DNA of 64,000 nt from Halomonas beimenensis. GTDB taxonomy: Bacteria > Pseudomonadota > Gammaproteobacteria > Pseudomonadales > Halomonadaceae. Below the pieces are notes generated by a model, which ran no database searches, was not told the DNA's origin, and saw nothing but the letters and a program-made list of their open reading frames with translations. Shown here one piece after another: positions 1-64,000 of the stretch. Both the position numbers and the translations under genes were made by a program. Location of the stretch: contig NZ_CP021435.1 in NCBI RefSeq assembly GCF_002549795.1, positions 1,798,001 to 1,862,000 of the forward strand. The letters are read 5' to 3'. How positions within the stretch are numbered: the stretch's first letter is position 1; every line of letters starts with the position of its first letter.

Positions 1-263
1 CATTGCCTCGCCTTCTTCCTTTATATTCCGCTCTCCTTCATCGAGTCGACCCGGTGCGACGCGTCAGGCGCGACGCCGTTGGCGTCGGCGGCCAGTCGTT
101 CGCGGCCTTCGGGAGAAATCCGTGCCCGTCCCTTGTCTAACGCGGGCGACGTCCCCATATGGTCAGCCAGGGCGCTTGCCACTGCCCGGCGGGATTCATA
201 GAATCCCTCTCTTTGAACCTTTTACGCCACCCACAGAACGCCCCAGTCGGCAGAGGACATTTC
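1..263. other. Intergenic stretch upstream of tig
   Basis: No convincing gene, tRNA or terminator is visible in this stretch. It must hold the tig leader and probably its promoter, but I could not pick out a sigma70 pair with confidence. An in-frame extension of tig to position 159 exists but lacks any conserved trigger-factor sequence, so I treat it as leader. Confidence 0.5.
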
Positions 264-1619
264 ATGCAAGTTTCCGTCGATACGACCTCCCAGATTGAAC
301 GCCGCATCAAGGTGCAGGTGCCGGCCGCCGAGATCGACGAGGCCGTGGCCGCTCGCCTCAAGGAAGCGGCCAAGAACGTGCGTCTGGACGGTTTCCGCAA
401 GGGCAAGGTGCCGATGTCGGTGATTCGCCAGCGCTACGGCCGCGGCGTGCGCGACGAGGTGGTCGGCGAGGTGATGCGCGAGCGCTACGTGCGCGCCATC
501 ACCGACGAGAACCTGAATCCGGCCGGCTATCCGCAGATCGAGGCCGACGTCAACGAGGCCGGCAAGGACCTGGAATTTACCGCCACCCTCGAGGTCTACC
601 CGGAAATCGAACTGGCCTCCATCGAGGGCACCGAGGTCGAGCGTCCCGTGGTCGAGGTGACCGACGCCGACGTCGACGAGATGATCGAGACCCTGCGCAA
701 GCAGAACGCCGGCTGGGAAGAGGTCGAGCGTGCCGCCGAGGACGGCGACCAGGTCAACATCGACTTCCAGGGCTTCCTGGGCGACGAGCCCTTCGAGGGC
801 GGCAGCGCCGAGGGCCACGACCTGGTGATCGGTTCCGGCAGCTTCATCCCCGGTTTCGAGGAGCAGCTCGTGGGCGCCCAGGCCGGTGAGGAGAAGGAGC
901 TCAAGGTCACCTTCCCCGAGGACTACCAGGCCGAGCAGCTGGCCGGCCAGGAAGCGACCTTCAAGGTCAAGGTCAATGCCGTCAAGGCGCAGGCCCTGCC
1001 CGAGGTCGACGCGGAGTTCGCCAAGCAGTTCGGCGTCGAGGACGGTGACCTGGACCGGTTCCGGGCCGAGATCACCAAGAACATGAACCGCGAGGCCGAG
1101 CAGGCGGTCGACAACCGCGTCAAGCAGCAGGTCCTCGAGGCGCTGAAGAAGGCCAACGACATCCCGGTGCCGCAGTCCCTGATTCAGCAGGAGACCGACG
1201 GGCTCAAGCGGCAGGCCGCCCAGCAGTTCGGCCTGGGCGAGGACTTCGACGTCAGCCAGCTGCCCAACGAGCTGTTCGCCGAGCAGGCCAAGAGCCGTGT
1301 GCAGATCGGCCTGCTGCTGGCCGAGGTGATCAAGCGCCACGAGCTCGAGGCCTCCGACGACGAGATCAAGGCCAAGGTCGAGGAGCTGGCCCAGCAGTAC
1401 CAGGAGCCGGAGAAGGTGGTCGAGTACTACCTGAGCAACGACCAGATGAAGGACCAGGTCAAGTCCGCCATCCTCGAGGAGAAGGCCGTGGACGTGCTGC
1501 TCGGCCAGGCCGACGTCAAGGACGTCGAGATGGGCTATCAGGAGGCCCTGGCGGCGGCCCAGCAGCAGGGCGGCGAAGCCGAGGAGGCCGACGAGGCCGA
1601 GGGCGAAGCCCAGGCCTGA
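264..1619 (+). CDS. tig: Trigger factor, ribosome-associated chaperone and peptidyl-prolyl isomerase
   Basis: Trigger factor binds ribosomal protein L23 at the exit tunnel and shields nascent chains in the cytoplasm. The 451-residue protein has the usual family length. The ribosome-docking signature GFRKGKVP is at residues 43-50. An FKBP-like isomerase domain follows at about 155-240, then a helical C-terminal substrate cradle. The tail is acidic and Ala-rich. I chose the ATG at 264 because it gives the canonical start MQVSVD; upstream in-frame sequence is not conserved. It heads the tig-clpP-clpX-lon protein-quality block. Confidence 0.97.
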   Translation: MQVSVDTTSQIERRIKVQVPAAEIDEAVAARLKEAAKNVRLDGFRKGKVPMSVIRQRYGRGVRDEVVGEVMRERYVRAITDENLNPAGYPQIEADVNEAGKDLEFTATLEVYPEIELASIEGTEVERPVVEVTDADVDEMIETLRKQNAGWEEVERAAEDGDQVNIDFQGFLGDEPFEGGSAEGHDLVIGSGSFIPGFEEQLVGAQAGEEKELKVTFPEDYQAEQLAGQEATFKVKVNAVKAQALPEVDAEFAKQFGVEDGDLDRFRAEITKNMNREAEQAVDNRVKQQVLEALKKANDIPVPQSLIQQETDGLKRQAAQQFGLGEDFDVSQLPNELFAEQAKSRVQIGLLLAEVIKRHELEASDDEIKAKVEELAQQYQEPEKVVEYYLSNDQMKDQVKSAILEEKAVDVLLGQADVKDVEMGYQEALAAAQQQGGEAEEADEAEGEAQA

Positions 1620-1635
1620 CGGTCACTCCGGCCCT

Positions 1636-1659
1636 CCCGCCCGGCGGTTGCCGGGCGGG
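1636..1659 (+). terminator. GC-rich hairpin between tig and clpP
   Basis: A perfect 10-bp stem (CCCGCCCGGC with GCCGGGCGGG) closes a GGTT loop 17 bases after the tig stop. No T-run follows, so it is more likely an attenuator or mRNA-end stabiliser than a full terminator. It may set the ratio of tig to clpP transcript. Confidence 0.6.
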
Positions 1660-1703
1660 GTGCCAGGCGTCGCTTCCATACACCGGATGCAAGGACATCA
1701 CCC

Positions 1704-2324
1704 ATGAGCAACGAGTTCGATATTCAATCCGCCGGCGGCCTGGTGCCCATGGTGGTCGAACAGAGCGCACGCGGCGAGCGGGCCTACGACATCTACTCCC
1801 GCCTGCTCAAGGAGCGCGTGATCTTCCTGGTGGGGCCGGTGGAAGACTACATGGCCAACCTGCTGGTGGCCCAGCTGCTGTTCCTGGAGTCCGAGAACCC
1901 GGACAAGGACATCCACCTCTACATCAATTCCCCGGGGGGCTCCGTCACCGCCGGCATGTCGGTCTATGACACCATGCAGTTCATCAAGCCCGATGTCTCC
2001 ACCGTCTGCATCGGCCAGGCGGCGAGCATGGGCGCGCTGCTGCTGGCCGGGGGCGCGGCGGGCAAGCGCTACTGCCTGCCGAACTCGCGGATGATGATCC
2101 ACCAGCCCCTGGGCGGCTACCAGGGTCAGGCCTCGGACATCGAGATCCATACCCGCGAGATCCTCGGTATCCGCGATCGGCTCAACCAGATCCTGGCCCA
2201 CCACACCGGCCAGGACATCGAGACCATCGCCCGGGATACCGACCGCGACAACTTCATGAACGGCGCCCAGGCCGCGGAGTATGGCCTGATCGATGCCGTG
2301 CTGGATAAGCGGCCGACATCCTGA
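1704..2324 (+). CDS. clpP: ATP-dependent Clp protease proteolytic subunit ClpP
   Basis: This is the serine-protease barrel subunit that degrades proteins unfolded by ClpX or ClpA. The 206-residue length is typical. The catalytic triad is visible: Ser108 in QAASMGA, His133 in MIHQPLGG and Asp182 in the RDTDRD stretch, with the same spacing as in E. coli ClpP. The short N-terminal stretch before the folded core is probably a processed propeptide. It lies 84 bp after tig and 76 bp before clpX, its unfoldase partner. Confidence 0.97.
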
Positions 2325-2362
2325 TAGCGTGAAATCAACCACGCTCTGATTACGTGATTCCC

Positions 2363-2380
2363 GGCGGCCCGCGGGCCGCC
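2363..2380 (+). other. 18-bp perfect palindrome in the clpX leader
   Basis: GGCGGCCCG and CGGGCCGCC abut as a perfect palindrome about 20 bases before the clpX start codon, just upstream of the GAGAGAGG ribosome-binding site. As RNA it could form a stable hairpin that limits read-through or shapes clpX translation. No T-run follows. Confidence 0.5.
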
Positions 2381-2400
2381 GCTGCGAGAGAGGTACGCGA

Positions 2401-3681
<1,281 letters not shown>

Positions 3682-3766
3682 GCAATGTCTGAAAAGTGTC
3701 TGCGCTCGCCGACTTCCAGACACAGCCTAGCGCCTTCGAGACGCCCGCTGAGGGGTCTGCATCCGC

Positions 3767-3794
3767 AAAGGGCCGCCCAGGCGGCCCTTTTCTT
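3767..3794 (+). terminator. Rho-independent terminator after clpX
   Basis: An 11-bp stem (AAAGGGCCGCC with GGCGGCCCTTT) with a very tight loop is followed by TCTTT. It ends the tig-clpP-clpX transcription block and isolates lon. Confidence 0.85.
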
Positions 3795-3814
3795 TGCCGG
3801 GCCGTCGGCGCGAC

Positions 3815-3842
3815 CTTGCAATGCCGGGCCTTCGCCCCCACT
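3815..3842 (+). promoter_or_regulatory. Candidate sigma32 (heat-shock) promoter of lon
   Basis: CTTGCAA at 3815-3821 is followed, after 13 bases, by CCCCCACT from 3835. This resembles the RpoH consensus CTTGAAA-N13-17-CCCCATnT. It sits just downstream of the clpX terminator and about 40 bases before the lon start, as expected for a heat-shock start site. The fit is imperfect in both boxes. Confidence 0.5.
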
Positions 3843-3880
3843 CCCTTGGTATCCAACCGATCGTTTGAGGAACGTCTGCG

Positions 3881-6289
<2,409 letters not shown>

Positions 6290-6354
6290 CGACTTTTTTC
6301 CCCTCATGTCGGGCTCAAAACCCCGGCATGGTGGGGATTGTCAGGGATGGTTGC

Positions 6355-6384
6355 TTGACAGGCGTTTCATCGCATTGCTATAAA
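6355..6384 (+). promoter_or_regulatory. Strong sigma70 promoter of hupB
   Basis: A perfect -35 box TTGACA (6355-6360) and a -10 box TATAAA (6379-6384) are separated by 18 bases. It stands 83 bases before the HU start codon in a locally AT-rich segment. This is the best sigma70 promoter in the window, fitting the abundance of HU. Confidence 0.8.
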
Positions 6385-6466
6385 CTATCGCCATGCTGTG
6401 ATCGCGTCAGTCAGCCGTAAGTCTCGCCGATTAGAGCCAATTTACGTAACAGTCAAGGGGTGAAGT

Positions 6467-6739
6467 GTGAACAAGTCCGAGCTGATCGAAGCCATTGCCG
6501 CGTCTGCCGACATTCCCAAGGCGGCCGCTTCTCGCGCACTGGACGCCATGGTCGACGCCGTGGCCGACAGCCTGAAGAAGGGCGACAGCGTCTCCCTGGT
6601 GGGGTTCGGCACCTTCACCGTCAAGGAGCGTGCGGCCCGCACCGGTCGCAACCCGCAGACCGGTGAGCCGATCCAGATCAGCGCCGCCAAGGTGCCGAGC
6701 TTCAAGGCCGGCAAGGCGCTCAAGGATTCCGTCAACTGA
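6467..6739 (+). CDS. hupB: DNA-binding protein HU-beta
   Basis: Nucleoid-associated histone-like protein that bends DNA as a dimer. The 90-residue length and sequence are those of HU, including the DNA-binding arm around [18 protein letters not shown] (residues about 46-63) and the C-terminal helix. The start codon is GTG at 6467, preceded by an AAGGGG ribosome-binding site. It lies between lon and ppiD, as in pseudomonads, with its own promoter and terminator. Confidence 0.97.
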
Positions 6740-6772
6740 GCAGACGGCTCCGCCGTCCTCGACGATGTATCC

Positions 6773-6810
6773 CGACAGGCGCACCGCAGCAGCGGTGCGC
6801 CTGTCGCGTT
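6773..6810 (+). terminator. Rho-independent terminator after hupB
   Basis: A perfect 15-bp stem (left arm 6773-6787, right arm 6792-6806) closes an AGCA loop and is followed by CGTTTC. It separates hupB from ppiD. Confidence 0.85.
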
Positions 6811-6865
6811 TCAGGGCCCCGTCGCATGGGGTGGCCGTCCCGTTCGCGGGACCCCCGAGGATGCG

Positions 6866-6871
6866 TATAAT
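6866..6871 (+). promoter_or_regulatory. Probable -10 box of the ppiD promoter
   Basis: A perfect TATAAT lies 39 bases before the ppiD start and after the hupB terminator. No good -35 hexamer is seen at 16-18 bases upstream, so the promoter may be weak or activated. Confidence 0.5.
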
Positions 6872-6909
6872 GTAGCGCGTCCTGAATCATTAGAACCGCA
6901 GAGGCCTGC

Positions 6910-8730
6910 ATGCTGCAAAGTATTCGTGACCGCTCCAGGAGCTGGGGCGCCAAGATCCTGGTCGGAGCCGTGGTGGTGACCATGGCGCTGTTCGGCGTGG
7001 AGTCCCTGGTGGGGCTGCTGGGTAGCGATGGCGAAGAGGTCGCCTCGGTGAACGGCGAGCCGATCACGCGCCAGCAACTCGAGCTGGAGGTGCAGCGGGC
7101 CATTCGCAGCGGCCAGGTGCCGCCGGAGCAGGAGCGCCAGCTGCGCGCGCAGATGCTCGATGCCCTGATCACCGACCGCCTGCTGACCCAGTATGCCGAG
7201 GAGGGAGGGCTGCATCTGTCCGAGGCCCAGCTCGATGCCCTGATCGTCGGCCTGCCGGAGTTCCAGGACGGCGAGGGGCGCTTCGATCGCGATCTCTTCC
7301 GCAACCGCCTGGCCAGCGCCGGCTTCACGCCGCTGTCGTTCCGCCAGCAGCTGCGCCAGGACATGAAGCGCCGCCAGCTCCAGCAGGGGCTGGCCGCCAG
7401 CGAGTTCAGCCTGGAGAGCGAGCAGGAGCGTCTCGCGGCCCTGCAGCGCCAGGCGCGCACCTTCCGTCACCATGCCCTGGTCCCCGCGGATCTGGAGGGC
7501 GAGATCGAGGTGAGCGATGCCGAGCTGCGCGACTACTACGAGGCCCATGCGGAGGACTACCAGCGTCCCGAGCAGGTCCGCCTGGCCTATGTGGTGCTGG
7601 ATCGCCAGGCCATGGCCGAGGACCTGGAGGTCGAGGAGGAAGCGCTTCGGGAAGCCTGGCGCGCCGAGGCCTCCGATGCCGATCGCCGCGTGTCCCACAT
7701 CATGGTGACCTTCGGCGACGAACGCACCCGGGAAGAGGCCGAGGCGCGGCTGGAGACCGTCAAGTCCCGCCTGGCCGAGGGCGAGGCCTTCGCCGACCTG
7801 GCCGCCGAGTTCTCCGATGACGGCTCCACCGCCGGCGCCGGCGGCGACCTGGGCGTGATCAGCCGCGGCTTCTTCGGCGAGGCCTTCGAGGAGGCGGCCT
7901 TCGCCCTCCGGGAAGGGCAGGTGTCGGACATCGTCGAGACCGACAACGGCCTGCACCTGATCCAGGTCACCGAGCTCGATCGGCCGGCCTTCGACGAGGC
8001 CCGGGATCGCCTGGCGCGCCAGGTCGCCCTCGAGCGGGTGCGCGATGCCTTCAACGACAAGGCGCAGCGGCTGATCGACGAGAGCTTCGCCGCCGAGGAT
8101 CTGGCCAGCGTGGCCGATGGCCTCGGCCTCGAACTGCAGGTGAGCGACTGGGTCGGCCGTGACGGCGCCGAGGGCGTGCTCGCCGAGCCCGGCGTGATGC
8201 GCCAGGCCTTCAGCCCGGACGTGCTCGAGGAGGGCTTCAACAGCGAGGTGGTCGAGCTGGACGAGGATCGCCGGCTGGTGCTGCGTGTCCGCGATCATCG
8301 CGAGGCCACGACCCTGCCCCTCGAGGAGGTGCGGGACCAGGTGGCGGCCGCGGTGACGGCGCAAAAGACCCGGGAGGCCCTGCAGGCCCGTGCCGACGAG
8401 ATGCTCGCCGCCTTGCGCCGGGGCGAGTCCCTGGGGCTCGACTGGCAGCGGGTCGAGGGCCTGAGCCGTCAGGGCGAGGCCGACCTGGCCCCGGCGGTGG
8501 TGGAGGCGGCCTTCCGCCTGCCGCATCCGGAGGCGGACGACACCGTCTACGGCCGGGCCGACGTTGGCGAACGGGTGGTGCTGATCGCCCTGGAGGAGGT
8601 CACCCCCGGCGAGCCCAACGCCCAGATCGAATCCTTCGTCGCCAACATGGCCGAGCGCCTGCGCGCCCAGGCCGCCGTGACCGGGCTGCTGACCCACCTG
8701 CGCGAGCAGGCCGAGATCACGCGGCCCTGA
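6910..8730 (+). CDS. ppiD: Periplasmic chaperone / parvulin-like isomerase PpiD
   Basis: Inner-membrane-anchored periplasmic foldase that associates with SecYEG and helps secreted proteins fold. The 606-residue protein has one N-terminal membrane segment (about residues 16-37), a SurA-like N-terminal chaperone domain (about 40-200), a parvulin rotamase domain (about 258-350, with GGDLGVISRGFF) and a C-terminal chaperone lobe. Length and layout match E. coli PpiD, whose parvulin domain is known to be catalytically weak. It follows hupB, as in many gammaproteobacteria. Confidence 0.95.
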   Translation: MLQSIRDRSRSWGAKILVGAVVVTMALFGVESLVGLLGSDGEEVASVNGEPITRQQLELEVQRAIRSGQVPPEQERQLRAQMLDALITDRLLTQYAEEGGLHLSEAQLDALIVGLPEFQDGEGRFDRDLFRNRLASAGFTPLSFRQQLRQDMKRRQLQQGLAASEFSLESEQERLAALQRQARTFRHHALVPADLEGEIEVSDAELRDYYEAHAEDYQRPEQVRLAYVVLDRQAMAEDLEVEEEALREAWRAEASDADRRVSHIMVTFGDERTREEAEARLETVKSRLAEGEAFADLAAEFSDDGSTAGAGGDLGVISRGFFGEAFEEAAFALREGQVSDIVETDNGLHLIQVTELDRPAFDEARDRLARQVALERVRDAFNDKAQRLIDESFAAEDLASVADGLGLELQVSDWVGRDGAEGVLAEPGVMRQAFSPDVLEEGFNSEVVELDEDRRLVLRVRDHREATTLPLEEVRDQVAAAVTAQKTREALQARADEMLAALRRGESLGLDWQRVEGLSRQGEADLAPAVVEAAFRLPHPEADDTVYGRADVGERVVLIALEEVTPGEPNAQIESFVANMAERLRAQAAVTGLLTHLREQAEITRP

Positions 8731-8745
8731 CGCGCCCTTCGGCAA

Positions 8746-8780
8746 AAGTAGCAAGCGACAAGTAGAAAGTGGAAAGAAGG
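8746..8780 (+). repeat. Heptad array (RAGNNNN type), five units, downstream of ppiD
   Basis: Five consecutive heptanucleotides, AAGTAGC, AAGCGAC, AAGTAGA, AAGTGGA and AAGAAGG, begin 16 bases after the ppiD stop. Only the leading AAG is constant. The last unit runs into the ppiD terminator stem. A similar array in the opposite sense (CTTNNNN) lies at 8840-8867. Confidence 0.75.
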
Positions 8781-8810
8781 CCCCGCGGGTGACTCCCAGC
8801 GGGGCTTTCT
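8777..8810 (+). terminator. Rho-independent terminator after ppiD
   Basis: AAGGCCCCGC (8777-8786) pairs with GCGGGGCTTT (8799-8808) with one G.T pair and a 12-base loop, followed by CT. It overlaps the end of the heptad array. Confidence 0.8.
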
Positions 8811-8839
8811 AGTGAAAGGCTGGGATCGGCCTGGGTTCC

Positions 8840-8940
8840 CTTGCGACTTTTTACTTTCTACTTTGTACTCGAGCCTCCGCTTGGCCGCTTCACCGCTTCA
8901 CCGCTTGGCCGCTTGGCCGCTTGGCCGCTTGGCCGCTTCA
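8840..8940 (+). repeat. Heptad array passing into eight tandem octamers
   Basis: Heptads CTTGCGA, CTTTTTA, CTTTCTA and CTTTGTA (8840-8867) are the reverse-sense counterpart of the array at 8746-8780. From 8877 to 8940 the period changes to 8, with eight units of CCGCTTGG or CCGCTTCA (order GG, CA, CA, GG, GG, GG, GG, CA). The tract ends 23 bases before the CobW-family start codon. A long open frame crosses it, but the encoded repeat peptide is not part of the family. Confidence 0.8.
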
Positions 8941-8963
8941 CTCCTCACACTCACGAGTCCCCC

Positions 8964-9980
8964 ATGCCCACCCCGCTCACCGACATCCCCGTCCATCCGA
9001 TCACCGGTTTCCTGGGCAGCGGCAAGAGTTCGCTGATCCGGCACCTGATCGAGCACAAGCCCGAGGGCGAGCGCTGGGCGGTGCTGATCAACGAGTTCGG
9101 TCGGGTAGGCATCGACCAGGCGCTCGTGGCCGGGCGCGACGACGTGGTGGTCAGGGCGCTGCCGGGGGGCTGCCTGTGCTGCCAGCTGGCCACGGTGCTG
9201 CAAGCCGCCCTGGTCGAGCTGCTGCGGCGCGAGCGCCCCGACCGGCTGATCATCGAGCCCTCCGGCCTCGGGCATCCCGCGGGGCTGCTCGACCTGCTCC
9301 AGGGCGAGGCCTTCGCGGGCGTGCTGGCGCTGCGCGAGGTGGTGGCGGTGCTGGACCCGCGCCGGCTGGAGGATCCCCGCGCCCTGGCGCAGGCGACCTT
9401 CCGCGATCAGCTGGCGCTCGCCGACGGCATCGCCCTGACCATGACCGACCTGGTCTCGGCGTCCGGGCTGGATGCGGCGCGGGACTGGCTGGCGGACGAG
9501 CTGCCGGGCGATCCCTGGGTGGAGGAAGCGCCCCATGGGCGGCTGCCCATCGCGCGGGTGCTGGGGAGCGGCCGGCATCGCGACCGGCGTGGGGCCGGGC
9601 AGCCGGCGGCCCACCGTGCGCTGACCGGCCGTCGGGCGGCCTGGCTGGACCTGGAGGCCGAAGCCCCGCGCCCGGGGCACCCGGTGTTCCTGCGGGGCGA
9701 GGCGCTGGGGCAGGTCAGCCTGGGGTGGCGCTGGCACCCCGACGAGGCGTTCGACCGGGGGGCGCTGTTGGACTGCCTGGACGGCCTGGCCGGCGAGCTG
9801 CGGCTCAAGGGGGTCTTCCGCACCGGGGCCGGCTGGATGGCGGTGAACCGCGTGCACGGTCACGAGACGCCGACGCCCAGCGAGTGGCGGCGGGATTCCC
9901 GCCTGGAGGTGATCGGGCCGGCCGAGACGCTGCCGGATCCCCGGGCACTGCAGGCCCGGCTGGCCGCCTGCTTGCTGTAG
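8964..9980 (+). CDS. CobW/COG0523-family GTPase (putative metal chaperone)
   Basis: Members of this family are G3E P-loop GTPases that insert or deliver metal ions, often zinc or cobalt. The 338-residue protein has Walker A GFLGSGKS (15-22), the family metal-binding motif GGCLCC (Cys70, Cys72, Cys73), the EPSGLG switch segment and a short CobW C-terminal domain. The guanine-specificity motif NKxD is replaced by TMTD at about 159-162, so nucleotide preference may differ. I chose the ATG at 8964 because it precedes the conserved PVHPITGFLGSGKS; upstream frame is repeat-derived. No metal cofactor enzyme is nearby to name a client. Confidence 0.85.
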   Translation: MPTPLTDIPVHPITGFLGSGKSSLIRHLIEHKPEGERWAVLINEFGRVGIDQALVAGRDDVVVRALPGGCLCCQLATVLQAALVELLRRERPDRLIIEPSGLGHPAGLLDLLQGEAFAGVLALREVVAVLDPRRLEDPRALAQATFRDQLALADGIALTMTDLVSASGLDAARDWLADELPGDPWVEEAPHGRLPIARVLGSGRHRDRRGAGQPAAHRALTGRRAAWLDLEAEAPRPGHPVFLRGEALGQVSLGWRWHPDEAFDRGALLDCLDGLAGELRLKGVFRTGAGWMAVNRVHGHETPTPSEWRRDSRLEVIGPAETLPDPRALQARLAACLL

Positions 9981-10022
9981 CCACAAGCCGCAAGCCACAA
10001 GCCACAAGCGGAAAGTCGCAAG
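9981..10022 (+). repeat. Heptad array of six units after the CobW-family gene
   Basis: Units CCACAAG, CCGCAAG, CCACAAG, CCACAAG, CGGAAAG and TCGCAAG start at the base following the stop codon. Each carries AAG in the same register. It faces the opposite-sense array at 10047-10081. Confidence 0.75.
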
Positions 10023-10046
10023 CGTTACGGGGTCAGCTCATCCTGT

Positions 10047-10081
10047 CCACTTTCCCCTTTCCCCTTTCCCCTTTCCCCTTT
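10047..10081 (-). repeat. Heptad array of five units after folD
   Basis: CCACTTT is followed by four CCCCTTT units, ending 4 bases before the folD stop codon on the minus strand. Read along folD, the units are AAAGGGG, so the same AAG-bearing heptad follows this gene too. Together with 9981-10022 it forms a purine/pyrimidine inverted arrangement between two convergent genes. Confidence 0.75.
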
Positions 10082-10085
10082 CTTG

Positions 10086-10970
10086 CTACTCCGGCCAGCT
10101 CGGCTCGGGCAGCCGGTGCTGCCGGCAGGCGGCGATCAGGGTGTTGTGCAGCAGGCAGGCGATGGTCATGGGGCCCACGCCGCCGGGCACCGGGGTGAGG
10201 GCGCCGGCCACTCGGGAGACACAGGCGGGGTTCACGTCGCCCACCAGGCGAGTCGTGTCGCCATTCCCGAGCCGGGTGATGCCCACGTCGATGACCGTGG
10301 CGCCGGCCTTGACCCAGTCGCCCTGGACCAGTCCGGGCTGGCCGACCGCGGCCACCAGGATGTCCCCCTGCCGGCAGACCTTGGCGGGATTGGCGGTCCG
10401 CGAATGGGCGAGGGTCACGGTGCAGTCCTCGCGGAGCAGCAGGCTCGCCATGGGGCGGCCGACGATCCGCGAGCGGCCCAGCACCACGGCGTGCTTGCCG
10501 GCCAGGTCGCCGAGGTGCGCCTTGAGCAGCGTCAGGCAGCCCAGCGGCGTGCAGGGCACCAGCCCCTCGCCGCCGGCCGCCAGGGCGCCGGCGTTGAGGG
10601 GGTGGAAGCCGTCCACGTCCTTGGCCGGGTCGATGGCGGCGATCACCGCCTCGGTGTCGATCGGGTCGGGCAGCGGCAACTGGACCAGGATGCCGTGCAC
10701 GGCCGGATCGTGGTTGAGGGTCGCGATCAGCGAGAGCAGTTCCGCCTCGGGCGTGGCGGCGGGCAGGCAGTGCTCGAAGGAGCGCATGCCCACCTCCCGG
10801 GCGTGGCGCCCCTTGCTCCGCACGTAGACCTGGCTGGCCGGGTCCTCCCCCAGCAGCACCACCGCCAGGCCGGGCACCAGTCCGTGCCCCTCGCCGAGGC
10901 GCCGGACCTCCCCGGCCACCGCGTCGCGCAGCGCCTGGGCATGCGCCTTGCCATCGATCAGGGTCGCCAT
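10086..10970 (-). CDS. folD: Bifunctional methylene-THF dehydrogenase / methenyl-THF cyclohydrolase
   Basis: FolD interconverts 5,10-methylene-THF and 10-formyl-THF in the cytoplasm, using NADP. The 294-residue protein shows the catalytic YVRSK segment (Tyr49, Lys53), the substrate-site VQLPLP, PCTPLG and the Rossmann motif [11 protein letters not shown]. The ATG at 10970 gives the standard MATLIDGK start; the nine-residue upstream extension is not conserved. It is divergent from a MetV/MetF-like pair, so all three genes act on folate-bound one-carbon units. Confidence 0.96.
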
Positions 10971-11262
10971 GACGCTCCCATCCGTCTGGTGTGACACTCG
11001 CCCGGGGCAAGGACCGCCGGTGTCCTTCGCCGCGTCGACCGGCGAAGGGCCGCCGGGGGCGCCCCGGGCTGCTTCCGCAGTCTAGGTCAGAACAGGGCCG
11101 GGGGTGTTCCCTCGGCGACGCCGCGCATCGCTCCGGCGACGGTCGTCATGCACCATGGGGCTGTCGTCCTGATGGAAGTGGTGCGTGGGCTTTCCTTCTA
11201 GCCTTATACTCAAAGCCCCGCTTGTCGGGGCATCGACAGTGTGCAACGGCGAGGTCGGCCCC
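10971..11262. promoter_or_regulatory. Divergent folD / metV-like intergenic region
   Basis: This 292-bp spacer holds no supported gene. A possible -10 box TATACT for the rightward operon lies at 11205-11210, 53 bases before the metV-like start; no good -35 box is seen. I could not identify a riboswitch or clear operator. Confidence 0.4.
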
Positions 11263-11730
11263 ATGTATCGCGTGCGTCGCTGGGTGGTCCGCCATGCCCG
11301 GGCCTTCGAGATCCTCTATGACGGCTTCGAGCCCGTCCTCAAGACGCTGGCGCCGCTGGTGGCCCGGCTCGGCCCCGAGCGGCTGGAGCGGCCGGTCGCG
11401 GCGGTCGAGCGCTGGGTGAAGGGTTTCCTCTTCGATTGCCGGATGTGCGGGCACTGCGTGCTGAGTTCCACCGGCATGGCCTGTCCCATGAACTGTCCCA
11501 AGCGGCTGCGCAACGGCCCCTGCGGCGGGGTGCGCGCCGACGGCGGCTGCGAGGTGAAGCCCGAGATGCGTTGCGTGTGGCTGGAGGCCTGGGAGGGCAG
11601 CCGGCGCATGAAGTACGGCGATCGCATCCAGCTGGTCCAGCTGCCGGTGGATGCCGCCGACGAGGGAGCCTCGTCCTGGCTCAAGGTGGTGCAGGGCGAA
11701 CACGGTCGAGACCGCGGGGGAAGCCCATGA
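11263..11730 (+). CDS. MetV-like cysteine-rich methylene-THF reductase C-terminal domain protein
   Basis: This resembles the MTHFR C-terminal (MetV-type) partner found with MetF in acetogens and in THF-dependent demethylation clusters. The 155-residue protein has eight cysteines between about residues 63 and 105 (FDCRMCGHC, ACPMNC, GPCGG, GGC, MRC), a likely Zn or Fe-S site. No other domain is visible. Its stop overlaps the start of the MetF-like gene (ATGA), indicating translational coupling and probably a complex. The start is ATG 11263 (MYRVRR). I infer a role in passing electrons or ligands to the MetF-like subunit. Confidence 0.75.
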   Translation: MYRVRRWVVRHARAFEILYDGFEPVLKTLAPLVARLGPERLERPVAAVERWVKGFLFDCRMCGHCVLSSTGMACPMNCPKRLRNGPCGGVRADGGCEVKPEMRCVWLEAWEGSRRMKYGDRIQLVQLPVDAADEGASSWLKVVQGEHGRDRGGSP

Positions 11731-12794
11731 AGTTCGACGACGAGCCGGTGCCCGGCTATTCCCTGCCGATCCTGCCCGGGCATGTCTCGCCCGGGCGGCT
11801 GGAGCGGGTGCTGCGGGCGGGCCGCTTCGCGGTGACCACCGAGATCGACCCGCCGGATTCCGCCGACCCGGCGGAGGTCCTGCGCCGGGCGGCCATCTTC
11901 GACGGCTACGTGGATGCCATCAATGCCACCGATGGCTCCGGCGCCAACTGCCACATGTCCAGCGTCGGCGTCTGCTCGCTGCTGACCCGGGTGGGCTATG
12001 CCACCATCCTCCAGATGTCCTGCCGCGACCGCAACCGGATCGCCATGCAGGGCGAGATCCTGGGCGCCGCGGCCATGGGCGCCTGCAACCTGCTGTGCCT
12101 GACCGGCGACGGGGTCCAGGCGGGCGACCATCCCGAGGCCCGCCCGGTGTTCGACCTGGACTCGCTCTCCTTGCTGGGCATCGCCCGGCGCATGCGCGAC
12201 GAGGGGCGCTTCGAGAGCGGACGGGCCATCACCGAGCCGCCCCGCATCTTCCTGGGGGCGGCGGAGAATCCCTTCGTGCCCCCGGCGGCCTGGCGGGCCC
12301 GCCGGCTGGCCAAGAAGGTGGCCGCGGGGGCGCGCTTCATCCAGACCCAGTACTGCTTCGACGTGCCCCGGCTGCGGGATTTCATGAAGGAGGTGGCCGA
12401 CCTGGGCGTGCTCGAGGGGCCCGACCGGGCCTTCGTGCTGGTGGGCATGGGGCCGCTAGCCTCGGCCCGCAGCGCCCGCTGGATTCGCGAGCACGTGCCG
12501 GGCATCCATATCCCCGATGCGGTGATCCGGCGCCTGGAGGGGGCCCGGGACCAGCGCGCCGAGGGCGAGCGCCTGTGCTGCGATATCCTGGCCGAGGTCC
12601 GGGAGATCGAGGGGGTGAGCGGGGCGCACATCATGGCCTATCGGCAGGAGGCCACGGTGGCGCGGATCATCGAGGAGACCGGCGTGCTGGAGGGGCGGGT
12701 GCCCTGGTATCCGGGACGCGACGACCCCTGCGAGCTCAACCCCGAGGCGCCGGACGCCGCGCCCTGCCACCTGACCGCCGCGGGCCCGAAGTGA
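11727..12794 (+). CDS. Methylenetetrahydrofolate reductase-like protein (MetF family)
   Basis: The 355-residue TIM-barrel protein belongs to the 5,10-methylene-THF reductase family. Family features seen are TTEIDPPDSAD (strand 1 with the catalytic Glu), NATDGSGANCHMSS, LLCLTGDG, GARFIQTQ and a C-terminal barrel strand. It is longer than E. coli MetF and has a divergent C-terminus, as in the MetV-partnered type. It overlaps the upstream MetV-like gene by four bases. I expect it to interconvert methylene- and methyl-THF; the direction in vivo is unknown. Confidence 0.8.
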   Translation: MKFDDEPVPGYSLPILPGHVSPGRLERVLRAGRFAVTTEIDPPDSADPAEVLRRAAIFDGYVDAINATDGSGANCHMSSVGVCSLLTRVGYATILQMSCRDRNRIAMQGEILGAAAMGACNLLCLTGDGVQAGDHPEARPVFDLDSLSLLGIARRMRDEGRFESGRAITEPPRIFLGAAENPFVPPAAWRARRLAKKVAAGARFIQTQYCFDVPRLRDFMKEVADLGVLEGPDRAFVLVGMGPLASARSARWIREHVPGIHIPDAVIRRLEGARDQRAEGERLCCDILAEVREIEGVSGAHIMAYRQEATVARIIEETGVLEGRVPWYPGRDDPCELNPEAPDAAPCHLTAAGPK

Positions 12795-12827
12795 GTGGCA
12801 AGGAGTAAGGGATTCCTTGCCACTTTT
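12794..12827 (+). terminator. Rho-independent terminator after the MetF-like gene
   Basis: AGTGGCAAGGA (12794-12804) pairs perfectly with TCCTTGCCACT (12814-12824) over a nine-base loop, followed by TTT. Its right arm is the first unit of the heptad array that follows. Confidence 0.8.
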
Positions 12828-12888
12828 CACTTTCCACTTTCCACTTTCCCCTCGACCCTTGGTGGTTCGGCGCTCGGCGCTCGGCGCT
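12816..12888 (-). repeat. Heptad arrays between convergent metF-like gene and lpxH
   Basis: Units CTTGCCA, CTTTTCA, CTTTCCA, CTTTCCA, CTTTCCC, CTCGACC and CTTGGTG run from 12816 to 12864, then three CGGCGCT units from 12868 to 12888. Both tracts have period 7. The lpxH stop follows at 12900, so relative to lpxH they are again a downstream AAG-type array. Confidence 0.7.
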
Positions 12889-12899
12889 CGCCGATGCCG

Positions 12900-13664
12900 T
12901 CAGCCTTCCAGCGGGAAGTCCCGCAGCACCGGCGGCTGCCCGGCCGCGATCTCGATCTCCCAGCCGCGGTCCGGCTGCCAGTCGCCCAGCACGTAGCGAC
13001 GCGCCGGGATGCCGTCGAGGTCGAGCTCGTGGACGGCGGGGCGATGGGTGTGGCCGTGGATCAGGGTGGTCACGCCGTGCTCGCGCAGGGCGGCGGTCAC
13101 CTCGTCCGGGGTCACGTCCATGATGTCCTCGGCCTTGTTGGAGTTGGCCTCGCCCGACTGGTCGCGCAGCTGCCGGGCCAGGGCCAGGCGCTCGGGAATC
13201 GGCATGGCGAGGATCCGGGCCTGCCACTGGGGATCGCGGGCCTGGGCGCGAAAGGCCATGTAGGCCTCGTCGCGGGTGCAGAGGCTGTCGCCGTGCATCA
13301 GCAGCACCCGCTCGTCGCCCAGGGTGACCACGCTGGGGTCGGGCAACAGGGTCGCGCCGGCCGCCTCGGCGAAGCGCTCGCCCAACAGGAAGTCGCGGTT
13401 GCCGTGCATCAGGTAGACGGCGGTGCCCGCCTCGCTGCGTGCCTGGAGCGCGGCGGCGATGCGTGCCGCCAGGGCGGCCGTGCCGCTGGGGTCGGCGTCG
13501 CCCAGGTCGAGCAGGTCGTCGCCGATCCAGGCCTCGAAGAAGTCGCCGAGGATGTAGATCGCCTCCGCCTCCCGGGCACGGCCGTCCAGCCAGGCCAGGA
13601 AGCCGTCGGTGATGGCGGGGGCGCCGGGGTGGAGGTGGAGGTCGGAAATCAGCAGGGTCGACAT
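12900..13664 (-). CDS. lpxH: UDP-2,3-diacylglucosamine diphosphatase LpxH
   Basis: LpxH hydrolyses UDP-2,3-diacylglucosamine to lipid X and UMP in lipid A synthesis at the cytoplasmic face of the inner membrane. The 254-residue protein has all calcineurin-like metal-binding motifs: SDLHL (Asp8, His10), GDFFEAW, GNRDF, HGDS and HGHTHRP. The sequence is typical of gammaproteobacterial LpxH. It lies next to ppiB, as in pseudomonads. Confidence 0.96.
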
Positions 13665-13737
13665 GGCGGCTCTCGCAGGCGTCGGGTCGGGGGCGGCCCA
13701 CCCGCGGGCGCGGGTGGGGGCGGTGCGGAAGGGCGGT

Positions 13738-14244
13738 TCAGGCCTCGGCGTCGTCCTGGACGTAGGCGCGCTGGATGATGACGTCCTCGGCGGGCACGTC
13801 GGCGTGCATGCCGCGGCGGGTGGTGGCCACGCCCTTGATGCGTTCCACCACGTCCATGCCCTGGACGACCTCGCCGAACACGCAGTAGCCCCAGCCCTGG
13901 ATGTTCTTGCCGCGATGGTTGAGGAAGTCGTTGTCGGCGACGTTGATGAAGAACTGGGCGGTGGCGGAGTGCGGGTCCTGGGTGCGGGCCATGGCCAGGG
14001 TGCCGCGATCGTTGGTCAGGCCGTTGTCGGCCTCGTTCTCGATGGGATCACGGGTGGGCTTCTGGTTGAAGTCCAGGTCGAAGCCGCCGCCCTGGATCAT
14101 GAAGCCGTCGATGACCCGGTGGAAGAGGGTGTTGTCGTAGAAGCCGTCGCGGACGTACTGCTCGAAGTTGGCCGCGGTCTTGGGGGCCTTGTCGTGGTTC
14201 AGGGCGACATGGATATCGCCGAAATTGGTCTGCAAGATGATCAT
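13738..14244 (-). CDS. ppiB: Peptidyl-prolyl cis-trans isomerase B (cyclophilin)
   Basis: Cytoplasmic cyclophilin; no signal peptide is present. The 168-residue protein has the cyclophilin core [13 protein letters not shown] with the catalytic Arg, [13 protein letters not shown], and the [11 protein letters not shown] strand. A GTG codon one position upstream is possible, but the AGGA ribosome-binding site is spaced better for the ATG at 14244. It is transcribed away from glnS across the structured element at 14291-14406. Confidence 0.95.
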
Positions 14245-14290
14245 CACGGTGTCCTGTCGTTGTTGCTAGGGCTGCCACAATGGGAAGTGT

Positions 14291-14406
14291 CCCGGGGCGC
14301 CGGGGACAGGTCGAAGAGGGGGTCTTTTGCCATGGATGGCAAAAGTAGCGCCCATGGATGGGTTCACAGCGCCCCCTCGGAGACCTGTCGCCGGATCAGT
14401 CCCGGG
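14291..14406 (+). ncRNA. Cloverleaf-like inverted-repeat element with two CsrA/RsmA-type hairpins
   Basis: Nested complementary arms are visible: CCCGGG (14291 and 14401), CCGG (14300 and 14391), GACAGGTC/GACCTGTC (14305 and 14382) and GAGGGGG/CCCCCTC (14316 and 14372). They flank a symmetric GAA/GGA internal loop able to form tandem G.A pairs. Inside are two hairpins, CTTTTGCCAT/ATGGCAAAAG (14324-14345) and CCCAT/ATGGG (14351-14362). Both present CATGGATG, matching the CANGGANG signature bound by CsrA/RsmA when in a hairpin loop. Whether it is transcribed is unknown. It lies upstream of the glnS -10 box, so it could be a separate small RNA or a dispersed repeat. Confidence 0.6.
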
Positions 14407-14448
14407 AAAAAACTCACTACGGCAGCCCCGGCGGTATAGCGGGATGCC

Positions 14449-14479
14449 TTGGCGCCCTATGGGCACGTGGCGCTATAAT
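14449..14479 (+). promoter_or_regulatory. Probable glnS promoter
   Basis: A perfect -10 TATAAT is at 14474-14479, with a candidate -35 TTGGCG at 14449-14454 (19-base spacer, longer than ideal). The start codon follows 89 bases later. Confidence 0.55.
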
Positions 14480-14568
14480 AGCCCTTTTGCGTCGATGCGC
14501 GAAGCCGCGGCCAGGCCCGCGGCGTCGCGGCGACAGGCCCGCGTTCAACCAGAGGTTGCCCAATCAAC

Positions 14569-16248
14569 ATGACCAGCGAGACCACCAGCGCGCCGAACTT
14601 CATTCGCAACCAGATCCGCGAAGAGGTCGAGGCCGGCCGACAGGGGAAGATCGTCACCCGCTTCCCGCCGGAGCCCAACGGCTTCCTGCACATCGGCCAC
14701 GCCAAGTCGATCTGTCTGAATTTCGGGCTCGCCGAGCAGTTCGGTGGCGACTGTCATCTGCGCTTCGACGACACCAACCCGATCAAGGAAGAGCAGGCGT
14801 ACATCGACGCCATCAAGGAGGACGTCAGCTGGCTGGGCTATGACTGGGCGGGTCAGGTACGCTTCGCCTCCGACTACTTCGACCAGCTCTATGCCTGGGC
14901 GCAGCACCTGGTGCGCGAGGGCAAGGCCTATGTGGACGACCTCTCGCCGGAGGAGATGCGCGAGTACCGCGGCACCCTGACCGAGCCGGGCCGGCCGAGC
15001 CCCTATCGGGAGCGCTCCGTGGAGGAGAACCTGGACCTGCTCGAGCGCATGCGCACCGGCGAGTTCGCCGAGGGCGAGAAGGTGCTGCGCGCCAGGATCG
15101 ACATGGCCGCGCCCAACATCAACCTGCGCGATCCCATCCTCTACCGCATCCGCCACGCCGACCATCACCAGACCGGCGACAAGTGGAAGATCTACCCGTC
15201 CTACGACTTCGCCCACGGCCAGTCGGACGCCATCGAGGGCGTGACCCATTCCCTGTGCACCCTGGAATTCGAGGACCATCGCCCGCTCTACGAGTGGTTC
15301 CTCGACAACCTGCCGGTGCCGTCCAAGCCGCGCCAGATCGAGTTCGCCCGGCTCAACCTCAACTACACCCTGACCTCCAAGCGCAAGCTCAAGCTGCTGG
15401 TGGACGAGGGCATCGTCGACGGCTGGGACGATCCGCGCCTGCCGACCCTTTCCGGCATGCGGCGTCGCGGCTATACCCCGGCCTCGATCCGCAAGTTCTG
15501 CGAGATGATCGGCGTGACCCGCGCCGACGGCGGCCTGGTCGACATCGCCATGCTCTACCACGCCATCCGCAGCGACCTCGAGGACAACGCGCCCCGGGCC
15601 ATGTGCGTGCTCAAGCCGCTCAAGGTGGTGCTGACCAACGTGCCCGAGGACTTCGAGGAGACCTACGAGGTGGCCGGCCACCCGGCCCGGGAGGACATGG
15701 GCGTGCGCCGGATCCCCTTCACCCGGGAGATCGTCATCGACCGGGACGACTTCATGGAGGAGCCGCCGAAGAAGTTCTTCCGCCTGGCGCCGGGCAAGGA
15801 GGTGCGGCTGCGCAACTCCTACGTGATCCGTTGCGACGAGGTGGTGAAGGACGCGACCGGCGAGATCGCCGAGCTGCGCTGCTCGGTGGACTTCGACACC
15901 CTGGGCAAGAACCCGGAGGGCCGCAAGGTCAAGGGCGTGATCCACTGGGTCAGCGCCGCCCACGGGGTCCCCATGGAGGTGCGCCTGTACGACAACCTCT
16001 TCCAGGTCGAGCAGCCGGACAAGGACAAGGACGCCGACTTCCTCGAGCACCTGAACCCCGATTCCCTGGTCACCGTGCAGGCCGTCGGCGAGCCCAGCCT
16101 GGCCCAGGTCGCCCCGGAGAGCCGCTTCCAGTTCGAGCGGGTGGGCTACTTCTGTGCCGACCGTCATGCCTGCCGCGACGGCAAGCTGGTGTTCAACCGC
16201 ACCGTGGGGCTCAAGGACAGCTGGGCGAAGATCAAGAAGAAGGGCTGA
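14569..16248 (+). CDS. glnS: Glutaminyl-tRNA synthetase
   Basis: Class I synthetase that charges tRNA-Gln in the cytoplasm. The 559-residue protein has the HIGH motif at 41-44, a KMSKS-equivalent TSKRKL at about 267-272, the GlnRS-specific [17 protein letters not shown] context and the C-terminal anticodon-binding beta-barrels. The stop is one base before the cysS start, so the two genes form one operon. It is probably driven by the TATAAT promoter at 14474. Confidence 0.98.
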
Positions 16249-16249
16249 C

Positions 16250-17641
16250 ATGCAGATCTACAACACCCTCACGCGCCGCAAGGAAACCTTCACGCCCATC
16301 GAGCCGGGCAAGGTCCGCATGTACGTCTGCGGCATGACCGTCTACGACTACTGCCACCTGGGCCATGCCCGGGTGATGGTGGCCTTCGACGTCATCACCC
16401 GCTACCTGCGCGCCCGGGGCTATGACGTCACCTACGTGCGCAACATCACCGACATCGACGACAAGATCCTCAGGCGGGCCGACGAGAACGACGAGACCAT
16501 CGAGGCGCTCACCGACCGCATGATCGACGCCATGCACGAGGACGAGGGGCGCCTCGGCGTGCTGCGCCCGGACGCGGAGCCCCGGGCGACCCAGCACCTC
16601 GACGAGATCGTCGCCATGATCGAGACGCTGATCGACAAGGGCTACGCCTATGCGGCGGCCAACGGCGACGTCTACTACCGGGTGCGCCGGTTCGAGGGCT
16701 ACGGCAAGCTCAACAACCGCGACCCGGACGACATGCGCGCCGGCGCCCGGGTGGACGTCGACGAGCACAAGGAGGATCCGCTGGACTTCGTGCTGTGGAA
16801 GGCGGCCAAGCCGGGCGAGGCCAACTGGCTGTCGCCCTGGGGGCCGGGGCGTCCCGGCTGGCACATCGAGTGCTCGGCCATGTCCACCTGCTGCCTGGGG
16901 GAGACCTTCGACATCCACGGCGGCGGGCCCGACCTGACCTTCCCCCACCACGAGAACGAGATCGCCCAGAGCGAGGCGGCCACCGGCAAGCCCTACGTCA
17001 ACACCTGGATGCACGCCGGGGCGGTACGGGTGAACCAGGAGAAGATGTCCAAGTCGCTGGGCAACTTCTTCACCATCCGCGAGGTGCTCGAGCACCATGA
17101 CCCGGAGGTGGTGCGCTACCTGCTGGTGGCCAGCCATTACCGCAGCCCGATCAACTACGCCCCCGAGTCCCTGGCCGACGCCCGCCGCTCCCTGGAGCGC
17201 TTCTACAACGCCCTGGACGGCGTCGAGCCCCGGGAAGGGGAGGTGGACGGGCGCTTCGACGCGCGCTTCACCGCGGCGATGGACGACGACTTCAACACCG
17301 CCGAGGCGGTGTCGGTGCTCTTCGACCTGGCCCGGGAGCTCAACCGGACCAAGAAGGAAGCCCCGGGCGAGGCCCCGGCGCTGGCGGCGGAACTCAAGCG
17401 CCTGGGGGCGATCCTCGGCCTGCTCCAGCAGGCGCCGGAGGCCTTCCTGAAGGGCGCGGCCGGCGAGCTGCCGCTGCCCGAGGCGGAGATCGAGGCGAAG
17501 ATCGCCGCCCGCGCCGAGGCCAAGAAGGCCCGCGACTTCGCCGCCGCCGACGCCATCCGCGACGAGCTGGCCTTCCTCGGCATCGTGCTCAAGGACAGCC
17601 GGGAGGGCACCTCCTGGGTGCTGGAGGCGCCCGAGGACTGA
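16250..17641 (+). CDS. cysS: Cysteinyl-tRNA synthetase
   Basis: Class I synthetase for tRNA-Cys. The 463-residue protein shows zinc ligand Cys27 ([10 protein letters not shown]), the HLGH signature at 36-39, the zinc-binding WHIECSAM segment, and KMSKS at 265-269. A C-terminal DALR-type helical domain follows. I chose ATG 16250, which yields the standard [12 protein letters not shown] start; it is separated from the glnS stop by a single base, so translation is probably coupled. Confidence 0.98.
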
Positions 17642-17662
17642 GGGCGCCCTTCGGGCAGCGCC

Positions 17663-17690
17663 GAGCCACGAGGCGCAAGCGACAAGGAAC
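17663..17690 (+). repeat. Heptad array of four units after cysS
   Basis: GAGCCAC, GAGGCGC, AAGCGAC and AAGGAAC follow in register 22 bases after the cysS stop, with the last unit forming the start of the terminator stem. This is the same RAGNNNN layout seen after ppiD. Confidence 0.65.
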
Positions 17691-17722
17691 CCCCGGAGGC
17701 CATGGCCTTCGGGGGTTCTTCT
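17685..17722 (+). terminator. Rho-independent terminator after cysS
   Basis: A 15-bp stem (left arm 17687-17701, right arm 17704-17718) with one G.T pair is followed by TTCT. It ends the glnS-cysS operon. Confidence 0.8.
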
Positions 17723-17733
17723 GCTCGCGGACG

Positions 17734-17757
17734 TAATCGGTACCCGTCCCCGGTTTC
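17734..17757 (+). repeat. TAATCGGTACCCGTCCCCGG repeat, copy 1
   Basis: First of four copies of a 24-26 bp motif ending in GGTTTCC or a variant. The motif resembles the short extragenic repeats that accompany REP-associated transposases, but no such transposase is in the window. Confidence 0.7.
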
Positions 17758-17767
17758 CCCATGATTC

Positions 17768-17839
17768 CGTGGGAGCGCAGCTTGCTGCGCGATAGCGGAG
17801 GCCCCCCAGGGCCATCGCGCTCTGAAGAGCGCTCCCACG
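17768..17839. repeat. REP-like inverted pair (BIME-type)
   Basis: CGTGGGAGCGC (17768) with an internal CAGCTTGCTG hairpin and CGCGAT is followed, 20 bases on, by ATCGCGC-TCTGAAGA-GCGCTCCCACG ending at 17839. The two halves are complementary across the element. The GTGGGAGCG...CGCTCCCAC outline is typical of gammaproteobacterial REP sequences. Confidence 0.75.
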
Positions 17840-17860
17840 GCCAGGGACATCGCCCGATTT

Positions 17861-17886
17861 CGTGGGAGCTCAGCTTGCTGCGCGAT
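17861..17886 (+). repeat. Single REP-like unit
   Basis: CGTGGGAGCT followed by CAGCTTGCTGCGCGAT repeats the unit at 17768-17793 with one base changed. It lies directly upstream of copy 2 of the GGTACCCGTCCCC repeat. Confidence 0.7.
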
Positions 17887-17892
17887 GGGAGG

Positions 17893-17917
17893 TAATCGGT
17901 ACCCGTCCCCGGTTTCC
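17893..17917 (+). repeat. TAATCGGTACCCGTCCCCGG repeat, copy 2
   Basis: Identical to copy 1 over its first 24 bases. It ends four bases before the minus-strand stop codon of the 76-residue hypothetical gene. Confidence 0.7.
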
Positions 17918-17920
17918 AGT

Positions 17921-18151
17921 CTAATCTGGACCCGTCCCCGGTTGTCCATTCGGCCTTTCGTCGACGACGGCCATGGCCTCGTCGAGACTGGTGGCCACCG
18001 CATTCCACGGCAGCGGCGATCCGGTGAGATGGCAGTGGTAGAGCGACTCGTCATCGATGTCGACGCGATGGATGTCGTTGCCCCGATCGTCCTGCCACCA
18101 GTCGGCATGGACATGCTGCCAGCGAGGGGCGAGCGAAGCGCCGATGTTCAT
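17921..18151 (-). CDS. Hypothetical protein, 76 residues
   Basis: I do not recognise the family. The protein is small, acidic and soluble, with no signal peptide or membrane segment, and is rich in Trp and His in its first half (WQHVHADWWQDD, YHCHL). The start at 18151 is supported by a strong AAGGAGGG ribosome-binding site seven bases upstream. Tandem AAACACTGTT palindromes and a TATACT -10 box lie at 18218-18247, arguing for a regulated gene. Its last residues are encoded by a dispersed repeat, suggesting the original end was altered by repeat insertion. Confidence 0.6.
   Translation of the reverse strand: MNIGASLAPRWQHVHADWWQDDRGNDIHRVDIDDESLYHCHLTGSPLPWNAVATSLDEAMAVVDERPNGQPGTGPD
17922..17947 (+). 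repeat. TAATCTGGACCCGTCCCCGG repeat, copy 3
   Basis: Diverged third copy in the same orientation, starting five bases after copy 2. It overlaps the last codons of the hypothetical minus-strand gene, so the C-terminal residues of that protein (GQPGTGPD) are repeat-encoded. Confidence 0.65.
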
Positions 18152-18217
18152 GAGCATTCCCTCCTTCGACCGCCGGGGTGCCGGAACCGGGGCAGTGCGC
18201 CCCCTGTCTTCCAGGGT

Positions 18218-18247
18218 AGTATAAAAACACTGTTTGAAAACACTGTT
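18218..18247 (-). promoter_or_regulatory. Promoter with tandem palindromic operators for the 76-residue gene
   Basis: On the minus strand a TATACT -10 box (18223 to 18218) is preceded by two copies of the 11-bp sequence AAAACACTGTT (18224-18234 and 18237-18247), 13 bp apart. Each contains the near-palindrome AAACAcTGTTT. The layout suggests a dimeric repressor binding twice over the spacer and -35 region. Confidence 0.5.
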
Positions 18248-18509
18248 CTTCAATTCGCCTCGAGACACGCCGTCGGGATGTCGCTCGCCGGGGAGAGAGG
18301 GGAGGGACGCCGGCTTGCCCCTGGCGCGTGATCGGTCCCCGTCCCCGGCTTCCCATCGATTGCTCCACGCGGTTTGCAAACAGCGCTATGTAACAATAGG
18401 TAACTTTATATGATGTTATGTAGCCTACTATAGCACCCTTGAACGTTTCCTGGCGCCTGCCGACGGGGCGCGGCGGGAGGAGCGCCGGTCCCGTGCCGGG
18501 CGTTGTCCC
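18248..18509. other. Intergenic stretch with an AT-rich tract
   Basis: Apart from the fourth copy of the GGTACCCGTCCCC-type repeat, this stretch has no gene. Around 18384-18432 it becomes strongly AT-rich for this genome (TAACAATAGGTAACTT, TTATATGATGTTATG). I see no operator or terminator that I can name. Confidence 0.4.
18329..18353 (+). repeat. TGATCGGTCCCCGTCCCCGG repeat, copy 4
   Basis: Most diverged copy, same orientation as the other three and about 400 bp away from them, on the far side of the small hypothetical gene. Confidence 0.6.
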
Positions 18510-19496
18510 TCACGGCGGATCGAGCGGCGCCTCGGCGGCCGGCGGCAGGCGGTCCGGCGGGGGCCAGGCGTCGTCGACCACGAAGAGGCGGCACCACTCC
18601 GCCGGCGCGCCCGTCCCGGGCAGGCGCAGGGCCAGCTGCACCGGGGCCCCGCCGCCGGCGAAGTGCAGCCGCAGGCAGTGCTCCAGCACGGGCAGCGAGG
18701 TGAGGTGCTCGGGGCGGGGCAGGGCGAGCCAGTGGGGCTTGCACAGCCAGGCCCCGCGGGTGCCCCGGGGAAGGGCCTCGTGGAGCCGTGACCAGTCCCG
18801 CCAGTACAGCCACTCCCCGCGGTGATGGTCGGGGGTGGCATGCCGCGGCGCGGGGAGGGAGGCGTGAAAGGGGTAGAAGAGCACCCCGGGCATCGCCAGG
18901 CGCTGATGCAGCCGCGGCGAGGTGGCGCCGCCGAGGCACTCCGCGAGGGCCCGACGGGCCTGGGGCGTGTGGGCCAGCGGCAGTTGGTGACGCGTCAGGT
19001 GGGCCCGCTTGATGGCCAGGCTGTCGAGCCCGCCCGGGCCGATCCAGCGGGCCTGGTCGTCGGCGTTCCCGGGGCCTTCCGGCAGTCCCAGGTAGTACTT
19101 GATGGCCACCTCCAGGTGGACGGGCACGGGATCGGCGAGCTCGGCGTAGACCAGGTCGAGCTCGCCCAGGGTGCGACGCTCCTGGAGGACCGGCAGGTTG
19201 TGGGCCAGCAGGCGGGTCCCCGGGGCGCTGCCGAGCAGGAACTGCCACAGGCGTTCGTGATAATGGCCCATGCGCCCCTTGAGGGTATGGCCGATGAAGC
19301 GCTCGAGCGGCTCGGGATCGGCCTCCAGGTGACCCAGGTAGTCGGCCAGGGCATCGTCGCGCTCGAGCCCCAGGCAGGCGCGGTCGGGGCGACCGTCCCA
19401 GCCCAGGGTGAGCAGGTCGGGCGTGGCCAGCAGCCAGGCCAGGTCCCGGACCAGGGGGTGGCGCCAGGGGAGGAGATCGTCATGGGGTGGCGGCAT
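18510..19496 (-). CDS. DUF1853 family protein
   Basis: The 328-residue protein matches the DUF1853 family of uncharacterised proteobacterial proteins, as I recall it. The most conserved part is GELDLVY followed about 10 residues later by VHLEVAIKYYLG (about residues 130-155). That spacing resembles a PD-(D/E)XK nuclease core (E-x-D ... E-x-K), which is inference. No signal peptide or membrane segment is present. The ATG at 19496 begins MPPPHDDLL; longer upstream frames would run into the divergent osmF leader. It is a lone gene, divergent from osmF. Confidence 0.7.
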   Translation of the reverse strand: MPPPHDDLLPWRHPLVRDLAWLLATPDLLTLGWDGRPDRACLGLERDDALADYLGHLEADPEPLERFIGHTLKGRMGHYHERLWQFLLGSAPGTRLLAHNLPVLQERRTLGELDLVYAELADPVPVHLEVAIKYYLGLPEGPGNADDQARWIGPGGLDSLAIKRAHLTRHQLPLAHTPQARRALAECLGGATSPRLHQRLAMPGVLFYPFHASLPAPRHATPDHHRGEWLYWRDWSRLHEALPRGTRGAWLCKPHWLALPRPEHLTSLPVLEHCLRLHFAGGGAPVQLALRLPGTGAPAEWCRLFVVDDAWPPPDRLPPAAEAPLDPP

Positions 19497-19526
19497 GGGG
19501 CGGCTCCCGGGCGTTGAGATGCCGTT

Positions 19527-19556
19527 CTGACAGCCAAGCTGTACAGGCCTTATACT
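19527..19556 (+). promoter_or_regulatory. Probable promoter of the osmF-yehYXW operon
   Basis: CTGACA (19527-19532) and TATACT (19551-19556) are spaced 18 bases apart, 34 bases before the osmF start. In E. coli this operon is RpoS-dependent, so the same region may serve sigma38. Confidence 0.55.
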
Positions 19557-19590
19557 CAGCATACATTCATAGAGGAAGTGGGTGGTAACC

Positions 19591-20505
19591 ATGCAGCCAG
19601 TACTGACGCGTCTCGCCGTCGTCGCGACCGGCACCCTGATGAGCCTGAGCGCGGCGCAGGCCCAGGAGCCGGTGGTGGTCGCCTCGAAGATCGATACCGA
19701 AGGCTCGGTGCTGGGCCAGTTGATCCTGCAGCGCCTGGAGGCCGGTGGCGTCGAGGTGGAGAACCGACTCCAGCTGGGGGGCACCAGCATCGTGCGGGGC
19801 GCCCTCACCGCGGGCGAGATCGATCTGTACCCGGAGTACACCGGCAACGGCGCCTTCTTCTTCGACATGGCCGACAGTCCGGTATGGAAGGACGCCGAGC
19901 AGGCCTACGAGACCGTCCGGGAGAAGGACCGTGAGCAGAACGACCTGGTCTGGCTGACCCCGGCCGACGCCAACAACACCTGGGCGATCAGCGTGCGCGG
20001 CGAGCTGGCCCGGGAGCACGGCCTGGCGAGCCTCGAGGACCTGGCGGCCTACCTGAACGAGGGCGGCGACTTCAAGCTGGCCGCCAGCGCCGAGTTCGTC
20101 GAGTCCCCCCAGGCCCTGCCGGCCTTCCAGGACGCCTATGGCTTCGAGCTCTCCGAGGACGAGCTGCTGGTGCTGTCCGGCGGCAACACCGCCGCCACCA
20201 TGCGCGCCGCGGCCCAGCAGACCAGCGGCGTCAATGCCGCCATGACCTATGGCACCGACGGCGGGCTCAAGGCCCTGGACCTGGTGGTGATGGACGACAC
20301 CCTGGGCGTGCAGCCGGTCTACCAGCCGGCCCCGGTGGTCCGCGCCAGCGTGCTCGAGGCGCATCCCGAGATCGAGTCCCTGCTGACCCCGGTCTTCGAG
20401 GCCCTGGACCGCGATACCCTGCAACGCCTCAACGGCGACGTGGCCGTCAACGGCCTCGACCCGGCCCGGGTGGCGGCGGACTTCCTCGACACCCTGGACG
20501 AGTGA
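19591..20505 (+). CDS. osmF: Osmoprotectant ABC transporter substrate-binding protein (OsmF/YehZ type)
   Basis: Periplasmic binding protein of the glycine betaine/carnitine/choline OpuC family. The 304-residue protein starts with a Sec signal peptide ending near AQAQE (about residue 25) and then the mature start PVVVASKIDTEGSVLGQ, typical of YehZ. A GTG at 19582 could add three residues and lies closer to the GAGGAAG site. It is followed by permease, ATPase and permease genes in the same order as E. coli osmF-yehYXW. Confidence 0.88.
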   Translation: MQPVLTRLAVVATGTLMSLSAAQAQEPVVVASKIDTEGSVLGQLILQRLEAGGVEVENRLQLGGTSIVRGALTAGEIDLYPEYTGNGAFFFDMADSPVWKDAEQAYETVREKDREQNDLVWLTPADANNTWAISVRGELAREHGLASLEDLAAYLNEGGDFKLAASAEFVESPQALPAFQDAYGFELSEDELLVLSGGNTAATMRAAAQQTSGVNAAMTYGTDGGLKALDLVVMDDTLGVQPVYQPAPVVRASVLEAHPEIESLLTPVFEALDRDTLQRLNGDVAVNGLDPARVAADFLDTLDE

Positions 20506-20512
20506 GGTCAGG

Positions 20513-21679
20513 GTGCCCGAGGAGACTCCGCGCCCCAACATCGTCCTGTGGTCCCTGCTGCTGGCCGCCCTGCCGGCCTGGCTGGGCCTGGATGCGGTGA
20601 GCGTCGCGCCCAACCGCATCGTGCCCGGCAGCGGTCACTCGGCCGCCGAGGTCGCCGGCCTGCCGGGGCTGGTGGCGAGCCTGGTGCCCGCCCTGGCGGT
20701 GCTGTGGCTGGCCTGGCGGCCGACGCGCGAGCGGCTGCGCCTGGCACTCGGCCTGGTCGTGGCCATGCTGGCGGCCCTGCCGGCCTGGCTCGCCCTGGCG
20801 GCGGCCGAGCTGGTCGACCCTGCGCTTCCCCAGGCCCGCATGGGCATCGGCGGGGGCGTCTGGGTCGGCCTCTTCCTGCTGTTGCTGGCGCTGATCGAGC
20901 TGCGCACCCGCTTGACCCTGTCGCGGCCGCTCGGCTGGGCGCTGCTGCTGGTCCCGCTCGCCAGCCTGGCGCTCTGCCTGTCCCTCTGGCTGGAGCCCCT
21001 CGCGCTGCGCCGGGAATATGCCGGACGCAGCCAGCAGTTCCTCGCCGCCATCGGCGAGCACCTGCTGCTGGTCGGGTCGGCGGTGGGGCTCAGCCTGGTC
21101 ATCGGGGTGGGCCTGGCGCTGGCCATGCGCCGCTGGCCGCGGGCCCGTGAGCTGGGCTTCGCGGTGCTCAACTTCCTGCAGACCATCCCCAGCCTGGCGC
21201 TGTTCGGCCTGCTGCTGGCCCCGCTGGCCTGGCTCTCCGCCCGGGTCGACTGGCTGGCCGCCCTGGGGGTGAGCGGCATCGGCTGGGCGCCGGCCCTGCT
21301 GGCGCTGGTCGGCTACAGCCTGTTGCCCATGGTGCGCAACACCTACGTGGCCCTCGAGGAGGTGGACCCCGGGGTGGTCGACGCCGCCCGGGGCATGGGC
21401 ATGAGCCGCGGCCAGGTGTTCCGCCAGGTGCGCCTGCCGCTGGCGCTGCCGGTGATCCTCGAGGGAATCCGCATCACCTCGGTGCAGGCCATCGGCCTGA
21501 CCGCGGTGGCGGCGCTGATCGGCGCCGGCGGTCTCGGGACCTTCATCTTCCAGGGGCTGGGCCAGGCCGCCATGGACCTGGTGCTGCTCGGCGCCCTGCC
21601 CATCCTCGTCATGGCGCTCGCCGCCGATGCCCTGCTGGGCGCCCTGACCGACCTGCTGCGCCCGGGAGGGGCGACATGA
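20513..21679 (+). CDS. yehY: Osmoprotectant ABC transporter permease (YehY type)
   Basis: The 388-residue inner-membrane protein has an N-terminal block of extra hydrophobic segments followed by a BPD_transp_1 domain with the EAA-like loop VVDAARGMGMSRGQVFRQV. This long N-terminal extension is characteristic of YehY. Start is GTG 20513, eight bases after osmF. The stop overlaps the start of the ATPase gene (ATGA), indicating coupled translation. Confidence 0.88.
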   Translation: MPEETPRPNIVLWSLLLAALPAWLGLDAVSVAPNRIVPGSGHSAAEVAGLPGLVASLVPALAVLWLAWRPTRERLRLALGLVVAMLAALPAWLALAAAELVDPALPQARMGIGGGVWVGLFLLLLALIELRTRLTLSRPLGWALLLVPLASLALCLSLWLEPLALRREYAGRSQQFLAAIGEHLLLVGSAVGLSLVIGVGLALAMRRWPRARELGFAVLNFLQTIPSLALFGLLLAPLAWLSARVDWLAALGVSGIGWAPALLALVGYSLLPMVRNTYVALEEVDPGVVDAARGMGMSRGQVFRQVRLPLALPVILEGIRITSVQAIGLTAVAALIGAGGLGTFIFQGLGQAAMDLVLLGALPILVMALAADALLGALTDLLRPGGAT

Positions 21680-22620
21680 TCGATCTCATCCACGTGACCA
21701 AGCGCTTCGGCGCGACGACCGCGGTGGACGACATCTCCCTGAGCGTGGCCCAGGGGGAGCTCTGCGTGCTGGTCGGGACCTCCGGCTGCGGCAAGTCCAC
21801 GACCCTGCGCATGATCAACCGGCTCATCGAGCACAGCGACGGCGAGATCCACATCGACGGCCAGCAGATCCGGGCCTTCCGCGAGGAGACGCTGCGCCGG
21901 CGCATGGGCTACGCCATCCAGAGCACCGGCCTCTTCCCGCACTGGACGGTGGCGCGCAATATCGGCCTCGTTCCCCGGCTGCTGAAATGGCCCCAGGCGA
22001 GGATCCGCGAGCGGGTCGAGGAGCTGATGACCCTGCTCGGCCTGCCCGTCAGCGAGTTCGCCGACAAGTACCCGCGCCAGCTCTCCGGCGGCCAGGCCCA
22101 GCGGGTCGGGGTGGCCCGGGCGCTGGCCGCCGATCCGGATATCCTGCTCATGGACGAGCCCTTCGGCGCCCTGGACCCGATCACCCGGGAGACCCTCCAG
22201 GAGGAACTGCGGGCCCTGCAGGGCCGGCTGCACAAGACCATCGTCTTCGTCACCCACGACATGGACGAGGCGCTGCGCCTGGCCGATCGCCTGGTGGTCA
22301 TGGACCAGGGCCGCATCAAGCAGCAGGGCCATCCCCTGGAGCTGCTCCGCGAGCCCGCCGACGCCTTCGTGGAATCCCTGCTGGGGGGCGAGGATCGCGG
22401 GCTCAAGGAGGCCGCCCTGCTGCCGGTGAGCGAGCGGATGCTGCCGCTGAGCCCGCGCCTGCTGGCCCGGGAGCGGGTGGCCCACGATGCCTCGCTGCGC
22501 GAGGCGCTGTCGATCATGCTGTGGCGCCATGCCGAGCGCCTGACCGTGGTCGACGACGAGGACCTTCCCATCGGCGAACTGTCGCTGCGGCGGCTGGTGG
22601 GGGCCAAGGCCCATGAGTGA
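21676..22620 (+). CDS. yehX: Osmoprotectant ABC transporter ATP-binding protein (YehX type)
   Basis: The 314-residue ATPase has Walker A GTSGCGKST, the Q-loop, signature LSGGQAQR, Walker B ILLMDEPFGALD and the H-loop in VTHDMDEA. About 70 residues after the ABC domain form a single CBS-like region, as in the OpuC/ProV branch. It overlaps the permease genes on both sides (4 and 8 bases). Confidence 0.9.
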   Translation: MIDLIHVTKRFGATTAVDDISLSVAQGELCVLVGTSGCGKSTTLRMINRLIEHSDGEIHIDGQQIRAFREETLRRRMGYAIQSTGLFPHWTVARNIGLVPRLLKWPQARIRERVEELMTLLGLPVSEFADKYPRQLSGGQAQRVGVARALAADPDILLMDEPFGALDPITRETLQEELRALQGRLHKTIVFVTHDMDEALRLADRLVVMDQGRIKQQGHPLELLREPADAFVESLLGGEDRGLKEAALLPVSERMLPLSPRLLARERVAHDASLREALSIMLWRHAERLTVVDDEDLPIGELSLRRLVGAKAHE

Positions 22621-23362
22621 GGCGATCGCCAAGGCGAGGGCCGGGCGAGCCTGGTGGGTCCCGGCCGTCTGGGGCGCGCTGCTGCTGGCCGCCTGCCTGG
22701 GCATGGGCGCCCTGGAGGGGCTGTTCCGCTGGGTCGAGCCGGACAGCCGCGCCGTGATCTATGCCCGGGCCGATTTCCTGACCCTGCTGGGGCGCCACCT
22801 GCTGGTGGTCGGCGTGGCGGCGCTCGCCGCCGTGGCGATCGGGGTGGGGGCGGCGGTGGCCGTCACCCGCCGGGCCGGACGCGACTTCCTGCCGCTGGTC
22901 GCCCAGCTGGCCTCCATCGGCCAGACCTTCCCGCCGGTGGCGGTGCTGGCGCTGGCGGTGCCGGTGCTGGGCTTCGGCACCCTGCCGATCATCGTCGCCC
23001 TGCTGCTCTACGGCCTGCTGCCGATCGTCCGCAACACCCTGGCCGGGATCGAGGGCATCGACCCGGGGGTGCGCGAGGCGGCCCGGGGCATGGGAATGAC
23101 CGGCGGCCAGCTGCTGCGCCAGGTGGAGCTGCCGCTGGCCGCCCCGGTGATCCTCGCCGGCATCCGCACCTCGGTGACGATCAACATCGCCACGGCGGCC
23201 ATCGGCGCCACCGTGGGGGCGAGCAACCTGGGCGATCCCATCATCTCGGGCATCGTCAACGGCAATACCGCCTACGTGCTCCAGGGCGCCCTGTTGATCG
23301 GCCTGCTGGCGCTCACGGTCGACAGCGTCTTCGCGCGCCTGCAGCCCGCCGGCCCGCGCTGA
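22613..23362 (+). CDS. yehW: Osmoprotectant ABC transporter permease (YehW type)
   Basis: The 249-residue permease has about six membrane segments and the EAA loop VREAARGMGMTGGQLLRQVELP. It is the second, shorter permease of the importer and ends the osmF-yehYXW operon. Its start overlaps the end of the ATPase gene by eight bases. Confidence 0.9.
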   Translation: MSEAIAKARAGRAWWVPAVWGALLLAACLGMGALEGLFRWVEPDSRAVIYARADFLTLLGRHLLVVGVAALAAVAIGVGAAVAVTRRAGRDFLPLVAQLASIGQTFPPVAVLALAVPVLGFGTLPIIVALLLYGLLPIVRNTLAGIEGIDPGVREAARGMGMTGGQLLRQVELPLAAPVILAGIRTSVTINIATAAIGATVGASNLGDPIISGIVNGNTAYVLQGALLIGLLALTVDSVFARLQPAGPR

Positions 23363-23488
23363 CGAGCCGCCTTATACCGTTATCTTCAAGGGGCCGGCGA
23401 CTCTCGCCACGGCCGGCGCCGCCGACGTCCCCCCCGTGGCCGACATCGAGGCAAGATCCGCCGAATCGGGACTATCCAATGATCGCAG

Positions 23489-23504
23489 TTTACGTTAACG
23501 TCAA
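23489..23504. promoter_or_regulatory. LiuR-like palindromic operator upstream of the bkd operon
   Basis: The 16-bp near-perfect palindrome TTTACGTTAACGTCAA (one mismatch) lies 90 bases before the E1-alpha start. It resembles the palindrome described for LiuR, a MerR-family regulator of branched-chain amino acid catabolism in proteobacteria. No MerR gene is in the window. Confidence 0.55.
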
Positions 23505-23594
23505 TGCCGTGCGTTGATCGGCGTCGGGGCAATCCCCTGGCGATCCGAAAGAATAGAGACAACACTGCCCCCAAAAGGGGTAAGGATCATGACG

Positions 23595-24809
23595 ATGAGC
23601 ACAACGCGAGATATCCACGTGCCGGAATTCCTGGCCGGGGACGAGTTCAGCATCCCCACCTACCGGGTCCTCAACCAGGAGGGCACCCTCTACGAGGGCG
23701 CCGAGGAGCCCCCGCTGGAGCGTGAGCTGGCCCGGCGCATCTACCAGGCGATGATCACCACCCGGGTGCTCGACGAGCGCATGATGGCCGCCCAGCGCCA
23801 GGGTCGCCTGTCCTTCTACATGCAGTGCACGGGCGAGGAGGCCGCCGTCATCGGGGCCTCCGCGGCGCTGGACGACGCCGACATGATCATGGCCCAGTAC
23901 CGTGAGCAGGGGGCGCTGGTCTATCGCGGCTTCACCATCGACGAGTTCATGAATCAGCTGTTCGGCAACGAGCTGGATTACGGCAAGGGCCGGCAGATGC
24001 CGATTCACTACGGCTCGCGCAAGCTGCACTACATGACCATCTCCTCGCCGCTGGCCACCCAGATCCCCCAGGCCACGGGCTATGCCTACGGCCAGAAGCT
24101 GGCCGGCGATGGCCTGTGCACCACGGTCTTCTTCGGCGAGGGAGCCGCCTCCGAGGGCGACTTCCATGCCGCCCTGAACATGGCGGCGGTTCATGAAGTG
24201 CCGGTGATCTTCTTCTGCCGCAACAACGGCTACGCCATCTCCACCCCGGCCATCGAGCAGTTCGCCGCCGACGGCGTGGCCCCGCGGGCCTTCGGCTACC
24301 GGATGCACGTCATCCGCGTGGACGGCAACGACATCCTGGCCGTCTATCGGGCGACCCAGGAGGCTCGGCGCATCGCCGTCGAGCACAACAAGCCGGTGCT
24401 CATCGAGGCCATGACCTACCGCCTGGCCGCCCATTCCTCCTCGGACGATCCCTCCGGCTACCGCTCCCGCAAGGAAGAGGAGGCCTGGCGGGAGAAGGAT
24501 CCGATCCTGCGCATGAAGCGCTGGATGATCGACAAGGGCTGGTGGGACGAGGAGGAAGAGAAGACCCTCCAGGAGCAGCTGCGACGCGAGGTCCTGGAGA
24601 CCCTCAAGCAGGCCGAGAAGCGTCCGCCGCCCCCCCTGGACAGCCTGGTGACCGACGTCTACGCCGAGGTCACCCCGGGCCTGCAGCATCAGCTCGACGC
24701 CCTCAAGGCGCACATCCGTCGCTATCCGGACGCCTATCCCAAGGGAGCCCGTTCCCTGGATCCCGAAGTGAGCCGCACCGACGACGCCAACGACAAGGGA
24801 GAGTCCTGA
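23595..24809 (+). CDS. bkdA1: Branched-chain 2-oxoacid dehydrogenase E1 component, alpha subunit
   Basis: Thiamin-diphosphate-dependent decarboxylase subunit acting on the 2-oxo acids of Val, Leu and Ile. The 404-residue protein has the ThDP motif [15 protein letters not shown]...NN and the phosphorylation-loop region [12 protein letters not shown], closest to BCKDH E1-alpha rather than pyruvate dehydrogenase. Two start codons are possible; the second (23595) is better spaced from AGGA. It is one base from the E1-beta gene. The catabolic role suggests induction by branched-chain substrates through the upstream palindrome. Confidence 0.88.
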
Positions 24810-24810
24810 G

Positions 24811-25788
24811 ATGCCGACCATGAACATGCTGCAGGCGATCAACAACGCCCTGGACATCGCCATGGCCGAGGACGAGCGGGTGCTGTGCTTCGGCGAGGAC
24901 GTGGGCGGCTTCGGCGGCGTCTTCCGCGCCACCAGCCATCTCCAGGAGCGCTACGGCAAGACGCGCTGCTTCAACACCCCGCTGGTGGAACAGGGCATCA
25001 TCGGCTTCGCCAACGGCCTGGCCGCCCAGGGCTCGGTGCCGGTGGCGGAGATCCAGTTCGCCGACTACATCTTTCCGGCCTTCGACCAGATCGTCAACGA
25101 GACCGCCAAGTTCCGCTATCGCTCCGGGGACCTGTTCAACGTGGGCGGGCTGACCATCCGGGCGCCCTACGGCGGCGGGATCTCCGGCGGCCACTATCAC
25201 TCCCAGTCCCCGGAGGCCTATTTCGCCCATACCCCCGGGCTGAAGATCGTCGTTCCCCGCAATCCTTACGAGGCCAAGGGGCTGTTGCTGGCCGCCATCC
25301 GTGAGCCGGACCCGGTGCTGTTCTTCGAGCCCAAGCGACTCTACCGCGCGTCCACCGGGGAAGTGCCCGAGGAGGACTACCAGCTGCCGCTCGGCGAGGC
25401 CGAGGTCACCAAGGAGGGCACCGACGTCACCCTGGTGGGCTGGGGCGCCCAGATGGAGGTCATCGACAAGGCCGTGGAGCTGGCCGAGAAGGAAGGCATC
25501 TCCTGCGAGGTCATCGACCTGCGCACCATCCTGCCCTGGGACGAGGACACCGTCGCCGAGTCGGTGCTCAAGACCGGCCGGCTGGTGGTGACCCACGAGG
25601 CGCCGCGGACCGGTGGCTTCGCCGGCGAGATCGCCGCCGCCATCCAGGATCGCTGCTTCCTGTACCTGGAATCGCCGATCATGCGCGTGACCGGCCTGGA
25701 CACGCCCTTCCCGCTGACGCTGGAGAAGGAGTACCTGCCGGATCACCTCAAGGTCTTCGAGGCCGTTCGCGCAAGCGTCAATTACTAA
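24811..25788 (+). CDS. bkdA2: Branched-chain 2-oxoacid dehydrogenase E1 component, beta subunit
   Basis: The 325-residue subunit carries the pyrimidine-binding and C-terminal transketolase domains that complete the E1 active site. Family segments include [30 protein letters not shown] and the [20 protein letters not shown] loop. It starts one base after the E1-alpha stop, so the two are translated together. Confidence 0.92.
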
Positions 25789-25824
25789 GCCGATACAGCG
25801 CGCTATCAGGACAGGAGAGACATC

Positions 25825-27441
25825 ATGACCGAGTTCAAGCTGCCCGATATCGGCGAAGGTATCGTGGAGTGCGAAGTCGTGGAATGGCGGGTCGACGAGG
25901 GCGACGTCATCGAGGAGGACCAGCCGGTGGTCGAGGTGATGACCGACAAGGCGCTGGTGGAGATCACCGCGCCCGAGGCCGGCCGGGTCACCAGGCTCCA
26001 CGTGGGCAAGGGCGAGATCGCCAAGGTCCACGCCCCGCTGTTCGCCTACGAGGCGGAGGGCGCGTCCGGCGGCGCGAGCGCCGAGGCGACCCCGAGCGAG
26101 GCCCCGGCGCCCGAGCCCCAGGCCCCCCAGGCGAGTGGCGGCCAGGCGCCGGCCGGCGGCGGGGCCGCCAAGGACTTCATCCTCCCGGATATCGGCGAGG
26201 GCATCGTCGAGTGCGAGGTGGTCGAGTGGCGCGTGGCCGAGGGCGAGGAGATCGCCGAGGACCAGCCGGTGGTCGATGTCATGACCGACAAGGCCATGGT
26301 CGAGATCACCGCCCCCGAGGCCGGTCGGGTCACCCGGCTCCATGTCGGCAAGGGCGAGATCGCCAAGGTCCATGCGCCGCTGTTCGCCTATGAGCCCGAG
26401 GACGGGGCCGAGCCGGCCGAGGCCGCCTCGAGCGGCCCGGCGGCCCGGGACGAGGCGCCGAGGCCTGCCGCGACCGGGGCGTCCCCGACGGCTCCGTCCC
26501 GCACGGGCCGCGGCCCCCACGGCCGGATCCCGGCGAGCCCGGCGGTGCGCCGCCTGGTCCGCGAGCACGACCTGCGTCTGGAGGACATCCCCGGCTCCGG
26601 CAAGGACGGCCGGGTGCTCAAGGAAGACGTCATGGCGGTGGTCGAGGGCGGCGGGGCGCGTCCGGCGGAGGCGGCCAAGCCCAAGCCCAAGCCCGAGGCG
26701 GCGCCGGCGCCTCGTCCGGCCCCGGCCGAGGAGGGCGAGGTGCGCGTCGAGCCGCTGCGCGGCGTGCGCGCGGCCATGGCCCGGCAGATGGTGGCCTCGG
26801 CCACGACCATCCCGCATTTCCAGTACGGCGAGGAGATCGACGTCACCGAGCTGCTGGCGCTGCGCGAGCGGCTCAAGCCCAGGGCGGAGGCCAGGGAGAC
26901 CCGGCTGACCCTGATGCCCTTCTTCATGAAGGCCATGGCGCTGGCGATCCAGGACTTCCCGATCCTCAACAGCCGGCTCAACGAGGCCGCCGACGAGATC
27001 CACTACCTGCCGAGCTGCAACATCGGCATGGCGGTGGACGGCAAGGCGGGCCTGATGGTGCCCAACGTCAAGGGCGTGGAGCGCCTCAGCCTGCTGGAGG
27101 TGGCCCGCGAGATCCAGCGCCTGACCGGCCAGGCCCGCGAGGGGCGGGTGGCCCAGGCGGACCTCCAGGGCGGCACCATCAGCATCTCCAACATCGGGGC
27201 CCTGGGCGGCACCTATGCCGCGCCGATCATCAACGCGCCGGAGGTGGCGATCGTGGCCATCGGCAAGACCCAGTGGCTGCCGCGCTTCGACGCGGCCGGC
27301 GAGGTTACCCGCCGGGCGATCATGACGGTGACCTGGGCCGGCGACCATCGACTGATCGACGGCGGCACCATCGCCCGATTCTGCAATGCCTGGAAGGGGT
27401 ACCTCGAAGACCCCGAGACGCTGTTGCTCGAGTTGGCCTGA
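25825..27441 (+). CDS. bkdB: Branched-chain 2-oxoacid dehydrogenase E2 (lipoyl acyltransferase)
   Basis: The 538-residue core enzyme transfers the acyl group to CoA. It has two lipoyl domains (Lys42 and Lys156, both in MTDKAxVE), alanine/proline-rich linkers, a peripheral-subunit-binding domain at about 233-270, and the catalytic domain with GDHRLIDGG (His508, Asp512). Two lipoyl domains are unusual for bacterial BCKDH E2, which usually has one; the near-identical domains suggest internal duplication. No lipoamide dehydrogenase (E3) follows, so E3 must be encoded elsewhere. Confidence 0.92.
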   Translation: MTEFKLPDIGEGIVECEVVEWRVDEGDVIEEDQPVVEVMTDKALVEITAPEAGRVTRLHVGKGEIAKVHAPLFAYEAEGASGGASAEATPSEAPAPEPQAPQASGGQAPAGGGAAKDFILPDIGEGIVECEVVEWRVAEGEEIAEDQPVVDVMTDKAMVEITAPEAGRVTRLHVGKGEIAKVHAPLFAYEPEDGAEPAEAASSGPAARDEAPRPAATGASPTAPSRTGRGPHGRIPASPAVRRLVREHDLRLEDIPGSGKDGRVLKEDVMAVVEGGGARPAEAAKPKPKPEAAPAPRPAPAEEGEVRVEPLRGVRAAMARQMVASATTIPHFQYGEEIDVTELLALRERLKPRAEARETRLTLMPFFMKAMALAIQDFPILNSRLNEAADEIHYLPSCNIGMAVDGKAGLMVPNVKGVERLSLLEVAREIQRLTGQAREGRVAQADLQGGTISISNIGALGGTYAAPIINAPEVAIVAIGKTQWLPRFDAAGEVTRRAIMTVTWAGDHRLIDGGTIARFCNAWKGYLEDPETLLLELA

Positions 27442-27542
27442 CGCTCCCGTCAGGCGGCCACGGAGGGCGCCGGGCCCGTCCCGCGGAACCCGGCGTCCGT
27501 CACCATGGCCCATCGTCCAGGCGATCGAGAAGGTCGAAACCG

Positions 27543-29399
27543 ATGACCCAGCCGTTGCAGCAGTTCTATATTCCGGAAGACCAGTCGGTCTACCTGCTCA
27601 GCCACCACGACGCCCGCAAGCTCAAGGAGTGGGTGGCGCTGTGCCAGGCCCAGCTCGAGCAGCTGGGCTACCGGAACATCGAGCTGATCGGCAAGGGCGC
27701 CTACGGCTTCGTCTTCGCCGGGCTCACCGCCACCGGCGAGGAGTACGTCTTCAAGTTCACCCGGGTCAACCTGCCCCAGCACCTGCAGGACCGCCTCGAG
27801 GAGGAGGCCTTCATGCTGGAGCAGGTCGCCCATCCCCGGGTGCCCCGGCTGATCGTCTTCCAGCGGGTGCGCAACCAGTCGATCCTGGTCATGGAACGGG
27901 CTCCGGGAGAGAACCTGGAGGAGGTCTCGCTGCGCGAGGGACGGCTGTCGCCGCGGCTGATCGTGCGCATCGCCGACCAGCTCGCCGACATCCTGCGCGC
28001 CCTGCGCCGCGAGTCCGGGCCCTCCGGCAAGCCCGTGGTGCACGGCGACATCAAGCCGTCCAACCTGGTCTTCGACGAGGCGCGCGAGACCATCGCCCTG
28101 ATCGACTGGGGCTCCTCGGTGTTCGCCCAGCTCGACGCCGAGCTGCAGTTCGTCTCGGCCAACGTCATGGAGCTGATGTCGGACAACCTCCAGCAGACCA
28201 ATGCCCGCCTGGGCGACGTCTACTTCATCGGCGAGGACCAGCTCAACGGGGCCCTGTCCTCGCCGCGCTTCGACGAGCAGGGCGCGGCCGGCACCCTCTA
28301 CGCCCTGGCCTCGGCCCAGTCCTGCCGCTTCGGCCACCGGGCCATCCCCGCCACCTCCCTGGGGCTGCCCATGGAGTTCGCCCGCATGCTCGACGGCATG
28401 CTGGACCCGGATCCCCGCGTCCGCATGAAGGCGGGGGATCACTTCATCCGCGAGATGCCGCGGCTGGGCAGGCTGGTGATGCTGGACCTGCCGAGCCCGC
28501 CGGAGGCGCCCATGGTGCCGGTCTGGACCCGGCCGGCCGACCGCGAGATCGACACCGTGGTCTACAGCTCGCGCAAGTCCTTCCTCCGCGAGGAGGGCGT
28601 GCGCGAGACCCTGAACGACGTCAACGACGTCCAGCTCGACCGCTACTACAAGAACTTCATGCAGGGCATGGGCGAGACCGAGAAGGCCTTCCTGGCCGCG
28701 GTGAGCCGGCTCGGCAAGTACCCGGTGGTGGGGGGGCTGGCGGTGCGCTGGGAGGCCGACGGGGTCTACATCGACACCTCCCTGAACCTGCACGATCCGG
28801 CGCTCAAGCCGGCCTTCATCGCCGCGGTCAACAACATGGTGACCCTGGCCCGGGCCATCCACCGGCGCGGCATCTTCAAGAGCTGCCTGTTCAACGCCCG
28901 GGACACCCTCCACCTGGACCGGGAGGGCCCGGACCGGCCCTTCCTGGTCACCCCGGGCATGCGCCTGCACTACGAGGTCAGCGCCGTGCCGGAGCTCGAG
29001 GACCGCTCGCGGCTGCACAGCTACTTCGAGGACGGCCCCGACCCGGAGGAGTTCCTGGTGCTGCCGGAGGCCATCATCAGCTCCCTGGAGGCCCTCAACG
29101 AGATCCACCACACCGGCATGATCATCTTCGAGGCGCTGCCCGAGCACCTCAAGATCCATAGCCACTACCGGCTGCTCGATCCCTCCCGGGAGGCGGAGTT
29201 CCGTCGCCGCCTCGAGGACATCCTCGACGCCGTGGGGCTGATCGAGGGACTCGGGGTCTCGGGCTTCATGAAGATGCCCTACAAGGACACCCGGGTCTTC
29301 GCCCACGTGGCCCGCCAGCCGGAGCGCTTCTATCCCCGCGACCCCCGCGCCGCCCTGGAGGCCGCCCGGCGCGAGGCCGAGGCGGCGCAGGGCGGCTAG
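27543..29399 (+). CDS. Eukaryotic-like protein kinase with a long C-terminal domain of unknown function
   Basis: The 618-residue protein has a complete kinase core: glycine loop IGKGAYGFVFAG (49-60), likely ATP-binding Lys71, catalytic loop HGDIKPSN (His167, Asp169, Lys171) and DWG (Asp188) in place of DFG. These residues suggest an active kinase. The C-terminal part (about 290-618) has no domain I recognise. There is no membrane segment or sensor. It lies 101 bp after the E2 gene with no clear terminator between them, so it may be cotranscribed. A role in controlling the dehydrogenase is inference only. Confidence 0.75.
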   Translation: MTQPLQQFYIPEDQSVYLLSHHDARKLKEWVALCQAQLEQLGYRNIELIGKGAYGFVFAGLTATGEEYVFKFTRVNLPQHLQDRLEEEAFMLEQVAHPRVPRLIVFQRVRNQSILVMERAPGENLEEVSLREGRLSPRLIVRIADQLADILRALRRESGPSGKPVVHGDIKPSNLVFDEARETIALIDWGSSVFAQLDAELQFVSANVMELMSDNLQQTNARLGDVYFIGEDQLNGALSSPRFDEQGAAGTLYALASAQSCRFGHRAIPATSLGLPMEFARMLDGMLDPDPRVRMKAGDHFIREMPRLGRLVMLDLPSPPEAPMVPVWTRPADREIDTVVYSSRKSFLREEGVRETLNDVNDVQLDRYYKNFMQGMGETEKAFLAAVSRLGKYPVVGGLAVRWEADGVYIDTSLNLHDPALKPAFIAAVNNMVTLARAIHRRGIFKSCLFNARDTLHLDREGPDRPFLVTPGMRLHYEVSAVPELEDRSRLHSYFEDGPDPEEFLVLPEAIISSLEALNEIHHTGMIIFEALPEHLKIHSHYRLLDPSREAEFRRRLEDILDAVGLIEGLGVSGFMKMPYKDTRVFAHVARQPERFYPRDPRAALEAARREAEAAQGG

Positions 29400-29425
29400 G
29401 CGATGTCCGAAACAGGGCGCTGGTA

Positions 29426-29502
29426 GGTGCGCTGACGCTTACCTCCCCTACGGCGGCCACGGTGGTCGCCGTAGGGGAGGTAAGCGAGCCCGCGAGCGCA
29501 CC
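29426..29502. repeat. Long near-perfect palindrome between convergent genes
   Basis: GCTTACCTCCCCTACGGCG (29437-29455) pairs perfectly with CGCCGTAGGGGAGGTAAGC (29467-29485), and the pairing continues inward with one G.T. Outer arms GGTGCGCT (29426) and AGCGCACC (29495) extend it. It can serve as a bidirectional terminator for the kinase gene and the MarR-TRAP operon. Its GGTGCGCT...GCTTACC outline resembles a repeat family common in gammaproteobacteria. Confidence 0.75.
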
Positions 29503-29530
29503 CGCGATTAGAGAGCAGCATGATCGAGGC

Positions 29531-30064
29531 TCAGAGCGAGGCGGCGGAGCGCGCCGCCTGGTCGTAGAGCCCGGACATGGCCCGCAGGCTGGCGGCGATG
29601 CGGTGCAGGTCCTCGCGCTCGATGCCCAGCGTCGACAGCGAGTCCACCAGGCAGGCCTCGCGGATCTCCGCGTAGCGCTGGCAGGTCGCCCGCCCCTGGT
29701 CGGTGGTGCGGTAGAAGGTCTCCTTGCCGTGCTTCTCGCCTTCCACCAGGCCCAGCTTGCCCAGCTTCTTCAGCGCATAGGTCACCGTATGGGTGTCCTC
29801 CACGTTGAGCACCAGGCAGATGTCGGCCTGGCGCTTGGCGCGCTCGCGATGGTTGATGCTGTGCAGCACCAGCACGTCGAGGGAGCCCAGCTCCGGCAGG
29901 CCGGCGGCGGTCATGCAGCGCACCATCCAGCGCTGGAAGGCGTGGCTGGCGATGATCATGCCGAACTCGAACTCCGAGAGTTCCTGGGCGTTCCGGGACA
30001 GGTGTTCCGAGGAGACGATGGGGCCGCGGGGCGACGCGGCCGTCTGGGTCTCGTCCTGGCTCAT
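29531..30064 (-). CDS. Winged-helix (MarR-like) transcriptional regulator
   Basis: The 177-residue protein carries a winged-helix domain: FQRWMVRCMTAAGLPELGSLDVLVLHSI, then a recognition segment around VEDTHTVTYALKKLGKLGL and the wing EKHGKETFYRTTDQG. No effector domain is obvious beyond flanking helices. It overlaps the end of the TRAP large-permease gene by one base, so it is translated with the transporter. It is a plausible regulator of the dctP/pxpA divergent promoter region. Confidence 0.75.
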   Translation of the reverse strand: MSQDETQTAASPRGPIVSSEHLSRNAQELSEFEFGMIIASHAFQRWMVRCMTAAGLPELGSLDVLVLHSINHRERAKRQADICLVLNVEDTHTVTYALKKLGKLGLVEGEKHGKETFYRTTDQGRATCQRYAEIREACLVDSLSTLGIEREDLHRIAASLRAMSGLYDQAARSAASL

Positions 30065-31362
30065 CAGCGGTTCCCCATGGCGGTGGGCAGGTAGGTCACG
30101 ATCTCCGGGAAGAGGCCGATCAGCACCACCCCGAGCATCATCAGGAAGAAGAAGGGCAGGGCGGCCCAGGCGATGCTCAGGATGTTGCGGCCGGTCATGC
30201 CCTGGAGGACGAAGAGGTTGAAGCCGATCGGCGGGGTGATCTGCGACATCTCCACCACGATCACCAGGTAGATGCCGAACCAGATCAGGTCGATGCCGGC
30301 CGCCTCCACCATGGGCAGCAGGATGGAGGTGGTCAGCACCACCACCGAGATGCCGTCCAGGAAGCAGCCCAGCAGGATGAACAGCACGGTCAGCGCCGCC
30401 AGCAGCATCACCGGGGAGAGCCCCAGGGTGCCGATCCAGGCGGCCAGGTCGCTGGGCAGGCCGGTGAAGCCCATGGCGGCGGTGAGGAAGGAGGCGCCGG
30501 CGAGGATGAAGGCGATCATGCAGGAGGTGCGCACCGCCCCGAGCAGGGCGTCGCGGAAGACCTCGCGATCCATGCTGCCCTGCACCCTGGCCAGCAGCAG
30601 GGAGAGCACGACGCCCACGGCGGCGGCCTCGGTGGGCGAGGCCAGGCCGGCGTAGATGGAGCCGATCACTCCCACGATCAATGCCAGCATGGGGATCAGT
30701 CGACGCGAGCGCTTCAGTCGCTCGCCCCAGGCCACCCGGGCGTCGGCCGCCGGGACCTTGTCGGGGTAGCGCCAGGCCCAGAGCATCAGGTAGGCGGCGA
30801 ACAGGCCGATCAGCAGCAGGCCCGGGAAGATGCCGGCGATGAACAGCCGGGCGATCGACTGGTCGGTGGCCACGCCGTAGACGATCAGGATGATCGAGGG
30901 CGGGATCAGCAGGCCCAGGGTGGCCGAGCCGGCCAGGGTGCCGATGACCAGCTGCTCGTCGTAGCCCCGTCGGGTCAGCTCGGGGATGGTCATCTTGCCC
31001 ATGGTGGCGCAGGTGGCCGCCGAGGAGCCGGAGACCGCGGCGAAGAGGCCGCAGCCCACCACGTTGGTGTGCAGCAGCCGCCCGGGGATGCGCTGCATCC
31101 AGGGCGACAGCCCGGTGAACATGTCGTCGGCGAGCCGGGAGCGGAAGAGGATCTCGCCCATCCAAATGAACATGGGGAGGGCGGTGAGCTCCCAGCTGTA
31201 GCTGGCGCCCCAGATGTCGGAGGCCATGACGTCGCCGGTGGGGATGCTGGTGAACTGGCTGAGCGCGATCCAGCCCAGGCCGAGCAGCGAGAAGGCCACC
31301 CAGACGCCGCTGCCGAGCAGCACCAGCAGGGTGACGAAGAGGGTGAGGGTGAGGATCAGCAT
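30064..31362 (-). CDS. dctM: TRAP transporter large permease subunit (DctM)
   Basis: The 432-residue inner-membrane protein has about 12 hydrophobic segments and DctM family motifs such as GSGVWVAFSLLGLG and SGSSAATCATMGKMTIPEL. It forms the transport channel of a sodium-driven tripartite importer. It is preceded by the small permease and binding protein genes and overlaps the MarR-like gene. Confidence 0.93.
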   Translation of the reverse strand: MLILTLTLFVTLLVLLGSGVWVAFSLLGLGWIALSQFTSIPTGDVMASDIWGASYSWELTALPMFIWMGEILFRSRLADDMFTGLSPWMQRIPGRLLHTNVVGCGLFAAVSGSSAATCATMGKMTIPELTRRGYDEQLVIGTLAGSATLGLLIPPSIILIVYGVATDQSIARLFIAGIFPGLLLIGLFAAYLMLWAWRYPDKVPAADARVAWGERLKRSRRLIPMLALIVGVIGSIYAGLASPTEAAAVGVVLSLLLARVQGSMDREVFRDALLGAVRTSCMIAFILAGASFLTAAMGFTGLPSDLAAWIGTLGLSPVMLLAALTVLFILLGCFLDGISVVVLTTSILLPMVEAAGIDLIWFGIYLVIVVEMSQITPPIGFNLFVLQGMTGRNILSIAWAALPFFFLMMLGVVLIGLFPEIVTYLPTAMGNR

Positions 31363-31372
31363 GGGCGTCTCG

Positions 31373-31924
31373 TCATTCCTGGCCGGTGTCGTGGATGGTG
31401 AAGTCGTCGGGACGGCGGATCGCCGTGGCCAGGGTCTGCCACCAGGCCTCCCCCAGCGCCAGGCAGAACAGCACGATCCCGGCCAGCATGGCCGACTGCG
31501 GCAGCCACAGCGGGATGCTGAGCAGTCCGTAGGAGGTCTCGCCGAAGGCGATGCTGTCGGCCAGCAGGCGGTAGAGGTAGAAGGCCAGGTAGAGGCACAG
31601 CGCCAGGGCCACGCTCAGGCAGGCCGCCTCGACGAAGACCCGGTAGCGGGCCGGCAGCCGGCCGATCAGCAGGGTGACCCGGATATGGGCGCCATGGATG
31701 AAGGTGTAGGCCAGCCCGAGGAAGGTGGCGCCCACCAGCAGGAAGCCGGAGATCTCGGCCAGCCCGGGAATGGCCAGGCCGATGCGTCCCCCGCCCAGGG
31801 CCGTGGCCAGGACGTCGATGATCCGCCCGACGATCTGGGCGGTGATCAGGGCGCAGATCAGCACCAGGCAGGTGGCGGAGAGGTAGCCCCCCAGGTTGTA
31901 GAGGGGGCGCAATCGATAGCTCAT
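31373..31924 (-). CDS. dctQ: TRAP transporter small permease subunit (DctQ)
   Basis: The 183-residue protein has four predicted membrane segments and the DctQ-like FIHGAHIRVTLL motif. The ATG at 31924 (MSYRLRPLYN) is the likely start; an upstream extension is not conserved. It is a necessary partner of DctM. Confidence 0.88.
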   Translation of the reverse strand: MSYRLRPLYNLGGYLSATCLVLICALITAQIVGRIIDVLATALGGGRIGLAIPGLAEISGFLLVGATFLGLAYTFIHGAHIRVTLLIGRLPARYRVFVEAACLSVALALCLYLAFYLYRLLADSIAFGETSYGLLSIPLWLPQSAMLAGIVLFCLALGEAWWQTLATAIRRPDDFTIHDTGQE

Positions 31925-32018
31925 GGTGACTACCCATAGTGTCCGGGGCCCACGGCAGGGCCCCGGTGAGGTGGTGGCGGGGACGGGGCGTGGCGGCCTG
32001 GCCACGACGCCCCGGACC

Positions 32019-33020
32019 TCACTCCTGGCTGGCGCGATAGGCCTCGAGGATGGCCGCGCCCTGCTCGCCGGCGCGCTCGGCCCACTCCTCGGTCATGGTG
32101 GCGCCGATCTCCTCGAGCTTGGCGGCGAGCGCCGGCGTCGGGGTGCTGACCTGGATGCCGTTGTCCTCCAGCACCGTCAGGGCGTCCTCGGTCTCCTGGC
32201 GGCTCATCTCCCAGCCCCGTTCCTCGGCGGTCGCGGCGGCGTCCAGCACGGCCTGCCGGGTGGCCTCGTCGAGGCGCGAGAAGGCGCGATCGCTGACGAT
32301 GACCATGTTCTTGGGCAACCACAGCTGGGCGTGGTTGAAGTGGCTCAGGTAATCCCAGGCCTTGGTGTCGGCGCCGGTGGCGGGGGAGGTGATCATGGCG
32401 CCGACGCGCCCGGTGCTGAAGGCGGTGGGAATGTCCGGCACCTCCACCTGGGTGGGCACGGCACCGGCCAGCTGGGCGAGGCGCTCGCTGGCCGCATTGT
32501 AGGCCCGCATGCTGAGGTTCTGCAGGTCCTCGGGCTCGTCGACCTCCTCCTGGGTATAGATCCCCTGGGGCGGCCAGGGCACGGCGAACAGCAGGCGCAG
32601 GCCCTGCTCGGAGAGCTCCTCGGCGATGACCTCCCGGGAGGCGTCCCAGAGCGCCCGGGCGTCCTCGTAGCTGGACGCCAGGTACGGGACCGAGTCCACC
32701 TCGAAGATGGGGTTCTCGTTGGCCAGCCGCGACATGATCAGCTCGCCGATGGGGACGATGCCCCGGCGCACGGAGTTCTTGATCTCGGCATGGCCGATCA
32801 GCGAGCCGTTGGAGTGCACGGTGATGTCCAGCTCGCCGTCGGTGGCCTCGCGGACGTCGTCGGCGAACTCGCGGATGTTCACGGTGTGGAAGGTGCGGTC
32901 GCCGTAGGGGGTGGGCATGTCCCACTCGGTGGCCGCCTGGGCGCCGGTGCCCAGGGTGGCTAGGCTGACACCGAGGGCCACGGCCGAGGCCAGGCGGGGC
33001 AGGGCGTTGCGGACGGTCAT
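32019..33020 (-). CDS. dctP: TRAP transporter substrate-binding protein (DctP)
   Basis: Periplasmic ligand-binding subunit. The 333-residue protein has a Sec signal peptide ending at about GAQAA (residue 30) and the DctP fold signatures (GRVGAMITSPATGADTKAWDY region). Divergent location from pxpABC makes 5-oxoproline (pyroglutamate) a plausible ligand, since TRAP binding proteins specific for pyroglutamate are known from Bordetella. This specificity is inferred from context only. Confidence 0.9.
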   Translation of the reverse strand: MTVRNALPRLASAVALGVSLATLGTGAQAATEWDMPTPYGDRTFHTVNIREFADDVREATDGELDITVHSNGSLIGHAEIKNSVRRGIVPIGELIMSRLANENPIFEVDSVPYLASSYEDARALWDASREVIAEELSEQGLRLLFAVPWPPQGIYTQEEVDEPEDLQNLSMRAYNAASERLAQLAGAVPTQVEVPDIPTAFSTGRVGAMITSPATGADTKAWDYLSHFNHAQLWLPKNMVIVSDRAFSRLDEATRQAVLDAAATAEERGWEMSRQETEDALTVLEDNGIQVSTPTPALAAKLEEIGATMTEEWAERAGEQGAAILEAYRASQE

Positions 33021-33226
33021 GAGCGTTTCCTCTCGCGGGTCGGTCTATTGTTGTGGAGGCGGCGCCGGCGGCGCGGGCGGCCCCGCCTTGGCTTGAGCAT
33101 AGCCGTTGATCGGCGGGAAGGTTAGGCAGTCAGAGGATATGTCGTCAACGTTGTTTAGACTAATTGGTGATGTTATGAGGAAAAAACACTGATAATTTAT
33201 CGATGAATTGTTTATGAGAGGTGGCG
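33021..33226. promoter_or_regulatory. Divergent dctP / pxpA promoter region with operator-like palindromes
   Basis: This spacer is much more AT-rich than its surroundings. Palindromes CAACGTTG (33146-33153) and TTAGaCTAA (33155-33163) stand side by side. A GATAAT -10 box for pxpA lies at 33191-33196, 30 bases before the start. The paired palindromes fit a MarR- or GntR-type dimer site. Confidence 0.5.
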
Positions 33227-33979
33227 ATGAAGACCCTGCTGCTCAATGCCGACATGGGGGAAAGCTTCGGGCCCTGGGTGATGGGCCTGGATCACGAGGT
33301 CATGCCCCATGTGGACCTGGCCAACGTGGCCTGCGGTTTCCATGCCTCCGACCCGGACGTGATCCGCATGACGGTGCGCCTGGCGCGCAAGCATGGCGTC
33401 ACCGTGGGGGCCCACCCGGCCTATCCCGACATGGTGGGGTTCGGCCGGCGTTCCATGGCCTGCGCCCCGGAGGAGGTCGAGAACCTGGTGCTCTATCAGG
33501 TGGGTGCCCTGGCGGGGATCTGCCGTGCCGAGGGGCTCTCGGTGGGCTACATCAAGCCCCACGGTGCGCTCTACAACGACATGATGCGCGACCCCGAGAT
33601 CCTGGCCGCGGTGATGCGGGCGCTGGTCGCCTACGACGCCTCGCTGCCGCTGAAGGTGATGGCCACCCGGGACACTTCCATGGCCCGGGAGCTCGCCGAG
33701 CGCCATGGGGTGAGCCTGTGGTTCGAGGCCTTCGCCGACCGGGCCTACGATGGCGAGGGCCGGCTGGTGTCGCGTCGAGAGACCGGCAGCGTGCACCACG
33801 ACCAGGACGCGATCGTCGACCAGGCGCGGCGTATCGCCCGGGGCGAACCACTGATCGCCCGGGACGGCCGCGAGCTGATCCTCGAGGCCGACACCCTCTG
33901 CGTGCACGGGGACAACGCCGAGTCCATCGCCGCCATCAAGGCCATCCGCGCCGCCCTGCACGGCCAGGAGGGAGCATGA
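33227..33979 (+). CDS. pxpA: 5-oxoprolinase subunit A (LamB/YcsF family)
   Basis: PxpA, with PxpB and PxpC, hydrolyses 5-oxoproline to glutamate using ATP. The 250-residue protein begins [12 protein letters not shown] and has [32 protein letters not shown] and CVHGDN, the conserved metal and substrate segments of the family. ATG 33227 is best placed after GAGAGGTGG; a GTG at 33221 is an alternative. It heads a tightly overlapping pxpABC operon. Confidence 0.94.
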
Positions 33980-34695
33980 TCCCCGCCGGCCTGCCGCGAC
34001 TCGAGTCGGCCGGCCTGGACGGCTGGCTGGTGCGCCTGTTCGATGCCATCGACGAGACCAACCTGGCCTGGATCACCGCCCTGGTCCGCGACTGCGAGTC
34101 GGCCTTCGGCGCGGCCCTGGTGGACCTGGTGCCCTCCTACACCACCCTGCTGGTGATCTTCGACCCGCGGGTGCTGACGCCCGCCGAGGCCCGGGGCAGG
34201 CTTCAGTCGCTGCTGGCCGACCTGGCGCCCGACCCTCAGGCCGAGGACGCCCCGGTCCGGGAACTGCCGACCTGGTACGACGAGCGCGTCGGCCCGGAGT
34301 TGCCGCGCCTGGCGGAGCGGGCGGGGCTGACCGAGGCCGAGGTGGTCGAGCGGCATGGCGCCGTCACCTACCGGGTCTATGCCCTGGGCTTCGCCCCGGG
34401 GTTCGCCTTCATGGGCAGCGTGGACGAGCGGCTCGAGACGCCGAGGCTCGAGACGCCGCGCAAGCGGGTACCGGCCGGCAGCGTGGGCATCGCCGGGCGC
34501 CAGACCGCCGCCTACCCCGCGGTCTCGCCGGGGGGCTGGAACCTGATCGGCCGCACCGCGGCGGTGCTCTTCGATCGCGACCGGGCGGGCTTCAGCCTGC
34601 TTCGCGTCGGCGATCGGGTGCGTTTCGTGCCGGTGGAGCGTGACGAGTTCGAGCGCCTGGGCGGGGATGCCCGGCCCATGGAGGAGGGGCGATGA
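33976..34695 (+). CDS. pxpB: 5-oxoprolinase subunit B (KipI/allophanate hydrolase subunit 1 family)
   Basis: The 239-residue protein has the family segments [26 protein letters not shown] and [17 protein letters not shown]. It overlaps pxpA by four bases (ATGA) and pxpC likewise, so the three subunits are translationally coupled. Confidence 0.94.
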
Positions 34696-35633
34696 GGCAA
34701 GAGACGGTGACGGGGCTGAGCGTCGAGCGCGCCGGTCCCCTGGCGCTGCTCCAGGACGCGGGCCGTTTCGGCGTGCGTCGCCTGGGGGTGACCCAGGGCG
34801 GGCCGGCCGACGTGCATGCCTGGGCCTGGGCCAACCACCTGGTGGGCAACGCCTGGGGCGCGGGGGCGCTGGAGGTGACCTTCGGCGGACTGGCGCTGAA
34901 GGCCGCGAGGGACCTGAGCCTGGCGCTGTGCGGCGCCGACCTGGGCGCGACCCTGGACGACGACCCCCTGGCGCCGTGGCGCGGTTTCCGGATGCGTGCC
35001 GGCCAGGTGCTGCGCTTCGCCCAGCCGACCAGCGGGCTGCGGGCCTACCTGGCGGTGGCCGGTGGCTTCCGGGCCGACCCCGTCCTGGGCAGCCTGTCCT
35101 GCGTGGTCCGCGAGGGACTGGGCGGGCACGACGGCCAGGGACGGCCGCTGGCCGAGGGGGATCGCCTGGCGGTGGGCCCGGGGGCGAAGAAGGGGCCCCG
35201 CGGTAAGGCGGTCCCCGTGGAGGAACGTCCGGACTATGACGCGGTGCCCCGGCTGGCGCTGCTGCCCGGCGCCCAGGTCGCCGAATTCGAGGGGGCGAGC
35301 CTGCATGCGGCCTTCGGCCAGGCCTGGACGGTCGACGACCGGGCGGATCGCATGGGCGTGCGCCTCCTGGGGCCCCGGCTGCGCTGCCGCCTGACCAGCT
35401 TGATCTCCGAGGGGCTCGGGCTCGGCGCCGTGCAGGTGCCGCCGGACGGCCAGCCCATCGCCCTGCTCAACGATCGCCAGACCATCGGCGGCTACCCCCG
35501 GCTGGGGGCGCTCACGCCGCTGGCCTGCGCCCGTCTGGCCCAGTGCCCGCCGGGCCGGGAGGTCCGCCTGGCGGCGGTGTCCGCCGAGCGGGCCCTGGCC
35601 GAGTACCGCCGCTTCCGTGCCAAGTTCGGCTGA
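34692..35633 (+). CDS. pxpC: 5-oxoprolinase subunit C (KipA/allophanate hydrolase subunit 2 family)
   Basis: The 313-residue biotin-dependent-carboxyltransferase-like domain protein shows LLQDAGRFGVRRLGVTQGGPAD, YLAVAGGF and SEGLGLGAVQVPPDGQPIALL. It ends the operon; the next gene is on the opposite strand seven bases away. Confidence 0.94.
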   Translation: MRQETVTGLSVERAGPLALLQDAGRFGVRRLGVTQGGPADVHAWAWANHLVGNAWGAGALEVTFGGLALKAARDLSLALCGADLGATLDDDPLAPWRGFRMRAGQVLRFAQPTSGLRAYLAVAGGFRADPVLGSLSCVVREGLGGHDGQGRPLAEGDRLAVGPGAKKGPRGKAVPVEERPDYDAVPRLALLPGAQVAEFEGASLHAAFGQAWTVDDRADRMGVRLLGPRLRCRLTSLISEGLGLGAVQVPPDGQPIALLNDRQTIGGYPRLGALTPLACARLAQCPPGREVRLAAVSAERALAEYRRFRAKFG

Positions 35634-35640
35634 GTCGCGT

Positions 35641-35859
35641 TCAGGCGCCCAGGCCGCTCTCGCGCAGCAGCTGGTCGATGCTGCGCTCGGCGCGGGCCAC
35701 GCCGGCGCCCTCCAGCATCAGCTCGGTCTCGAGGTCGGCGAGCCCCTGGGCCACCAGGCGCTCGAGCAGCTCCCCCTTGGACATCCCGCAGCGCTCGGCG
35801 AGGCGCTCCAGGCGGATTTCCTGTTCCCGGGTCAGGCGCAGCAGGTGGGGCATATGCAT
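35641..35859 (-). CDS. Small ribbon-helix-helix-like protein
   Basis: The 72-residue protein has a short basic strand (HLLRLTREQEIRLERLA) followed by helix-turn-helix-like MSKGELLERLVAQGLADLE, which fits a CopG/Arc-type DNA-binding fold. The GGAGGAGAG site upstream supports the ATG at 35859. No toxin gene accompanies it, so it is not an obvious antitoxin. It lies between pxpC and a GntR gene and could be a local regulator. I am moderately sure it is real, but unsure of function. Confidence 0.6.
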   Translation of the reverse strand: MHMPHLLRLTREQEIRLERLAERCGMSKGELLERLVAQGLADLETELMLEGAGVARAERSIDQLLRESGLGA

Positions 35860-35940
35860 GACGGTCTCTCCTCCGTGGGATGGGAAGGAGTATAGCCTCG
35901 GACCGTGACAGGCCGATGACCGTCCAGAGAGGGGCGCCCC

Positions 35941-36627
35941 CTAGGCCAGGCCGCGCTGCGCCATGGCCTCCTCGATGATCGGCACGGGGGTCATCAGGTG
36001 CTCGCGCATCATCTCCCGGGCCTTCTGGGCGTTCCGGGCGAGGATGACGTCCACCAGGGCGGCGTGTTCCTGGCGCTTGCGCTCCAGGGCCTCCTCGGAG
36101 AGTACCGTCTCTCTCAGCCACAGGTGGCGGTAGCGCTCCACCTGGTCGAAGAGGTTGCGGCGGACCTGCATCAGGTGGGGGGAATTGCAGCCGGCCACGA
36201 TGGCGGTGTGGAAGGCCTGGTGGCGGGTGTCCCAGACGTCCAGCATCTCTTCCGGGGTATGCACCTCCATGACCTTGGCCAGGGTGTGCGCCTTGGCCAG
36301 GATGTCGGCCTCCCAGGCATCGTCGCCGCGCTGGATGGCGAGTTCCAGCAGCAGTCCCTCCAGCTGGGCCCGGGCGTCGTAGAGGTCGGCGAGCTCCTCC
36401 CGGGACATCGGGGCGACCCGATAGCCGCGCTGGCTGATGGCCACCACCAGGCGCTCGGCGACCAGTTGGGACAGGGCCTCGCGCAGCGGGCCGATCCCCA
36501 GGTCATAGCGCTCCTTGAGACCGCTCATGCGCAGCTTCTCCCCGGGCTGGAAGACGCCGCGGATGATGTCGCGCTTGAGCCAGGTGTAGGCGCTGATGCC
36601 GAGGTTCTGTTTCGGAGTGCTGTCCAT
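35941..36627 (-). CDS. GntR-family transcriptional regulator (FCD type, CsiR-like)
   Basis: The 228-residue protein has an N-terminal winged helix (DIIRGVFQPGEKLRMSGLKERYDLGIGPLREALSQL, cited in part) and a C-terminal all-helical FCD effector domain with metal-site residues in DTRHQAFHTAI. It resembles E. coli CsiR. The effector is probably a small organic acid. Its gene is adjacent to pxpABC and divergent from a TetR gene. A TATAAT -10 box on the minus strand (36662 to 36657) and an inverted repeat beyond it suggest autoregulation. Confidence 0.85.
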   Translation of the reverse strand: MDSTPKQNLGISAYTWLKRDIIRGVFQPGEKLRMSGLKERYDLGIGPLREALSQLVAERLVVAISQRGYRVAPMSREELADLYDARAQLEGLLLELAIQRGDDAWEADILAKAHTLAKVMEVHTPEEMLDVWDTRHQAFHTAIVAGCNSPHLMQVRRNLFDQVERYRHLWLRETVLSEEALERKRQEHAALVDVILARNAQKAREMMREHLMTPVPIIEEAMAQRGLA

Positions 36628-36656
36628 GATGCCGCCGTTCCCTGAGATGAGTGGGT

Positions 36657-36707
36657 ATTATAACCGATCCTCGCCAGTTCCGAGAATGAGGCGAACCGGG
36701 CGAGGAT
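36657..36707 (-). promoter_or_regulatory. GntR gene promoter with a 9-bp inverted repeat
   Basis: ATTATA (TATAAT on the minus strand) at 36657-36662 is followed by the perfect arms ATCCTCGCC (36667-36675) and GGCGAGGAT (36699-36707). The repeat covers the region where the -35 box and upstream operator would lie. It may be the GntR autoregulatory site or an mRNA hairpin. Confidence 0.4.
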
Positions 36708-36888
36708 GATCGATACCCTGGTCAGGCGTGGACATTCGGACGGCACTCGAGCCTATCGCTGATACTGCCTGGTCAGTCCTCGGCGCTGTCGTGACTCGCT
36801 CCGCGTCGCATCGCTAACCACGGCTCGAACGATGTAGCCGGAAGTGTGCTGCTTGGAGGCGGGGCGGCTCGGCGGGAGGGGCGGAGCC

Positions 36889-36908
36889 AAGATAGTGTCT
36901 GCTATCTT
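36889..36908. promoter_or_regulatory. TetR-type operator
   Basis: AAGATAG and CTATCTT are perfect inverted repeats separated by six bases (TGTCTG), 76 bases before the TetR gene start. Size and position are typical of an autoregulatory TetR operator. Confidence 0.6.
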
Positions 36909-36984
36909 AGTTTCCTGTTCGCGAGAGGGACATCCTGGCGTCGAGGAGGCCGCTCCCGTCGCCTTTTCGAGGAGGTATTTCGAC

Positions 36985-37677
36985 ATGGAGACAAGTCATG
37001 CCGCAGGTGGCGACAGCGTCCTGGCCGCCGGTCGCCAGGAGGACGAGCCGGGGCGGCGCCGGACCCAGGAGGCGCGACGCTCGGCGACCATCGCCAAGCT
37101 GACCGACGCCGCCATCGAGGCCCTGGTGGAGCTCGGCTACGCCAAGGCCAGCACCAACGAGATCTGCCGGCGGGCCGGGGTGTCCCAGGGGGCCCTTTTC
37201 CGGCACTTCGCCAGCCGGGGGGACTTCATGGCCCAGGTGGCCGACGAGGTCCTGTCGCGGCTGGTCGACAACGTCGAGTCCCGCTACTCCAGGGATGAAC
37301 AGCCGCCCGGGGATCCCATCGAGCGCGCGGTCCGCTTCACCCGGGAAGCCTGCCACTCGCGGATCGCCAAGGCCTGGTACGAGCTGGTCATGGCCTCGCG
37401 GACCGACGAGGGCCTCCAGGACAAGATGTCGGCGGTCTTTCGCCAGTCTCGCCAGTGGATTCGCGAGGCGGTCCTCGAGGTATTTCCGGACATGAGCGAT
37501 GCCCCCCAGCGTCTCCAGGCTCTGGTGGATGCCGTGGTGATGATCTTCGAGATGGAGAGCATCACCGCCCATCTCGATCGCGACGAGGCGGCCGCCGAGC
37601 GGCGCCTGGCGTTCGCGATCCGCTGCTATCGCCAGTTCTTGATCGACCAGGAGGCCGGATCTACCGGGAAGCGGTGA
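36985..37677 (+). CDS. TetR-family transcriptional regulator
   Basis: The 230-residue protein has an N-terminal TetR helix-turn-helix at about residues 40-75 (TIAKLTDAAIEALVELGYAK, STNEICRRAGVSQGALFRHF) and a helical ligand-binding domain. The start at 36985 follows a strong GAGGAGG site. It carries a longer polar N-terminus than usual. It is divergent from the GntR gene and convergent with the SulP gene, so its target may be only itself plus distant genes. Confidence 0.85.
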   Translation: METSHAAGGDSVLAAGRQEDEPGRRRTQEARRSATIAKLTDAAIEALVELGYAKASTNEICRRAGVSQGALFRHFASRGDFMAQVADEVLSRLVDNVESRYSRDEQPPGDPIERAVRFTREACHSRIAKAWYELVMASRTDEGLQDKMSAVFRQSRQWIREAVLEVFPDMSDAPQRLQALVDAVVMIFEMESITAHLDRDEAAAERRLAFAIRCYRQFLIDQEAGSTGKR

Positions 37678-37726
37678 TCCCTCGAACGTCCGGGTCGGCT
37701 GCCGCAATGGAGCACTGGGGCGGGGA

Positions 37727-39439
37727 TCAGTCCCGCCGCGGGCTGAGCTCGGTCCAGGCCGCGTAGGTGCTGAGGAAGACGCGGCCGGCCAGGTCGTCGA
37801 GGAAGGTGCTCTTCTTGAGCTGGTCCATCACCGGCCCCTTGACCTCGGCCAGGTGCAGGGTGACCTTCGAGTCCTTGAGGCGGGCGTTGATGGCGTCGAG
37901 GCTCTCCAGGGCCGAGGCGTCGATCAGGTTGACCGCGGAGCAGATCAGCACCACGTGCTCCAGCTCCGGCCGGGTCGCCACCAGGGCGTAGAGGGTGTCC
38001 TCCAGGTAGCGGGCGTTGGCGAAGTAGAGGCTCTCGTCGATGCGCAGCAGCGCCAGGTGGCTGACCGTCTCGGTGTCGTGTCGCGCCACGCTGCGGAAGT
38101 GCTCGGTGCCGGGGATGCGGCCCACCACCGCGCTGTGGGGGCGACTGGTGCGATACAAAAAGAGCATGATCGACAGTAGCACCCCGGCGATGATGCCGGC
38201 CTCGACGCCTTCCACCAGGGTCAGCACCATGGTCACCGCCATGGCCGAGAAGTCGCTGCGCGAGTAGCGCCAGGTCTGGCGGATCAGCGGGATGTCCACC
38301 AGGGTCAGGATGGCCACGGTGATGGTGGCGGCCAGGGTGGCCACCGGCAGGTGATGGAGCCAGGGGGTGAAGGCCAGGGTGACCAGGCCGATGCCGATCG
38401 CCGCGAACAGCCCGGCCATGGGGGTGCGGGCCCCGGACTCGAAGTTGATCACGGTGCGTGACAGCCCGCCGGTGACCGGCATGCCGCTGGAGAAGGCGGC
38501 GGCCAGGTTGGCCCCGCCCAGACCGATCAGCTCCTGGTTCGGCGAGATGCGCTCCCGGCGCTTGGCGGCGAGCATCTGGGCCATGGAGATGGACTCCACG
38601 AACCCCACCACGCTGATCAGCAGCGCCGGGACCAGCAACTGCCGCCACAGGCCGGCCTCGACGGGCGGCATGGTCAACGGGGGCAGGCCACCGGGCACGG
38701 CCCCCACCACCGCCACGCCGTGCTCGGCGAGGTCCAGCCAGGCGCTCAAGGCCGTGGTGCCCACCACCGCGAACACCGGCCCGGCCCGGGCGATGAGGTC
38801 GGCCGCCGGCCCGGGCAGACCCAGGCGCCTCAGCAGCGACTTGCCGAAATGGCGAACGGCGACCAGGAAGGCCAGGGTGCCGGCGCCGACCGCCAGCGTC
38901 GGCCAGTGCAGGCCGCCCAGGTGGGTGGCGAGGCTGGTCAGCAGGGTCAGGGCATCGTAGCCCCCGGCCTCGATGCCCAGCAGGTGGGAGAGCTGGCTGA
39001 CCGCGATCAGCAGGCCGGAGGCGGCCAAAAAGCCGCCGATGACCGGGTGGCTGAGGAAGTTGGCGAAGAAGCCCATGCGCAGCACCCCCATGACCACCAG
39101 CATGGCGCCGGACAGCAGCGACAGCACCAGGGCGGCCTCGAGGTAGGCGGGGCTGCCCGGCGGGGCGACCCCGCTCAGGGCGGCTCCGGTCATCAGGGCG
39201 ATGATCGCCACCGGCCCCACGGCCAGGGTGCGGCTGGTGCCGAGCAGGGTATAGGCCAGCAGCGGCAGGATGCTGGCGTAGAGCCCGACCACCGCCGGCA
39301 GGCCGGCGAGGATGGCGTAGGCCAGCGACTGGGGGATGACCATGACGGTGACGATCAGGCCGGCCAGCAGGTCGGCGCCGCAGAGTCGGCGGTTGTAGTG
39401 GGGGAGCCAGGTGAGGATCGGCAGGTAGCGTCTGAGCAT
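37727..39439 (-). CDS. SulP-family anion transporter with STAS domain
   Basis: The 570-residue protein has about 10-12 membrane segments and the SulP signatures VIPQSLAYAILAGLP and GLGGANLAAAFSSGMPVTGGLSRT. A cytoplasmic STAS domain follows at about 440-560 (NLIDASALESLDAI). It may import sulfate or bicarbonate; sequence alone does not decide. Divergent from metY, which would be consistent with sulfur supply. Confidence 0.9.
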   Translation of the reverse strand: MLRRYLPILTWLPHYNRRLCGADLLAGLIVTVMVIPQSLAYAILAGLPAVVGLYASILPLLAYTLLGTSRTLAVGPVAIIALMTGAALSGVAPPGSPAYLEAALVLSLLSGAMLVVMGVLRMGFFANFLSHPVIGGFLAASGLLIAVSQLSHLLGIEAGGYDALTLLTSLATHLGGLHWPTLAVGAGTLAFLVAVRHFGKSLLRRLGLPGPAADLIARAGPVFAVVGTTALSAWLDLAEHGVAVVGAVPGGLPPLTMPPVEAGLWRQLLVPALLISVVGFVESISMAQMLAAKRRERISPNQELIGLGGANLAAAFSSGMPVTGGLSRTVINFESGARTPMAGLFAAIGIGLVTLAFTPWLHHLPVATLAATITVAILTLVDIPLIRQTWRYSRSDFSAMAVTMVLTLVEGVEAGIIAGVLLSIMLFLYRTSRPHSAVVGRIPGTEHFRSVARHDTETVSHLALLRIDESLYFANARYLEDTLYALVATRPELEHVVLICSAVNLIDASALESLDAINARLKDSKVTLHLAEVKGPVMDQLKKSTFLDDLAGRVFLSTYAAWTELSPRRD

Positions 39440-39568
39440 CCGGTGCCCGTCGTCGTCGGTTGGGAGGAAAGATTCTCCCCAGACTAACCGATACGCGACC
39501 TTTGCATCAGTCTTGGTTAGTATCGCCTGATACAGTCACCCCGACAGGACACCAGCCCAGGAGCCGCC
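39440..39568. promoter_or_regulatory. sulP-metY divergent promoter region with inverted repeat
   Basis: ACTAACC (39483-39489) and GGTTAGT (39515-39521) are perfect inverted repeats, and CGATAC/GTATCG pairs overlap them. The arrangement resembles two half-sites for a dimeric regulator. No SAM riboswitch is recognisable and no convincing -35/-10 pair was found. Confidence 0.35.
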
Positions 39569-40840
39569 ATGAAGCCCGAGACCCTCGCCCTGCATCACGG
39601 TTATGCCCCCGACGACCAGCATGCCGTCGCCGTGCCGATCCACCAGACCACCTCCTTCGCCTTCGACAGTGCCCAGCACGCCGCGGATCTCTTCGATCTC
39701 AAGGTCGAGGGCAACATCTATTCCCGGATCATGAATCCGACCTGCGCCGTGCTCGAGCAGCGCATCGCGGCCCTGGAGGGCGGGATCGCCGGCCTGGCGG
39801 TGGCCTCCGGCATGGCGGCCATCACCTACGCGATCCAGACGATCGCCGAGGCCGGCGACAACATCGTGTCCATCAGCGAGCTCTACGGCGGGACCTACAA
39901 CCTCTTCGCCCACACCCTGCCGCGCCAGGGCATCGAGGTGCGCTTCGCCGACAAGGATGACCTCGAAGCCATGGAAGGCCTGATCGACGCCCGGACCAAG
40001 GCGGTGTTCTGCGAGAGCGTCGGCAACCCCTCCGGCGGCGTGGTGGACCTGGCGCGCCTGGCCGAGCTGGCCCATCGCCACGGGGTGCCGCTGATGGTCG
40101 ACAATACCGTCCCCACCCCCTTCCTGTGCCGGCCCATCGAGCACGGCGCGGACGTGGTGATCCATTCGGCCACCAAGTACATCGGCGGTCATGGCACCAC
40201 CGTGGGCGGGGTGATCGTGGATTCGGGGCGCTTCCCCTGGGCCGACCATGCCGAGCGCTTCCCGCTGCTCAACGAGCCCGACCCCTCCTATCACGGCGTC
40301 TGCTACACCCGCGACCTGGGCGAGGCCGCCTTCATCGGCCGCGCCCGGGTGGTGCCGCTGCGCAACATGGGGGCGGCGCTCTCCGCCCAGTCCGCCTGGA
40401 ACCTGCTCCAGGGCCTCGAGACCCTGGGGTTGCGCATCGAGCGCATCAGCGACAACGCCCGGCGGGTGGCGCAGTACCTGGAGCGGCATCCCCGGGTGAG
40501 CTGGGTGCAGTACGCCGGCCTGGAGAGCCATCCGGATCACGGCCTGGCGCAGCGCTACATGGGCGGGCGCGCCTCGGGCATCCTCAGCTTCGGCATCCAG
40601 GGCGGCCGCGAGGCGGGCGCCCGCTTCTACGATGCGCTGGGGCTGATCCTGCGGCTGGTCAACATCGGCGACGCCAAGACCTGCTCGTCGATCCCCGCCG
40701 CCACCACCCATCGCCAGCTCAACGACGAGGAGCTCAAGGCCGCCGGCGTCACCGCCGACATGGTGCGGCTGTCCATCGGCATCGAGCACGTCGACGACAT
40801 CATCGCCGACCTGGATCAGGCCCTGGCCGCCTCGGCCTGA
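39569..40840 (+). CDS. metY: O-acetylhomoserine sulfhydrylase (aminocarboxypropyltransferase)
   Basis: PLP enzyme of the Cys/Met metabolism family that makes homocysteine from O-acetylhomoserine and sulfide. The 423-residue length and PLP-lysine motif HSATKYIGGHGTT, with YSRIMNPTCAVLEQRIAALEGG near the N-terminus, are typical of MetY. A good AGGAG site precedes the start. The neighbour SulP transporter may supply sulfur. Confidence 0.93.
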   Translation: MKPETLALHHGYAPDDQHAVAVPIHQTTSFAFDSAQHAADLFDLKVEGNIYSRIMNPTCAVLEQRIAALEGGIAGLAVASGMAAITYAIQTIAEAGDNIVSISELYGGTYNLFAHTLPRQGIEVRFADKDDLEAMEGLIDARTKAVFCESVGNPSGGVVDLARLAELAHRHGVPLMVDNTVPTPFLCRPIEHGADVVIHSATKYIGGHGTTVGGVIVDSGRFPWADHAERFPLLNEPDPSYHGVCYTRDLGEAAFIGRARVVPLRNMGAALSAQSAWNLLQGLETLGLRIERISDNARRVAQYLERHPRVSWVQYAGLESHPDHGLAQRYMGGRASGILSFGIQGGREAGARFYDALGLILRLVNIGDAKTCSSIPAATTHRQLNDEELKAAGVTADMVRLSIGIEHVDDIIADLDQALAASA

Positions 40841-40855
40841 GGCCCGCGCGGCGCA

Positions 40856-42004
40856 TTACGCCCGATAGGCTGCCAGGAAGCGCTCGTCCAGCCAGCGCTT
40901 CCAGAGCCTGGGCAGGCGGCCTGCCCACCACAGGCCGCCGCGGATCGCCAGGGCCTGGCCACCCCCGAGGTCGAGGATCGCCAGGGCCCGGGCCTGGGGG
41001 CGGTAGGGCCGCAGGGCCTCGCCCGCCAGGTAGGCGGCGAGGTTGGCCCGCAGTACCGGGGCCTGGCGCACCCCGTAGACCCCCAGGCGCGGCAGGTGAT
41101 GGCGCTGCATGGCGGCGCAGTCGCCGGCGGCGAAGACCCAGTCCGCCGCCGGGCTCTGCAGGGTCTCGGTGACGGCCAGGCCACGACCGGCCAGGCAGGG
41201 CAGTCCCAGCCGCTCGACCAGCGGCGGCGGCGCCAGGCCGGCCGCATGGACGACATGGTCCGCGGCGAGGAAACGGTAGCTGTCCTCGCCCCAGCTCTGC
41301 TCGGTCGAGGCCACCATGATGCCGCCCGCGGCATGCCCCTTGACCTCCAGGCCGGTGCTGACCTCGATGCCGCGCCGGGCCAGGTGTCGGCCCAGCCAGG
41401 CCTGGGCCCCGGCCGGGGCCCCCTCCAGGAGTCTCCTGCCCCGGGTCACCAGGTGGATCTCGGTGGCCACGCCGTGCCGCTCGCTCAGGGCGCGCAGGTT
41501 GCCGGCCACCTCGATGCCGCTGGCGCCGCCGCCCGCCACCAGCAGGCGGGGGCGACGCCCCGCCGCGAACTCCCGTTCGAGTCGATGACGCAGGGCCACC
41601 AGGCGAGGGATCGGCTTTACCGTCCAGATCGCCGGCCCCTGAGGATGAGCGGGCGGATGAGGCGTCTGCGATCCCAGGTTCAGCGACAGGGCGGCGCAGG
41701 TCAGGCGTCGGCCGTCGTCCAGGCGGGCCTCGCGGGTGTCCGGGTCGAGGCCGGTCAGGCGGGCGCGGAGGCCTTCCACGCCATGTCGTCTGGCCAGGCG
41801 CATGGGGTCCAGCCGATCCCTGGCCGGGCCATGGTGGCCCCCCAGCACGCCGGTGGCCATGCCGGAGTACCAGAAGCCCCCGGGGTCCACCAGCACGACC
41901 CGTGAGGCCGGCAGTCGGTGGCGATGGGCGACGAGATGCAGGTGGGCATGCCCGGCGCCGACGAGCAGCAGCGGGGCATCGGGCGGAGGTCGGTGGCTGG
42001 TCAT
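40856..42004 (-). CDS. FAD/NAD(P)-dependent oxidoreductase, NDH-2-like (SelD-associated type)
   Basis: The 382-residue flavoprotein has an FAD dinucleotide-binding motif at the N-terminus (LLLVGAGHAHLH), an NAD motif in the middle (LLVAGGGASGIEVAGNLRAL) and VFAAGDCAAM for FAD binding. Segments WYSGMATGVLGGH and LSLNLGS resemble the oxidoreductase domain often fused in front of SelD; here it stands alone. The longer open frame upstream of 42004 overlaps the EAL gene and is rejected. Confidence 0.75.
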   Translation of the reverse strand: MTSHRPPPDAPLLLVGAGHAHLHLVAHRHRLPASRVVLVDPGGFWYSGMATGVLGGHHGPARDRLDPMRLARRHGVEGLRARLTGLDPDTREARLDDGRRLTCAALSLNLGSQTPHPPAHPQGPAIWTVKPIPRLVALRHRLEREFAAGRRPRLLVAGGGASGIEVAGNLRALSERHGVATEIHLVTRGRRLLEGAPAGAQAWLGRHLARRGIEVSTGLEVKGHAAGGIMVASTEQSWGEDSYRFLAADHVVHAAGLAPPPLVERLGLPCLAGRGLAVTETLQSPAADWVFAAGDCAAMQRHHLPRLGVYGVRQAPVLRANLAAYLAGEALRPYRPQARALAILDLGGGQALAIRGGLWWAGRLPRLWKRWLDERFLAAYRA

Positions 42005-42139
42005 GGCGGGATGGTAGCGGAGGCCGGGGCGGGGCGCGAGCCTCTTGGGTAACCTGGTCGTCACGCGCCGGTTGACGCGTCCGACGGGTTGTTCTCTGAT
42101 GGGCGGGGCGAAGGGACGAAGGGACACTCGACGGTCGAC

Positions 42140-44566
42140 ATGAATGCTGCGCAAGGAACGACACGAGGGCGATGGCTGGCCCGGCGGCTCCTGGGGGCCT
42201 GCCTGTGGGCCCTGGCCGCCCTGGCCGAGGCGCAACCCCTCGACCCCCCGCGACTGGAGGTGCTGGCCTCCTACCATCGCGGCAATCCCTGGACCGACGA
42301 GCTGCTCACCCGGATCGAGGCCGCGGCCGAGCGTCTCGGCGTGGCCTCGGTGGACGTCGACTACCTGGACGCCCGCCGACTGCTGGAGGCCCAGGCCTTC
42401 GAGCTCCAGCGGCTGCGGCTGAGGGGGCGACGGGCCGTCGATCGCGGCGACCACCTGCTGCTGCTCGACGACGCGGCCCTGCGCTTCTACCTGGCGCACA
42501 CGCAGGCGCTCGGCGATCCCGCCCGGGTCGTGGCCCTGGGAGTCAACGACCCGGGCCTGCAGCGCCGGGCCCTGGCCGTTGGCATCAAGCTCATCGACAC
42601 CACCGGCGTCGCCGCCGAGTCGCTGCGCTTCCTGCAGGCCGTCCTGGGACCGCCCCTGCCGCTGCTGGTGCTGGGCGACAGCACCCCGGTGGGGCAGGAC
42701 CTCACGACCGCCTTCCTGCGCCGTCTCACCCGGGAGGCCCCTGGCGAACTGGCCGGCGTGCTCTGGGACTGGACCCCGGACGCCGTCGAGGAGGCGCTCT
42801 CGACCCTGCCGCCGGATACCCGCGTCTACCTGGTCGAGGGCCAGACCACCGGCGAGGGGGACCTCGACGCCGAGCGGCGTGACTGGTTGCCCCGGCTGGA
42901 GGCGCGAGGCATCCGGGTCTTCTGCCACCTGCCGTATCAGGTCGAGCTCGGCTGCGACGGTGGGGCCATTCTCGACACCCGTCGACTGGGGACCCTGGCG
43001 GTCGAGACGCTGTACAGCCCGGCCTTCGCGCCCCAGCCCGACCGTCAGACGGTCGGCGCCGGTCGCCGGGTGCTGAATGCCCACTGGTACGCGGCGGTGT
43101 CGCCGGAATCGGCCACGTCCATCGAGTGGCTCGACGTGCAACGCGCCATGGGCGACGCCGAGCAACAGCAGCAGCGGCTGCTGTGGGCGGGGGCCGGCCT
43201 GGGGGGCCTGGTGGCCAGCGGTGTGGTGGCGCTGGCCTGGTCCCGGCGCCGGGGCCTGCGCCGGGAGCGGCGGCTGATGGTCGATCGCGTCACCGGCCTG
43301 CCCAGCCGCCAGCTGCTCGAGGTGGACTTTCCCCCTGCCCAACCGGGCCGGGACGGCTGGCTGTTCGAGCTCGCCTCGCCTCGGCTGCGCCAGGTCAGGG
43401 CGCGGTTTGGCCTGCCCGCGGCCCAGGCGATGCTGGGCGAGCAGTTGCCGCAGATTCGCGAGCGGCTGCCTCGTGGCTGGCGGCTCTACGCGGATGCCGG
43501 CCTGAACCTGCTGGGCTGGATCCCGGCGGGCCCGGGGGTGGACGACGACGAGGCCCGCTTCGATGCGCTGCTGGCCAGCCTCGACGAGCGTGAGCCCGCG
43601 GAGCCCGGGCCGACCCTGCCCTGGCATGCCAGCCTGCTGAGGCTGGCCGGTCACGAGGCGGATCTGGCCCGCTGCTGTGCGGCCCTGGACGAGGGGCTGG
43701 CCCGGCTCGAGCGCCAGGGCTGGCGGCAGCCGGTGCTGCGGGTCGCGCCGGTGCCCCGGGAGAAGGCGACGCGCTTCCGGCGCCTGGCCGACGAGCTGGA
43801 GGCCTTGATCGAGGCCCCCGAGGGCCAGTGGCGGCTGGTGTTGCAGTCGCAGTGGGCGGCGAATGGGGTCACCCTGGTCGGCGCCGAGGCCCTGCTACGC
43901 TGGCGCCATCCGCGGCTCGGCGAGATTTCCCCGGGGGAGTTCCTGCCGGTGGTGGACAGCCTGGGGCTGTCGGAGCGGCTGGACGCCTGGGTCAGCCTGA
44001 CCGCCATCGACTGGCTCGGCCGTCACCAGGACCGGCTGGGCGGGCTGCCCCGGCTGTCGATCAACGTGGGGCTGACGACCCTGGATGATGAGGGCTATGT
44101 GGCGCGCCTGGCCGGGGCGCTGGAACGCTGGCGCCTGCCTGCCGAGCGGCTGGAGATCGAGATCACCGAGCATGCCGACTTCGGGGACCTGAAGCGGGCC
44201 GAGCAGGCCCTGGCCAGGCTGCGCCGGCTCGGGGTCCGGGTCGCGCTGGACGACTTCGGCACCGGCTACACCGCCTTCCGCCTGCTCCAGCGGCTGCCCT
44301 TCGATGTCGTCAAGCTCGACCGCACCCTGCTGGAGGCCGCCGGCCAGCACCGCCGGGCGGTGGAGGCCTATGTCGCCATGGTCCGCTTCTGCCGGGAGCT
44401 CGGCCTGGAGGTGGTGGCCGAGGGTGTCGAGACGGCGGAGGAAGCCGCCTGGCTGGCGGGGCTCGACGTCCAGGTCTTCCAGGGCTTCCATCTGGGGCGT
44501 CCCATGGAGCGCCAGGTCTTCCTCGAGCGCCACGGCGTGGCGCCGACCTCAGGCGCGGGCCGGTGA
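42140..44566 (+). CDS. EAL-domain protein with periplasmic ABC-binding-like sensor and degenerate GGDEF region
   Basis: The 808-residue protein has a signal-anchor (WLARRLLGACLWALAALAEA), a periplasmic region resembling ABC_sub_bind (about 30-345), a membrane segment (LLWAGAGLGGLVASGVVALAW, in part) and a cytosolic GGDEF-like part lacking the GGDEF motif. A C-terminal EAL domain follows with EALL from Glu583, ITEH, DDFGTGY, KLDRTLL and EGVE, so c-di-GMP phosphodiesterase activity is likely. Start is ATG 42140. Its end overlaps the convergent rarD gene by 18 bases. Confidence 0.82.
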   Translation: MNAAQGTTRGRWLARRLLGACLWALAALAEAQPLDPPRLEVLASYHRGNPWTDELLTRIEAAAERLGVASVDVDYLDARRLLEAQAFELQRLRLRGRRAVDRGDHLLLLDDAALRFYLAHTQALGDPARVVALGVNDPGLQRRALAVGIKLIDTTGVAAESLRFLQAVLGPPLPLLVLGDSTPVGQDLTTAFLRRLTREAPGELAGVLWDWTPDAVEEALSTLPPDTRVYLVEGQTTGEGDLDAERRDWLPRLEARGIRVFCHLPYQVELGCDGGAILDTRRLGTLAVETLYSPAFAPQPDRQTVGAGRRVLNAHWYAAVSPESATSIEWLDVQRAMGDAEQQQQRLLWAGAGLGGLVASGVVALAWSRRRGLRRERRLMVDRVTGLPSRQLLEVDFPPAQPGRDGWLFELASPRLRQVRARFGLPAAQAMLGEQLPQIRERLPRGWRLYADAGLNLLGWIPAGPGVDDDEARFDALLASLDEREPAEPGPTLPWHASLLRLAGHEADLARCCAALDEGLARLERQGWRQPVLRVAPVPREKATRFRRLADELEALIEAPEGQWRLVLQSQWAANGVTLVGAEALLRWRHPRLGEISPGEFLPVVDSLGLSERLDAWVSLTAIDWLGRHQDRLGGLPRLSINVGLTTLDDEGYVARLAGALERWRLPAERLEIEITEHADFGDLKRAEQALARLRRLGVRVALDDFGTGYTAFRLLQRLPFDVVKLDRTLLEAAGQHRRAVEAYVAMVRFCRELGLEVVAEGVETAEEAAWLAGLDVQVFQGFHLGRPMERQVFLERHGVAPTSGAGR

Positions 44567-45451
44567 GACCGGGCGTCGCCAGCTGGCCCAGCTGTAGAGC
44601 CCCAGGCTCGCCCAGATCAGCGCGAAGGTGGCGAGGCGCACGGCATCCAGCGGTTCGTGGAACACCAGCAGCGCGATCAGGAACTGCAGGCTGGGGTTGA
44701 GGTAGAGCAGGAACCCCAGGGTCGCCAGGCGCAGCCGTCGCGCCGCCCCGGCGAAGGCCAGCAGGGGGAGGGCGGTGATCACCCCGCTGGTTACCAGCAG
44801 GGCGGTGGTGCGGGACTCGGCGAGGAAGTGGGACAGGCCGGCCTGCTCGAGCCAGGCCAGCGCCGCCAGCCCCATGGGCAGCAGCAGCAGGGTCTCGACG
44901 AACAGCCCCGAGAGGCCGTCCAACGGGACCTGCTTGCGCAGCAGGCCATAGGTGCCGAACGACATCGCCAGGGCCAGGCTGATCCAGGGCGGCTCGCCGA
45001 GCAGCACCAGCTGCATCGCGATGGCGCCCGCGGCCAGGGCCACCGCCAGGCCCTGGAGGCGGCCGAGCCGCTCGCGCAGCACCAGCAGCCCCAGGCCGAC
45101 GTTGACCAGGGGCGTGAGGAAATAGCCGAGGCTCGCCTGCAGGACCTGGCGGGTTTCCACCGCATAGATGTAGAGCCCCCAGTTGGCGGCGATCAGCAGG
45201 GCGCAGGCCAGCACGCGCCCCAGGCGTCGGGGGCGGGCCAGCGCCTCCCGGACCGGTCGCCAGCGGCGCAGCAGGGTGACCACCCCTGCGAGGAAGAGGC
45301 AGGACCACAGCACCCGGTGGATCAGGATCTCGTGGGCCGGCACGCCCTCGAAGAGCGCGAAGAACAGCGGGAAGCATCCCCACATCAGATAGGCGGCGAG
45401 GCCGAAGCCCACCCCCTTGGCGGCCTCGGCGTCGGTGACGGTCGGGAGCAT
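44549..45451 (-). CDS. rarD: RarD protein, EamA-type transporter
   Basis: The 300-residue membrane protein has about ten hydrophobic segments in two EamA repeats. The N-terminal GFGLAAYLMWGCFPLFFALFEGV... pattern and HRVLWS are typical of RarD. Substrate is unknown. It is convergent with the EAL gene (18-base overlap) and divergent from the amidase gene. Confidence 0.9.
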   Translation of the reverse strand: MLPTVTDAEAAKGVGFGLAAYLMWGCFPLFFALFEGVPAHEILIHRVLWSCLFLAGVVTLLRRWRPVREALARPRRLGRVLACALLIAANWGLYIYAVETRQVLQASLGYFLTPLVNVGLGLLVLRERLGRLQGLAVALAAGAIAMQLVLLGEPPWISLALAMSFGTYGLLRKQVPLDGLSGLFVETLLLLPMGLAALAWLEQAGLSHFLAESRTTALLVTSGVITALPLLAFAGAARRLRLATLGFLLYLNPSLQFLIALLVFHEPLDAVRLATFALIWASLGLYSWASWRRPVSPARA

Positions 45452-45572
45452 GATTAACGTCCTAACAAAACGCCTACCCTAGCACAGCCGGTTCGCCGCG
45501 ACATGGCTGCGTGGTGGCCGCGTCTCGGTTAGGCTGGAGAGGATTGCGTCTTCTGCTTGCATGGAGCCCCCG

Positions 45573-46388
45573 ATGAGCGAACTGAGAACCACCCTGGTCC
45601 AGGCCGACCTGTGCTGGGAAGATCCCGAGGCCAACCGCCGGATGCTCGACGAGTCCCTGGGCGATCTCGGTGCCGGCGACACCGACCTCATCGTGCTGCC
45701 CGAGATGTTCGCCACCGGCTTCACCATGAACTCGCAGGCCATGGCCGAGCCCATGGCCGAGAGTGCCAGCGTGGCCTGGCTGCGGGAGCAGGCGACCCGT
45801 CGCGGCTGCGTGATCACCGGCAGCCTGGCGGTGGTCGAGGATGGCGACTACTTCAACCGCCTGGTGTGGGCGCGTCCGGATGGCAGCCTGGTGCACTACG
45901 ACAAGCGTCATCTGTTTCGCATGGCCGGCGAGCACGAGCGCTATGCGATGGGCCACGAGCGGGTGATCGTCGAGCTCAAGGGCTTCCGCATCCTGCTCAG
46001 CGTCTGCTACGACCTGCGCTTCCCGGTCTGGCTGCGCCAGCAGCCGGCGCCGGGCGAGCATTTCGAGTACGACGCCCTGCTGTGCGTGGCCAACTGGCCG
46101 GCGCCGCGCCGTCATCCCTGGCGGGTGCTGCTGCAGGCCCGGGCGGTGGAGAACCTCTGCCCGGTGATCGGCGTCAACCGCGTGGGCGAGGATGCCAAGG
46201 GCCTGGCCTATGCGGGCGACTCCATGCTGGTGGATGCCAAGGGCGAGCCGCTGATCGACGAGCCCCGGGACACGCCCTTCGTCAAGACGGGACGACTGTC
46301 CCTGGATGAGCTCGCCGCCTTCCGCGAGAAGTTTCCGGCCTGGCGCGATGCCGATCACTTCACCCTGTCCGATGGGGTGGGCGCCTGA
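45573..46388 (+). CDS. Nitrilase-superfamily amidohydrolase (omega-amidase, YafV type)
   Basis: The 271-residue protein has the Glu-Lys-Cys triad: LPEMFATGF (Glu), YDKRHLFRMAGE (Lys) and LLSVCYDLRFPVWLR (Cys). YafV-like members hydrolyse 2-oxoglutaramate and 2-oxosuccinamate, which arise from transamination repair. The ATG at 45573 is better placed after GGAG than the one at 45561. The stop overlaps the rsuA start by one base. Confidence 0.88.
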   Translation: MSELRTTLVQADLCWEDPEANRRMLDESLGDLGAGDTDLIVLPEMFATGFTMNSQAMAEPMAESASVAWLREQATRRGCVITGSLAVVEDGDYFNRLVWARPDGSLVHYDKRHLFRMAGEHERYAMGHERVIVELKGFRILLSVCYDLRFPVWLRQQPAPGEHFEYDALLCVANWPAPRRHPWRVLLQARAVENLCPVIGVNRVGEDAKGLAYAGDSMLVDAKGEPLIDEPRDTPFVKTGRLSLDELAAFREKFPAWRDADHFTLSDGVGA

Positions 46389-47089
46389 TGCGGCTCGATC
46401 GTTTCCTGGCCGAGACCACCGAGCTGACCCGTGGGCTGGCCAGGAAGGCCCTGGGCCGCGGGGAGGTGCGGGTCAACGGCGAGGTCGAGAAGCGGGGAGC
46501 CCGCCATGTCGGCCAGGCCGATCGGGTCACCTGGAACGACGCGCCGCTGGCACTGGTGGGCGTGCGCCATATCATGCTGCACAAGCCCGCCGGCGTGGAG
46601 TGCACCGCCCGGCGCGGCCTCTATCCGCGTGCCGTGGACCTGATCGACCTGCCCAAGGCCGAGCGCCTGCAGCCGGTGGGGCGGCTGGACGTCGAGACCA
46701 CCGGGCTGCTGCTGCTCACCGACGATGGCCAATGGTCCCATCGGGTCACCTCGCCCCGGCGGGCCTGTGCCAAGGTCTATCTCGCCACCCTGGCGCGCCC
46801 CCTCGAGGGTGATGCCGCCGACGCCGCGAAGGCCGCCTTCGCCGAGGGGATCCGGCTCGAGGGGGAGGAGGCCCCGACCCGTCCCGCCGACCTGACGCTG
46901 CTCGATGCCCGCCATGCCCGGCTGACCATCACCGAAGGGCGCTACCACCAGGTGCGGCGGATGTTCGCCGCCGTCGGCAATCACGTGGAGGCCTTGCACC
47001 GCGAGTCGGTGGGGCCGCTGGTCCTGGCGGCCGACCTGGCGCCCGGGGAGTGGCGCGAGCTCGACGACGCGGAGGTGGCGGCGTTCTGA
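46388..47089 (+). CDS. rsuA: 16S rRNA pseudouridine(516) synthase RsuA
   Basis: The 233-residue protein has an N-terminal S4 RNA-binding domain (RLDRFLAETTELTRGLARKALGRG, in part) and the pseudouridine-synthase core with catalytic Asp in GRLDVETTGLLLLT. It modifies U516 of 16S rRNA. It is translationally coupled to the amidohydrolase gene. Confidence 0.92.
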   Translation: MRLDRFLAETTELTRGLARKALGRGEVRVNGEVEKRGARHVGQADRVTWNDAPLALVGVRHIMLHKPAGVECTARRGLYPRAVDLIDLPKAERLQPVGRLDVETTGLLLLTDDGQWSHRVTSPRRACAKVYLATLARPLEGDAADAAKAAFAEGIRLEGEEAPTRPADLTLLDARHARLTITEGRYHQVRRMFAAVGNHVEALHRESVGPLVLAADLAPGEWRELDDAEVAAF

Positions 47090-47129
47090 TGCCACGGCGG
47101 TGGCGGCGCGCCGTGCCGCGAAGCCGGGG

Positions 47130-48878
47130 TCAGGCGTAGACTTCGGCCCGGTTGCGCCCGCCCTGCTTGGCGGCATACAGCGCCTGGTCGGCCAGGCCGA
47201 CCAGGGCCAGCGGCTCCTGGACGTGTTCCGGATAGGCCGCGATGCCGCAGGACACGGTCACCGGGCCGAGCATCCGGTCGTGGTGCCAGAACACCGTTCC
47301 CCCGAGGGTGTTCATCAACGACTCGCCCCGGGACCGGGCGTTCGCCGCATCGGCGCCGGGCAGCAGGACCACGAATTCCTCCCCGCCCAGGCGGCAGACC
47401 ACGTCCGCGTCGCGGAAGTGGCTGGCCAGGGTGCCGGCGACGCCGGCCAGCACCCGATCGCCGGCCTCATGGCCGTGGCGGTCGTTGATGGCCTTGAAGT
47501 GATCGATGTCGAAGATCAGCAACGCCAGCGGGGCATCCTCCCGCTGGGCGCGGGTCGCCTCGTGCACCAGCAGCTCGTCGAAGTAGCGCCGGTTGTGCAG
47601 GCCGGTGAGGGGATCGGTGTAGGAATAGGTCTCCAGCCGTTCCACCAGGGTCTGCAGTTGCCGGGTGCGCTGGGCGACCTCCTGTTCCAGGTGCTGGTTG
47701 AGGCGCTTCAGGTCCCGCTGGGTGCGAGCATAGGCGTGCAGCGAGATCCCCACGATGGCCAGCGCGAAGGCCAGGGCACCGATGCTCACCGGCACCCGGC
47801 CCCAGGGCAGCAGGCCGTGGGCGACCAGCATGTCCACCAGCAGCAAGGCGCCGAAGATGGCGTAGCTGGCGAGTATCGCCCGTTGCACCGGATCGAGGCG
47901 GCGCAGGCGGGGCGCGATCGCCGCCAGCAGGATCGTCAGGCTGACCACCAGCAGGCCATCGAAGACCGGGAAGGTGATGGAGAGGTTCACCCAGCCGGCC
48001 GCGGCGGCGCCCAGTGCCAGCACCAGGTACCCCAGGTGGCCCTGCCAGATCCCGCGGATCAGGCGAGGCCGGTGATCGGCGAACCAGTGCTCCAGCAACA
48101 GGCCGATGGCGACGGGCAGGGCGAAGTAGCCGCCCGCGGCGAGGAAGTCCCATAGCAGCGGGGCGTTGATCAGCAGCTGGCTGGCCTGGGTCTCGGCGAG
48201 GATCATGACGCCGGCGGCCAGGGCGAAGAGGGCGATGGCGGCGAAGTTGCGGCGGTTGGCCTGGAAGAGGCTGAAGGCGCCGGCGAGCAGGGCCAGGAGC
48301 AGGCAGAGGGCGCTGACCACCAGGTCGGCGGCGGAGTGGCGCAGGATGAAGCCGAACAGCTCGGCCCGTTCCATCAGCTTGACCTCGCCCCACAGGCCGA
48401 TGTCGGTGTAGTCGGAGTAGACGCGGAAGTGCAGGGTCCGACCGGCGAAATCCTCGGGCAGCTCGATCATGTGCCAGGGCCAGCCGACGAAGGGGCCGCT
48501 GCCGTCGGGGGCGAAGCTGCCGTGACGGTAGATCCGTTCGCCGCCCAGGTAGGTCTCGGCGATCAGGTCGATGCTGTAGACGTAGAGCACCGGGTCGCGC
48601 CATTCGCCGTCGGGTAGGGTGATCCGGAACCAGGCGTGTCGGCGGCCGTTGCGGTTCGGCGGATTGGACGGGAAGGCGATGGGCCGCCAGGCGGTGTCAT
48701 GGTCCGGCATCGTCCAGGCGGGGGTGCCGTCGGCCAGGAAGGGCGAGTCGCCCCAGCGGTATTCCCATCCCTGGTCGAGATCACGCGGCTCCGCCTGGGC
48801 CGGGCCGGCCGCCAGCGTCCCCAGGCCCGCCAGCAGCAGCACCAGGGCCCCTCCCAGCCAGCGCGTGACTCGGCTCAT
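47130..48878 (-). CDS. Diguanylate cyclase with 7TM sensor region
   Basis: The 582-residue protein has a signal peptide ending near PAQAEP, a periplasmic beta-rich sensor of 7TMR-DISM type (about 30-165), seven membrane helices (about 175-375), a coiled coil and a GGDEF domain with an intact GGEEF at 498-502. It should make c-di-GMP. The ATG at 48878 follows GAGGAGG; a start six codons upstream would place the ribosome-binding site inside the gene. It is convergent with rsuA. Confidence 0.9.
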   Translation of the reverse strand: MSRVTRWLGGALVLLLAGLGTLAAGPAQAEPRDLDQGWEYRWGDSPFLADGTPAWTMPDHDTAWRPIAFPSNPPNRNGRRHAWFRITLPDGEWRDPVLYVYSIDLIAETYLGGERIYRHGSFAPDGSGPFVGWPWHMIELPEDFAGRTLHFRVYSDYTDIGLWGEVKLMERAELFGFILRHSAADLVVSALCLLLALLAGAFSLFQANRRNFAAIALFALAAGVMILAETQASQLLINAPLLWDFLAAGGYFALPVAIGLLLEHWFADHRPRLIRGIWQGHLGYLVLALGAAAAGWVNLSITFPVFDGLLVVSLTILLAAIAPRLRRLDPVQRAILASYAIFGALLLVDMLVAHGLLPWGRVPVSIGALAFALAIVGISLHAYARTQRDLKRLNQHLEQEVAQRTRQLQTLVERLETYSYTDPLTGLHNRRYFDELLVHEATRAQREDAPLALLIFDIDHFKAINDRHGHEAGDRVLAGVAGTLASHFRDADVVCRLGGEEFVVLLPGADAANARSRGESLMNTLGGTVFWHHDRMLGPVTVSCGIAAYPEHVQEPLALVGLADQALYAAKQGGRNRAEVYA

Positions 48879-49082
48879 GCCGCCTCCTCGATCCATGACC
48901 TGACTGGCGCCAGTATACGCCAGGGCGCGGGGACTTGCCCCGGGGCGCTGATCGCGGTCGGCATCCCCGGCCCGAGTGTGCGGCCGGTGGCGACCCGCTG
49001 GCCGGGCGTCAGGAGGAGTATTATACCGTTATCATCCTGGCCCGTGAGTGGCCGCTCACGACACCCCGGGGGCCGGGGCCAG
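48879..49082. other. Intergenic stretch between the GGDEF gene and yejF
   Basis: No gene. A small hairpin (CGTGAG with CTCACG around 49042-49060) lies downstream of yejF and might end its transcript, but there is no adjacent T-run on the expected side. A TTATACC box near 49021 could be promoter-like. Confidence 0.3.
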
Positions 49083-50672
49083 TCAGGCCACCGGGACCAG
49101 GCCCGCCGCCTCGACCAGGGTGCGGGTGTAGTCGGTGGCGGGGTCGGCGAGCACGGCCTGGCAGTCCCCGCGCTCCATGACCGCGCCGTCCTTGAGGACC
49201 AGGATGCGATGGGCCATGGCCCGGACCACGGCCAGGTCGTGGCTGATGAAGAGGTAGCTCAGCCCGCGGCGAGCCTGCAGCTCGCGCAGCAGGTTGACCA
49301 GCTGCTTCTGCACCGTGCGGTCGAGCGCCGAGGTCGGCTCGTCCAGTACCAGCAGTTCGGGTTCGAGGATGATGGCGCGCGCCACGGCGATGCGCTGGCG
49401 CTGCCCTCCCGAGAACTCATGGGGATAGCGCGACCCGCAGTCCTCGGGCAGCCCCACCTCGCGCAGCGTGGCGCGCACCCGTTGGTCCACCGCCGCGTCA
49501 TCGAGGTCGGGATGATGGAAGCGCAGGCCCTCGCTGACGATGTCGGCCACCGGCATCCGCGGCGAGAGCGAGCCGAAGGGATCCTGGAACACCACCTGGA
49601 GGCGTCGCCGCCGTCGCCGCAGGGCGTCGCCGTGCAGGCGGTCCAGGCGCTCGCCGTCGAACTCGATCTCGCCGTGGCTCTCCTGCAGCCGCAGCAGCGC
49701 CAGCGCCAGGGTGGTCTTGCCCGACCCGGACTCGCCGACGATGCCCAGGGTCTCCCCCGGGGCCACGTCCAGGTCCAGCGGCTTGAGGGCCTCGAAGGCC
49801 GGGGGGCGACGGCTGAAGAGCCGCTTGGGGCGCTGGAAGCGCACGCCCAGCCGCCGCGCCTGCAGGATCGGGGCCCGGCGCTCGATGGGCGTGGGGCGGC
49901 CGGAGGGTTCGGCCGCCAGCAGCTCCCGGGTGTAGGGGCTCCGGGGCTCGGCGAAGACCCGGGCCACCTCGCCGGTCTCCTGGGCCCGGCCCTGGTGCAT
50001 GACGCACACCCGGTCGGCGTGGCGGCGCACCAGGTTGAGGTCGTGGGTGATGAACAGCATCCCCATGCCGTGGGTGTCGCGCAGCTCGGCGAGCAGCGCC
50101 AGGATCTCGCGTTGCACGGTGACGTCCAGCGCCGTGGTGGGCTCGTCGGCGATCAGCAGCCGGGGGCGGTTGGCGATGGCCATGGCGATCATGACCCGCT
50201 GGCGCTGGCCGCCGGAGAGCTGGTGGGGCCAGGCATCCAGCAGTTCCTCGGCGCGGGGCAGCCGGACCTGCTCGAGCAGCTCCCGGCTGCGGTCGCGGGC
50301 GGCCCTGCCGGTCAGGCCCTGGTGCAGGCGCAGGGTCTCGCCGATCTGCTTGGCCACCGTATGCAGGGGATTGAGCGAGGTCATGGGCTCCTGGAAGACG
50401 AAGCCCACGCGGCCACCGAGCAGGGCCTGCCAGTCGCGCCGCGAGAGCCGGGCCAGGTCGGTGTCGCCGAGCCGGCGCGCGCCGGTGACCCGGGCATTAC
50501 GGGGCAGCAGGCCCAGGGCGCCCAGGGCGGAGACGGACTTGCCGGAACCGGATTCGCCCACCAGCGCGAGGGTCTCGCCGCGCTTGACCTCCAGGCTCAG
50601 GTCCTCGACCACGGGGGTGTCGTCGAAGGCCACGCTCAGGTCCTCGAGGCGGAAGAGGGGCTGGTCAGCCAT
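49083..50672 (-). CDS. yejF: Peptide ABC transporter ATP-binding protein YejF
   Basis: Duplicated ATPase: two ABC modules, each with Walker A (GESGSGKS, GESGSGKT), signature (LSGGQRQR, FSGGQRQR) and Walker B (LLIADEPTTALD, LLVLDEPTSALD). Length is about 529 residues. E. coli YejABEF imports peptides including microcin C. It overlaps yejE by eight bases. The ATG at 50672 gives MADQPLF; a start two codons upstream is possible. Confidence 0.93.
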   Translation of the reverse strand: MADQPLFRLEDLSVAFDDTPVVEDLSLEVKRGETLALVGESGSGKSVSALGALGLLPRNARVTGARRLGDTDLARLSRRDWQALLGGRVGFVFQEPMTSLNPLHTVAKQIGETLRLHQGLTGRAARDRSRELLEQVRLPRAEELLDAWPHQLSGGQRQRVMIAMAIANRPRLLIADEPTTALDVTVQREILALLAELRDTHGMGMLFITHDLNLVRRHADRVCVMHQGRAQETGEVARVFAEPRSPYTRELLAAEPSGRPTPIERRAPILQARRLGVRFQRPKRLFSRRPPAFEALKPLDLDVAPGETLGIVGESGSGKTTLALALLRLQESHGEIEFDGERLDRLHGDALRRRRRRLQVVFQDPFGSLSPRMPVADIVSEGLRFHHPDLDDAAVDQRVRATLREVGLPEDCGSRYPHEFSGGQRQRIAVARAIILEPELLVLDEPTSALDRTVQKQLVNLLRELQARRGLSYLFISHDLAVVRAMAHRILVLKDGAVMERGDCQAVLADPATDYTRTLVEAAGLVPVA

Positions 50673-51747
50673 GGGCATCGCTCCGTCGCTTGCGGCCGTC
50701 GCCGGCGGCATGCTGGATGTGGCGGGGATCGAAGGCGTCGCGCAGGCCCTCGCCGATGAACACCAGCAGCGAGAGCATCACGGCCAGCGTCAGGAAGGCG
50801 GTGATGCCGAGCCAGGGCGCCTGGAGGTTGTTCTTGCCCTGGGCCACCAGCTCGCCGAGGGACGGCGACCCCGGCGGCAGGCCGAAGCCCAGGAAGTCCA
50901 GCGCCGTCAGGGTGGTGATGGCGCCGGTGAACAGGAAGGGGATGAAGGTCAGGGTGGCCACCATGGCGTTGGGCAAGACGTGGCGCCACATGATCAGGCG
51001 AGACGGCAGCCCCATGGCCTTGGCGGCGCGGACGTATTCCAGGTTGCGGGCGCGCAGGAACTCGGCGCGCACCACGTCGACCAGGCCCAGCCAGGAGAAC
51101 AGCAGCATGATGCCCAGCAGCCACCAGAGGTTGGGCTCGACCAGGCTGGCCAGGATGATCAGCAGGAACAGCACCGGCAGGCCCGACCAGATCTCGATCA
51201 TCCGCTGGCCGATCAGGTCCACCTTGCCGCCGAAGTAGCCCTGGACGCCGCCGATCATCACGCCGAGCACCAGGGAGCCGGCGGTCAGCACCAGGGCGAA
51301 GATCACCGACAGCCGGAAGCCGTAGATGACCCGAGCCAGCACGTCGCGGCCCTGGTCGTCGGTGCCCAGCCAGTGCACGGCGTCCGGCGGCGAGGGCGCG
51401 GGGTGGTCGAGGTCGCGGTCCAGGGTGTCGTAGGAGAAGGGGATGGGCGGCCAGAGCATCCAGCCCTCCGCCTCGATGGCCTCCCGGGTGTAGGGATCCC
51501 GGTAGTCCGCCGGGGTGGGCAGGAAGCCGCCGAACGCGGTGTCCGGGTAGTCCACCACCAGCGGCAGGTACCACTGGCCCTGGTAGTGCATGATCAGCGG
51601 CTTGTCGTTGGCCACCAGCTCGGCGCCGAGGCTGATCACGAACAGCGCCGAAAAGACCCACAGCGAGAGCCGGGCGCGGCCGTTGCCCCGGAAGACGGCC
51701 AGGCGGCGGCGAGCGATGGGGGAGAGGCGGGCGGACAGGCGTGACAT
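50665..51747 (-). CDS. yejE: Peptide ABC transporter permease YejE
   Basis: The 360-residue permease has six membrane segments, a large periplasmic loop after the first one (about 50-150) and the EAA loop EYVRAAKAMGLPSRLIMWRHVLP. The long loop is characteristic of YejE. It lies two bases after yejB. Confidence 0.93.
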   Translation of the reverse strand: MSRLSARLSPIARRRLAVFRGNGRARLSLWVFSALFVISLGAELVANDKPLIMHYQGQWYLPLVVDYPDTAFGGFLPTPADYRDPYTREAIEAEGWMLWPPIPFSYDTLDRDLDHPAPSPPDAVHWLGTDDQGRDVLARVIYGFRLSVIFALVLTAGSLVLGVMIGGVQGYFGGKVDLIGQRMIEIWSGLPVLFLLIILASLVEPNLWWLLGIMLLFSWLGLVDVVRAEFLRARNLEYVRAAKAMGLPSRLIMWRHVLPNAMVATLTFIPFLFTGAITTLTALDFLGFGLPPGSPSLGELVAQGKNNLQAPWLGITAFLTLAVMLSLLVFIGEGLRDAFDPRHIQHAAGDGRKRRSDAHG

Positions 51748-51749
51748 GC

Positions 51750-52826
51750 TCAGGACTCCCGGGTCTCGAAGTCGATGCGCGGGTCGACCCACACGTAGGT
51801 CAGGTCAGAGATCAGCTTCAGGATCAGCCCGATCAGCGTATAGAGATAGAGGGTGCCGAAGATCACCGGATAGTCGCGTTGCATCACCGCCTCGAAGCCC
51901 AGCAGGCCCAGGCCGTTGAGCGAGAAGATCACCTCGATCAGCAGCGAGCCGGTGAAGAAGATGGCCACCAGCGCCGAGGGCAGCCCGGCGATGATGATCA
52001 GCATGGCGTTGCGGAAGACGTGGCCGTAGAGCACCCGGCGGTCGCCGGCGCCCTTGGCCCGGGCGGTGAGTACGTATTGCTTGTGGATCTCGTCGAGGAA
52101 GCTGTTCTTGGTCAGCATGGTCAGGGTGGCGAAGCTGCCGATGGCCGAGGCCACCACCGGCAGGGTGATGTGCCAGAAGTAGTCCTTGACCTTCCCCCAG
52201 GGCGAGAGGTCCGCGAAGTCCGGCGAGGTCAGGCCGCGCAGCGGGAAGACTTCCCAGTAGCTGCCGCCGGCGAAGAGCACGATCAGCAGGATGGCGAACA
52301 GGAAGCCGGGGATGGCGTAGCCGACGATCACCAGGCCCGAGGTCCAGACGTCGAAGCGCGTGCCGTGGCGCAGGGCCTTGCGGATGCCCAGGGGAATCGA
52401 CACCAGGTAGACCAGCAGGGTGGTCCAGAGGCCGAGCGAGATCGACACCGGCAGGCGCTCGAGCATCAGGGTGGTCACCTTCTCGCCGCGGAAGAAGCTC
52501 TCGCCCAGGTCGAAGGTGGCGTAGTCGGCGAGCATGCCGAGGAAGCGCTCGTGGGCGGGCTCGTCGAAGCCGAACTGGGTCTCGAGGCGTTCGATGAACT
52601 CCGCCGGCACCCCCAGGGCGCCCCGGGACTCGCCCCCGCCGCCGGCGGTGTCGCCGCCGCCGCTCTCGAGCCGGGTGCTGGCCTGGGTCGACAGTCCCTC
52701 GAAGCGGGCCAGCACCTGGTCGATGGGCCCGCCCGGGGCGGCCTGGACGATGACGAAGTTGAGCAGCATGATCCCGAGCAGGGTGGGGATCATCAGCAGG
52801 AGGCGGCGCAATACATAGGCGGCCAC
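51750..52826 (-). CDS. yejB: Peptide ABC transporter permease YejB
   Basis: The 358-residue permease begins [19 protein letters not shown], typical of the DppB/YejB branch, with six membrane segments and the [20 protein letters not shown] loop. It is separated from yejA by a repeat-rich gap of 176 bp. Confidence 0.93.
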
Positions 52827-52883
52827 GGCGTGTCCTTAGAACTCTCTGTCAGTTCATCGTATCTTGCTGGGAGGCTGTCTTCT

Positions 52884-52939
52884 TGTGGTAGCGCTCTTTA
52901 GAGCGCGAACTGATCGCGCAGCAAGCTGCGCTCCCACGA
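52884..52939. repeat. REP-like inverted pair between yejA and yejB
   Basis: TGTGGTAGCGCTCTTTAGAGCGCGA (52884-52908, given in outline) is followed by ATCGCGCAGCAAGCTGCGCTCCCACG. The second half is the reverse complement of the REP-like unit at 17768-17793, and the first half mirrors the unit at 17814-17839 with small changes. It sits inside an operon, where REP elements often stabilise upstream mRNA. Confidence 0.7.
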
Positions 52940-52970
52940 CTGCACATCGGCGAAGATCGGTTCACGATGC

Positions 52971-53001
52971 CTCGCACCTCGCACCTCGCACCTCGCACCT
53001 C
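52971..53001 (-). repeat. Heptad array CTCGCAC x4 after yejA
   Basis: Four exact CTCGCAC units plus a partial fifth end one base before the yejA stop codon. Read along yejA the unit is GTGCGAG, so this is again a heptad-period array directly downstream of a gene. Confidence 0.75.
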
Positions 53002-53002
53002 A

Positions 53003-54817
53003 TCAGCGATTGCGCTGGCGGGCCTCGATCTCCGCGGCTCGCTCGGGCTCGATCCACCAGGCGTCGAGGTCCAGGTTGTACTCCGGGAAGGGCTCCCGCC
53101 AGCCGAACTTGTCCCAGATCGCGATACGGGTCTTGTCCAGGTGCCACTGGGGAATGACGTAGAAGCCCCAGCGCAGCACCCGGTCCAGCGCCTGGGCGGC
53201 GGTGTCCAGGGCCTCCCGGGAGTCGGCGGCGATGAGATCGTCCACCAGGTCGTCGATCACCGGGCTTTCCAGGCCGATCAGGTTGCGGCTCTGGGGCGCG
53301 TCGGCGTATTCGCTGCCCCAGAACTCGCGCTGCTCGTTGCCGGGGTTGGCGGACTGGGGGAAGCTGCCCACCACGACGTCGAAGTCGAAGGTGCGCAGCC
53401 GGTTCAGGTACTGGTTGACGTCGACGATGCGGATGTCGCCCTGGATGCCGAGCCGGGCCAGGTTGCGCAGCAGCGGCTGGACCACCCGCTCGAACTGGGT
53501 GTCGAAGAGCAGCACCTCGAGACGCAGCGGCTCGCCGGTCTCGGCGTCGACCAGGGTGCCGTCCTCCCGGTGGCGATAACCGGCCTCGCGCAGCAGGCCG
53601 AGGGCCTTGCGCAGGCGCTCGCGCATGTCCTGGGGGTGGTCGACGGGCAGCGGCTCGTCGAAGACCCGGGCGGGCAGGGCGTCGCGGTGCGGCTCGAGCA
53701 GGGCCAGCTCGGCCTCGCCGGGCAGCCCGTCGGCGGCCATCGGAGAGTTCTCGAAGTAGCTGTGGGTGCGCTCGTAGGCGCCGTAGAAGAGGTGCTGGTT
53801 GAGCCAGTCGAAGTCGAAGGCCAGGTTGAGGGCCTCGCGGACCCGCACGTCCTGGAACTTCGCGCGGCGCAGGTTCATGACATAGGCCTGCATCCCGGCC
53901 GGCTGGCCGTCGGGCACCTCCAGGCGCTCGACGAAGCCGGCGTCGGCGGCGGGGAAGTCATAGGCGGTGGCCCAGTTGCGGGCGCTGGTCTCGATGCGCA
54001 GGTCCAGGTTGCCGGCCTTGAAGGCCTCCAGGGCCACGGTCTGGTCCCGGTAGTAGTCGAAGACCAGCCGCTCGATGTTGTGGCGGCCCCGGTTGACCGG
54101 CAGGTCCCGGCCCCAGTAGTCGGCGACGCGCTCGTAGACGATCCGCCGGCCCGGGTCGACCTGGGCGATGCGGTAGGGGCCCGAGCCCAGCAGGGCGTCC
54201 CGCGTGGGACGCTCGAAGTCGTGGTCCTCCCAGTAGTGGGCCGGCAGCACCGGCATCTGGCCGAGGATCAGCGGCAGCTCCCGGGACTCGCTGTCGGCCA
54301 GCTCGAAGCGCACGGTGTCCTCGTCGAGCGCCCGGACCTCGGTGACGTCGGCGTAGTAGGCGCCGTAGAAGGGCTGGCCCTTCCCCGTCAGGGTCTCGAA
54401 GCTGAACACCACGTCGTCGGCGTCGACCGGGTGGCCGTCGTGGAAACGGGCCTCGGGATGGAGATCGAACTCGATCCACTGCCGATCGGGGCCGAGGCGG
54501 ATGCCCTCGGCCAGGAGCCCGTACATGGTGAAGGGCTCGTCGGGATTGCCGACCATCAGGGTGTCGTAGATGGCGGTGAGGCCCGAGGCCGGCGTGCCCT
54601 GGATGATGAAGGGGTTGGTGGAATCGAAGCTGCCGGTGGCGCCGCGCACCAGGCTGCCGCCCGACGGGGCGTCGGGATCGGCGTGGGGAAAGTGCGCGAA
54701 GTCGGCCGGCAATGCCGGTTCGCCGTAGAGGGCGAGGGCATGGCGGGTCGGGACGGGCTCGCTGGCCAGGGCGGGGCTTGCGGCCAGGGCGGCCATCAGC
54801 AGAACACTCGCACGCAT
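53003..54817 (-). CDS. yejA: Peptide ABC transporter substrate-binding protein YejA
   Basis: Periplasmic SBP_bac_5 binding protein. The 604-residue protein has a Sec signal peptide (ASVLLMAALAASPALA) and the family-typical GSLVRGATGSFDSTNPF and FDLHPEARFHDG segments. I chose ATG 54817, which places the signal peptide at the very N-terminus; an upstream TTG would add seven residues. It is the first gene of yejABEF. Confidence 0.93.
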   Translation of the reverse strand: MRASVLLMAALAASPALASEPVPTRHALALYGEPALPADFAHFPHADPDAPSGGSLVRGATGSFDSTNPFIIQGTPASGLTAIYDTLMVGNPDEPFTMYGLLAEGIRLGPDRQWIEFDLHPEARFHDGHPVDADDVVFSFETLTGKGQPFYGAYYADVTEVRALDEDTVRFELADSESRELPLILGQMPVLPAHYWEDHDFERPTRDALLGSGPYRIAQVDPGRRIVYERVADYWGRDLPVNRGRHNIERLVFDYYRDQTVALEAFKAGNLDLRIETSARNWATAYDFPAADAGFVERLEVPDGQPAGMQAYVMNLRRAKFQDVRVREALNLAFDFDWLNQHLFYGAYERTHSYFENSPMAADGLPGEAELALLEPHRDALPARVFDEPLPVDHPQDMRERLRKALGLLREAGYRHREDGTLVDAETGEPLRLEVLLFDTQFERVVQPLLRNLARLGIQGDIRIVDVNQYLNRLRTFDFDVVVGSFPQSANPGNEQREFWGSEYADAPQSRNLIGLESPVIDDLVDDLIAADSREALDTAAQALDRVLRWGFYVIPQWHLDKTRIAIWDKFGWREPFPEYNLDLDAWWIEPERAAEIEARQRNR

Positions 54818-54866
54818 CGCTCGGAATCCTTGTGCCAAGAGTCGCAGGAGGACCGCTCGGCCCTCG

Positions 54867-56057
54867 TCATCTACCGGAAAGTGTCAGCTGCTGGCCGGGT
54901 TGTAAAGCGTCGGGGCGGTCGATGCCGTTCCAGCGAGCCAGGTCCGCGACGGCCACGGCATGCCGGGAGGCGATGGCGGAGAGGGTGTCGCCCCGCTGCA
55001 CGACGTGTACCGCCTCCTGGCGGGAGCCCGCCGGCCGGGGCCGGTCGAGGGCGGCCACCAGCCGGTCGGCGCCCGCCGCCGGGACCAGCAGCTCGCGTAC
55101 CTGATGGGGGCGGACGGTGCGAGTTCGCAGGCCCGGGTTGAGGGCGGCCAGCTCACCGGTGGGGACCCCGGCCAGGCGCGCTGCCTCCTCGAGCCCCAGG
55201 GTGCGGGTCACCGGGACCCGCGCGAACGTCGGCTGGCTGTCGATGTCCGGCAGCTCGACGCCGTAGCGCTCGGGGTCGGCGACGATGGCCGCGATGGCCA
55301 GCAGCTTGGGCACGTAGTGCATGGTCTCGTCGGGCAGGGCCAGGTCCCAGTAGTCGCCTTCCCGGCCCTGGGCCCGGGCCTGCCGGCGGGCCCGGTTCAC
55401 GGTGCCGGCGCCGGCGTTGTAGGCGGCCAGCGAGAGCTCGATGTCGCCCTCGTACCACTGCTCGGCCTGGAGTTCGATGTAGTCCAGCGCGGCCTGTGTG
55501 GAGCGCACCACGTCGAGTCGACCGTCCCAGGCGCCGTCGCGGCGCAGGCCCAGGGCGTCGCCGGTACGCGGCATGATCTGCCAGAGGCCGGCCGCGCCGA
55601 AGCGGCTGCGTGCCTCGGGATCGAAGGCGCTCTCGACGAAGGGGATCAGGGCGATCTCCCCGGGCAGGTTGCGGCGTTCGACGCGGTCGAGGATCCAGGC
55701 CAGCCAGGGGCGAGCCCGTTCGGTGATCTCGACGATGTTGTGGGGCTCGGCACTGTAGGCGTCGATCCAGTGCTGGACGCGCGCCTGGCCGGGCCCGCCC
55801 TGCCATTGCTCCTGCCAGCGGAAGGTGTCACGCAGCCGTGTCCAGGCATCGGCCGGTTCCAGCGCCAGTTGATCCCAGAAATGCCGGGTCCCGGCGGGGG
55901 CGCCCCGGGCGCCGCTGGTGAAGACCGGGGTGTCGGCGGCCAGCCGGCCGGCCGGCAGGGTCGATGCCTTGGAGTAGGCGCCGGCGAGCAGGGCGCCGGT
56001 CATGGCGATCGTGCTGGCGAATCCGAGGAGTCGTCGGCGCGTCGTGTGATAGGTCAT
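54867..56057 (-). CDS. mltD: Membrane-bound lytic murein transglycosylase D-like protein
   Basis: The 396-residue envelope protein has an N-terminal hydrophobic segment, a lytic-transglycosylase domain with the catalytic Glu in LIPFVESAFDP and the GAAGLWQIMP and LSLAAYNAGAGTV motifs, and a C-terminal LysM domain (VHVVQRGDTLSAIASRHAV). One clear LysM is seen, fewer than in many MltD proteins; a diverged one may lie at about 280-335. Start ATG 56057 excludes a poorly conserved 89-residue extension. It lies next to gloB, as in pseudomonads. Confidence 0.9.
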   Translation of the reverse strand: MTYHTTRRRLLGFASTIAMTGALLAGAYSKASTLPAGRLAADTPVFTSGARGAPAGTRHFWDQLALEPADAWTRLRDTFRWQEQWQGGPGQARVQHWIDAYSAEPHNIVEITERARPWLAWILDRVERRNLPGEIALIPFVESAFDPEARSRFGAAGLWQIMPRTGDALGLRRDGAWDGRLDVVRSTQAALDYIELQAEQWYEGDIELSLAAYNAGAGTVNRARRQARAQGREGDYWDLALPDETMHYVPKLLAIAAIVADPERYGVELPDIDSQPTFARVPVTRTLGLEEAARLAGVPTGELAALNPGLRTRTVRPHQVRELLVPAAGADRLVAALDRPRPAGSRQEAVHVVQRGDTLSAIASRHAVAVADLARWNGIDRPDALQPGQQLTLSGR

Positions 56058-56124
56058 GCAGGGGCCTCCGGGGCACACGCCGGCCCGCCTTCGCGGGTGG
56101 GCCGGGATGTCCAGCGGGTGGGTC

Positions 56125-56892
56125 TCAGAAAGAGTCTTTCCAGGCGCGCAGGGTGGCGAAGGTGGCGACGGCGTCGTCGGTGTCACCATGGGCCGCGGCG
56201 GCCTGGCGGACGCCGGCGTCATCGCAGCGCAGGAAAGGGTTGATCCGCCGCTCCCGGCCGATGGTGCTGGGCAGGGTGGGGCGGTCGAGATCCCGAGCCC
56301 GCCGGCACTCCTGCTCGGCGGCATCGATATCGGGGTTGTGGGGGTCGGCGGCCTTGGCGAAGGCGAGGTTCGCCAGGGTGTACTCGTGGGCCGCGAAGAC
56401 CAGGGTGTCCTCGGGCAGCGCCTCCAGGCGAGCCAGCGAGGCGTGCATCTGTTCGGGAGTCCCTTCGAACAGGCGTCCGCAGCCGGCGCTGAACAGGGTG
56501 TCGCCGCAGAACAGCAGCGGCGGGATGCCGGCGGTGAAGAAGGCGATGTGATCCAGGGTGTGGCCGGGCACCTCGAGCACCTCGAAGAGACGGCCCATCA
56601 CGCGGATCTCGTCCCCGGCGGCCACCCGCTCGTCGATCCCCTCGATGGCCGGGTTCGCCGGGCCGATGACGCGGGGCGCGTAGCGGGCGATCAGCTCGGG
56701 GAGGCCGCCGACATGGTCGGGATGATGGTGCGTGATCAGCACCGTCGCCAGGTTGAGGCCTTCCCGCTCCAGGGTCTCGATCACCGGGGCGGCGTCACCC
56801 GGATCCACCACGCAGACATCGTCACTCGTGTCCTGCCGGAGCAGCCAGATATAGTTGTCGCGAAAGGCAGGAATCGGTGTCACGCTCAACAT
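56125..56892 (-). CDS. gloB: Hydroxyacylglutathione hydrolase (glyoxalase II)
   Basis: Cytosolic metallo-beta-lactamase-fold enzyme that releases D-lactate from S-lactoylglutathione. The 255-residue protein has THHHPDHVGG, PGHTLDHIAFF, FCGDTLFSAGCGRLFEGT and AAHEYTLANLAFA, covering all metal ligands. It is divergent from the methyltransferase gene. Confidence 0.96.
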   Translation of the reverse strand: MLSVTPIPAFRDNYIWLLRQDTSDDVCVVDPGDAAPVIETLEREGLNLATVLITHHHPDHVGGLPELIARYAPRVIGPANPAIEGIDERVAAGDEIRVMGRLFEVLEVPGHTLDHIAFFTAGIPPLLFCGDTLFSAGCGRLFEGTPEQMHASLARLEALPEDTLVFAAHEYTLANLAFAKAADPHNPDIDAAEQECRRARDLDRPTLPSTIGRERRINPFLRCDDAGVRQAAAAHGDTDDAVATFATLRAWKDSF

Positions 56893-56990
56893 GGGCTCGG
56901 AGTCCTCGCGCCTGGGCCGGGTACGGGGGCCGCCGGCGCCTTGATTCGGGAAGTTCGCAAAATCGGGTACTTTGGAGAGAAGAGCGCATC

Positions 56991-57764
56991 ATGTCAAATT
57001 CGCAGGACGCGATGACCCTGGCGCGCCTGGTGCGGGAAGGACGCCGTTACTGGACGAGCCCGGCCGGACGGGGGATCTGGCGAGCACAGCGTGCCTGTCT
57101 CGGGCCGCTGTGCGAGCGCTGGTTCGGCGCCCATGGCCTGGAGCTCAGCCTGGCGCCGACGCTCACCGACATGTGTCCGGTGCGCCATGCATTGCGCTGG
57201 TCGCCGACCCGGGAACTCGCCGAGGGGGAGAACGTCCTGGTGTGTTCCCCCGATGCCCTGCCGCTGCCGGATGGCTGCCTGGACCTGGTGGTGGTGCATC
57301 ATCTGCTCGAGGTGGTCCCCGATCCTCATCACCTGCTGCAGGAGGCCGCACGGGTCACCGCCGGGCATGGCCACCTGATCCTGTTCGGCTGGCATCCGCT
57401 GGGCCCCACCGGCTGCTGGCGCTGGTGGCCGGGGCGCCGCCGACGCTTCGCCGGCCGCGGGCGCTGGCGCACCCCGGGACGGCTCGGCGACTGGCTGACG
57501 TTTGTCGACTTCGAGACCCAGCGGGTAGACTACTGCGGTTTTCGCCTCCCCGGCGGCCAGGTCCACAACGGCGTGCTGGAGACCCTGGGTCGACGCCACA
57601 ACCTGCCGCTGGGCGAGTGTTTCATGATGCATGCCCGGCCCCGCTCTCAGCTGGCTCAGCCCCATCGTGGGCGCCTGGTCTTCCCGGTGCCGATGTCCGG
57701 TTCGACGCTGGGGAGTGCCACCCGGGTCGGGGCGCAGCCGGAGAGGGTGACCGAGGGTGACTGA
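56991..57764 (+). CDS. Class I SAM-dependent methyltransferase-like protein
   Basis: The 257-residue protein is a Methyltransf_11-type protein conserved next to gloB and rnhA in many gammaproteobacteria. The acidic motif [24 protein letters not shown] (shown in part) and the [12 protein letters not shown] strand are visible. The usual glycine-rich motif I is not clear, so cofactor binding may be altered. It overlaps rnhA by eight bases. Confidence 0.75.
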
Positions 57765-58242
57765 CAAACCGCAGGATGAAGCGCCGGGGACGGTGACGAT
57801 CTATACCGATGGCGCCTGCCGGGGTAACCCGGGGCCCGGCGGCTGGGGCGCCTTGCTGCAGAGCGGCCCCCACGAGAAGCCGTTGAAGGGGGCCGAGGCC
57901 AGGACCACCAACAACCGCATGGAACTCATGGCGGCGATCATGGCGCTGCGGGCGCTCAAGCGGCCCTGCCGCGTGGCCCTGTGGACCGATTCCGAGTACC
58001 TGCGACGCGGCATCACCGAGTGGATCCACGGCTGGCAGAAGCGCGGCTGGAAGACCGCCTCCCGTCAGCCGGTCAAGAACGCCGAGCTGTGGCGCGAGCT
58101 GCTCGAGGAGACCCGGCGCCATACCATCGAGTGGCACTGGGTCAAGGGTCACAGTGGCCACCCCGGCAACGAGCGGGCCGACGCCCTGGCCAACGAGGCC
58201 ATCGACGACATGCTGGCCGGCGCCCGAGGCGTCGGCTCCTGA
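57757..58242 (+). CDS. rnhA: Ribonuclease HI
   Basis: Degrades RNA in RNA-DNA hybrids. The 161-residue protein has the catalytic acidic residues in [35 protein letters not shown] and the C-terminal Asp in [12 protein letters not shown]. Start codon is GTG 57757, overlapping the methyltransferase stop. It is followed by dnaQ in the same orientation, as in many gammaproteobacteria (divergent in E. coli). Confidence 0.96.
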
Positions 58243-58268
58243 GGACAGCCGAACAACAGGGGCGACCC

Positions 58269-59030
58269 ATGCGCCAGATCATCCTGGATACCGAGACCAC
58301 CGGCATCGATCCCAAGGACGGCCATCGCCTGATCGAGATCGGGGCGGTGGAGATGGTCAACCGCCGGCTGACCGGCAACACCTACCATCAGTACATCAAC
58401 CCCGAGCGTCCCATCGACGAGGAGGCGATCGCGGTCCACGGCATCACCGACGAGCGGGTCGCGAACGAGCCGGTGTTCGCCGCGATCGCCGATGACTTCT
58501 GGGCCTTCATCGAGGGCGCCGAGCTGGTGATCCACAACGCGCCCTTCGACGTGGGGTTCATCGATCATGAGCTGGGGATGCTCAATGCCGCCCGCGGGGA
58601 ACCCCGGCTGGGCCCGGTGGCGGCCCATTGCCGCATCCTCGACACCCTGCAGTTGGCGCGGGACAAGCATCCGGGGCAGCGCAACAACCTCGATGCCCTG
58701 TGCAAGCGCTACGAGATCGACAACGGCCACCGCGTGCTCCACGGGGCCCTGCTCGACGCCGAGATCCTCGCCGACGTCTACCTGGCGATGACCGGCGGCC
58801 AGACGGCGCTCTCCCTGGACGCGGAGGCCGGCGGCGACGACCGGGCCGAGGCCGGCGGGGGCCTGGCCCTGCGGCGGATCGCCCTCGAGCCGGGACGGCT
58901 GCGGGTGCAGCCGCCGGACGAGGCGGAGTGGCAGGCCCATCGCGACAAGCTCGCCGTCATCCGCGAGGCGGCGGGGGAGTGCCGATGGGACGGCCTGGCG
59001 GACTGGCCCGGTCACGAGGCCTCGCGCTGA
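58269..59030 (+). CDS. dnaQ: DNA polymerase III epsilon subunit (proofreading exonuclease)
   Basis: The 253-residue protein has ExoI LDTETTGID, the HGITDE segment, ExoII HNAPFDVGF and ExoIII-epsilon with HGALLDAEILADVY. A Q-rich C-terminal tail for alpha binding is not obvious but a C-terminal extension is present. The stop codon overlaps the nudC start (TGATG). Confidence 0.95.
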   Translation: MRQIILDTETTGIDPKDGHRLIEIGAVEMVNRRLTGNTYHQYINPERPIDEEAIAVHGITDERVANEPVFAAIADDFWAFIEGAELVIHNAPFDVGFIDHELGMLNAARGEPRLGPVAAHCRILDTLQLARDKHPGQRNNLDALCKRYEIDNGHRVLHGALLDAEILADVYLAMTGGQTALSLDAEAGGDDRAEAGGGLALRRIALEPGRLRVQPPDEAEWQAHRDKLAVIREAAGECRWDGLADWPGHEASR

Positions 59031-59803
59031 TGCTGCGTCGGGAACTGCCCGCCGACGAGCCGGCCGGGCGGGTGATCCGCCTGGCCCGGGGGCGAATCGC
59101 CCCGGGGCCGGACGGCGGCCCCCTGCAGCCGACGCAGCCCTGGACCCCGGCCATGCAGCCGCTGTGCTGGTGGCGGGAGGCGCCGGTGGCGCTGTCGCTG
59201 GAGGAGATCCCCGGCGAGGACTGGCCGGATGGCCGTGCCTGGCTCGAGCGGTTGCCCGAGTCCTGGTTCCCGCTGGTGTCGACGGCCCTGCAGGTGGGGG
59301 CCTGGCTGCGCCATCACCGCTACTGCGGGAGCTGCGGGGCCCCGGCATCGCGGCTCGACCGGGAGTTCGCCATGCACTGTGAGCGCTGCGGGCACCGCAA
59401 CTATCCGCGGATCTCGCCGTGCATCATCACCCTGGTGACCCACGGCGAGTCGCTGCTGCTGGCGCGAAGCCCTCGCTTCCCGCCGGGGCGCTATTCCACG
59501 CTGGCCGGCTTCATCGAGCCCGGAGAGTCCGCCGAGGAGGCGGTGCGGCGCGAGGTGTTCGAGGAGGTGGGCCTGACGGTGGGGCGACTTCGCTACTTCC
59601 AGAGCCAGGCCTGGCCCTTCCCCCATTCGCTGATGCTGGGGCTCTTCGCCGAGGCCGCCAGCCGGCGGATCCGCATCGACGGCCGGGAGATCAGCGATGC
59701 GGCCTGGTTCTCGCCGCGCCGGCTGCCGCGGCTGCCGCCCCCGTACTCGATTTCCCGGGGGCTGATCGAGACCCATCTGGCCGAGGTGGGCGCCCGGGCC
59801 TGA
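59030..59803 (+). CDS. nudC: NAD-capped RNA hydrolase / NADH pyrophosphatase NudC
   Basis: The 257-residue protein has an N-terminal domain, a four-cysteine zinc site (Cys99, Cys102, Cys117, Cys120), and a Nudix box beginning at GFIEPGESAEEAV. The NADH-specific signature SQPWPFPxS appears as SQAWPFPHS, with Pro replaced by Ala. It removes NAD caps from RNA and hydrolyses NADH. It is coupled to dnaQ by a one-base overlap. Confidence 0.93.
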   Translation: MLRRELPADEPAGRVIRLARGRIAPGPDGGPLQPTQPWTPAMQPLCWWREAPVALSLEEIPGEDWPDGRAWLERLPESWFPLVSTALQVGAWLRHHRYCGSCGAPASRLDREFAMHCERCGHRNYPRISPCIITLVTHGESLLLARSPRFPPGRYSTLAGFIEPGESAEEAVRREVFEEVGLTVGRLRYFQSQAWPFPHSLMLGLFAEAASRRIRIDGREISDAAWFSPRRLPRLPPPYSISRGLIETHLAEVGARA

Positions 59804-59863
59804 GTCAGGCGCTGGTGGCTTCGGGCCTTGTCTGGGGCTGACCCGATGGCGGGAGGGGGCGGT

Positions 59864-60175
59864 TCAGGGGCGGGGGAAGAGGCTGCCCAGCTTGGTCGCC
59901 AGCATGACGTTGCCGGTGGCCTTGAGGCGGCCGCTCATGAAGGCACTCATGCCGCTGATCTCGCCGTTCATCACGCCCTTGAGGGTCTCGGTGCTCAGGC
60001 TCAGGCTGACCGAAGGGTCCTCGTGGCTGCCTTCGCATACCTCGAGCCGGCCATCCCGGACCACCAGGTGGTAGTCCCCGGCGTCGCTGAAGTGGAACTG
60101 GAAGACCTCGTCCATACCCCGGGCGGCCTGGGGATCGAAGCGGGCATGGAGCTTGTCGAGGGTGGTGTCGGACAT
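59864..60175 (-). CDS. SCP2 sterol-binding domain protein
   Basis: The 103-residue protein is a single SCP2 lipid-carrier domain (FQFHFSDAGDYHLVVRDGRL, VSLSLSTETLKGVMNGE and LKATGNVMLATKLGSLF). Such proteins bind fatty acyl-CoA-like lipids. An AT-rich imperfect palindrome lies upstream at 60218-60235. Confidence 0.88.
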   Translation of the reverse strand: MSDTTLDKLHARFDPQAARGMDEVFQFHFSDAGDYHLVVRDGRLEVCEGSHEDPSVSLSLSTETLKGVMNGEISGMSAFMSGRLKATGNVMLATKLGSLFPRP

Positions 60176-60217
60176 CGGGGTCTCCGCGGGTCGTGTGAGT
60201 CGAGCGACCGAGCCTAT

Positions 60218-60235
60218 TTAAAGCAATCGTTTTAA
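60218..60235. promoter_or_regulatory. AT-rich imperfect palindrome upstream of the SCP2 gene and sohB
   Basis: TTAAAGCAA and TCGTTTTAA form an 18-bp imperfect palindrome (7 of 9 positions) between two divergent genes. It has the form of a TetR-family lipid-responsive operator, but no regulator is adjacent. Confidence 0.35.
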
Positions 60236-60303
60236 TCAAGTCGCCTTGTTCCCGTCTTCCGGCGACGGCAGGATGGAGCAAATCACCTCGAGGGAGACGC
60301 CCG

Positions 60304-61344
60304 GTGAACGAATGGCTGACGGAGTACGGCATGTTCCTGGCCCAGCTGGTGGCGGTGGTGGCCGTCGTCACCCTGGCCGTGATGCTGGTGATGCGGGCGC
60401 GGACCGCCGAGGGCGAGCGGGTCCGCCTCAAGCTGGAGGAGCTCAACGAGACCCGCCGTCGGCGTCGCCGCCGGCTCCAGCTGGCCGCCAGCGAACCCGG
60501 GGCGCGCAAGCGCCTGCTGAAGGCCTTCCGCCGGGATGACAAGGCCCGCGGCAAGGGACGCGACGCCGAAGGCCAGGAGAAGACGCCGGTGGTCTGGGTC
60601 ATCGACTTCCATGGAGACCTCAAGGCCAGCGCCGCCGGGCGTCTCGCCGAGGAAGTCTCGGCGGTCCTCGATGTCGCCGGCGACGGCGACGAGGTGGTGG
60701 TCCGGCTGGAGTCCGCGGGCGGCCTGGTGCATGCCTATGGCCATGCCGCCGCGGAGATGGATCGTCTCCGCCAGGCGGGGCTCTCGACCACCGTCTGCGT
60801 CGACAAGGTGGCGGCCAGCGGCGGCTACCTCATGGCCTGTTGTGCCGACCGGCTGAGGGCCGCGCCCTTCGCCGTGCTCGGTTCCATCGGGGTGGTGGCT
60901 CAACTGCCCAACCTGCATCGCCTGCTCAAGCGGCATGACATCGACGTCGAGGTGCTGACCGCCGGCCGCTACAAGCGCACCCTGACGGTGCTCGGCGAGA
61001 ATACCGAGGAGGGGCGAGAGAAGTTCCTCGAGGATCTCGAGACGATCCATGGCCTGTTCAAGCGCTACGTGGCCGGACGGCGCCCGGGGCTCGACATCGA
61101 GGCCGTGGCCACCGGTGAGGTGTGGTACGGCCAGGACGCCGTGGCACGAGGCCTGGTGGACGAGCTGGGGACCAGCGAGGCCTATCTCGTGGCGCGCATG
61201 AAGGAGGCCCGCGTGGTGTCCTTGCGCCTGGAGCGTCGGCAATCCCTGGCCGAGCGCATGGGGATGGCGGTGTCTCATGGGGTGGAGCGCGGCCTCGAGC
61301 GCGGTCTCGAGGTGCTCGAGGCCTGTGGCTGGCAGAGGCGCTGA
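60304..61344 (+). CDS. sohB: Protease SohB (S49 signal peptide peptidase family)
   Basis: The 346-residue inner-membrane protein has one N-terminal membrane segment (about 12-32), a basic arginine-rich linker and a peptidase S49 domain. The catalytic Ser lies in DKVAASGGYLMACCAD; Lys follows in AGRYKRTLT. Start is GTG 60304 after GAGGGAGA. SohB is thought to degrade periplasmic or membrane peptides. Confidence 0.93.
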   Translation: MNEWLTEYGMFLAQLVAVVAVVTLAVMLVMRARTAEGERVRLKLEELNETRRRRRRRLQLAASEPGARKRLLKAFRRDDKARGKGRDAEGQEKTPVVWVIDFHGDLKASAAGRLAEEVSAVLDVAGDGDEVVVRLESAGGLVHAYGHAAAEMDRLRQAGLSTTVCVDKVAASGGYLMACCADRLRAAPFAVLGSIGVVAQLPNLHRLLKRHDIDVEVLTAGRYKRTLTVLGENTEEGREKFLEDLETIHGLFKRYVAGRRPGLDIEAVATGEVWYGQDAVARGLVDELGTSEAYLVARMKEARVVSLRLERRQSLAERMGMAVSHGVERGLERGLEVLEACGWQRR

Positions 61345-61463
61345 GCCCCGGCGGATGTCCTCTGCGGGAGGATGACCGGTCCGGTCGGCAGGGCCGCGCC
61401 CCGTGAGTTCGATCGGGAACGGGGTGAGCTCCTCGTCATGGCGCCGGGGGGATCCCCCGCCGC

Positions 61464-61790
61464 TCAGGCCCCGGAGAGGTTCAGCCTGTCCAGCGCCTCC
61501 AGGATGGTGCGGGCCCGGTCCCCGTTGAGCGAGTAGTAGATGGTCTGGGAGGCCCGTCGCGTGCTCACCAGCTCCTCGCGGCGCAGGATGGCGAGGTGCT
61601 GGGAAAGAGCCGACTGGCTCAGGGCGAGGCGCTGGTTCAACTCGGTCACCGACAGTTCCGTGCCGTCGAGCAGGCACAGGATCCGCAGGCGGTTGTCGTT
61701 GGCCATGGCCTTGAGGAGGGCGCTGGCCTGATCGATCACCGCCTCTCCCCCGTCGAGCAGCCGCAATGGCTGGCCTTGCGTGTTGCCCAT
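61464..61790 (-). CDS. ArsR-family transcriptional regulator
   Basis: The 108-residue protein has a typical winged helix (LKAMANDNRLRILCLL, ELNQRLALSQSALSQHLAIL, SQTIYYSLNGD). No metal-binding Cys motif ELCVCDL is present, so it is likely of the BigR/SmtB-like non-metal or redox type. ATG 61790 follows GGGGG at a workable distance. It is divergent from prpE, separated by 320 bp. Confidence 0.82.
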   Translation of the reverse strand: MGNTQGQPLRLLDGGEAVIDQASALLKAMANDNRLRILCLLDGTELSVTELNQRLALSQSALSQHLAILRREELVSTRRASQTIYYSLNGDRARTILEALDRLNLSGA

Positions 61791-62110
61791 GATGCTAACC
61801 CCCACGCTGTCAGGGCGACTGGTCGCGGCCGTCCGTCGCCGTTTCAGGCCCTGGGTCGTCGGATGGGCCCGCACCTGGACCCACCGGTGCGGGGCCGTGC
61901 TGTCTTCTCTGATTCAGTCATTACTCAATTATAGCGCAGAGTGTTGCGGGGCACCGGGACGCGATGCGGCCACCTGCCACTTTTGTCGACAATGTTCTCG
62001 CTGCGATCGTCCTTTTGTCGAAGATTAGCCGTTTGTCTGAGGTTTTGGTGGCGGGATTGTTCTAGAGTGTCAACAATCAAGCCAGCAACGACACAAGAGG
62101 CAGGTTCTCC
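61791..62110. promoter_or_regulatory. arsR-prpE divergent regulatory region with TTTGTC repeats
   Basis: The 320-bp spacer has no gene. It holds a perfect 10-bp palindrome TTGTCGACAA (61983-61992) and further TTTGTC copies at 62014 and 62032, spaced 32 and 18 bp. GTGTCAAC follows near 62068. These look like an operator cluster for prpE. Confidence 0.5.

Positions 62111-64000
<1,890 letters not shown>

Follow-up and report, generated by a model that had tools for sequence, protein, structure and literature searches.

Between ppiB and glnS of Halomonas beimenensis, positions 14291–14406 of the window (the whole 64,000-nt stretch of DNA that was analysed) are occupied by an intergenic element in which nested complementary arms enclose two GGA-loop hairpins. 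What kind of element is this? A sequence-only reading had offered three options: a CsrA-sequestering RNA, a 5' regulatory leader, or a mobile repeat that spreads CsrA sites. We favour, with a probability of roughly 0.6, an old copy of a miniature transposon with a structured, strand-specific RNA core that carries CsrA-type sites.

Structure and position of the window copy

The window copy consists of a long stem with a GAA/GGA internal loop and two hairpins on top (Table 1). The string CATGGATG is found at 14331–14338 and again at 14353–14360. The nested arms, the internal loop and the two hairpins had been described from the letters alone, and both the sequence and the RNA fold place them where that description did. 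The GGA triplets, with first bases at 14334 and 14356, are indeed 22 bases apart, and the motif is confined to the plus strand as claimed, since the minus strand reads ATCCAT in both loops. Folding of 14293–14404 gave −67.7 kcal/mol (z −6.5) for the plus strand and −57.5 kcal/mol (z −5.0) for the minus strand, and 0 of 200 shuffled sequences were as stable, for either strand. As 39 further related loci in the same genome and the covariation among copies support the same structure, it is not a product of chance. The proposed extent of the element captured this structure but not the limits of the repeat unit, which spans 14267–14430 and has its decayed termini outside the arms.

Table 1. Features of the ppiB–glnS region, in window coordinates.
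Feature	Position	Strand	Remarks and basis
ppiB	13738..14247	-	transcribed away from element
Whole mobile repeat (miniature transposon), 164 bp	14267..14430	+	read against ~166-bp units, parallel insertion, empty sites
Left terminal inverted repeat	14267..14282	+	decayed, 10/16 to CAGGGCTATCGCAGTT
Outer helix 1, 5' side	14294..14298	+	partner 14399–14403; covariation
Helix 2, 5' side	14300..14312	+	includes GACAGGTC; partner 14382–14394; covariation
Purine-rich internal loop, GAA side	14313..14315	+	faces GGA 14379–14381; fold
Helix 3, 5' side	14316..14323	+	partner 14371–14378; covariation
Hairpin 1	14324..14345	+	loop AUGGAU 14332–14337 (ANGGAN, CsrA-type); fold, alignment
Hairpin 2	14350..14363	+	loop AUGGAU 14354–14359 (ANGGAN, CsrA-type); fold, alignment
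Helix 3, 3' side	14371..14378	+	covariation
Internal loop, GGA side	14379..14381	+	fold
Helix 2, 3' side	14382..14394	+	includes GACCTGTC; covariation
Outer helix 1, 3' side	14399..14403	+	covariation
Right terminal inverted repeat	14415..14430	+	decayed, 11/16
TATAAT box, likely glnS promoter	14474..14479	+	downstream of element; TATAATA in 24/24 same-genus loci; inferred
glnS	14569..16248	+	

The TATAATA box between the element and glnS is likely the promoter of this gene, judging from its conservation; a scan with a consensus promoter reported no promoter at the box. Because the window copy lies upstream of this likely promoter, a role in the glnS leader is unlikely for it, and we discarded the option of a 5' regulatory leader, as the conserved box separates the element from the gene. 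Among the ppiB–glnS intervals of 24 same-genus loci, including the window's own, 16 had no insertion that BLAST could detect. The window copy has positional parallels in only two of 23 congeners (G016 and G023). The copy at the window's insertion site in G023 (L302) has kept its arms and a recognisable duplication and has lost the two hairpins. Five other species carry insertions that lie downstream of the TATAATA box and nearer to glnS; of these, three have the same orientation and two the opposite one. These leader insertions in both orientations (L301, L303, L307, L308 and L309) may mark a hot spot. The window copy itself, with its decayed ends and its place upstream of the probable glnS promoter, may be silent.

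Spread and mobility of the repeat in Halomonas

BLASTN located the 39 related loci that accompany the window copy in its genome, after 55 matching pieces had been resolved. Counting the window copy, 24 are of a short form, 15 of a long form and one is truncated. At E ≤ 0.1, the covariance model that we built reported 53 places in this genome, of which the lowest-scoring may have matched by chance. The short form has two loops, and in the long form the tip of hairpin 1 is swapped for a longer branch with a further hairpin, whose loop reads ANGGAT in 15/15 copies. At E ≤ 1e-4, BLASTN matches were present in 23 of 24 other same-genus genomes (the exception is G001) and in one of 13 genomes from other families of the order.

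The arms of these copies change in a coordinated manner. In an alignment of 31 ungapped copies, 17 of the 36 pairs were altered on both sides (85 cells), and in a set of 53 distinct copies this was the case for 24 of 36 (171 cells). The smaller alignment was drawn from 39 sequences (38 and the window copy) by omitting L011 and seven sequences with insertions, deletions or shifted ends, all eight of which are in the larger set. None of 500 shuffles reached the observed number of double-change pairs or cells, and shifting the partner by 1–3 columns in the 31-copy alignment reduced the paired cells from 97.5% to 36–49%. Outer helix 1 showed changes on both sides at three of its five pairs in the 31-copy set and at four of five in the 53-copy set, and in L025 the CCC/GGG stem of hairpin 2 has been replaced as a whole by UAC/GUA. 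The loops fit ANGGAN in 50/54 copies (loop 1) and 53/54 copies (loop 2), with a constant A and GGA and variable positions 2 and 6. The check that the sequence-only reading had proposed, a search for homologues by BLASTN and a covariance model, thus found both the arms and the GGA loops conserved.

Two further observations concern individual copies. On the 3' side, beside the internal loop, a sub-variant carries an additional GGTCCGGCGCTCCGG-type hairpin (L019, L021, L023, L026, L027, L028, L030, L039, L040, L042, L045 and L047). In three congeners, copies in differing orientations (L048, L050 and L058) flank a holC-like gene, which in turn lies between genes resembling ilvE and valS; these names were assigned by eye from the translations.

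The sequence CAGGGCTATCGCAGTT marks one end of many copies and its complement the other, at a distance of about 166 bp in short forms. Both ends were recognisable at 10/16 or better in 18 of the 39 copies examined, and nine of these 18 two-ended copies are flanked by direct repeats that agree in at least 8/10 bp (four exactly), against a mean of 0.19 for random pairing. The target duplication of the window copy agrees in merely 6/10 positions and its ends are decayed; some Halomonas copies are entirely without these terminal repeats. A search for perfect terminal repeats in 61 genomes of the genus yielded two pairs 1196 bp apart, both in G007 (L339, G007:C1:717972-719167, and L340, 2219057-2220252). 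These are identical 1196-bp insertion sequences of the ISAs1 family whose 16-bp ends are perfect; they are flanked at both sites by 10-bp target duplications and encode a 363-aa ISAs1-family transposase (NF033564, E 4.9e-118). The sequence CAGGGCTATCGCAGTT is common to both ends of these insertion sequences and to the MITE copy L017. As the twin hairpin is absent from the 120 bases at each end of the two insertion sequences, the core is apparently a passenger inside ISAs1-type ends. Such an insertion sequence was not seen in the window's genome, which was scanned for terminal repeats with at most three mismatches. The one opposite-end pair at insertion-sequence distance there (308043/310493) came from two neighbouring repeat copies, between which an S13 peptidase and a diacylglycerol kinase are encoded and no transposase. 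That the repeat is mobile is supported by its terminal repeats, by the 10-bp duplications and empty sites, and by the ISAs1-family parent that a congener carries. Of the three original options, spreading of CsrA sites by a mobile repeat is therefore the best supported, its mobility standing on these four lines of evidence; the part concerning CsrA is taken up below.

A few records around this mobility deserve mention. One repeat copy (L341, G430:C1:2373357-2374434) is split by an apparently unrelated insertion sequence of about 0.9 kb with two transposase-like reading frames, as judged by eye. In the window's genome, terminal-repeat pairs 56–103 bp long (G000:C1:1430905-1430972, 3860790-3860892 and 4031603-4031658) are apparently deletion derivatives. 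Carriage by phages or plasmids was considered and rejected: at the sensitivities used there was no phage match and one viral contig, and one search returned a single plasmid record (Halomonas sp. PA16-9) and another none. E. coli genomes gave no match to the element.

All 40 classified copies in this genome are intergenic (one further copy lies at an edge). Relative to the GGA strand, their neighbouring genes are co-directional in 16 cases, antisense in 16, divergent in eight and convergent in none. For the named loci, we counted those of at least 3 kb and set aside eight edge copies and two inside predicted genes; genes were called by a simple custom script, which is a non-standard predictor and for the window's genome was seeded with known genes. 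The neighbours were ++ in 44, −− in 27, +− (convergent) in 19 and −+ in 10, or 30, 22, 16 and nine, respectively, without GT-type copies, and 100 of 102 copies in named loci were intergenic. There is no sign that Halomonas copies are positioned for reading on the GGA strand.

The two-hairpin core outside Halomonas

A model search at E ≤ 0.001 found the two-hairpin core in 37 of 369 genomes of the class, including the window's genome and one other of the same family, and 30 of these 37 had two or more matches. In a pattern scan that returned at least 120 stretches, the carriers among the matches listed included Halomonas, Vreelandella, Billgrantia, Marinobacter, Microbulbifer, Sedimenticola, Thiofilum, Catenovulum, Pectobacterium, Saccharospirillum, Rheinheimera, Zobellella and others. 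The 120 titles listed contained one metagenome-assembled genome labelled as outside the class (Nitratireductor) and one labelled Proteobacteria only. Distant copies have the same two hairpins and an AGCG...UUCACAGCG-type junction, and their arms are different and form nearly perfect palindromes.

To compare arms, we kept copies with an alignable arm and a hairpin-2 pattern that contains ANGGAN, which left 167 after identical ones had been removed; because of this pattern, the loop-2 table of the set is conditioned on ANGGAN. Loop 1 held GGA in 151/167 copies, and this is the one loop-1 class that counts, as the script often put the A–U closure into the stem and the finer classes are unusable. 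The arms of the 133 copies that are not of Halomonas type fell into 118 groups without a common 12-mer, and 40 of them were perfect. Where arms were imperfect, the defects on the GGA strand were G–U in 120 cases versus A–C in 35 (p 4e-12), or 58 versus 12 in a per-copy tally, and G–A mismatches outnumbered C–T by 64 to 15. This bias was absent in the 34 copies of the Halomonas/Thiofilum-type set (22 versus 20), and the Halomonas alignment showed a weak preference (G–U 23 versus A–C 13, two constitutive wobbles left out). As equal rates would otherwise be expected, the G–U excess means either selection at the RNA level on the GGA strand or strand-biased mutation. The latter is less likely because gene orientation near the named copies is merely mildly biased. 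Outside Halomonas, RNA-level selection on the GGA-bearing strand is thus well supported.

Orthologous copies in Marinobacter show how the arms change in place. Four copies (L171, L227, L239 and L220) occupy one shared locus with flanks that are 77–94% identical, and their arms have stayed paired through double changes; L171 adjoins an aspartyl-type tRNA synthetase gene. In two further pairs, L161/L176 (flanks 74% identical) and L193/L194 (81–85%), the arms have been mostly rewritten and are nearly palindromic, and the core has been kept. Flanking duplications outside Halomonas occurred at about the random level (four 7-mers versus 4.75 expected, two 8-mers versus 0.6). Given these orthologues and the random level of duplications, the distant copies seem to have been inherited vertically under structural constraint.

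CsrA, related families and competing explanations

The SELEX consensus of CsrA is RUACARGGAUGU (PMC4347634, PMC7652899), and one CsrA dimer bridges sites 10–63 nt apart (PMC7652899), a range that includes the 22-base spacing of the window copy. Distant model hits were counted in 34 of 38 rows (two of L069 and two of L077 were omitted). Two ANGGANG strings were present in 34/34, the exact consensus in 8/34 and UACANGGANGUAU in 14/34. These copies had been found without the consensus as a pattern, by a model derived largely from copies with another hairpin-2 stem: among its 31 sequences, UAC/GUA is present in one, L025. The window's genome (G000) has one csrA gene. Among genomes with the core or TwoAYGGAY (see below), csrA was found in 48/52, or 42/43 at a completeness of at least 90%, and in the whole class sample in 313/369, or 280/314 at the same completeness, so that the contrast is weak. 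The carrier count omits ten weak TwoAYGGAY genomes, nine with csrA and one (G136, 73% complete) without. The gene was not found in the carrier G233 (98% complete), nor in three less complete carriers. The ANGGAN loops, the SELEX match and the strand-specific G–U excess outside Halomonas suggest that CsrA would dock on the loops of the element, and it is on these that the CsrA part of the mobile-repeat option rests. A CsrA-sequestering role for the window copy is possible.

The closest known family is TwoAYGGAY (RF01731), which is listed for 'Human gut, gamma-Proteobacteria, Clostridiales' (Weinberg et al. 2010, PMC2864571) and has been proposed to bind CsrA (PMC4333381). Like our repeat, it is multi-copy and has two GGA-hexaloop hairpins on a common long stem. 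Its loops read AYGGAY; those of the window copy are AUGGAU twice, and other copies of the repeat have AGGGAN and AAGGAN. The tandem GAs reported for its stem (PMC4333381) may correspond to GAA/GGA in the window copy and are not evident in L171 and L113. Unlike TwoAYGGAY, whose consensus lacks the AGCG...UUCACAGCG junction, the Halomonas repeat allows any base at loop position 2, forms a transposon family and inserts a further hairpin in its long form. The TwoAYGGAY model exceeded its cut-off in 15/369 genomes of the class, with multiple copies in some gammaproteobacteria, and the copies inspected had palindromic arms. The window copy scored 31.7 bits, below the gathering cut-off of 43 bits, although L335, with a junction like that of the window family, scored 55 bits. 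On this ground the repeat is a relative of TwoAYGGAY and not a member. We consider it doubtful, yet far from negligible, that the repeat is instead nothing separate but a divergent member of TwoAYGGAY itself. The shared hairpins and long stem, the score of the window copy, that of L335 and the stretch G325:C2:326338-326446, which is matched by both that model and ours, speak for membership. The window copy, however, is the sole place that the TwoAYGGAY model reported in this genome (at E ≤ 10), cmscan of the window did not list the family, and the junction is foreign to its consensus.

Other known systems resemble the repeat in part. CsrB, RsmY and RsmZ are small RNA genes with many sites. As in those RNAs, the GGA hairpin loops of the repeat are expected to bind CsrA dimers, but the Halomonas element is a repeat scattered over the genome, each copy of which carries at least two sites, and the Rfam scan of the window listed no match to Csr/Rsm small RNA families. 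Matches to SRP, Ysr224, miRNA and other Rfam families were all below their cut-offs and were taken as chance. With ISAs1-family MITEs, the repeat shares 16-bp ends, 10-bp duplications and the absence of a transposase inside; it differs by its conserved RNA core, which in other genera is found without these ends. REPs are 20–40 bp palindromes tagged with GTAG or CGTC, the GTAG type being common in Gammaproteobacteria (PMC3733652). They are likewise dispersed, intergenic and palindromic, whereas our element is about 110 nt long with a branched top, and the Halomonas unit is about 164 bp long with terminal repeats and duplications. GTAG or CGTC was present beside the hairpins in some copies and never at the element end, which sets the repeat apart from REPs. 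QMITE1 and QMITE2 of Coxiella burnetii are also MITEs with palindromic structure, some of which are transcribed (PMC5896051); the main text of that paper does not mention CsrA. In the titles and abstract openings of the openly accessible papers listed, neither such repeats in Halomonas or Marinobacter nor transposons with CsrA sites were described. A review of MITEs (PMC10969869) makes no mention of CsrA, Halomonas or Marinobacter, and two CsrA-related small RNAs, without a repeat, are described in Alcanivorax (PMC9788540).

How might the repeat work? The data support a starting point in which a long stem with two ANGGAN hairpins is present in about one tenth of the gammaproteobacterial genomes sampled and usually more than once per genome, and in which some Marinobacter copies have kept their locus while compensatory changes altered their arms. 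The GGA strand would be functional as RNA, which the pairing bias supports outside Halomonas and which we infer for the window copy. A CsrA/RsmA dimer would then dock on both loops, across a spacing of 22 bases that it should be able to bridge. In Halomonas, the evidence supports that the core became enclosed by ISAs1-like terminal repeats and reached about 40 sites in the window's genome. Speculatively, transcribed copies might titrate CsrA or put neighbouring mRNAs under its control. Several findings count against this mechanism: the 16:16:8:0 orientation here and the small bias at named loci, the weak or absent G–U preference in Halomonas, the mere two positional parallels in congeners, the carrier G233 without csrA, and the lack of target duplications at distant copies.

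A purely DNA-level miniature transposon would explain part of this. Its palindromes would serve transposition or be by-products of palindrome repair, and its GGA loops would have no role as RNA. Such a transposon fits the ISAs1-type ends and duplications, the unbiased orientation in this genome, the congeners' glnS-leader insertions in both orientations, the many double changes with few G–U intermediates and the missing G–U bias of Halomonas-type copies. We nevertheless regard it as unlikely, because it does not account for the one-strand G–U excess in other genera, the preservation of ANGGAN with positions 2 and 6 free, the conservation at fixed loci in Marinobacter or the absence of duplications at distant copies. 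It is very unlikely that the conserved loops are read by a GGA-binding factor other than CsrA. This would agree with the 98%-complete carrier that lacks a detectable csrA, and CsrA binding is deduced from sequence, but the match to the SELEX consensus and, as a weak contrast, the frequency of csrA in carriers versus the sample argue for CsrA. Least credit goes to a transcription terminator or RNA-stability hairpin with an incidental loop sequence, despite the very stable stems and the intergenic position of nearly all copies (40/40 here and 100/102 in named loci). TTTT follows within eight bases of the 3' arm in only 3/132 non-Halomonas-type copies, for which reason we rejected an intrinsic terminator, and none of the 40 copies here lies between convergent genes, although 19/100 do in named loci.

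The miniature transposon with a CsrA-type RNA core, which we prefer, could be part of a wider pattern. CsrA activity is set by titration. Gammaproteobacteria may hold dispersed twin-site CsrA-binding RNAs whose locus-unique, rewritten arms arise without target duplication and which jointly set the level of free CsrA; an ISAs1-type transposon would have captured and multiplied this core in Halomonas, changing the site dose of the regulator. We put this forward tentatively, as on balance it is rather unlikely in its full form. Should the copies be transcribed, a genome with about 40 of them would have gained some 80 or more CsrA-type sites, the spread of a transposon would be tied to global post-transcriptional control, and a little-understood Rfam family would be extended to many gammaproteobacteria. 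CLIP peaks would then be predicted on repeats that analyses may drop as multi-mapping.

The nearly perfect, locus-unique arms pose a separate puzzle, namely how such palindromes are formed and kept up. Among the otherwise unrelated 5' arms of non-Halomonas type, a weak preference for G was seen at −17/−18 (about 70%) and −21/−22 (about 56%), counted from the inner end. L191, L149 and L208 are tandem arrays; in a Saccharophagus metagenome-assembled genome, for example, three copies follow one another at intervals of about 153 bp.
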